Shown here: one piece after another, positions 1 to 30,324 of the stretch | How positions within the stretch are numbered: the first letter of the stretch is position 1 | Layout of the letters: each line of letters opens with the position of its first letter | Virus record (IMG/VR): IMGVR_UViG_3300032296_001480 | Coordinates: 1-30,324 of that record | DNA length: 30,324 bases | DNA from: a virus | Direction: 5' to 3' (one strand) | The notes under the pieces: model-generated | Told to the model about the DNA's origin: nothing | Database searches by the model: none | What the model saw: the letters and a program-made list of their open reading frames with translations, nothing else | Program-made: the position numbers and the translations under genes

Positions 1-351
1 ATGCTCATGTCAGAGACGCCTGACTCAACAGATACTGAGGCGCTGCGCCTGATGGCAATAACAGCAGCTGTCCATGCCAAGATGGCTAAGTCAAGCATCA
101 AAGAGGCTATACTCAAACCAAGGGCTTTCTCCGGAGTAAACAGAGAGTCATATATTTGGTGGAGAGCAGAGCCTACATCTATACACAAGCAGATAGCCAT
201 AGATATTGTCAATAATGGCATAAAAAAAAGCGACCCGAAAATATATGCCTTCTGCAATATGAGCATCATAGCTCCAAAAACAAAAGCATGGTTCAATACG
301 CTGAAGTTCTATAAAAAAATCGGTGAGGTAACATTTTTCTTATTACCATAA
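1..351 (+). CDS. SleB-like cell wall hydrolase, probably 5' truncated by the window edge
   Basis: The 116 visible residues resemble the Hydrolase_2 (SleB/CwlJ) family of peptidoglycan-cleaving enzymes. The motif PRAFSGVNRE (residues 42-51) sits where the family has its 'pgqFs' signature. The segment AIDIVNNGIKKSDPKIYAFCN and the end WFNTLKFYKKIGEVTFF match the family's C-terminal layout, which ends in a G-H/x-xF segment. The family's catalytic glutamate lies near the N terminus, in a region like the visible MSET. The reading frame is open from base 1, so the true start is probably upstream. It would act on the host wall at lysis or entry. The gene is 10 bases from the GroES-like gene. Family assignment is from motif memory and is moderately sure. 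Confidence 0.55.
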   Translation: MLMSETPDSTDTEALRLMAITAAVHAKMAKSSIKEAILKPRAFSGVNRESYIWWRAEPTSIHKQIAIDIVNNGIKKSDPKIYAFCNMSIIAPKTKAWFNTLKFYKKIGEVTFFLLP

Positions 352-361
352 ATCTAATTCA

Positions 362-619
362 ATGCAACCAATAGGAAAGTATATAGTGGTCTCCGCTATT
401 GACGAGGAGATAAAGACAGACTCAGGCATCATCCTTTCAGGAGAAGATGCGAGTCAATTCAGATACAAAAAAGGCAAAGTAATCAAGCCAGGTACTGACG
501 TGACAGTAATAAAAGAGGGCGATGTTATTTATTACGATAAGGGACATTCGTTCACAATGATCATAAAGAACGAACAGTATACAATCATTAGGGAGTCCGA
601 CGTCGTTCTTGTTGAATAG
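362..619 (+). CDS. GroES-like co-chaperonin (Cpn10)
   Basis: This 85-residue protein follows the GroES fold order. It has an N-terminal strand (KYIVVSAIDEEIKTDSG) and the mobile-loop GroEL-binding tripeptide pattern G-I-I-L at residues 22-25. It then has KGKVI, IKEGDVIYYDKGH and a terminal strand ending IIRESDVVLVE. It is shorter than bacterial GroES (about 97 residues), with the loss in the roof-hairpin region, as in phage T4 gp31. By analogy it would cap host GroEL to help fold phage proteins such as the capsid protein. No GroEL gene is in the window, so the host chaperonin is the expected partner. Its last 32 bases overlap the convergent minus-strand gene. Confidence 0.85.
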   Translation: MQPIGKYIVVSAIDEEIKTDSGIILSGEDASQFRYKKGKVIKPGTDVTVIKEGDVIYYDKGHSFTMIIKNEQYTIIRESDVVLVE

Positions 620-1028
620 ATTTATTCATTTCAATAATCATATTCTTATAAACCTTATCGGTATACCTGACCTTTCGCTTAAACATTGGGTTGTTGCAGA
701 CAGTCATTGGTATGTCGTCACCATTTAGCTTGCGGTAAATGTCTTTAACGACCAATTTACTCTTGTCGCTCATTTGGTAAATAATCCTTTTGTTCCCTTC
801 TTTTGGTCTGAATACCTCAAACCACCCCTCACGGAGCAGGCGGTTGAATCTTTCTTTGTCCCAAGACAAGATTTTATCATACCTATCGAATTTTGCTCTG
901 GTAAAATAGCCTTCAGAGTACATAAAAAGCAGAACATCGAGGTCAGCTTGGAAAAGACCAAACTTTGACTTGTAATACTGGCGTATAACTTTCCAATATT
1001 TGAGATAATTGATAGGTGTTTTTCGCAT
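588..1028 (-). CDS. Winged-helix DNA-binding protein (MarR-like layout)
   Basis: This 146-residue protein is the only convincing minus-strand gene. Residues about 24-100 show a winged-helix arrangement. First comes a helix with ADLDVLLFMYSEGYFTR, then a candidate recognition helix SWDKERFNRLLREGW. A beta wing follows (FEVFRPKEGNKRIIYQMS), then a helix KLVVKDIYRKL. This is the layout of MarR-type and related replication/regulatory wHTH proteins. The C terminus is basic (QQERRRTP). A TATCTTTG promoter-like motif lies 26 bases upstream of its ATG, back to back with the promoter of the 1109 gene, so it may repress one or both. The target and exact family are unknown. It overlaps the end of the GroES-like gene tail to tail. 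Confidence 0.7.
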   Translation of the reverse strand: MRKTPINYLKYWKVIRQYYKSKFGLFQADLDVLLFMYSEGYFTRAKFDRYDKILSWDKERFNRLLREGWFEVFRPKEGNKRIIYQMSDKSKLVVKDIYRKLNGDDIPMTVCNNPMFKRKVRYTDKVYKNMIIEMNKSIQQERRRTP

Positions 1029-1054
1029 TAGATTAAATTTTATAAAATTATTTA

Positions 1055-1062
1055 CAAAGATA
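1055..1062 (-). promoter_or_regulatory. Putative -7 promoter element TATCTTTG
   Basis: The minus strand reads TATCTTTG, matching the Bacteroidota sigma-70 -7 consensus TAnnTTTG, 26 bases before the ATG of the winged-helix gene. No clear -33 TTG is visible. The position in an 80-base divergent gap supports a promoter. Confidence 0.5.
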
Positions 1063-1077
1063 ATCAGAAATTCTTAT

Positions 1078-1085
1078 TATATTTG
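1078..1085 (+). promoter_or_regulatory. Putative -7 promoter element TATATTTG
   Basis: TATATTTG matches TAnnTTTG and ends 23 bases before the ATG at 1109. The same spacing range (20-26 bases) occurs at 6410 and 13684. It probably drives the small-gene operon starting at 1109. No -33 TTG was found. Confidence 0.6.
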
Positions 1086-1108
1086 ACCGAAAATAAATAA
1101 AATCTGTC

Positions 1109-1369
1109 ATGGCAAAAGACAAAACCCCAAAAAAAGAGGAAAAAGCTGAAAGCAAAAGCTATGAATATCAGAAAATTGACCTTAAAACAGGGCTTAATGA
1201 TATTGCTTTCAAGAATAAACAGGTTGAAATGATAAGAAACCTGCAAGAAGAGAACTTAAAGCTAAAGCAGAGTGCAGGTAGACAGAGAAGGCAGGCAGGA
1301 ATGCCAGATATAAGGGGGCTTCGTGGATTAGAGGGTGATCTTGGAATGCAGTTTAAGAAAAAAGGCTAA
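1109..1369 (+). CDS. Small charged protein of unknown function
   Basis: An 86-residue protein I do not recognise. It has a lysine/glutamate-rich start (MAKDKTPKKEEKAESK). A probable coiled-coil helix around residues 35-55 contains QVEMIRNLQEENLKLKQ. It ends in a glycine/arginine-rich tail (GRQRRQAGMPDIRGLRG). It is the first gene after a good promoter-like motif and heads a run of very small genes. The basic tail could bind nucleic acid or an acidic partner, but nothing visible settles this. The ATG is the only in-frame start close to the promoter. Confidence 0.65.
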   Translation: MAKDKTPKKEEKAESKSYEYQKIDLKTGLNDIAFKNKQVEMIRNLQEENLKLKQSAGRQRRQAGMPDIRGLRGLEGDLGMQFKKKG

Positions 1370-1395
1370 TATTTATCACAATAAATCAGTTTTTC

Positions 1396-1551
1396 ATGAA
1401 AAAGTCAACTCCTAACCTCCCAATGTCATCTCGTTTGCAAGCTCCAGGTGGCGCTAAAGAGATGCCAAAGGCTATGCCTAAAAAAGGCGCTACCAAAAAG
1501 GTAACTGCCGGTGCAGCAAAGAAGGCAATGCCTGCTAAAAAGGGATACTAA
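1396..1551 (+). CDS. Tiny lysine/alanine/proline-rich basic protein (51 aa)
   Basis: An open frame of 51 residues from ATG 1396 to TAA 1549-1551. Its stop shares one base with the ATG of the next gene (TAATG), which supports it being real and translationally coupled. The sequence is dominated by Lys, Ala, Pro and Gly, with repeated AMPKKG/AMPAKKG-type words (for example KEMPKAMPKKGATKK). This composition resembles histone H1-like or other disordered DNA-binding tails. A DNA-condensing or virion role is only inference. There is no detectable fold and it is probably disordered. Confidence 0.6.
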   Translation: MKKSTPNLPMSSRLQAPGGAKEMPKAMPKKGATKKVTAGAAKKAMPAKKGY

Positions 1552-1814
1552 TGAAAATCGACAGCCAAAAGTATATGGGCGAGAATCAGTTGGTCAACAG
1601 ACTGGCATCGCAGGTAGGATCCATGAAATTGGCTGTCGGTATTCTTAAAAAAAGGGGTGATATGACAGCAGATGGAAAGCTAACAGAGAAAGGGAAGAGG
1701 CGCAATGCGATGACAGCAGAAGAAAGAGCAAAAGACAGAGCTGCAAAATCATCAAAACGCAGTCCATCAGAATATAAATACAATCCATTTACAAACAGAG
1801 CAACTTTAAAATAA
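1551..1814 (+). CDS. Small basic protein of unknown function
   Basis: An 87-residue, strongly basic protein coupled to its upstream neighbour by a one-base stop/start overlap. The N-terminal half (QLVNRLASQVGSMKLAVGIL) is likely a helix. The rest is rich in Lys, Arg and Ala with MTADGKLTEKGKRRNAMTAE and KDRAAKSSKRSPSEYKYNP. The phrase MTA-x-G/E occurs twice within it, and MTASELKAKK in the 2261 gene is similar. I recall comparable short proteins in uncultured aquatic phages but know no function. It is part of the small-gene operon. Confidence 0.65.
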   Translation: MKIDSQKYMGENQLVNRLASQVGSMKLAVGILKKRGDMTADGKLTEKGKRRNAMTAEERAKDRAAKSSKRSPSEYKYNPFTNRATLK

Positions 1815-1815
1815 C

Positions 1816-1971
1816 ATGGCAAAGACTAAAAAAATCGAGGAAGCTGTCGAGGAAGTACAAGTTGAAGAAACAGTTGAAGAAACTGTTGTAGTTGAAGAAA
1901 CTCCAAAGATTCAACAAAACGAAGATGGTATCACAGACAGAGCATACACAAGCCAAAAATATAAGAAGTAA
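1816..1971 (+). CDS. Tiny acidic protein (51 aa)
   Basis: An open frame from ATG 1816 to TAA 1969-1971, one base after the previous stop and sharing one base with the next ATG. That spacing fits the surrounding operon. The middle is a run of Glu/Val repeats (EEAVEEVQVEETVEETVVVEE), flanked by a basic start (MAKTKK) and end (SQKYKK). It is opposite in charge to its neighbours, so it could pair with or mask the basic small proteins. That is inference only. It is probably disordered or a single helix. Confidence 0.55.
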   Translation: MAKTKKIEEAVEEVQVEETVEETVVVEETPKIQQNEDGITDRAYTSQKYKK

Positions 1972-2261
1972 TGGCCGATAAATCCAAAATGAGCTGCAAT
2001 AAACCGGTGTCATCAGACAGAGCCGGAAAGAAAATGATGGTCAAAGCTTGCGCCAATGGCCAGGAAAAACTATTGCATTTTGGAGCAAAAGGTTATGGGC
2101 ATAATTATTCATCAGCCGCACGCAAAAGTTTTAAAGCAAGGCACTCTTGCGATACAGCTGACGATAAGCTAACGCCAAGATACTGGGCTTGTAAGAAACT
2201 ATGGGCTGGACCTGGTGGCAGCACCGCAAGTAATCCTAAAGGACGACAAGGTAAATACTAA
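1971..2261 (+). CDS. Conserved cysteine-containing basic phage protein
   Basis: A 96-residue basic protein with four cysteines (C9, C27, C60, C73). The core has the words HFGAKGYGHNYS, ARKSFKARHSCD and PRYWACKKLWAG. I recall this RKSFxARHxCD...ARYWxCKKxW pattern from T4-like marine phages and other uncultured viruses, where the function is unknown. The Cys/His pattern could bind a metal such as zinc. It shares single bases with both neighbouring genes (TAATG junctions) and is directly followed by a DUF5872-like gene. Confidence 0.7.
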   Translation: MADKSKMSCNKPVSSDRAGKKMMVKACANGQEKLLHFGAKGYGHNYSSAARKSFKARHSCDTADDKLTPRYWACKKLWAGPGGSTASNPKGRQGKY

Positions 2262-2596
2262 TGAAAGACTCCTGCTATAAAAAAGTCAAAGCACAGTACG
2301 ATGTATTCCCATCAGCAAGAGCGTCACAAGCAATAGCTAAGTGCCGCAAAGCAAGTGGCAATGTGGTGAAGTCAGAGAAGGGTACAAGCCTAAAGAGATG
2401 GGAGAAAGAGAACTGGGTTGACACAAGAACAAATAAACCTTGCGGTGCAGGAGGAAAGAACGAGTACTGCCGTCCTACAAAAAAGATTTCATCACAGACA
2501 CCTAAGACCAAAGGCGAGATGACAGCATCAGAGCTAAAAGCTAAGAAAGCTGAGAAGTCAAGAGTTGGTATGGGTAACAAAATATCAAAAGCATGA
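2261..2596 (+). CDS. DUF5872-like cysteine-containing protein
   Basis: A 111-residue basic protein. The N-terminal part DSCYKKVKAQYDVFPSARAS followed by AIAKCRKA matches a short Cys motif I know from phage and plant/algal virus proteins. The middle LKRWEKENWVDTRTNKPCG, then YCRPTKK and SSQTPKT, matches my memory of the DUF5872 consensus (KLxRWxKExWVDxxTGKPCG...CRPxKRVSxKTPKT). Function is unknown. Paired cysteines suggest a small metal-binding or disulfide-linked protein. It ends in an ATGA overlap with the 54-residue gene. The lysine-rich C-terminal tail contains MTASELKAKK. Confidence 0.7.
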   Translation: MKDSCYKKVKAQYDVFPSARASQAIAKCRKASGNVVKSEKGTSLKRWEKENWVDTRTNKPCGAGGKNEYCRPTKKISSQTPKTKGEMTASELKAKKAEKSRVGMGNKISKA

Positions 2597-2757
2597 GCAA
2601 GAGCAAAGGACTCGGTGATACTGTAGAGAAGATAATGAAAGCCACAGGCGTAAAGGCAGCTGTCAAGACAGTAACAAAAGCTGTTGGCGTAGAGGACTGC
2701 GGTTGCGACAAGCGAAGAGATACATTAAACAGAATATTTCCATACGATAAAAAATAA
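2593..2757 (+). CDS. Small protein with CGC motif and TLNRIFPY end (54 aa)
   Basis: An open frame of 54 residues beginning in an ATGA overlap with the previous gene and ending 3 bases before the next ATG. Its layout is GLGDTVEKIMKATGVKAA, then VEDCGCDKRRDTLN and FPYDKK. I recall very similar short proteins (GLGDTxxKxTKATGI...DCGCDKRxxxLNxLFPY) in many Bacteroidota phages and prophages, always of unknown role and near structural genes. The CxC pair may bind metal. The conserved order of words makes it a confident gene despite its length. Confidence 0.7.
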   Translation: MSKSKGLGDTVEKIMKATGVKAAVKTVTKAVGVEDCGCDKRRDTLNRIFPYDKK

Positions 2758-2760
2758 AAA

Positions 2761-3258
2761 ATGGCAAACGTAAGAATACAACCAAGCAGAGCGCTGACAG
2801 TTATTAAGTCAGACGATGCTGATATACCATATCCGGCAATAGCTGTATCAGGTGTTGATGATACCGTCCCTTTAGGCAATCAACTTATTGACAGCACAAA
2901 AGACTTTATAGCATTGCAAATATATCCTGGCAACATTGTATACAACACATCAGTATCTCCTCCTTTAGCAGCTACTGTTGTGTCATTATCTCCATCTTCT
3001 CCTGATACGCTTACTCTTAACGCTCCGATATTTACAGGTGCCGGTGACAGCTATATAATCTATCAGTCAAGTCCAATGGCAGGTGGTCAAAACACAGGCT
3101 GTGTGCTTTATGTAGGTACAGGTGGTGATGTAACAGTTACAACAGCAGGTAATGATTATGTTACATTTGTAAATGTGCAAAATGGGTCATTTTTGCCAGT
3201 TCAAGTGGTAAAGGTTTGGAATGCAGGAACATCAGCTGACATATTAGCCCTTTGGTAA
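2761..3258 (+). CDS. Small virion structural protein, beta-rich
   Basis: A 165-residue beta-rich protein. Residues 40-104 (from NQLIDSTKDF to YIIYQSS) form a domain that recurs in the ring protein at 17144, where NQLIDS is also present. The C-terminal 55 residues (GCVLYVGTGGDVTVTTAG to LPVQVVKVW and LALW) match a widespread head/tail decoration or GTA spike-base-like module (LYVGxxGDVxVxT...FLPVQVxKV) in my memory. It is directly followed by the fiber gene at 3259, which suggests a base or adaptor for that fiber. It is probably a virion component; its exact position is unknown. Confidence 0.6.
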   Translation: MANVRIQPSRALTVIKSDDADIPYPAIAVSGVDDTVPLGNQLIDSTKDFIALQIYPGNIVYNTSVSPPLAATVVSLSPSSPDTLTLNAPIFTGAGDSYIIYQSSPMAGGQNTGCVLYVGTGGDVTVTTAGNDYVTFVNVQNGSFLPVQVVKVWNAGTSADILALW

Positions 3259-4623
3259 ATGCTAACAGTAACAATCACAAACACATTGATGTCAAAGACA
3301 ACAACTGCTGGAGGAGGTGGTGGAACGTCCCCAGTAAATACTGTTGCTCCGGTTATTTCAGGAAGTGGGATTATTAGCTATCCTCTTTCGTGCGCAGATG
3401 GCACATGGACAGGAACTCCTGTAATAACATACACTTATCAATGGAAAAGAAACGGAATAGATATTGTAGGCGAAACCAATTCTACCTACATTTTAGATAA
3501 TGCAGACTATGGTAATGCTATTACTTGCGAAGTAACAGGGACAAATGCCTTTGGCTTTTCAAGTGCGGTCAGTAATACAATAACAGGAACTGCAATAGCT
3601 CCTGTTAACACAGTTGCGCCTGTTATTGCAGGAACAAATGTCGTCGGCTCAACATTGACAACAACAAAAGGAACATGGACAGTAGATCCATCTCCATTGT
3701 ATACCTATCAATGGTATAGAGGTGCATCCCCAATATCAGGCGCAACTTCAGATAATTACACTCTCGTTCAGGCAGATGCAGCCCAGTCAATAACTTGTGT
3801 CGTGACAGCAACAAATGTAGCTGGAACGGCAAGCGCAACAAGCAATGCCCTTACAATTATTGACGCGGACGCACAGGCATTTTTCACGGCAAGTGGCTTA
3901 ACAGGTGCGACAAACTTAACAGCTATTAACAATTTAGTTGTTGCGCTGAAAGGTTACGGCATTTGGACAAAGATGAAGGCTATCTATCCGTTTGTAGGAG
4001 GTACTGCTGCTTTGCATAAATGGAATCTAAAAGACCCACAAGATACAAATGCTGCGTTTAGGCTTGTTTTTGCAGGGGGATGGACTCACGCAAGTACAGG
4101 CGCAAAGCCAAACGGTGTAAATGCTTATGCTGATACATTTTTAACACCAAGTACAAGTTTATTACAAAACAGTACACATATTTCATATTATAGTAGAACA
4201 CAAAGTAATAACACAGAAGTTGAAATTGGGTCTTCAACTGGATTAAATGCAACAGACAACAAAGCTTTATTAGAAATTAGAACAAGCGGAGTTACTTATT
4301 ATAATATAAATGGTCAAAGTACATACATTACTTATTCTGATGCAGATAGTAGAGCTTTTTATATTGGAAATCGTACTGCATCAAATGTAGTAAATGGTTG
4401 GAGAAATAGTACAAAAGTTGCAACAGGAACAACTGCAAGTACTGGATTAAGTACAAGAACTTTTTATTTAGGAGCTTTTGGTTCACAAGCCGCAGGACAA
4501 TTTTTTTCTACAAAAGAATGCGCTTTTAGTTCCATTGGTGATGGACTAACAGATACTGAAGCAGCAAGTTTTTATACAGCCGTTCAAGCATATAACACAA
4601 ATTTAGGGAGGAACAATCCATGA
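3259..4623 (+). CDS. Fiber/adhesin with two Ig-like domains and a LamG-like end
   Basis: A 454-residue protein. After a Gly-rich linker (residues 17-23) come two tandem Ig-like domains at about 25-110 and 115-200. Both open with PVNTVAPVI, have TYQW and TYTYQWKRNG-type strands, and close with ITCEVTGTN or ITCVVTATN. Residues 205-454 contain FFTASGLTGATNLTAIN, IWTKMKAIYPFVGGTA, HKWNLKDP and GVNAYADT. I know this set from LamG/concanavalin-like ends of Bacteroidota phage proteins. Such modules bind carbohydrate, so a role in host attachment is likely. The start immediately follows the previous stop. From about 4140 the coding DNA is more AT-rich than upstream. Confidence 0.7.
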   Translation: MLTVTITNTLMSKTTTAGGGGGTSPVNTVAPVISGSGIISYPLSCADGTWTGTPVITYTYQWKRNGIDIVGETNSTYILDNADYGNAITCEVTGTNAFGFSSAVSNTITGTAIAPVNTVAPVIAGTNVVGSTLTTTKGTWTVDPSPLYTYQWYRGASPISGATSDNYTLVQADAAQSITCVVTATNVAGTASATSNALTIIDADAQAFFTASGLTGATNLTAINNLVVALKGYGIWTKMKAIYPFVGGTAALHKWNLKDPQDTNAAFRLVFAGGWTHASTGAKPNGVNAYADTFLTPSTSLLQNSTHISYYSRTQSNNTEVEIGSSTGLNATDNKALLEIRTSGVTYYNINGQSTYITYSDADSRAFYIGNRTASNVVNGWRNSTKVATGTTASTGLSTRTFYLGAFGSQAAGQFFSTKECAFSSIGDGLTDTEAASFYTAVQAYNTNLGRNNP

Positions 4624-4844
4624 CACAAGTAGGACTATTAACAGAAGCGCAAAAGGATAGCTTAGTCGGGCAGCTTTACGATGAAGACAGTTATTTTAAC
4701 CCGATACAGGATATAAATGACAACTGGATTATTTCAGTTGAAGAAATGGAATTTTGCGTAAATCCTGAGTTTCAATGGGTGAAAGATTTGCCGCTTATTC
4801 CGTACGAACCGAAACAATCACCGCCATTCCCTCCAATAGAGTAA
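4620..4844 (+). CDS. Small protein, tandem paralogue A
   Basis: A 74-residue acidic protein starting in an ATGA overlap with the fiber gene. Its N-terminal 38 residues align without gaps with the next gene (GLLTEAQKDSL against GLLDEEEKKYL, and YDE, F-x-P, D-x3-NWI). Both end with WV-x2-LP followed by Y. It has a proline-rich tail (PKQSPPFPPIE) that the paralogue lacks. I do not know the family. The position between a fiber and the lysis cassette suggests a fiber-associated or chaperone role, but that is a guess. Confidence 0.65.
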   Translation: MTQVGLLTEAQKDSLVGQLYDEDSYFNPIQDINDNWIISVEEMEFCVNPEFQWVKDLPLIPYEPKQSPPFPPIE

Positions 4845-4845
4845 A

Positions 4846-5037
4846 ATGCTGGGAGGGTTATTAGATGAAGAAGAAAAAAAGTATTTGTCTGATAAGCAAT
4901 ATGATGAATACAAGCCATTTACCCCATTGTTAGACGTAGAGAAGAATTGGATTTTGCCACTATATCAAATATTTGAAAACAAAAATATAGACTGTTGGTG
5001 GGTAAATTATTTACCAATAGTTGAATACAAACGATAA
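4846..5037 (+). CDS. Small protein, tandem paralogue B
   Basis: A 63-residue protein one base after the stop of paralogue A and clearly related to it. About 15 of the first 37 positions are identical in a gapless alignment, and the W-V-x2-L-P motif is shared near the C terminus. Function is unknown. It may be a duplicate kept as a partner, for example one copy per fiber type. The ATG at 4846 gives a start equivalent to that of A. Confidence 0.65.
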   Translation: MLGGLLDEEEKKYLSDKQYDEYKPFTPLLDVEKNWILPLYQIFENKNIDCWWVNYLPIVEYKR

Positions 5038-5041
5038 CCCC

Positions 5042-5329
5042 ATGTTTTTACAAGTACCTCAAGAGGTAAGTTACCTCACGAATTATGGCATATTAGGACT
5101 TTTTGCCATACTAATGATAGGCATTATCTATTTTATGGGTAAGCAGTTCTTTATATGGCACCGGAAAAACGAGACCAGAATAGTTGATTTAGAGAAAAAA
5201 CTTGAGCAGTATTTAAGAGAAGATAGGTCATCTCTTTTAGAAACAGTTACATCAAACAACCATGTCATCGAAAATAATACTGCAATGATGAAAAAACTAT
5301 TAGGCTTAGTAGAAAAATTTGAGAAATGA
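5042..5329 (+). CDS. Single-span membrane protein, candidate holin
   Basis: From ATG 5042 the protein has 95 residues (MFLQVPQEVSY...). An alternative TTG at 5021 would overlap the previous gene, so the ATG four bases after that stop is preferred. A hydrophobic segment (GILGLFAILMIGIIYFMG) forms one membrane span near the N terminus. It is followed by a basic stretch and a coiled-coil helix (VDLEKKLEQYLRED). This layout resembles small BhlA/XhlA-type holins or hemolysin-like lysis proteins. Its stop overlaps the start of the lysin gene (ATGA), which supports a lysis role. A spanin-like or other membrane role is possible. Confidence 0.6.
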   Translation: MFLQVPQEVSYLTNYGILGLFAILMIGIIYFMGKQFFIWHRKNETRIVDLEKKLEQYLREDRSSLLETVTSNNHVIENNTAMMKKLLGLVEKFEK

Positions 5330-5952
5330 AAGAATTTCAAAAAATACTCAAAGATAGAGGTTATTATACCGGAGCCATTGACGGCATAGTCGGACCATTA
5401 ACACTCGGTGGGGCAAAACAATGGATTGACGCAGAAATGAACATACGAGGCTGGGTGAAGCCGGTAAATGACTTTGTTTGGATTCGTACAGGGCAGAACT
5501 TTGATAACAGATTCTCGGACTATGTTGTTAGGTTTCAAAACAGGGTAGCCGACATGATTATGCCCTGCACAACAAAACCCGGTGATTTTTATATCTTCAA
5601 TCCTTTGACCGTTGGTGGCATAACAGGTGCAGCGGTTGCCTGCGAGCAGCAGGTGATAGGCTCGCATAAGTTCGTCACGTCTGGCAGTTGGTCGTCTTTA
5701 TGGCTCGGTGCTCCATACTTTTACCAATCGGGAGCAATTGAGATTTATCGGGATGGGAACAAAGACAGAAAGCTCGACAAGACAATCAAAACAAAAGGCT
5801 GGTACGGCATCAACTTTCATCGTGGCGGTTTAGGTAGTATAGTAGATCAATGGTCGGCTGGCTGCATGGTCGTTCCTGACGCTCGCTGGTTTGAGGCAAT
5901 AAAGATATTCCAGGCTAATCAACTTATAAACTTTACACTAATTGAACTATAA
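5326..5952 (+). CDS. Lysin: peptidoglycan-binding domain plus YkuD-like catalytic domain
   Basis: A 208-residue protein. Residues 3-33 (FQKILKDRGYYTGAIDGIVG then PLTLGG) form a classic PG_binding_1 repeat. Residues about 135-200 contain INFHRGGLGSIVDQWSAGCM, which fits the L,D-transpeptidase/YkuD active-site pattern: His165, then S-x-G-C with Cys180 as the likely nucleophile. In phages this fold is used for peptidoglycan-active proteins near lysis genes. Whether it cleaves or only modifies crosslinks cannot be read from sequence. It overlaps the upstream membrane protein by ATGA and shares one base with the downstream one, forming a compact lysis cassette. No signal peptide is visible, so export would need a holin. 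Confidence 0.7.
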   Translation: MKEFQKILKDRGYYTGAIDGIVGPLTLGGAKQWIDAEMNIRGWVKPVNDFVWIRTGQNFDNRFSDYVVRFQNRVADMIMPCTTKPGDFYIFNPLTVGGITGAAVACEQQVIGSHKFVTSGSWSSLWLGAPYFYQSGAIEIYRDGNKDRKLDKTIKTKGWYGINFHRGGLGSIVDQWSAGCMVVPDARWFEAIKIFQANQLINFTLIEL

Positions 5953-6404
5953 TGAGAAAAAAATTCAAAGACACTAAGTTTGGAAAGTTCTTAAATGAGA
6001 AAGCTCCAAAGATATTACAGACAATTGGAGATGTATTGCCTGAAAGGGGTGCATTGGGCATTGTAAAGAACTTAATCAACTTATCTGATGATTTATCTCC
6101 AGAGGATAAAGAAGAGCTTACGCAAGAGCTTTTAAAGCTTGAGGAACTTGAAGTAAAAGACAGAGATTCTGCAAGAAACAGAGAGATAGAAATAGCCAAA
6201 CTTCACAGATATGATTTCTTGTTTTACCTTACGGGGTTAGTAGGCCTTGCAGCGTTCTGCTTTATGATATATGCCATAGTATATTTACACATACCAACTG
6301 ATAATAAAGAGGTATGGATACACTTAATCGGTATCACCGAAGGTATTGTAATTTCTATATTTGGATATTACTTTGGTAGTTCTATAAGAAGAAATCAAAA
6401 TTAA
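5952..6404 (+). CDS. Two-span membrane protein, candidate holin
   Basis: A 150-residue protein whose start shares one base with the lysin stop. The N-terminal half is amphipathic and charged (KFLNEKAPKILQTIGDVLP and a Glu/Lys-rich helix ending DRDSARNREIEIAKLHR). The C-terminal half has two hydrophobic spans (FLFYLTGLVGLAAFCFMIYA and LIGITEGIVISIFGYYFG). I know the layout of acidic helix, xRDSARxREIEIA, then two spans with IxGYYFGSS from Bacteroidota phage genes annotated as holins or GTA-type holins. It probably permeabilises or times membrane opening at lysis. Two holin-like candidates flank the lysin; one may be the antiholin or pinholin. Confidence 0.65.
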   Translation: MRKKFKDTKFGKFLNEKAPKILQTIGDVLPERGALGIVKNLINLSDDLSPEDKEELTQELLKLEELEVKDRDSARNREIEIAKLHRYDFLFYLTGLVGLAAFCFMIYAIVYLHIPTDNKEVWIHLIGITEGIVISIFGYYFGSSIRRNQN

Positions 6405-6409
6405 ATGTT

Positions 6410-6417
6410 TATATTTG
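6410..6417 (+). promoter_or_regulatory. Putative -7 promoter element TATATTTG
   Basis: TATATTTG lies in the 38-base gap between the holin-like gene and the ATG at 6443, with 25 bases to the ATG. It matches TAnnTTTG and would start transcription of the tail fiber and packaging genes. No -33 TTG is obvious. Confidence 0.55.
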
Positions 6418-6442
6418 CTACTTAAATTAAATCAAATCAATT

Positions 6443-6667
6443 ATGACTTACGTTTCAAAAGAAGAACTCGACAAAATTCAAGGCATGAATGCCGATTTCG
6501 CTAAAGCCAAAATGGCACTCGGTGAACTTGAACTAAACAAGCAAGGAATACTAAGCAGAATAAATGCTATGCAGCAGGAGTTCCTTGAATACGAGAAGAT
6601 GCTTATAGTAAAATATGGACAAGACTCAGTAATAAATTTACAAACCGGAGAAGTAACTAAAAAATAA
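6443..6667 (+). CDS. Small coiled-coil protein
   Basis: A 74-residue protein that looks like two antiparallel helices (LDKIQGMNADFAKAKMALGE and ILSRINAMQQEFLEYEKML). A short end follows with KYGQDSVINLQTGEVTKK. I recall similar small proteins, always ending in KYG-x-x-x-INLxTGE, in many Bacteroidota phages; function is unknown. It is the first gene after a promoter-like motif and lies one base before the tail fiber gene. A role as a fiber chaperone or virion part is possible but not shown. Confidence 0.65.
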   Translation: MTYVSKEELDKIQGMNADFAKAKMALGELELNKQGILSRINAMQQEFLEYEKMLIVKYGQDSVINLQTGEVTKK

Positions 6668-6668
6668 A

Positions 6669-7934
6669 ATGGCAAGAATAAGTACATACCCAGGGCCTTC
6701 ATCGCCCTCACTATCTGATATGCTTATCGGTACAGATGTGAATGACATGAACGCAACCAAAAACTTTACCATTGGCGACATAATGTCGGTCCCTGGGTCG
6801 AGTACGTATGTGCCATATACCGGAGCGACCTCAAATGTTGTGTTGGGATCAAATACAATATCAGCATCAGGTTACATTGTGCCTGGAGGCACAAGCTCTG
6901 ATTTCTTAAAGGCAGATGGTTCGGTTGATAGCACTGCTTATGTGCCATATAACGGAGCAACAACACAGTTGAATTTAGGGGCGCATGATCTAATAGCGGC
7001 AAATATTGTTAGAATAGGAGGACTTTCAACTGAGTTCCTAAAGGCTGATGGATCTGTTGATTCAAGTACTTACCTAACAACATCAGCAGCAGCATCTACT
7101 TATGTTCCATATACCGGAGCAACAGGAAATGTTGACTTAGGGATATATAAACTCACATCACATTCACTTGAGGTGACTACTGATGATGTTACCATACCAG
7201 GCATACAATGCTTCTCAGGAGATTATTTCGGAATAGGTAGCAATGGATGGACGCAAGTTGGATTTCTTGTTGACTTTATAAACAATGTATATAATCTTGG
7301 CGATTATGGGTCATCTGTTAATGGTACTTATATCAAAATTGACGATGCTAATAGCAGAATAGAGCTAAGTAAAGGCATCTATACAAATGCAAGCGAAGGT
7401 GCTGTTGGTCAAGTTTTAACAAGTCAAGGGCCTGGCGTTCCTGCAACTTGGTCAACCCCATTTGTAGTTCCAACACTTGGGTCTTTCTATGACACTACAG
7501 TGCAGGGAACAGCAGGCACAGCATTTGAGATAATGCAATTTAATAGTACAGATATATCTACAGGCGTATCAATCGTTAATGATGGACTTGGAGACCCAAC
7601 TAAAATAACATTCTCAGCATCAGGCGTATATAATATCCAGTTCTCGGCACAGCTTAAAAAGACAGGCGGTGCTGGTGCAACATTATTTTATATTTACTTG
7701 ATAAAAGATGGAACTCCAGTATCTAACTCAGCAACGGCAGTGACACTTGAGAATAATGGAGACCTATTGGTGGCTGCGTGGAACTGGTTTATAACAATAC
7801 CTTCAATCCCATCATATTGTCAAATAGGTTGGTACACAAATAACGCCAATGGAGAACTGCACTATGATGCAGCACCTGTTGTCGGAATACCTGCTATTCC
7901 ATCAGTAATACTAACAGTAAATAGAGTTTCTTAA
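6669..7934 (+). CDS. Tail fiber with YVPYTGAT repeats and C1q/TNF-like C terminus
   Basis: A 421-residue fiber protein. The N terminus (SLSDMLIGTDVNDMNATKNF) is a module I know from Bacteroidota phage fibers. YVPY[TN]GAT occurs at residues 47-54, 91-98 and 145-152. FLKADGSVDS occurs at 79-88 and 123-132. These are typical trimeric fiber shaft repeats. The last 140 residues (FYDTTVQGTAGTAFEIMQFN, ITFSASGVYNIQFSAQL, LTVNRVS) fit a C1q/TNF-like jelly-roll head that trimerises and binds a receptor. It is probably the host-range determinant together with the Ig/LamG protein. Its stop shares bases with the next ATG (TAATG). Confidence 0.8.
   Translation: MARISTYPGPSSPSLSDMLIGTDVNDMNATKNFTIGDIMSVPGSSTYVPYTGATSNVVLGSNTISASGYIVPGGTSSDFLKADGSVDSTAYVPYNGATTQLNLGAHDLIAANIVRIGGLSTEFLKADGSVDSSTYLTTSAAASTYVPYTGATGNVDLGIYKLTSHSLEVTTDDVTIPGIQCFSGDYFGIGSNGWTQVGFLVDFINNVYNLGDYGSSVNGTYIKIDDANSRIELSKGIYTNASEGAVGQVLTSQGPGVPATWSTPFVVPTLGSFYDTTVQGTAGTAFEIMQFNSTDISTGVSIVNDGLGDPTKITFSASGVYNIQFSAQLKKTGGAGATLFYIYLIKDGTPVSNSATAVTLENNGDLLVAAWNWFITIPSIPSYCQIGWYTNNANGELHYDAAPVVGIPAIPSVILTVNRVS
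6807..7124 (+). repeat. Coding repeats in the tail fiber shaft
   Basis: Three copies of YVPY[TN]GAT and two of FLKADGSVDS are encoded here with spacings of 44 and 54 residues. The DNA copies are diverged, so this is a protein-level repeat rather than a recent DNA duplication. Confidence 0.75.
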
Positions 7935-8161
7935 TGGACATAAGGAAGATATCGATAGGTCCCGATTACAAATCTGGTGCAATCCATTATATCGTTGGGC
8001 AGAAAGTGCTTGGCGATAGTAATGAGATTCATCTTATTAAGAGGGACCATATCAGCTCTTCTATCAAGATATACATAATCAACAAGAAGGGCGAGATAGT
8101 CCTTTGGAAAGAATTTAATCAAACGATTCCAACTTCAATCGAATTTAATATAGATTTTTAA
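7934..8161 (+). CDS. Small conserved phage protein, unknown function
   Basis: A 75-residue protein with TAATG overlaps on both sides. It contains MDIRKISIGPDYKSGAIHYI, VLGDSNEIHLI and an end rich in beta strand (IKIYIINKKGEIVLWKEF). I recall homologues with the IxxGPDYKxxAMxYxVGQxV pattern between fiber and terminase genes in Bacteroidota phages. Function is unknown. The small beta-rich layout suggests a compact fold, and coupling implies production with the 187-residue GroES-like protein. Confidence 0.65.
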   Translation: MDIRKISIGPDYKSGAIHYIVGQKVLGDSNEIHLIKRDHISSSIKIYIINKKGEIVLWKEFNQTIPTSIEFNIDF

Positions 8162-8724
8162 TGAAATCACCGACTCAATTTATAGTGAAGCCTGTAAATG
8201 GAAGTCGATATAACAACACAAAGCTAATAGCCGGCATAGAGTTCATTGTTAATACCTCTGAGGAGGAAGCAAGGTTCTCCAACCGCTATGCTGAAGTTAT
8301 AGAGACACCACTAAATTACAAAGGGCCGATACAGAATGGGGATACTTTAATAGTTCACCACAACGTCTTTAAGTTCTATAATGACATTAAAGGGAGGCGC
8401 AAAAGTGGTAAGAGCTTTTTTAAAGATGACCTGTTCTTCATTGACGAGGAGCAGTTTTTTTTATACAAAAGTGAAGGTAAATGGCACGCTTATGACCGGT
8501 ATTGTTTTGTCAAGCCACTGCCAACAACTGAGAGTTATATAAAGAAACCGTTCAGTTTAGAACCATTGATGGGTACTATGGTGTACCCTAATGAATATTT
8601 AAGAAGTAAGGGTGTCAACGAAGGTGACATAGTCTGCTTCGCTCCAAATGGGGAGTACGAATTTGACATTGATGGTGAAAAGCTATATAGGATGTTCGAT
8701 CATTTCGTAACAATGAAGCTATGA
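8161..8724 (+). CDS. Protein with two GroES-like halves
   Basis: A 187-residue protein. Residues about 44-75 (AEVIETPLNYKGPIQNGDTL then IVHHNVFKFYND) match the GroES core pattern of 'strand, variable loop, V-x-x-GD-x-V-x-F/H'. Residues about 133-187 repeat it: LEPLMGTMVYPN, VNEGDIVCFAPNGEYEFDI and DGEKLYRMFDHFVTM, close to the end of the GroES gene at 362 (IKEGDVIYY and EQYTIIRESDV). I know the family (GDxLxxHHNxFR.Y.D.KGR and FxxxDLYF words) from Bacteroidota and marine phages near terL; function is unproven. No G-I-V/I-L mobile loop is visible, so GroEL binding is uncertain. It overlaps the TerS-like gene by ATGA. Confidence 0.6.
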   Translation: MKSPTQFIVKPVNGSRYNNTKLIAGIEFIVNTSEEEARFSNRYAEVIETPLNYKGPIQNGDTLIVHHNVFKFYNDIKGRRKSGKSFFKDDLFFIDEEQFFLYKSEGKWHAYDRYCFVKPLPTTESYIKKPFSLEPLMGTMVYPNEYLRSKGVNEGDIVCFAPNGEYEFDIDGEKLYRMFDHFVTMKL

Positions 8725-9002
8725 GCAACAGAGAAATTAAACTCAAAATAATTGCAGCCGGACACAGAGCTATTGAAGAACTGGTGAAAATTGCACAAGA
8801 ACCTATTTTAGGCTCCGGAGATGATGGTGATATAACAGCAGATAAATTAAAAAATGCAGCCGCTACAAAAAGGCTCGCAATATTTGATGCGTTTGAGATA
8901 CTAAATAAGATTGAGTCAGAAAGGGAAGCCCTTGAATTTGCAGACAGGGGAATTACTAAAGCAGAATCAAAACAAGGCTTTGCGGAAAGGAGAAGTAAAT
9001 AA
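8721..9002 (+). CDS. Candidate terminase small subunit
   Basis: A 93-residue, mostly helical protein directly upstream of and overlapping the large terminase gene. This is the usual place for TerS, which recognises the packaging site. Visible words are EIKLKIIAAGHRAIEELVKI, ITADKLKNAAATKRLAIFDA and EILNKIESEREALEF. No helix-turn-helix is certain, so the call rests on position, size and helical content. It starts in an ATGA overlap. Its last 92 bases overlap the TerL frame, which runs +1 relative to it. The C terminus is basic (SKQGFAERRSK). Confidence 0.45.
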   Translation: MSNREIKLKIIAAGHRAIEELVKIAQEPILGSGDDGDITADKLKNAAATKRLAIFDAFEILNKIESEREALEFADRGITKAESKQGFAERRSK

Positions 9003-11229
9003 AGACCTTTACTACGTTGTAGAGGATTTGATACCAAAAGCGCCACTTAGCAATAAGAACAGGTCACGCTCATGGCTGTATGGATACAACGAACAGTATG
9101 ACGTTGTGGTTATTTCAAAGTCTGGGCAGATAGGTCAGGTCATAAATATTTCAGGTGTAAATATTGCGCTACCCCCAATCCCTGAAAGGTCTTACAGAAG
9201 AAGCGATATAAAAGCTCAGCAGTATTGGGAACGAATACCGGTGCCAAAAGAACTTGAGAAAATACCCTCAATCTTTGCCTGGAATGAGAAGCCATTGGAG
9301 TTTAAAAACAAATGGGTTGATTACATTGAAAAAGAATTTGATAATAGGGAATACGGTTTTTGGTTTTATAATAATGGGGTGCCCTGTTACATAACAGGGT
9401 CCCATTATATGTATCTGCAATGGTCAAGTATTGATGTTGGTTATCCGGACTTCAGAGAGGCTAATAGAATATTTTTCCTTTTTTGGGAAGCCTGCAAAGC
9501 AGATCCAAGATGTTTTGGTATGATATACCTGAAGATAAGACGCTCTGGTTTCTCATTTATGTCGTCAGCAGAGTGTGTAAACATAGCGACACTCGCAAAG
9601 GATTCACGACTTGGTATTTTGTCAAAGACCGGTGCTGATGCTAAAAAGATGTTCACAGATAAAGTAGTTCCTATCAACAGTAAGCTGCCTTTCTTTTTCA
9701 AGCCTATCATGGATGGTATGGACAAGCCAAAGACAGAGCTTGCGTTCAGAGTTCCTGCCTCAAAGATTACCAAAAAGAATATGCATGAGATTGGCGACAA
9801 TGACATAGTTGGTCTGGATACAAGTATTGACTGGAAGAACACAGAAGATAACTCTTATGATGGCGAAAAGCTTTTATTCTTAGCGCACGATGAGTCTGGA
9901 AAATGGATTAAGCCAAATAATATTTTAAATAATTGGCGTGTAACCAAAACTTGTTTACGATTAGGTAGTAAGATTATCGGAAAGTGCATGATGGGGTCAA
10001 CCTCAAATGCCTTAAATAAAGGTGGTGATAACTTCAAGACATTATACTATGACTCAGATGCAACAGTAAGGAATGCCAATGGCCAGACAAAAAGCGGTAT
10101 GTATGGGCTGTTTATTCCTATGGAATGGAATATGGAGGGGTTTATCGACCGATACGGCTATCCGGTATTCAGAAAGCCGGATGAGCCAGTAGGAGGGGTA
10201 GATGGCGGTGTAATTAAAAATGGAGCAATTGACTACTGGGAGAATGAAGTAGATTCATTAAAGAACGACGCAGATGCCTTGAATGAGTTTTACCGACAGT
10301 TCCCAAGAACAGAGTCGCACGCATTCAGAGACGAAAGTAAACAAGCGTTATTTAATCTGACAAAGATATATCAGCAAATTGATTACAATGAGTCATTGAT
10401 AACCGGACAGCATCTAACAAGAGGCTCTTTCTCATGGAAGGATGGAATAAAGGACACAAAGGTTATATGGACACCAAACAGAAGCGGAAGATTTTTGATA
10501 AGCTGGTTCCCTCCGGCACACTACATGAATAATGTTGTTGTAAAAAATGGAATAAAACATCCAGGCAATGAGCATCTTGGCTCATTCGGATGTGACCCAT
10601 ACGACATATCAGCAGTAGTAGGCGGCAGGGGATCATGCGGCTCACTTCACGGAATGACAAAGTTTCACATGGATGATGCGCCAACCAATGAGTTCTTTTT
10701 AGAATATGTAGCAAGACCACAAACAGCAGAGATATTTTTTGAAGAAATACTAATGGCTTGTGTTTTCTATGGTATGCCAATACTCATAGAGAATAACAAA
10801 CCAAGACTATTATACCATTTTAAAAACAGAGGATACAGGGGATTCTGTATGAATAGACCCGACAAACAATTCAATAAACTTACAAAAACCGAGCGTGAGC
10901 TTGGTGGCATACCAAACTCATCAGAGGATGTCAAACAGTCTCACGCAGCGGCAATTGAGTCATATATTGAGAAGTATGTCGGATTTGACCTTACAGGCAC
11001 ATATAGAGAACCTGACGTGATTGGCAATATGCCTTTCATAAGAACACTTGAAGATTGGGCAAAGTTTGATATAAATGACAGGACAAGGTTTGATGCTACG
11101 ATTAGCTCAGGACTTGCTATAATGGCAAATCAAAAACACCTTTATATGCCTGAAAAGAAAGAATCAAAAATTATTATTAACTTTGCTAAATATTCAAACG
11201 ATGGGCTAACAAGTCAACTAATGAAATGA
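8911..11229 (+). CDS. terL: Terminase large subunit
   Basis: This is the ATPase/nuclease that pumps DNA into the prohead through the portal. The frame gives 772 residues. A deviant Walker A lies at about residue 210 (LKIRRSGFSFMSS). Walker B is at about 320 (KLLFLAHDES). An RNase H-type nuclease begins near residue 559 with FGCDPYDIS, followed by LIENN and a late His/Glu-containing helix (QSHAAAIESYIEKYV). The N-terminal YGYNEQYDVVVISKSGQIG is typical of Bacteroidota phage TerL. No in-frame ATG exists before about residue 168. The start must be TTG (8911, 8932, 8938 or 8980) or arise by frameshift from the TerS-like gene. 8911 is the longest option and is uncertain. It ends in an ATGA overlap with the portal gene. 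Confidence 0.85.
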   Translation: MSQKGKPLNLQTGELLKQNQNKALRKGEVNKDLYYVVEDLIPKAPLSNKNRSRSWLYGYNEQYDVVVISKSGQIGQVINISGVNIALPPIPERSYRRSDIKAQQYWERIPVPKELEKIPSIFAWNEKPLEFKNKWVDYIEKEFDNREYGFWFYNNGVPCYITGSHYMYLQWSSIDVGYPDFREANRIFFLFWEACKADPRCFGMIYLKIRRSGFSFMSSAECVNIATLAKDSRLGILSKTGADAKKMFTDKVVPINSKLPFFFKPIMDGMDKPKTELAFRVPASKITKKNMHEIGDNDIVGLDTSIDWKNTEDNSYDGEKLLFLAHDESGKWIKPNNILNNWRVTKTCLRLGSKIIGKCMMGSTSNALNKGGDNFKTLYYDSDATVRNANGQTKSGMYGLFIPMEWNMEGFIDRYGYPVFRKPDEPVGGVDGGVIKNGAIDYWENEVDSLKNDADALNEFYRQFPRTESHAFRDESKQALFNLTKIYQQIDYNESLITGQHLTRGSFSWKDGIKDTKVIWTPNRSGRFLISWFPPAHYMNNVVVKNGIKHPGNEHLGSFGCDPYDISAVVGGRGSCGSLHGMTKFHMDDAPTNEFFLEYVARPQTAEIFFEEILMACVFYGMPILIENNKPRLLYHFKNRGYRGFCMNRPDKQFNKLTKTERELGGIPNSSEDVKQSHAAAIESYIEKYVGFDLTGTYREPDVIGNMPFIRTLEDWAKFDINDRTRFDATISSGLAIMANQKHLYMPEKKESKIIINFAKYSNDGLTSQLMK

Positions 11230-13661
11230 AAGATATAAAGTTAGAGATACAATTTACAGATTTCCCACATCAGTGGGCAACAGATAAAGAAAAGGCATCT
11301 GAGGGCTATGGCCTCCAGGTCGGGCAGGCTATACAGTACGAATGGTTTAGAAAAGATGGAACCTCTTGCAGGTATTACAGCCGATGGAGAGACTTCCATA
11401 GACTAAGACTATACGCAAGAGGAGAGCAGTCAGTAGCAAAATACAAGAACGAACTTGCTATTGATGGAGACCTATCCTATCTTAATATCGACTGGACTCC
11501 GGTTCCTGTTATCCCAAAGTTTGTTGACATTGTAGTGAATGGTATGTCAGACAGGTTGTTTAAGCCAAAAGCATACGCTCAGGATGCAATGTCGCTTGCT
11601 AAGCGCAGTAAGTATCAGGACATGATAGAGACGCAAATGGTAGGCAAGCCAATTTTTGAGATGCTTCAGAATTACACAGGTGTCAATCCGTTTATGATGG
11701 ACCCTGACAAGCTTCCTGAGAATGACGAAGAACTATCATTATTTATGCAGATTAACTACAAGCCTGCAATTGAGATAGCTGAAGAGGTGGCAATCAGTAC
11801 AATATTTGCCGAGAACCATTATGATGACATTAGAAAAAGGCTTGACTATGACCAAACAGTAATTGGTATAGCTGTCGCAAAACATGAGTTTCTGCTTGGA
11901 GAAGGCGTAAAAGTATCTTATGTTGACCCTGCTAATATAGTTTACAGTTACACCGAAGATCCATTCTTTAAAGACTGTTTTTATTGGGGAGAAATAAAGA
12001 CCGTTCCGCTTACAGAGCTTTACAAAATCAATCCAAAACTAACCAGAGATGACATTGAGCAAATATCTCAGTATAGTCAGACCTGGTATGACTATTATAA
12101 TGTAGCAAGATTTTATGAGAATAGTGTATTTTATAGAGATACTTGCACTCTGCTCTATTTTAATTATAAGACAACCAAACGAGTTGTTTATAAAAAGAAA
12201 ACAGTAGAGGGTAGTGGGTTCAAGATGATACCCAAAGACGACAGTTTTAATCCTCCGGCAGAGATGATGGAGGAAGGGGGCTTTGAGAAAGTCGAGAAAA
12301 CTATTGACGTATGGTATGAAGGTGTCATGGTTATGGGTACCAACTATCTGCTTAAATGGGAGATGGCTGAAAATATGGTAAGGCCTAAGTCAACAGCACA
12401 GCACGCTATGCCAATGTATGTGGCTTGTGCGCCAAGAATGTACAAAGGTGTTATTGAGAGCTTAGTTCGCAGGATGATACCATTTGCTGACCTTATTCAA
12501 ATCACTCACCTAAAGTTACAGCAGGTCATCAATCGAGTAGTGCCTGATGGTGTATTTATTGACGCCGATGGCTTAAATGAGGTTGATCTTGGTACCGGCA
12601 ATGCCTATAACCCAGAGGATGCGCTAAGACTATATTTCCAAACAGGTAGTGTCATTGGTAGAAGTTTTACGCAGGATGGCGACTTTAATAATGCAAGAGT
12701 ACCAATTACGCAGCTTACATCTAACTCAGGTGCAGCAAAAACACAAATGTTGCTGGCAAATTATCAGCACTACATGGACATGATACGCACAGTAACCGGT
12801 CTTAATGAGGCAAGGGATGGCTCAACGCCTGACCCTAACTCATTAGTAGGATTGCAGAAGTTAGCGGCACTTAACTCAAACACAGCCACAAGGCATATCC
12901 TTGAGAGCGGTCTGTTCATCTACCGTAGTCTTGCTGAGGCTATTACTTATCGTGTAGCTGACATTTTAGAGTACGCTGACTTTAAAGAGGATTTTGCAAC
13001 AAGAATAGGCAGGTACAATGTGTCGATTCTGAATGACATTAAAGACCTTTATCTATATGACTTTGGTATATTCGTGGAAGTGTCTCCGGATGAAGAGCAA
13101 AAAGCGCAACTCGAAGCCAATATCCAAATGGCTTTATCGAAAGGCGACATTAACCTTGAGGATGCTATTGATATTAGAGAGCTTAAAAACTTAAAACTTG
13201 CCAATCAACTACTCAAAGTTAAGCGCATAAAGAACGCTGAGCAAATGGAGAAAATGCAGATGCAAAAGCAAGCAATGGTAGCACAACAGCAAATGCAGTC
13301 TCAGCAGATGGCAGCACAAACAGCAGTGCAAAAAATACAACTTGAAGCTCAGGCAAAAGCGCAGGTCATACAGACAGAGGCAGAGATGTCAATGAAAAAG
13401 ATGGAATTTGAAGCAAGTATTAAATCAAAGCTGATGGCTGAAGAGTTCCAGTACAGTATAAAGTTGCATGAAATGCAGTATGGCACACTTGCTGCTCGTG
13501 AGAAAACTAAAGAAGAAGAAAAGAACAAACGCATTAGCATTCAGAATACACAGCAGTCAAAACTGATAAACCAAAGAAAAAATAACCTACCTCCGGTAAA
13601 CTTTGAGTCTAATGAGGATAGCTTGGATGGCTTTGATTTAGCAGAATTTAACCCAAGATAG
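11226..13661 (+). CDS. Portal protein
   Basis: An 811-residue protein directly after TerL, the standard place for the dodecameric portal at the capsid vertex. The N-terminal region has RWRDFHRLRLYARGEQS, IDWTPVPVIPKFVDIVVNGM and DRLFKPKAYA. The core has YVDPANIVYSYTEDPFF and CFYWGEIKTVP. The length and these words match the large portals of crAss-like phages. Residues about 670-790 form a long Gln/Met/Ala-rich coiled coil (for example EKMQMQKQAMVAQQQMQSQQ), probably the barrel or internal C-terminal helix. It starts in an ATGA overlap with terL. The 50-base gap after it holds a promoter-like motif. Confidence 0.8.
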   Translation: MKDIKLEIQFTDFPHQWATDKEKASEGYGLQVGQAIQYEWFRKDGTSCRYYSRWRDFHRLRLYARGEQSVAKYKNELAIDGDLSYLNIDWTPVPVIPKFVDIVVNGMSDRLFKPKAYAQDAMSLAKRSKYQDMIETQMVGKPIFEMLQNYTGVNPFMMDPDKLPENDEELSLFMQINYKPAIEIAEEVAISTIFAENHYDDIRKRLDYDQTVIGIAVAKHEFLLGEGVKVSYVDPANIVYSYTEDPFFKDCFYWGEIKTVPLTELYKINPKLTRDDIEQISQYSQTWYDYYNVARFYENSVFYRDTCTLLYFNYKTTKRVVYKKKTVEGSGFKMIPKDDSFNPPAEMMEEGGFEKVEKTIDVWYEGVMVMGTNYLLKWEMAENMVRPKSTAQHAMPMYVACAPRMYKGVIESLVRRMIPFADLIQITHLKLQQVINRVVPDGVFIDADGLNEVDLGTGNAYNPEDALRLYFQTGSVIGRSFTQDGDFNNARVPITQLTSNSGAAKTQMLLANYQHYMDMIRTVTGLNEARDGSTPDPNSLVGLQKLAALNSNTATRHILESGLFIYRSLAEAITYRVADILEYADFKEDFATRIGRYNVSILNDIKDLYLYDFGIFVEVSPDEEQKAQLEANIQMALSKGDINLEDAIDIRELKNLKLANQLLKVKRIKNAEQMEKMQMQKQAMVAQQQMQSQQMAAQTAVQKIQLEAQAKAQVIQTEAEMSMKKMEFEASIKSKLMAEEFQYSIKLHEMQYGTLAAREKTKEEEKNKRISIQNTQQSKLINQRKNNLPPVNFESNEDSLDGFDLAEFNPR

Positions 13662-13683
13662 TATGAATCTAATTTTTATTTTA

Positions 13684-13691
13684 TATTTTTG
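13684..13691 (+). promoter_or_regulatory. Putative -7 promoter element TATTTTTG
   Basis: TATTTTTG matches TAnnTTTG and ends 20 bases before the scaffold ATG at 13712, in the 50-base gap after the portal gene. It could give extra transcription of scaffold and capsid genes, which are needed in large amounts. There is no -33 TTG. Confidence 0.55.
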
Positions 13692-13711
13692 CACAAATAA
13701 AATCTACTCAA

Positions 13712-14791
13712 ATGGAATTTAAATCAGTAAAATTAGTCGAAACCGGTGAACAGAAAAGTGTTCAAGAGGTAGAGAAAGAGCTTTTAGAGAAGCATGAGCA
13801 GCAATTTCAGGACACTCCACAGGATATTCAAATACCTGAACCGCCTGCTCAAGAGTTCGAATTAAAAGAGGAAGACGTTCTTTCATATATAGGCAAGAGA
13901 TACAACAAGCAGATCAACTCATTCGACGAGCTTATGTCCGAGCGTAATACCGCTGAGGATATGCCAGAGGATGTAGCTGCTTATATGAAATATAGAAAAG
14001 AAACAGGTAGAGGGTTTGAGGACTTTCTCAAGTTGAACAAAGACTTCGACTCAATACCGGAAGAACAGCTTTTAAAGGATTATCTGTTATCAACCCAAGA
14101 AGGTCTTGACGAAGATGACGTCGACATGATGATGGACGAGTACAGATATGACGAAGACCTTGACGATGAATCTTTCATAAAGAAAGCGAAAATCGCAAGA
14201 AAGAAAGCTGTAAATGAAGCTAAAAAATTCTTCAACACTCAGAAGGAGAAATACAAAACGCCCCTTGAGTCAAGTACGGCAGGTATTCCTCTATTAGAGA
14301 AAGAAGAGTTTGAAGCATATCGTGAGTATATCAGAAATGCTAAGACTTACGAGGAAGAAAATAATCGCAAACGTCAATGGTTTGAGAATAAGACTAATGA
14401 AATTTTTGACTCAGGGTTCAAAGGTTTTGAGTTCAATGTCAATAATAAAAAGCTTGTTTTCAATCCAGGCGAAGCTGCTGAGTTAAAGAGGTTACACTCT
14501 AATCCTGCAAGTTTTATCGGGAAGTTCTTGGATGAATCTGGGATGATAAAAGACGCAGCAGGATACCACAAGGCGTTAGCGGTTGCAATGAACCCTGAGC
14601 GTTTTGCAAAGTATTTTTACGAGCAAGGTGCAGCGGATGCAGCAGATGACTTTATGCGTAAGACCAAAAATATAAATATGTCTGAGCGTAAAGCAAATGA
14701 GGCAACTAAGGGTAATGATGGTTTTCAGGTTAAAGAGATTAATCCTGACCATGGAAGAAGTTTAAAAATCCGAAGTGCAAAAAGATTGTAA
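13712..14791 (+). CDS. Candidate head scaffolding protein
   Basis: A 359-residue charged, mostly helical protein immediately upstream of the major capsid gene, the usual scaffold position. The N-terminal third is Glu/Gln-rich and coiled-coil-like (SVQEVEKELLEKHEQQFQD). An acidic stretch lies at about residues 130-154 (EGLDEDDVDMMMDEYRYDED). Long basic/acidic helices follow. The C terminus is basic (HGRSLKIRSAKRL), as in scaffolds that bind the capsid protein through a basic tail. No protease motif is seen. The alternative is a head-associated or tail-length-like protein; context and charge pattern favour a scaffold. Confidence 0.6.
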   Translation: MEFKSVKLVETGEQKSVQEVEKELLEKHEQQFQDTPQDIQIPEPPAQEFELKEEDVLSYIGKRYNKQINSFDELMSERNTAEDMPEDVAAYMKYRKETGRGFEDFLKLNKDFDSIPEEQLLKDYLLSTQEGLDEDDVDMMMDEYRYDEDLDDESFIKKAKIARKKAVNEAKKFFNTQKEKYKTPLESSTAGIPLLEKEEFEAYREYIRNAKTYEEENNRKRQWFENKTNEIFDSGFKGFEFNVNNKKLVFNPGEAAELKRLHSNPASFIGKFLDESGMIKDAAGYHKALAVAMNPERFAKYFYEQGAADAADDFMRKTKNINMSERKANEATKGNDGFQVKEINPDHGRSLKIRSAKRL

Positions 14792-14810
14792 AACATTAAA
14801 TTATTAAAAA

Positions 14811-16271
14811 ATGCCAAGTGCTTTATTAAACACGCCTACTTATGCGCTGCAACCAGCAGCCGAGAGAATGGCTTTATCAACAAACTATATTACTAACTTC
14901 GACTTCTTGAATCAGTATCTTCCTGATACTTACGAGAAAGAATTTGAGCGTTACGGTAATCGTACAATTGCATCGTTCCTTCGTCTTGTAGGTGCTGAGA
15001 TGCCTTCAAACTCTGACCAAATCAAATGGGCTGAACAAGGTCGTTTGCATATCAAGTACACGAATGTTGTGGCATCAGCTGTTGCAGCTGGTGTTGGTAC
15101 ATTTACAATTACTGCTGGCCCTACATCCGGTATAACATCAACAGCTATTAGAGTAAACCAAACTGTATTCATTCAAGTGAATGCTACAGGCGTTTACAAT
15201 AAAGCTATTGTTACAGCTATTACAAGCCCTACTGGTGGTCCTTACACTTTTACAGTTGCATTCTATGAAGCAACAGTAGTTATTGCAAATGCAGATGTTT
15301 GCACTGTATTTATCTACGGTTCTGAATTCAAGAAGGGGACAACCGGTATGGTGGGGTCTTTGGAATCAGAGGATGTATTTTTCTCTAACAAACCAATTAT
15401 CCTAAAAGATAGATATGCTATCAGCGGATCTGATATGGCTCAAATTGGTTGGGTTGAAGTAACAACTGAGAATGGTGCTACTGGCTACCTTTGGTACCTA
15501 AAGTCCGAGCATGAGACTCGTCTTCGTTTTGAGGACTATATGGAGACTGCTATGATTGAAGCTGTTCCTGCCGCTGCTGGTTCTGGTGCTGCTAACTTCT
15601 TGGCAACAGGTCTTGCTAATGAGGCAGGTTCTGAGGGCGTATTCTACGCTGTTGAGAATCGTGGTAATGTATGGGGTGGTGGTGTGCCAACATCTCTTGC
15701 TGATTGGGATACAATCGTACAGCGTCTTGACAAACAAGGTGCTATTGAGGAGAACGTAGTATTCTGTAACCGTGACCTTAGCTTTGCCATTGATGGTATG
15801 CTTGCAGGTCTTAACGGTGCTTCTACTGCTGCTGCCGCTACTCCTTCATACGGTGCTTCATACGGTCTATTTGACAATGACGTAACTATGGCTTTGAACC
15901 TTGGTTTCTCAGGTTTCCGTCGTGGTTATGACTTCTATAAGTCAGACTGGAAATACTTGAATGACCCAACTATGCGTGGTGGTCTTTCAGCTGCTGCTGC
16001 AACTGCTACTGGAACAATAACAGGTCTTTTAGTTCCTGCCGGTTCTACTTCAGTTTACGACCAAATCATGGGCAAAAACGCTAAGCGTCCATTCCTACAC
16101 GTCCGTTACCGTGCAACTGAAACAGAAGATCGTCGTTACAAAACTTGGATTACAGGTTCTGCTGGCGGTGCGCAAACAAGTGACTTAGATGCAATGGAAG
16201 TAAACTTCCTTTCTGAGCGTTGCGTATGTACTCTTGGTGCAAACAACTTTGTACTCTTTAGATACGGTTAA
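14811..16271 (+). CDS. Major capsid protein (HK97-fold, crAss-like type)
   Basis: A 486-residue protein. The N-terminal signature TNFDFLNQYLPDTYEKEFER followed by YGNRTIASFL, and MPSNSDQIKWAEQGRLH, is what I recall for capsid proteins of Bacteroidota podoviruses. A beta-rich insertion at about residues 87-172 (VASAVAAGVGTFTITAGP to VFIYGSEF) interrupts the core and may be a surface domain. The end (LDAMEVNFLSERCVCTLGAN) is the typical closing strand. Codons are unusually rich in CGT, GGT and GCT compared with neighbouring genes, as expected for the most highly expressed protein. It is followed by a strong terminator, which would favour a discrete abundant transcript. Confidence 0.8.
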   Translation: MPSALLNTPTYALQPAAERMALSTNYITNFDFLNQYLPDTYEKEFERYGNRTIASFLRLVGAEMPSNSDQIKWAEQGRLHIKYTNVVASAVAAGVGTFTITAGPTSGITSTAIRVNQTVFIQVNATGVYNKAIVTAITSPTGGPYTFTVAFYEATVVIANADVCTVFIYGSEFKKGTTGMVGSLESEDVFFSNKPIILKDRYAISGSDMAQIGWVEVTTENGATGYLWYLKSEHETRLRFEDYMETAMIEAVPAAAGSGAANFLATGLANEAGSEGVFYAVENRGNVWGGGVPTSLADWDTIVQRLDKQGAIEENVVFCNRDLSFAIDGMLAGLNGASTAAAATPSYGASYGLFDNDVTMALNLGFSGFRRGYDFYKSDWKYLNDPTMRGGLSAAAATATGTITGLLVPAGSTSVYDQIMGKNAKRPFLHVRYRATETEDRRYKTWITGSAGGAQTSDLDAMEVNFLSERCVCTLGANNFVLFRYG

Positions 16272-16284
16272 TCTTTATTGCTTT

Positions 16285-16315
16285 GGAGGGCGTTTTTATA
16301 GCGCCCTTCTTTTTT
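16285..16315 (+). terminator. Rho-independent terminator after the capsid gene
   Basis: The hairpin AGGGCG (16287-16292) pairs with CGCCCT (16302-16307) across a 9-base loop and is followed by a T-rich run to 16315. It lies 14 bases after the capsid stop and would end or attenuate the scaffold-capsid transcript. Confidence 0.8.
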
Positions 16316-16338
16316 AAAATCTAATTAAATTGAATAAT

Positions 16339-17082
16339 ATGTCAGAGAAAAAGTATGTCGATAAGATATATCGATTAAAAAATGGTACTCCATTGTCGTA
16401 CACATTAGTATCAAGGAATAATCCAAAATATCCATTGATGTGGTTTGATGAAGCTAAGGGTGTAAATAGGGCATTAAGGTATGCTTCAAATCAAAAGTCA
16501 CCTTTTGAGGATGAGCAAGACTCAAATGTAATACTTGAACCAATTGTATTTGAGGATGGCTTTTTAACTGTCGCAAGAACAAATCCGGTGCTTCAGGCAT
16601 TCTTGCATTACCATCCAATGAATGGAAAGGTATTTGAAGTTGTTGACAAAGAGAAAGACGCAAAAGAAGAGGTAGAAGAACTTAACCTTGAAGTTGATGC
16701 TTTGATACAAGCGAGAAGTCTATCTATTGAGCAGCTTGAGATGATGACAAGGGTGCTATTTGGTAAAGACCCTACCACCATTACAACTGCTGAGTTAAAG
16801 CGTGATATATTGGTATTTGCTAAAAACTATCCGCATGATTTCTTACAATCGTTTAATGACCCTGAGCTTAAATACCAAGCTAAAATCAGATCGTTCTTTG
16901 AATTGAAATTATTAGTAACCAGAAATAATAACAGGGAGGTATGGTATAACACGCCTACCAATAAAAAGAAAATGTGTTCGGTTCCATATAATAATGACCC
17001 ATATGATTTTGCCGGTCAGTTCCTGCAAAGCGACGAGGGTTTAGATTCACTCAAGATGTTAGAAACATTTTCTGAATCATAA
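16339..17082 (+). CDS. Conserved head-region protein of unknown function
   Basis: A 247-residue protein counted from ATG 16339; an in-frame TTG at 16330 would add three residues and is less likely. The N-terminal 100 residues are beta-rich (YRLKNGTPLSYTLVSRNNP, ILEPIVFEDGFLTVARTNPV, FLHYHPMNGKVFEVV). Residues about 105-195 are helical (EEVEELNLEVDALIQARSLS, TTAELKRDILVFAKNYP). I recall this combination, FLTVxxxNPxLQxFLxxHPxNGKVFE followed by AELKRDI, in marine and Bacteroidota phages next to the capsid gene; the role is unknown. It sits between two terminators and so may be transcribed at a lower level. Confidence 0.65.
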   Translation: MSEKKYVDKIYRLKNGTPLSYTLVSRNNPKYPLMWFDEAKGVNRALRYASNQKSPFEDEQDSNVILEPIVFEDGFLTVARTNPVLQAFLHYHPMNGKVFEVVDKEKDAKEEVEELNLEVDALIQARSLSIEQLEMMTRVLFGKDPTTITTAELKRDILVFAKNYPHDFLQSFNDPELKYQAKIRSFFELKLLVTRNNNREVWYNTPTNKKKMCSVPYNNDPYDFAGQFLQSDEGLDSLKMLETFSES

Positions 17083-17093
17083 AACAAAAACAT

Positions 17094-17123
17094 AAAGAGG
17101 GTGAAATATTCCCTCTTTTTTTT
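17094..17123 (+). terminator. Rho-independent terminator
   Basis: AAAGAGGG (17094-17101) pairs with CCCTCTTT (17111-17118) across a 9-base loop, and an eight-T run (17116-17123) follows. It would end transcription after the gene at 16339. Its T-run is continuous with the next promoter-like motif. Confidence 0.8.
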
Positions 17124-17130
17124 ATATTTG
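17123..17130 (+). promoter_or_regulatory. Putative -7 promoter element TATATTTG fused to the terminator
   Basis: TATATTTG begins at the last T of the terminator run and ends 13 bases before the ATG at 17144. It matches TAnnTTTG. It would restart transcription for the neck and tail genes. Confidence 0.6.
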
Positions 17131-17143
17131 TAAAAAAATACAG

Positions 17144-18106
17144 ATGATAAACTCAGTAAGAAATACAGTACAAGGTGTCCTTAACAAGAACAACTATGGG
17201 TATATCTCACCGCAAGACTTTAACCTCTATGCGAAGCAGGCACAGATGGAGATATTTGAGGAGTACTTCACTGCTTACAACAAGGTCATAAACATGGAGA
17301 ATGCTCGCATGGCAGGCACTGACTACGCTGATGTAGAGCAGCCATTAGCTGAGGTGCTTGAGTATTTTCTAAGGTCTGACTTTTTAGTTCCTATCCTTAC
17401 GCCATCTGGATTTACAGTTAATCAGTTCTCTGCCCCATCACTTATAACAGTAGGCTATGACTACTACATGATTAACAAGTTGTTATGCTATACAATAAAA
17501 AGAGCAACAGGGCAAAACACAGCAACTGTTCCATTAAACCAATTGATTGACTCAGGCGCAAACTTTGTCAATGCAGGAGTGGTCTATGGTGACGTTGTTG
17601 TCAATCTAACGACATTAGAGAGCGCAACAGTTATGGCAGTAACAGCAACTGCACTTGATATTTCAGATGGCATATTCCTTGCGATAGGACAAGATTATGC
17701 GGTATATGCAGCATCATCTGCAACTGACGCTGAGAAGGTATCGGTAGGTAAAATTACGATGCTCAACAACTCATTACTTACTTCCCCATCGACAATATTT
17801 CCTGTATACACATTGAATAATTTAGGCACTATAACAACTTATCCGAATAGCATTGCAGGATATGGCGCTATAAATGCAACCTATTTCAGATACCCATTAG
17901 ATCCTAAGTGGACATACACAACACTCACAAGTGGGGAGCCGGTATTCGACCAAACACAGATTGACTACCAAGATTTTGAACTACCTCTTGAAGAAGAATA
18001 CAAGCTCGCACAAAAGATATTACAATACTGCGGAATGACAATCAGAGAAGTAGAGGTGGTTCAATACGCATTAGGCCAAGAAGCAGCAAGAACAGCTAAC
18101 ACTTAA
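17144..18106 (+). CDS. Ring/neck structural protein (crAss-like)
   Basis: A 320-residue protein. The N-terminal MINSVRNTVQGVLNKNNYGY followed by ISPQDFNLYAKQAQ is a signature I know from Bacteroidota podoviruses, including crAss-like ones, in genes for neck/ring proteins that join the portal to the tail. Residues 132-192 carry a domain (NQLIDSGANF, VVYGDVVVNL, IFLAIGQDYAVYAASS) shared with the 165-residue protein at 2761. The C-terminal third has FRYPLDPKWTYTT and a helical end (LPLEEEYKLAQKILQYCGMT). It follows a terminator/promoter pair. It probably forms one ring of the connector. Confidence 0.7.
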   Translation: MINSVRNTVQGVLNKNNYGYISPQDFNLYAKQAQMEIFEEYFTAYNKVINMENARMAGTDYADVEQPLAEVLEYFLRSDFLVPILTPSGFTVNQFSAPSLITVGYDYYMINKLLCYTIKRATGQNTATVPLNQLIDSGANFVNAGVVYGDVVVNLTTLESATVMAVTATALDISDGIFLAIGQDYAVYAASSATDAEKVSVGKITMLNNSLLTSPSTIFPVYTLNNLGTITTYPNSIAGYGAINATYFRYPLDPKWTYTTLTSGEPVFDQTQIDYQDFELPLEEEYKLAQKILQYCGMTIREVEVVQYALGQEAARTANT

Positions 18107-18117
18107 AATAATAATCA

Positions 18118-19086
18118 ATGCCATATATATCACAGTTTCAGTACTATACCAATAATGGTAACGCTCCGACAGATGCCAATTGGGGGTCATATCAATACGT
18201 CAGTCTGTTTGACATTGTCAATAACTTTCAGTTGATGTACACCGGAAATCACTCATTGGTAAATAATGAGGAGCGATACAAGGTATTATTTCATGCCAAG
18301 CGTGCAATCCAGGAACTAAACTATGACGCATTCAAAGAGATTAAGGTTCTTGAGCTTAGCGTCTGCGACCAATTAAGATATGTGCTACCATCGGATTATG
18401 TCAACTGGGTGCGCATCTCGATGTATGCTAATGGTGTACTCTATCCACTTACTGAGAATATTCAAACATTATCAGCTAAGGCATATCTTCAAGACAATGA
18501 CTGCAATATTTTGTTTGACCAAAATGGCAATATCCTTGAGCCACAGTACTCAAATATTGACTACGAGAGAATAAAAGGAACCAAGAAAAGTATCTACCTC
18601 AATCAAGGGCATCAATTTCATGGACATGAAGGATATTGCTGTGATGGTAATTGGTATTTTGAGCATGGTATAGGTGCCAGATTTGGGTTAAATACCGAGA
18701 CAGCTAACCGCAACCCTACGTTCAATATTGACAAAAAAGCAGGGGTTATAAACTTTGACAGCGCAATATTAGGATATTGCCATAGCAATAATAATGACCC
18801 GAACCACCACCATAGTGCTGCAACAGTTATACTTGAGTATGTGAGCGATGGTATGGAGAACGGTAACGATGCTGCTGTAATGGTCAATAAATTATTCGAG
18901 CAGTATATTTACGCCTCTATCAGATATGAGATACTAAACGCAAAACTAAACGTGCAAGAGTATATTGTAGCAAGAGCCAGAAAAGAGAAGCAGGCGCTAT
19001 TAAGAAATGCAAAAATAAGAATCAGTAACATCCATCCTGGCAGACTTCTAATGAACCTGAGAGGCATGGACAAGATAATTAAATAA
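18118..19086 (+). CDS. Ring / tail-tubular-A-like protein
   Basis: A 322-residue protein. Visible features are SLFDIVNNFQLMYTGNHSLV, an Arg/Lys helix (RYKVLFHAKRAIQELNYDAF), QLRYVLPSDYVNWVRISMY and a helical C terminus (EQYIYASIRYEILNAKLN, VARARKEKQALLRNAK). The helix-sheet-helix arrangement with VLPSDYVNWVRI resembles head-completion or tail tubular A (T7 gp11/P22 gp4-like) proteins annotated in crAss-like phages. A His/Asn-rich stretch (SNNNDPNHHHS) and a Cys pair (EGYCCDGN) lie in a loop. It shares one base with the muzzle gene start (TAATG). Confidence 0.65.
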   Translation: MPYISQFQYYTNNGNAPTDANWGSYQYVSLFDIVNNFQLMYTGNHSLVNNEERYKVLFHAKRAIQELNYDAFKEIKVLELSVCDQLRYVLPSDYVNWVRISMYANGVLYPLTENIQTLSAKAYLQDNDCNILFDQNGNILEPQYSNIDYERIKGTKKSIYLNQGHQFHGHEGYCCDGNWYFEHGIGARFGLNTETANRNPTFNIDKKAGVINFDSAILGYCHSNNNDPNHHHSAATVILEYVSDGMENGNDAAVMVNKLFEQYIYASIRYEILNAKLNVQEYIVARARKEKQALLRNAKIRISNIHPGRLLMNLRGMDKIIK

Positions 19087-22000
19087 TGGCAAACTTTACG
19101 AGGAATTTTATCGCTGGTAAAATGAACAAAACATTTGACGAGCGATTTGTGCCTGATGGCGAGTACATTGACGCTATGAATGTCCGCATGGGGTCAACTG
19201 AGAAGTCAGAAGCAGGTGTCATTGAAAACACTAATGGAAACTTACCTCTGACAGCTCTTGAGTACAATGGAAAGCCATTAAGTTCATACGCAAGGTGTAT
19301 TGGTGCCATTGAGGATAGTGCCAAAGAGACTATTTATTGGTTTGTACATGACTCACAGTTTCAGTCAACAACCGGTAAGCTTGACTTAGTGGTATCGTTT
19401 AATGTAGTTACGCAGTTGCTTACATATCACATCATTAGTGTTGACGATGGTGGTGGTGTCAATACTACATTGAATTTCAATGAGCAATATCTCATTACCG
19501 GTATCAACCTGATTGAGGACTTGTTGTATTGGACTGACGACTATAATCCTCCAAGGTTTATAAATGTAAAGACTGGCTACGCTAATCCTAACGGTGCAGG
19601 TATTGACTACAACGGACAGCCTGATTTGCTGTATGAGACAATACAGGTTATTAAGAAGCCACCTACCTCAGCACCTACGTTAAGTTTATTGAATACTGTT
19701 GGTGAGGAGAATTATTTACAGGACAGATTTATCTGCTTTGCGTATAGGTATCAATATGCGAATGGCCAATATAGCGCAACGTCACAATGGACAGAGCCTG
19801 CATTTTTGCCATCGCCTTTTTCTTTTAGTAAAGATTCTTTTTTGAATGAAGGAATGGTCAATGATTATAATGGAGTAAATGTAAATTATAATTCAGGAAG
19901 TTCGTTAGTTATTGGAATTGATATTCTATTCAAGGAAGCAACAGGAAATGTGATTAAGGTTATTGAGAAACTTAATAAAAGCATCATTGGATTATCTAAT
20001 AACACTACTTATTCGTACTTTTTTAATAATAGTAAAATCTATACAATCTTGCCAGAGTCAGAGCTGCTTAGGCTTTATGACAATGTGCCAAGACTTGCTA
20101 AGGCTCAGACAATTATGGGCAACAGGCTCATGTATGGCAACTACGTCGATGGATATGATTTAGTTGACAAAAATGGGTACCCTGTATTATTAGAATACAC
20201 AACAAGCTTAATTACAGAAGAGATAAATACTATTCTTGTTCCTACAACATTAGATTCCACCACATATACAATAGATGGATCGCAGACAATTGCAAATTCT
20301 TCTTTAATTATAGATTTTACTGGAATAAATTTAATACAAGGATCTCTTATTACTTTTTCCGTTTCGGTTTTTCATGATTCATTTAGTGGGACACCTCCAT
20401 TTCCTACTCAAACAACAGGAACCACTCAAATAAACTTTTCAATATATCTTCAAAATACATACAGCTCTGTTTATGCCTTTGCAACAAGTACAGAATTTAT
20501 TGATGCAATAGGGACTTCTTTACCAGGAGGCAATATACAATTAGTGTATAATCCAAGTGGGAATGATTCTTGCGATGGACTTACGTTTACGGATTCATAT
20601 AATTGTAGCCTTCCATATTTTTTAGGAACTCTTGTTAAGATTAACACAGGGACAAGTTTTTTAGGTCAAGCTATACAAATAATTTCTACTCCATCTTCAA
20701 ATGATATAAAGCTTGTATTTTTAGCTGCAAAGTATGTTGATAATCCAACTACTCCAACTCAAAATGTTTATGAGTATTATAAAATATTAAATCACTCGGT
20801 ACAGTATTTTGGAATTGGTGTCCCTAAAAGCTTACATAGCAATAGAGGATATGAGATTGGTATTGTATACATGGATGAATATTTAAGGTCAACTCCTGCA
20901 AATGTCAGCCAGTTTAATAATGTATTTGTGCCATGTTCTTATTCTAAAAACAAAAATTCAATTACTGTCACTATACCGCCATCTCAAGTTGCGCCTTATT
21001 GGGCTACAAGATATAAATTTGTATGCAAGTCAGACCAACATAGATATGAGACTATATATTCAAGCGTTTATTTTGAGGACCCAGGTACAGGAGATGTTTA
21101 TTTTTTATTAGAAGGAGAAAACGCAAGGAAAATAGAAGAGGGAGATAGGTTAATCGTAAAGGCAGACTCATCAGGCCCTAAAGATAGTTGTGTGTATGTA
21201 ACAGTATTAACAAAAGAATCAAAGTCATCTGGATTTATAACTCCTGCGAATAATGTTGTGCCTCCTGCTGGAGTTTATATGAAAATCACATCAGACGAAT
21301 TACTTGTAAATACAAGCGCTTCGTCTAATATAAATAGATTTAGCCATAGATACGCATCTTCTGGAAATCCAAATCTTAACATATTGATGAATATTCCAGG
21401 GACAGATCCATTGTTTCCGAGTTGGCAATATGTAGATTATATTGTTCCTGCTGGAAGTGTAATAAAGTTCAAAATAAAAAATCAAGTAAAGGGGGACCTT
21501 GTATGTCTTGATAAATTATATACTTTTGAAGGAGAGTTTATATCTAAAAACGACTATAATAATATTTATCTTTGGTTTATAGGGGATGGTATAGCGGCAG
21601 AAATTATAGGCAATGCTGTAAATAATTATGGTGTTACTTTTTTGCCAGGAATAGGGCCAATTCCTTCTCCTCCATTTCCTGGCTATGACCCAACTTATGA
21701 CATAGTTTATAAGTTTGATAGAGATTTAGTTACTAATAAATTAACATTAAACTTTATAGGATTTTCGGCTTGTAATACTTGGTTTCCAAGTAATAGAACT
21801 CAAAGCTCAATATCAGTTGAATTTGACTTTACATCTGATTCTAATTACATATTTATCTTTGAAACAGAGCCAACGGATACATTGCCCGATGTCTTTTTTG
21901 AGAACGAACTATCATATCCAATTGATGCCAATGGTAATCACTTGTCGAATGGATTAGTAGGCGATCAATCTCAAAATATCGCTTTGGGCGTTCCTGCCAT

Positions 22001-23756
22001 TATTCAGACAGGGTTCTTCAACTGTTTCTCCTTCGGTAACGGTGCCGAGAGTTTCAAAATCAGAGACTCATTAGTTGGCCGTGACTTTAACTTAGGCAAC
22101 CGTGTGACCACAGTAGCAGCGCAGGACTACAAAGAGTCAAGACGCTTTGCTGACATCACATATAGCGGTGTGTACAACCCTGAGACCAATGTAAATAAGC
22201 TCAATGAGTTCAACTATGCCCTTTTAAACTACAAGAACCTTGAGCTGTCATTTGGGGCAGTATATATCCTTGATGGGCGTGAGACTGACGTGTTGGTACT
22301 ACAAGAAGATAAAGTATCTTATGTACTTGCCGGAAAGAACTTACTATCTGATGCCGCAGCAGGTGGTGCCATTACCTCAGTGCCTGAGGTGCTTGGAACA
22401 CAGATAGCAAGAACAGAGAAGTATGGCATAAGCTTTAACCCTGAGAGTTATGTACAGTGGGGTTATGACCGATTCTTTACAGATGCTAAGCGTGGAGCTG
22501 TTCTTCAACTCAAAGGCAACTCATACTCAAATGAGCAAATAGTTGTCATATCAGAGCAGAATATGCGGACATGGTTTAGGGATGAGTTTATTGAGACATT
22601 CAGTACACAAAAGCTCGGTGGCTTTGACCCATATATGAACGAGTATGTTCTGACAATGAATGACCGAAAATTGCCACAAGAAATAGACTGTATCAAATGT
22701 GGCATTACTCAGACATTTACCTTTGCGCAAGGTGCAGGCATAAAGGTAGATTATGAATATTGTGTAGGCCTTGGGATAGCGATAGGTGATGTTGTTGTTC
22801 AGTGGGATGTAATTAGTATTGACATAGATACGAAGTTTGATATTATAGCCACCTATGATGGAAATTCATACCCATCAGGCTCTCAAAATAGCTCAGGCTC
22901 ACTTTCATTCTTTAAGAATAATCAATCTCCTGATAGCGTAGATATATATATTGCGACAAACGGAAATGTTGTCTTATCAGTAACTGTTTACTGTCCTCAG
23001 GAAGAGCCGATGACATTAGTTCAGGTGGTATGGACAAACAACAATGATGCAGGGTCGATTGCAATGAAGCAATTTAATTATGTGAATGGAATGTTCACAT
23101 CTCCATTACAGACAGCATTGATACCTTTTGCATCAGGTACCGGCAACCCATTGGTGTCATATTATCTTGTGACAAATGGCTTTGAGGGACAAGGGCCAAT
23201 ACCGGTAGCCGGATCAACAATGACGCTGAAGATAAATGAGAACTTCCCTTGGGTGTCATTCACATTTAATCCATTGGTTCATAAATTTAAATATGCAAGG
23301 ACAAATGTGCTATATGGTAGCAATGACATTGATATGCAGGCACTATTGGCTGTATCAACAACTGCAACACCAATTACTACACCAATGTCCGGTGTGTATG
23401 CTGCTGACTTCATAGTACCGCCAAGTGCAAACGGTCAGTACCTGTACATTATTTGGGACCTAAGACAAAGCTATGGAGCGCAATTATGCTATGGCGAAAC
23501 ACTTGAAGAGGTTTGTTGCGAGTGTGTACCATGCGAAGAAGAATGCTCTCAGTATGTATTCATAAACCCTGAGACTCAAGAAACAAATGCTGAGGTTATT
23601 TTCCCATCAGGTAGCTGTTATGTTCCGGAAGGATTCACTCAGATAATAGAGCCAGGAGAAGCCTTTAGTTTCTGCTTGCCAAACATAAAAGACAATTATA
23701 TTATAACACAAGGCAATCCTGTTGTGTACATGGAGAGCTGTTTCTGCGGAGGATAA
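19086..23756 (+). CDS. Large muzzle / stabilization protein (P22 gp10/T7 gp12-like)
   Basis: At 1556 residues this is the largest gene. The start MANFTRNFIAGKMNKTFDER, then VPDGEYIDAMNVRMGSTE and AGVIENTNGN, matches the tail tubular B/stabilization family; in crAss-like phages the homologue builds the muzzle that closes the short tail. Later words include NRLMYGNYVDGYDLVDKNGY, FSFGNGAESFKIRD and YGISFNPESYVQWGYDRFF, all in the conserved core. Residues about 360-950 are encoded by markedly AT-rich DNA compared with both flanks. The C terminus is cysteine-rich (CCECVPCEEEC from about residue 1477, ending ESCFCGG). The protein is probably exposed at the tail tip. Confidence 0.75.
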   Translation: MANFTRNFIAGKMNKTFDERFVPDGEYIDAMNVRMGSTEKSEAGVIENTNGNLPLTALEYNGKPLSSYARCIGAIEDSAKETIYWFVHDSQFQSTTGKLDLVVSFNVVTQLLTYHIISVDDGGGVNTTLNFNEQYLITGINLIEDLLYWTDDYNPPRFINVKTGYANPNGAGIDYNGQPDLLYETIQVIKKPPTSAPTLSLLNTVGEENYLQDRFICFAYRYQYANGQYSATSQWTEPAFLPSPFSFSKDSFLNEGMVNDYNGVNVNYNSGSSLVIGIDILFKEATGNVIKVIEKLNKSIIGLSNNTTYSYFFNNSKIYTILPESELLRLYDNVPRLAKAQTIMGNRLMYGNYVDGYDLVDKNGYPVLLEYTTSLITEEINTILVPTTLDSTTYTIDGSQTIANSSLIIDFTGINLIQGSLITFSVSVFHDSFSGTPPFPTQTTGTTQINFSIYLQNTYSSVYAFATSTEFIDAIGTSLPGGNIQLVYNPSGNDSCDGLTFTDSYNCSLPYFLGTLVKINTGTSFLGQAIQIISTPSSNDIKLVFLAAKYVDNPTTPTQNVYEYYKILNHSVQYFGIGVPKSLHSNRGYEIGIVYMDEYLRSTPANVSQFNNVFVPCSYSKNKNSITVTIPPSQVAPYWATRYKFVCKSDQHRYETIYSSVYFEDPGTGDVYFLLEGENARKIEEGDRLIVKADSSGPKDSCVYVTVLTKESKSSGFITPANNVVPPAGVYMKITSDELLVNTSASSNINRFSHRYASSGNPNLNILMNIPGTDPLFPSWQYVDYIVPAGSVIKFKIKNQVKGDLVCLDKLYTFEGEFISKNDYNNIYLWFIGDGIAAEIIGNAVNNYGVTFLPGIGPIPSPPFPGYDPTYDIVYKFDRDLVTNKLTLNFIGFSACNTWFPSNRTQSSISVEFDFTSDSNYIFIFETEPTDTLPDVFFENELSYPIDANGNHLSNGLVGDQSQNIALGVPAIIQTGFFNCFSFGNGAESFKIRDSLVGRDFNLGNRVTTVAAQDYKESRRFADITYSGVYNPETNVNKLNEFNYALLNYKNLELSFGAVYILDGRETDVLVLQEDKVSYVLAGKNLLSDAAAGGAITSVPEVLGTQIARTEKYGISFNPESYVQWGYDRFFTDAKRGAVLQLKGNSYSNEQIVVISEQNMRTWFRDEFIETFSTQKLGGFDPYMNEYVLTMNDRKLPQEIDCIKCGITQTFTFAQGAGIKVDYEYCVGLGIAIGDVVVQWDVISIDIDTKFDIIATYDGNSYPSGSQNSSGSLSFFKNNQSPDSVDIYIATNGNVVLSVTVYCPQEEPMTLVQVVWTNNNDAGSIAMKQFNYVNGMFTSPLQTALIPFASGTGNPLVSYYLVTNGFEGQGPIPVAGSTMTLKINENFPWVSFTFNPLVHKFKYARTNVLYGSNDIDMQALLAVSTTATPITTPMSGVYAADFIVPPSANGQYLYIIWDLRQSYGAQLCYGETLEEVCCECVPCEEECSQYVFINPETQETNAEVIFPSGSCYVPEGFTQIIEPGEAFSFCLPNIKDNYIITQGNPVVYMESCFCGG

Positions 23757-23758
23757 TT

Positions 23759-24691
23759 ATGCCAACTCAACAATCATTCTATTTAAACGGACCAACATTG
23801 TCAACCGCTACCACTGTATTCTTGGATAGTGGTATGACATTATGCGCACCTGATGGATACTACTCAGATGGCACAGTAGCAAGACAACAATTTAATTGCG
23901 TGCTATTGCCAGCTGAAGCTTGCCCTACTTGCGGAGAAGCTTGTAAGGATAATATTGTCGACCTTACATCAAATGAGGGTGTTTATTACACAACGTTTTT
24001 TGTTGGTAATACAGTGAATGACACCGGTGCAATTATCATTACATTTGATGTAGACAACAGCGTGTCAGGAATAAAGGCAATATATAATGGTATTGACTAC
24101 AATGCGCTTAGCTCGCCCATATATGGCTATCTTGCAGGGACAGCAGGTCTGTACACTTACATAGGCGGCAACTCTTATGACTGTGGCATTGAGGGGTCAA
24201 CATATACACTTGACGAGTACATATACAATGCTCCTGTCTACGACCCACTTGGAACTACCACAAATATAACAGTAACAACAGGCGAATATAAGATAACATC
24301 GGGCGACCCAGGTGTATGTGTGATGGTGATACCAAAAACGTCAACTATGCCTGATACGATTGACATAGCTATTGTCGGTCCATGCGAAGGCTCGAAAGGT
24401 ATACTCAGTGTGTCGTGTCCATTAAAGCTACCCTCATTCTTAGGAACTTTTGGTGTAGCTGAGCCAAGTACTTTATTTTGTAACCTACCCTATAATGTCA
24501 CTTACTATGTTGTGCCGGTCAATGGTGATGGCATAACACTTGGTCTGTACGATTGGGTGTTCAGTGATATTAACGGAGCCAATGTACTGCCTGATGGATA
24601 TTACCGCTCATTAAGTGTTCCTGTACCATACGATACCTTTGAGGTACAGAACGGTGTCATTATAGCATTCCATACATTCTGCGCAGCATAA
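23759..24691 (+). CDS. Tail-tip associated cysteine-containing protein, unknown function
   Basis: A 310-residue beta-rich protein two bases after the muzzle gene. The N terminus has YLNGPTLSTATTVFLDSG and CAPDGYYSDGTVARQQFN, followed by CPTCGEAC. I recall the FLxxxxLTxCAPDGFYSDG pattern from fiber- or tail-linked proteins of Bacteroidota phages. The rest is predicted strands with scattered Cys (EGSTYTLDEYIY, VPVNGDGITLGLYDW) and a second DGYY near the end. Because both this protein and the muzzle C terminus carry dense cysteines, a metal or disulfide contact is possible. It is likely a virion protein, perhaps receptor-facing. Confidence 0.55.
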   Translation: MPTQQSFYLNGPTLSTATTVFLDSGMTLCAPDGYYSDGTVARQQFNCVLLPAEACPTCGEACKDNIVDLTSNEGVYYTTFFVGNTVNDTGAIIITFDVDNSVSGIKAIYNGIDYNALSSPIYGYLAGTAGLYTYIGGNSYDCGIEGSTYTLDEYIYNAPVYDPLGTTTNITVTTGEYKITSGDPGVCVMVIPKTSTMPDTIDIAIVGPCEGSKGILSVSCPLKLPSFLGTFGVAEPSTLFCNLPYNVTYYVVPVNGDGITLGLYDWVFSDINGANVLPDGYYRSLSVPVPYDTFEVQNGVIIAFHTFCAA

Positions 24692-24702
24692 AACAATAAA
24701 CA

Positions 24703-25533
24703 ATGCCAGCAACAAACGGTGAGTTTAAAACACTTACATACAGCGAAGCAGTAGCCGGATGGCCTTCGTTTTATTCTTATAATCCTGACTGGATGATAGG
24801 AATGAACCAATACTTTTACACCTTCAAAGGTGGCAATCTGTACCGGCACAATGTCAATTCGCTCAAGAACACATTTTACCAACCTTGGTGGACACTAATA
24901 GGTGACACAGCAGGAGCATTTACGCCATCAAAAATGCACAGTGTATTCAATACCGTTCCGCTTGAGAATAAGCTATTTAAGACACTAAACATTGAGGGTG
25001 ATGCAGCATGGGGCGCTGAGCTATTGACAGACATACAACAAAGCGGCTATATCTTACAGCCATGGTTCGAGAAGAAAGAGCAGTCATTCTTTGCCTTTGT
25101 CAGGAACAACAGCATAGGCGAGCTGCCAATACGCAGCACTAATGGTATCGGTGCCAGCTACCAGATAAATATAGCAGGAGATACTATTGACTTCTCAATT
25201 ACACCACTTGTTGACCTTGGCACAATAATGAGCATAGGTGACTACTTGTACTTTATGGTACCACCTACTCCATCGCCAATGTTTTTAGCCGGAGAGATAA
25301 CGCAAATTAACAGGAACTATAAGCTTGGTATAAACCAAATAGTTATAGACACAACTATTCCTGGCACAACTCCAATCACTATTCCTAATGCTTATTTCTT
25401 CTATACCAAGAACTCAGTAGCTGAGTCGCATGGTGTACTTGGGCATTATTGTGAGTTTATTTTAGAAAATAGTTCAACAAGCAAAATAGAATTATTTGCA
25501 GTAGAGTCTGAAGTTATGAAATCTTTTCCATAA
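24703..25533 (+). CDS. Tail protein related to the stabilization/muzzle C-terminal region
   Basis: A 276-residue beta-rich protein. GWPSFYSYNPDWMIGMNQYF, then YTFKGGNLYRHN and HSVFNTVPLENKLFKTL with IEGDAAWGAEL, is a set I know from the C-terminal part of P22 gp10-like stabilization proteins in crAss-like phages (SFxPDWMxGxNxxFYTFKxGxLYxHN). Here the region stands as its own gene, so the muzzle function is split over two or three proteins, or this is a separate plug/tip protein. It ends with a beta domain (GVLGHYCEFILENSSTSKIE). It lies 9 bases before the acetyltransferase gene. Confidence 0.6.
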   Translation: MPATNGEFKTLTYSEAVAGWPSFYSYNPDWMIGMNQYFYTFKGGNLYRHNVNSLKNTFYQPWWTLIGDTAGAFTPSKMHSVFNTVPLENKLFKTLNIEGDAAWGAELLTDIQQSGYILQPWFEKKEQSFFAFVRNNSIGELPIRSTNGIGASYQINIAGDTIDFSITPLVDLGTIMSIGDYLYFMVPPTPSPMFLAGEITQINRNYKLGINQIVIDTTIPGTTPITIPNAYFFYTKNSVAESHGVLGHYCEFILENSSTSKIELFAVESEVMKSFP

Positions 25534-25538
25534 TTTTG
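25531..25538 (+). promoter_or_regulatory. Weak promoter-like motif TAATTTTG before the acetyltransferase
   Basis: TAATTTTG matches TAnnTTTG but overlaps the previous stop codon and lies only four bases before the ATG at 25543. A transcript from it would be nearly leaderless. It may be chance in AT-rich DNA. Confidence 0.2.
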
Positions 25539-25542
25539 TGGT

Positions 25543-25950
25543 ATGCTTAACGTAAGACCATTAACATACGAGGATTATGACGACACCTTAAAGGGGTGGT
25601 GGGCTGACTGGGGATGGACGGCACCGACAAGGGACTTCTTGCCGGATGATGGTGAGGGTGGTCTAATGATATTAGATGGTGACGAGCCGATATGTGCAGG
25701 GTATATGTACGCAACCAACTCAAGAGTGGCGTGGGTTGACTGGATTATCTCAAATAAGCAGTACCGGAAAAAGCCACAGAGAGGAGAGGCAATAAGTATG
25801 CTCATATCAACACTTACGGAGATAAGCAAAAACTCAGGCTTTAAGTATTGTTACGCATTGATTAAACACCAAAATCTTATTGAGACATACAAGGAACTTG
25901 GCTACACAAAGGGCGATGAGTATGTCGGTGAGATGATAAAATTACTATAA
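25543..25950 (+). CDS. GNAT-family N-acetyltransferase
   Basis: A 135-residue protein with GNAT layout. The N-terminal strand-helix is NVRPLTYEDYDDTLKGWW. The central strands are PICAGYMYATNSRVAWVDWI. The acetyl-CoA loop/helix region (motif A) is IISNKQYRKKPQRGEAISML at residues 68-87, in a shortened Q/R-x-x-RGEA form. The C-terminal motif B is NLIETYKELGYTKGDE. It would transfer an acetyl group from acetyl-CoA to an amine; the substrate is unknown. It lies inside the virion module between tail and internal protein genes and may modify a structural or host protein. I recall similar small acetyltransferases next to internal virion genes in other phages. Confidence 0.7.
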   Translation: MLNVRPLTYEDYDDTLKGWWADWGWTAPTRDFLPDDGEGGLMILDGDEPICAGYMYATNSRVAWVDWIISNKQYRKKPQRGEAISMLISTLTEISKNSGFKYCYALIKHQNLIETYKELGYTKGDEYVGEMIKLL

Positions 25951-25951
25951 T

Positions 25952-26797
25952 ATGGCAGCGACAACAGCAGCAATAGCAGGTCTTGTAGCAACAGGCATAT
26001 CAACAGGTATGTCATTCTCTCAGGCCGCCAAACAACAAAGACTTTACAGACAAGCAAATGCCAAAGCCGAGCAGGCAATGCAGGAGGCAAGGAATAAGCT
26101 TGAGGTAAACTACATGGACCAGCTCAGTATTATGAAGGAGCCTTATGAGCTACAAAGACAGGCAATGCTTGTACAGGGCGCTCAGTCATTAGAGGCTGCC
26201 AGAGAGGCTGACAGGGGCGCTGCGCCTACGGCAGGTAGACTACAAGCCATGCAGAACGAGCAGCAAGCAGGCATCAGAACAGCAATGGGTCAAGAGCTTA
26301 TGGCACTTGAGAAGCTGTCAGCTGATGAGGAGTCAAGGCTTAGGGACATCAATGTACAACTTGACTTAGGTGAGGTTCAGGGTGCGCAACTTGCAGCTGC
26401 TGACGCACAGGAAGCAAAAGCCGCTGCAATGACACAAGGGTTTCAGGGTATGACTCAAATGGCAGGCTATGCTGCTGACTTGGTGCCACTCTATATGCAG
26501 ACAGCAGCAGGCAAGCAACTGGGCAGACAAGAGGCGGCATACTATAAAGCAGGTGAGGCAGGTACATTACCTAAAGAGTTTTATACATCAGATGGTAAGC
26601 TTAAAAATTTCCAACAAGCTATTGGCACTAAATATGGTGAGCAATTTTCTTCAATGGAGCCTTCTGAGTTCCAAGATTACATGAGTGGTCTTTCCAAGCA
26701 AGATATAAAAAGGAGGTTTAACCCATTGGAGTTTCAGTTTTATACCCCATATAATCCTATTACTAACCCACTTGATGTTAGTAAATTCAATAAATAA
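25952..26797 (+). CDS. Internal virion protein, alanine/glutamine-rich (gp14-like)
   Basis: A 281-residue protein one base after the acetyltransferase stop. It starts with a hydrophobic Ala/Gly-rich segment (residues 3-22, ATTAAIAGLVATGISTGMSF). Long Ala/Gln/Glu helices follow (QQRLYRQANAKAEQAMQEAR, DADAQ-type repeats such as QLAAADAQEAKAAAMTQG). The short C-terminal region has NPLEFQFYTPYNP. This composition and position fit T7 gp14-like ejection or crAss 'cargo' proteins that enter the host with DNA. There is no signal peptidase site. The membrane-like N terminus may insert into the host envelope. Confidence 0.65.
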   Translation: MAATTAAIAGLVATGISTGMSFSQAAKQQRLYRQANAKAEQAMQEARNKLEVNYMDQLSIMKEPYELQRQAMLVQGAQSLEAAREADRGAAPTAGRLQAMQNEQQAGIRTAMGQELMALEKLSADEESRLRDINVQLDLGEVQGAQLAAADAQEAKAAAMTQGFQGMTQMAGYAADLVPLYMQTAAGKQLGRQEAAYYKAGEAGTLPKEFYTSDGKLKNFQQAIGTKYGEQFSSMEPSEFQDYMSGLSKQDIKRRFNPLEFQFYTPYNPITNPLDVSKFNK

Positions 26798-26800
26798 TCT

Positions 26801-28372
26801 ATGGCTACAAAAGCATTAGAGACATTATACAATTGGGCTAAGTCAACAGGCTATGAGAGAAGTATTGATGACTTTTATAACCTGCTTAATACCAATAAAG
26901 AGGCATTGGCTCGCGTGTACAACCATGCAAAAGAGACAGGCTACCAAAGTGACGAGAATGCTTTTGCTAAACTTGTTGGCTTACAAGCTCCTCCTATTGA
27001 GCCTATAAGACGCTCAGAGGAAGGAGCAGCTCCTGTTGTCTCACAAGAAGGAGAAGTGGCAGAGCAGCCTATGACAGCTGCTGAAATACCGGTTGAGGCG
27101 ACCGTTGAAACAACTGTCGAGACGCCAGTAAAAGAGGTCACATCAATACCTGCGCTTGAGGCTGACTTAAATAATAAGCTATTGCCTGTTACTGAGAAAA
27201 CAGTAATAAAAGAGGTTCCGGCAGAGTCGGACAAAATGGTTATAAAGTCACCCGAAAAAAAGAAGGACTTTTTAGAGGCAGCAGATGAAGTTCTTTATAG
27301 GATTTACAACTCACCAGGCTATCTTAAAAAGCTTGAGAATGAGATAGCGCAGAGTAAGGATTTTAACAAGGACTATGACCCTAAGGTATTAGAAAGTCTT
27401 GAAGAAAAAACTCAAGATGTTATGAAAAAAATAAGAAGGTTAAAACCTGGGACAAAAGAAGAAAATATATTGATGCAAGAATTAATGAGTTTAGGAGAAC
27501 AAAAAGCAGATATATATTACAATCTTTCTTTAGTTGGTGGGCAATACAATACTGATGAATTGATAAATGAAAGAAGAAAAAGAGTAGAAGCAACTCCTGT
27601 TGAATTAAATGAAGAAGCAAATGAAGAAGGAAATGCTGGATTTATGACAAAACAATTTACCAATACTCCTCCTTGGAGACAACATGAGTTTGGAGAAGTT
27701 GATGAAACAGTAGAGGAATTTGAAAAAAGATATGAAAAGAAAAGACAAGAAGAAAAAGAATTTTCATTAAAAGATCAACCTTTAGAAACATCAATAAATT
27801 TAAATGTAGAAGAACATAAAGGTCCTATTCTTAAAACAAATGAATATTCTCCAGAAGATTATAGGTCTGATATAATGGCAACCACAATTGAAGAAAAAGA
27901 ACACGCAGCTCATGTTCCTTTTATAAGAAAAGGTACTCCAGGTCAAAAATATCCAACAAACATTACTCCTTATGCTGTTGATATAATAGACCAAAATACA
28001 GTTATTGACGATGATTATCTTAGAATACCAACAGAGGTAATAGCAAAAAAAAGAGCTACCGAGGTAAATCTAATAGGAAGGGGATTATTAAACCCAGGCG
28101 AAGATGTTAATGAATCGCATTTTAGAGAATTATTAAATAGACCTGACTTGCCTATGAATGTTACTCAATTGTTAATGTCTGTAAGTGGTGTTGGATATGA
28201 TGAAAAAGATGATAAAATTACTGCAACAACTAAAAAAGTACAAAATGAAATACTAAATAATCCTAAACTATACAAAGAGGCATTACAGAGATGGTTAAAT
28301 ATAATGAACAAGATTGCATATAATGATAAGAAATCATTTGATGCTAATCCTTTTAAAATAACAACAGGATAA
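26801..28372 (+). CDS. Internal virion/cargo protein with N-terminal GY-repeat pair
   Basis: A 523-residue protein. Residues 9-60 are two 30-residue-spaced helical repeats: LYNWAKSTGYERSIDDFYNL and VYNHAKETGYQSDENAFAKL. The same pair, in the same register, opens the gene at 30125. A Pro/Glu/Val-rich linker follows (about 63-140, including TVETTVETPVKEV). Charged helices come next (KLENEIAQSKDFNKDYDPKV, KIRRLKPGTKEENIL). DNA from about 27400 to 28330 is far more AT-rich than the start. Its role is inferred from position among the ejection-type proteins. The ATG lies three bases after the previous stop. Confidence 0.6.
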   Translation: MATKALETLYNWAKSTGYERSIDDFYNLLNTNKEALARVYNHAKETGYQSDENAFAKLVGLQAPPIEPIRRSEEGAAPVVSQEGEVAEQPMTAAEIPVEATVETTVETPVKEVTSIPALEADLNNKLLPVTEKTVIKEVPAESDKMVIKSPEKKKDFLEAADEVLYRIYNSPGYLKKLENEIAQSKDFNKDYDPKVLESLEEKTQDVMKKIRRLKPGTKEENILMQELMSLGEQKADIYYNLSLVGGQYNTDELINERRKRVEATPVELNEEANEEGNAGFMTKQFTNTPPWRQHEFGEVDETVEEFEKRYEKKRQEEKEFSLKDQPLETSINLNVEEHKGPILKTNEYSPEDYRSDIMATTIEEKEHAAHVPFIRKGTPGQKYPTNITPYAVDIIDQNTVIDDDYLRIPTEVIAKKRATEVNLIGRGLLNPGEDVNESHFRELLNRPDLPMNVTQLLMSVSGVGYDEKDDKITATTKKVQNEILNNPKLYKEALQRWLNIMNKIAYNDKKSFDANPFKITTG

Positions 28373-28376
28373 ATCT

Positions 28377-30113
28377 ATGGCTACATATTTTGGTTACGTT
28401 GAAAGGGAAGCCGACAGTTATGTAAACTGGGCTGATGTTGGCAGGAATATGTCTGCCACTATTGACAATATTCAAAGAGTAAGAGACGAGAAAAAGGCAC
28501 TCATTGAGAAGGCCTATAATGAGGACCTTGACTACATTCAGTCAAGACCTGCCGGTGAGCATGAGACATTGAACTCATGGACATTAAATTTTGGCAATAC
28601 ATCTGCCGAGAACCTAAAGCTCAAATATAGTCAGCTCAAACAAGGGAAAATATCAGTTAATGACTTTGTTAGGTTCAGACAGAATTTAACCGACTCAGTA
28701 GAGAAGATATACACAGTAAACAGTCAGCTGCAAGAGGCTTTCAAAAAGGTCAATGACAGGACAAAGGCAGGCGAAAACCAATTACTTGAAAGAGAAACAA
28801 AGGTTCTCCTTGAGAAGTATGGTGCGCTTGAAAATACATTGCCTTATGTCAATGGCCTTACCGGAACAGTAGCAATTGGTCTGACTGAGATAACAAAAGA
28901 TGCTGAGGGCAAAGAGACACGAAGATTACGTCAAGATGATGACGCATATCTTACGCCACAGCAATTGCAAGCTGCCGCTATGCAGGAATTTAATGCTTAT
29001 AATGAGCAGGCGGACTTGGATAAATGGGTTGAAGGAACTGGCACGGTAGTTCAAGATTTAAGAGAAATTGGAGGCGAAAGACTTGCAGGGATGATTACAT
29101 CAGTAACTGATGTTACAAGCGAAAGAATATTATCATTAGCAAAGGACCTTCCAGAGGGTAGTAAGTTATCTGAAGCTCAAATGAAAGCATTAGAAGCCTA
29201 TGTAGCTGATTTCAAAGAAGGTGAAATGGGTTACATAAATGGCATTATAGCTAATCCATATCAGGCATCTGCTTTGCTCACGGATAGAATAAAATCAAAA
29301 AATGGTAAGATATATAATATTGTCTTTAACAAGGCTGATCAAAAGACTGAGTATGATTTATATGTAGAAAAAACACCAGAGGGGAAATTCACGCCTATTA
29401 TTGATGAGAATACAGAGGTAGGTAAAAAACAAAAAGAAGTCCTTGTTGATTTCCTTCAAGGACAACTTAGGGTTAAGTATGACCGAAAAGTAGAAATGAA
29501 GCCATACAACGAACCAACTCCTCCAAGGCCTATTGTTCAAGGGGGCGGAGGCGGAGATGGTAGAAGTGCTGAATGGTATGGAGGACTTGAATCTTATATT
29601 ACAACATTTGAAATGTATCATAAATTATTTACTGGGGACTTTGATCAAAAGCAAACTATTTTAAATAATTTTAAACAAGCTGCAAAAGTAAATTCAGATA
29701 ATACTTTTTATGACAAAGATACAGGGGAATTGGTAATTACTCCATCAGACCCAGATAAAGAAAAAATTGTTTATAATTTTAAAAATCCTCCAGTTGGTGT
29801 AGATACCAGGGACCTTGTATTTTCATTAATGAATCTTATAGACCCAAATTTAAATTCAAAATATGGTGGATATGCTAAAACAATTCCAATAAAAGAAATA
29901 AATACTAATTTACCAATTGACAAACAAATACAGACAGCAGAAGAAAATTTAAATCGTCTTAAAAAAGAAAAAGGAAAAGGGGGTATGTTTAATTATATAT
30001 ATGAAGCTCAAATACCTGGAGCCGAAAAAACATTAAAAGATTTAAAAAGTGAACAAGAAAGAATGAGAGGAAGGCAAGGACAAGGACAAGGTATCAATTA
30101 TGGTGATAAATAA
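28377..30113 (+). CDS. Internal virion/cargo protein, helical
   Basis: A 578-residue protein, rich in charged helices (VGRNMSATIDNIQRVRDEKK, QLQEAFKKVNDRTKAGENQL). A central region has LPEGSKLSEAQMKALEAYVA. A Gly-rich linker lies near residues 393-398 (QGGGGGDG). The C-terminal region contains YDKDTGELVITPSDP and a Gly/Gln-rich basic tail (RMRGRQGQGQGINYGDK). Length and position match the mid-size internal virion protein of crAss-like phages. From about 29560, just after the Gly-rich linker, the DNA turns AT-rich. Unlike its neighbours it has no GY-repeat at the N terminus. No enzyme motif was found. Confidence 0.6.
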   Translation: MATYFGYVEREADSYVNWADVGRNMSATIDNIQRVRDEKKALIEKAYNEDLDYIQSRPAGEHETLNSWTLNFGNTSAENLKLKYSQLKQGKISVNDFVRFRQNLTDSVEKIYTVNSQLQEAFKKVNDRTKAGENQLLERETKVLLEKYGALENTLPYVNGLTGTVAIGLTEITKDAEGKETRRLRQDDDAYLTPQQLQAAAMQEFNAYNEQADLDKWVEGTGTVVQDLREIGGERLAGMITSVTDVTSERILSLAKDLPEGSKLSEAQMKALEAYVADFKEGEMGYINGIIANPYQASALLTDRIKSKNGKIYNIVFNKADQKTEYDLYVEKTPEGKFTPIIDENTEVGKKQKEVLVDFLQGQLRVKYDRKVEMKPYNEPTPPRPIVQGGGGGDGRSAEWYGGLESYITTFEMYHKLFTGDFDQKQTILNNFKQAAKVNSDNTFYDKDTGELVITPSDPDKEKIVYNFKNPPVGVDTRDLVFSLMNLIDPNLNSKYGGYAKTIPIKEINTNLPIDKQIQTAEENLNRLKKEKGKGGMFNYIYEAQIPGAEKTLKDLKSEQERMRGRQGQGQGINYGDK

Positions 30114-30124
30114 ATATATATAAA

Positions 30125-30324
30125 ATGGATGAAGAAGTAATAAATGACTTGTATAACAGAGCAAGGTCTAAAGGATATAAAAAAAGTTTAGATGAATTTA
30201 TATCTCTGTTGCATAGCGATCAAGAAGTTTTTGATGATATGTATGGATATGTCCAAAGTAAGGGATATAAGAAAGGAACGGAAGATTTTTCTGCCCTTAT
30301 AGGTAAGACTCAATCTACGCAACA
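30125..30324 (+). CDS. Start of a gene with N-terminal GY-repeat pair, cut by the window end
   Basis: The frame is open from ATG 30125 to the end (66 complete codons). It begins with two 30-residue-spaced repeats: LYNRARSKGYKKSLDEFISL and MYGYVQSKGYKKGTEDFSAL. These align without gaps to residues 1-60 of the protein at 26801 (20 of 60 identical by hand). In crAss-like and related phages the next gene after the mid-size cargo proteins is often a very large internal virion protein. This may be its start, but only the N-terminal domain is visible. Confidence 0.75.
   Translation, partial: MDEEVINDLYNRARSKGYKKSLDEFISLLHSDQEVFDDMYGYVQSKGYKKGTEDFSALIGKTQSTQ

Follow-up and report, generated by a model that had tools for sequence, protein, structure and literature searches.

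The internal proteins of phage T4 have a common N-terminal leader that targets them to the capsid. They are small, basic proteins that differ from one relative to the next and bind DNA when salt is low (PMC9026906), and T-even internal proteins are packaged and in part injected (PMC9026906; PMC12373910). Furthermore, Ip1-3 of T4 inhibit type IV restriction (PMC12373910). H1-like proteins are also known from phages, and Hc1 represses synthesis in E. coli (PMC12619734). Conservation of the Tlr6F domain (DUF5754) is reported for almost every polinton-like virus, for several virophages and numerous giant viruses, and for some phages (PMC4642659; also PMC12220804); the domain resembles none whose structure or function is known (PMC4642659). 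In CpV-BQ1, a giant virus of algae, DUF5754 and DUF5872 are both present, at separate places (PMC12085832). Additionally, MuF proteins form part of the head, and packaging is predicted for fusions with InPase (PMC5512222).

Here we describe a cassette of small genes at positions 1109-2757 of a 30,324-base virus record, the whole of which is referred to below as the window. The cassette proteins are like IPI, IPII and IPIII in being small, basic, accessory, variable and grouped with head functions, a likeness for which we claim no sequence homology. Unlike the T-even internal proteins, they come from a single compact operon in which P5, P6 and P7 form a conserved core. We found no earlier description of the cassette among the papers searched. 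We conclude that it is a real hypervariable cassette with a conserved core, and that its component families were already known.

The window covers the late half of a Bacteroidota podovirus. Its MCP (14811-16271) shares 66% identity with that of Podoviridae sp. ctfjg026 (MW202828), 48.5% with that of Maribacter phage Panino and 45% with those of the Flavobacterium elemo phages, and its portal is P22-like (Pfam E 4.6e-8). Judged by these matches, the source is a podovirus and kin of the elemo phages. The genes run in the order GroES, R146, cassette, P8, lysis genes, TerL, portal, MCP and downstream virion genes. The slot between GroES and the fibre/lysis/TerL/portal/MCP block, on the same strand, is kept across ~130 loci, and a P8 homologue is the next recognised gene after the slot in most relatives. 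R146, at the left border, additionally matches the phrog_12817 transcriptional regulator at E 0.02, and its homologue in MW202828 is annotated as a repressor. The features of the cassette and its borders are as follows.

362-619, plus strand: GroES-like co-chaperonin, the upstream landmark (Pfam Cpn10, E 2.8e-12)
588-1028, minus strand: R146, antisense and regulator-like, left border of the cassette (phrog_17028, E 1.5e-6)
1055-1062, minus strand: TATCTTTG, probable divergent promoter element of R146, placed by pattern search and by position only
1078-1085, plus strand: TATATTTG, -7 promoter element of the cassette operon, fitting the Bacteroidota TAnnTTTG
1109-1369, plus strand: P1, 86 residues, basic (pI 9.8), without known family
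1396-1551, plus strand: P2, 51 residues, histone H1-like (pI 10.7), with N-terminal PNLPMSSRLQAP and a Lys/Ala/Pro tail
1551-1814, plus strand: P3, 87 residues, basic (pI 10.3), with the motif MTAEERAKDRAAK...YNPFTN
1816-1971, plus strand: P4, 51 residues, acidic Glu/Val peptide (pI 4.6), immediately 5' of P5
1971-2261, plus strand: P5, 96 residues, four Cys, DUF5754/Tlr6F superfamily, core gene
2261-2596, plus strand: P6, 111 residues, four Cys, DUF5872, core gene
2593-2757, plus strand: P7, 54 residues, GLGDTVEKI...DCGCDKRRDTLNRIFPY, core gene (phrog_32048, E 5.6e-7)
2761-3258, plus strand: P8, 165 residues, tail-fibre-related, right border of the cassette (phrog_12296 tail fiber, E 4e-7)

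The sequence-only reading had placed seven frames of 51-111 residues on one strand at 1109-2757, and these coordinates stand. It had also described the genes as joined mostly by overlaps, which is the case at four of the six junctions (TAATG at P2/P3, P4/P5 and P5/P6, ATGA at P6/P7). Its description of the coupling as strict went too far, as P3 and P4 are spaced by 1 base and P1 and P2 by 26 bases. The consensus of the Bacteroidota -7 element is TAnnTTTG. This promoter-like motif, noticed ahead of the cassette, proved to be present in 67 of 73 distinct homologous intergenic regions, and in 61 of the 73 it lies within the last 110 bases, compared with ~4 expected from shuffles.

Selection was assessed by pairwise dN/dS against the three closest relatives, where dS was estimable. 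Values for the seven genes ranged from 0.02 to 0.39, with P1 at ~0.1 against L002 and L014. The 51-residue frames, in which a lack of purifying selection had been considered, gave 0.04-0.09 (P2) and 0.03-0.09 (P4), and these low values indicate that both are real genes. All seven genes, the 51-residue frames included, are under purifying selection. Against the same relatives, dS was 1.4-2.2 for P5 and only 0.25-0.33 for P6, a contrast that suggests recent recombinational exchange inside the cassette.

Loci were gathered by P5/P6 similarity, which biases them toward carrying P5 and P6; a separate set seeded with TerL is free of that bias. The unit of the survey was the cassette between R146 and P8, of which 95 were distinct. 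P5 and P7 were each found in 91 of these and P6 in 80, and the order P5-P6-P7 was constant (all three in 74 cassettes, P5-P7 in 13, P6-P7 in 4). Exceptions to this order lie outside the 95, where P6 stands ahead of P5 in L081, L346, L347, L348 and L351. Ten TerL-seeded loci had the whole slot visible; P5 and P7 occurred in all ten, P2-type peptides in seven and P6 in six, and in one of the ten the P5 match lies downstream of P8. P2-type peptides, present in 63 of the 95 distinct cassettes, share the N-terminal motif PNLPASSKLxxP followed by a variable Lys/Ala/Gly/Met tail, for instance AIKGAIKGAVKGAMKGAMKGAMKK.

The remaining content of the slot, which holds 3-14 ORFs (median 7), is far from constant. 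P1, P3 and P4 in the form seen in the window were found in 27, 26 and 3 of the 95 cassettes, respectively, and the position of P3 shifts between cassettes. In 38 of 95, the place of P4, just before P5, is occupied by a peptide of no more than 65 residues that is acidic or neutral. A further 380 distinct small ORFs were called mechanically in the slot, some of them perhaps spurious, and 297 of these have a pI >9. Thus the slot is modular and hypervariable, not a fixed heptad. The proposal that the seven proteins work as a set is only partly supported: P5, P6, P7 and the H1-like P2-type peptides make up a recurrent core found in one order in the surveyed cassettes, and P1, P3 and P4 are interchangeable. 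Scattering without conserved order, the outcome that would have spoken against a set, was not seen for P5, P6, P7 and the P2-type peptides, whereas P1, P3 and P4 occur in a minority and are replaced or separated by many other tiny basic genes.

The proteins had also been described as alternating between basic, acidic and cysteine-rich, a pattern that was not borne out. Six of the seven are basic (pI 9.6-10.7), P4 is the sole acidic member, and cysteines occur in P5, P6 and P7 only. The net charge of the window cassette is +65; outside the cassette, none of the 34 tabulated window genes is above pI 8.9, and the other late genes are nearly all acidic or neutral. Net charge was positive in every one of the 95 distinct cassettes (median +77, range +24 to +191), and 638 of 734 cassette ORFs have a pI >9.

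P1 belongs to a loose cluster of 87 ORFs from the N-terminal genes of the cassettes. A tblastn search of P1 and P3 against 50,697 phage records gave no match, and both were seen only in uncultured relatives. P3 resembles wHTH-PRTase_assc (PF24409) weakly (E 0.0013, 19.2 bits, below the Pfam cut-off of 27), and a search of NCBIfam with P1-P7 gave no informative match. Homologues in genome collections lie on MAG contigs; the majority of these have the same phage genes and look mis-binned, which makes them uninformative on cellular function. No match to P1-P8 was found in the partial genome of the more distant Maribacter phage Panino, and the set may perhaps be dispensable for building this head type.

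P5 connects the cassette to the Tlr6F family. Against DUF5754 (PF19058) it scores 17.3 bits, under the Pfam cut-off of 27.4, whereas its elemo-phage homologue elemo66 (47% identity) scores 44 bits and two other homologues 46.2 (L267) and 58.9 bits (L254). A profile of P5 orthologues finds elemo66, which sits between GroEL/GroES and a P8 homologue, at E 7.5e-29. Because its own score lies below the cut-off and those of its homologues above, we regard P5 as a relative within the DUF5754 superfamily and not as a Pfam member; compared with DUF5754/Tlr6F, the window P5 falls in a four-Cys branch of aquatic phages. P5 also matches phrog_220, 'minor head protein and DNA pilot', at E 2.3e-15, and the elemo-phage homologue is annotated as hypothetical, not structural. 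A match of P5 to a Salmonella ST-3 'structural protein' (E 0.2) was judged to be chance.

Domains of the P5 type are also found within head proteins. In Aphanizomenon phage CL131, gp12 is composed of Phage_portal_3, P5, InPase and Phage_Mu_F (P5 profile E 1e-18). The Peptidase_S78_2 capsid protease of Aeromonas phiA019, phiA019_104, carries a P5 domain (profile E 4.6e-11), and Vibrio ICP1 gp125, annotated as a capsid protease, has one beside Peptidase_S78_2 (profile E 5e-5); the two proteases share ~64% identity. A homologue of the phiA019 protease in L331 has no P5 insert, and its ChaB-like N-terminal segment runs straight into the protease. As far as these sequences can tell, the P5 domain is an optional insert in the Aeromonas-type capsid protease. 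In gp125 and phiA019_104 the P5-type domain is inserted or C-terminal in the protease, whereas the window P5 stands alone and has no Peptidase_S78_2 match in Pfam.

An AlphaFold2 model of P5 (pLDDT 74) predicts a beta hairpin and two helices. When compared with BFVD by Foldseek, the model matched ICP1 ORF125 (E 6.5e-5) and a protein that equals CL131 gp12 in length (1393 residues). Further matches were a ChaB protein, an XkdF protein and, at E 1.8e-3, a protein from Tunisvirus, a giant virus; as Foldseek uses sequence too, these matches are not fully independent of sequence homology. Sequence and fold searches of the PDB with P5 found no credible relative. The fusions of P5 to head proteins point to the capsid interior.

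P6 had been called DUF5872-like, and PF19197 confirms this family at 2261-2596 (E 1.4e-13; 51.9 bits against a cut-off of 27.5; positions 7-112 of the 116 in the model). The remark that DUF5872-like words also occur in large DNA viruses of algae was likewise correct, as the family is annotated in CpV-BQ1 (PMC12085832), and the 'odd spread' remarked upon holds for two of the seven families, DUF5754 and DUF5872. In P-SCSP2, a podovirus of Prochlorococcus, a gene lying between those for scaffold and MCP consists of the C-terminal half of DUF5872 (Pfam 53.3 bits), and in T4-like cyanophages the N-terminal half is part of a larger protein with DUF6321. S-SCSM1_29, which has the N-terminal half and is labelled 'virion protein', adjoins fibre and TerL genes. 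MS identified 45 virion proteins of S-SCSM1 (PMC9602691), which the label presumably reflects. In the cyanophages the two halves are apart or accompanied by DUF6321, whereas P6 of the window is a single small gene with coupling to both P5 and P7. A sequence search of the PDB with P6 found no credible relative, and its structure model (pLDDT 59) was too poor to use.

The P2-type peptides are like the Hc1-like H1 proteins of phages and Chlamydia in their small size and their high content of Lys, Ala, Pro and Gly. In contrast to Hc1, P2 has its own N-terminal motif, PNLPASSKLxxP, and lacks a PF07432 match. At E up to 10, P2 matched no Pfam family, Hc1 (PF07432) included, and three P2-type relatives had no Hc1 match in Pfam either, both being weak tests on low-complexity sequence.

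Together, these results lead us to favour, with a little less than even confidence, the reading that the cassette encodes late, head-associated accessory proteins that would bind or accompany DNA, by analogy with T-even internal proteins. We favour it because of the conserved place, the positive charge, the P5 domain in head proteins, the P6 modules that lie near scaffold and MCP or are labelled virion, and the widespread P2-type peptides. Among the roles that the sequence-only reading had offered, we still prefer DNA condensation or a role in the virion. Late timing we infer from gene position alone: the products would be made together with the head and lysis genes. They would then enter the assembling head and be packaged with the DNA. 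Binding or condensing this DNA would fall to the H1-like P2 and to the basic tails. P5 would be a head-interior module with P6 and P7 as conserved partners, and the rapidly varying members would have accessory roles and perhaps reach the host together with the DNA. Packaging, DNA binding and delivery to the host are steps that we likewise infer. The T-even analogy fits because of position, charge, turnover and the P5 fusions; the absent shared leader does not fit. The N-termini of P1-P7 differ by inspection; compared in pairs, with no shuffle control, they have 2-6 matching residues, and a search for a leader common to them found none. A C-terminal Tyr signature is weak. Counting against the head-associated reading are this absent leader, the hypothetical annotation of the elemo-phage P5 homologue, the Panino result and the possibility that the P5 domain of proteases and portals serves interactions unrelated to DNA. 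A literature search found no virion proteome of the elemo phages.

It is unlikely that the cassette is instead an unpackaged host-takeover or counter-defence set, in which small basic proteins would, for example, compact or silence the nucleoid of the host as H1/Hc1-like proteins or inhibit host nucleases. Loci engaged in an arms race typically show hypervariability and swapping of genes, and the phage H1-like proteins, the repression of synthesis by Hc1 in E. coli and the activity of T4 Ip1-3 against type IV restriction offer precedents. However, the cassette lies in the late structural/lysis block and not in an early region, the P5 domain is fused to capsid protease and portal, and P2 has no Pfam match, Hc1 included. 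Another alternative is that the proteins are tail, fibre or lysis accessories, co-expressed with P8 and endolysin and used, for instance, in surface decoration. The cassette is immediately 5' of the fibre gene, the P5 gene of HTVC106P abuts a peptidase M15A gene, and the P5 cluster of L267 is near an amidase. Yet the fusion partners of P5 are head and not tail proteins, P5 of CRP-3 is near terminase genes and the P6-like gene of P-SCSP2 is beside the scaffold, and we consider such accessories very improbable.

The proteins could also be transient head-assembly factors, such as scaffold or protease helpers, that are absent from the mature virion. The S78_2 capsid protease carries P5 as an optional domain, the P6-like gene of P-SCSP2 lies between scaffold and MCP, and GroES is nearby. 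This explanation nevertheless leaves the H1-like peptides, the strong positive charge and the turnover unaccounted for, and the P6-type module of S-SCSM1 is labelled a virion protein; we hold the explanation to be quite unlikely. We give just as little weight to the view that the genes have no common function and that a permissive slot has collected unrelated small late genes, each with its own role. The minority occurrence of P1, P3 and P4, their shifting positions and the mosaic dS of P5 and P6 in the same relatives would all be expected of such a slot, but the charge bias in 95 of 95 cassettes, the near universality of P5 and P7 and the renewed clustering of P5 with the C10, C24, C11 and C16 families in other marine phages would not.

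The fusions to capsid protease and to portal-MuF proteins give the orphan Tlr6F family a concrete direction, the head interior. If the cassette proteins are packaged, they would represent a modular, protamine-like kit of virion proteins in common freshwater and marine phages. A broader proposal, which is possible but doubtful, is that Tlr6F/DUF5754 is a capsid-interior module, and that phages of the present kind combine it with DUF5872, the DCGC protein and peptides of the H1 type into a 'virion chromatin' kit that is exchangeable and comes from a gene pool common to unrelated aquatic viruses of bacteria and algae. The flavophage cassettes provide small stand-alone versions of P5 in phages with cultured relatives, such as elemo on Flavobacterium sp. 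BAL314.

In other marine contigs, relatives of P5 adjoin further cassette families. C10, C24 and C16 occur together with P5 in L267, and some of these families are also found in L269, L270, L284, L286, L304 and L315. Within 4 kb flanks of those marine loci, P5 alone matched among the window genes tested. C24 is DUF5872-like (22.4 bits, below the cut-off), and C11 stands beside P5 in 13 loci.

Synonymous divergence differs sharply within the small-gene cassette. Against the same closest relatives (L002, L004 and L014), dS is 0.25-0.47 for P6, the DUF5872 gene, and for the adjoining P7, far below the 1.4-2.2 found for P5, the DUF5754/Tlr6F gene (the three occupy 1971-2757), so it looks as if P6 and P7 were recently exchanged as one block. 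In many relatives (e.g. L008, L011, L022, L052 and L055), a gene of cluster C5 (20 members), encoding an acidic protein of 133-145 residues, is inserted between P6 and P7.

Related families also occur elsewhere. In the marine phage locus L267:3110-4144, four tiny basic genes lie side by side, namely a C10-type gene, two pieces of the DUF5872-like cluster C24 and P5, with an amidase gene nearby; this is a second, apparently independent grouping of the cassette families. Additionally, a P5/Tlr6F-type domain forms an optional insert that separates a ChaB-like segment from the S78_2 capsid protease in Aeromonas and related phages (L163:3752-4642; L331:4900-5700, where the homologue of phiA019_104 lacks the insert that phiA019_104 has).

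Further TAnnTTTG elements, each immediately 5' of a gene, are possibly additional late-region promoters:

6410-6417, element before the gene at 6443
13684-13691, element before the gene at 13712
17123-17130, element before the gene at 17144
25531-25538, element before the gene at 25543

The first frame of the window (1-351), 5' of the GroES-like gene, may extend beyond the window edge and weakly matches Hydrolase_2, a cell wall hydrolase family (Pfam E 2.7e-4, below cut-off).
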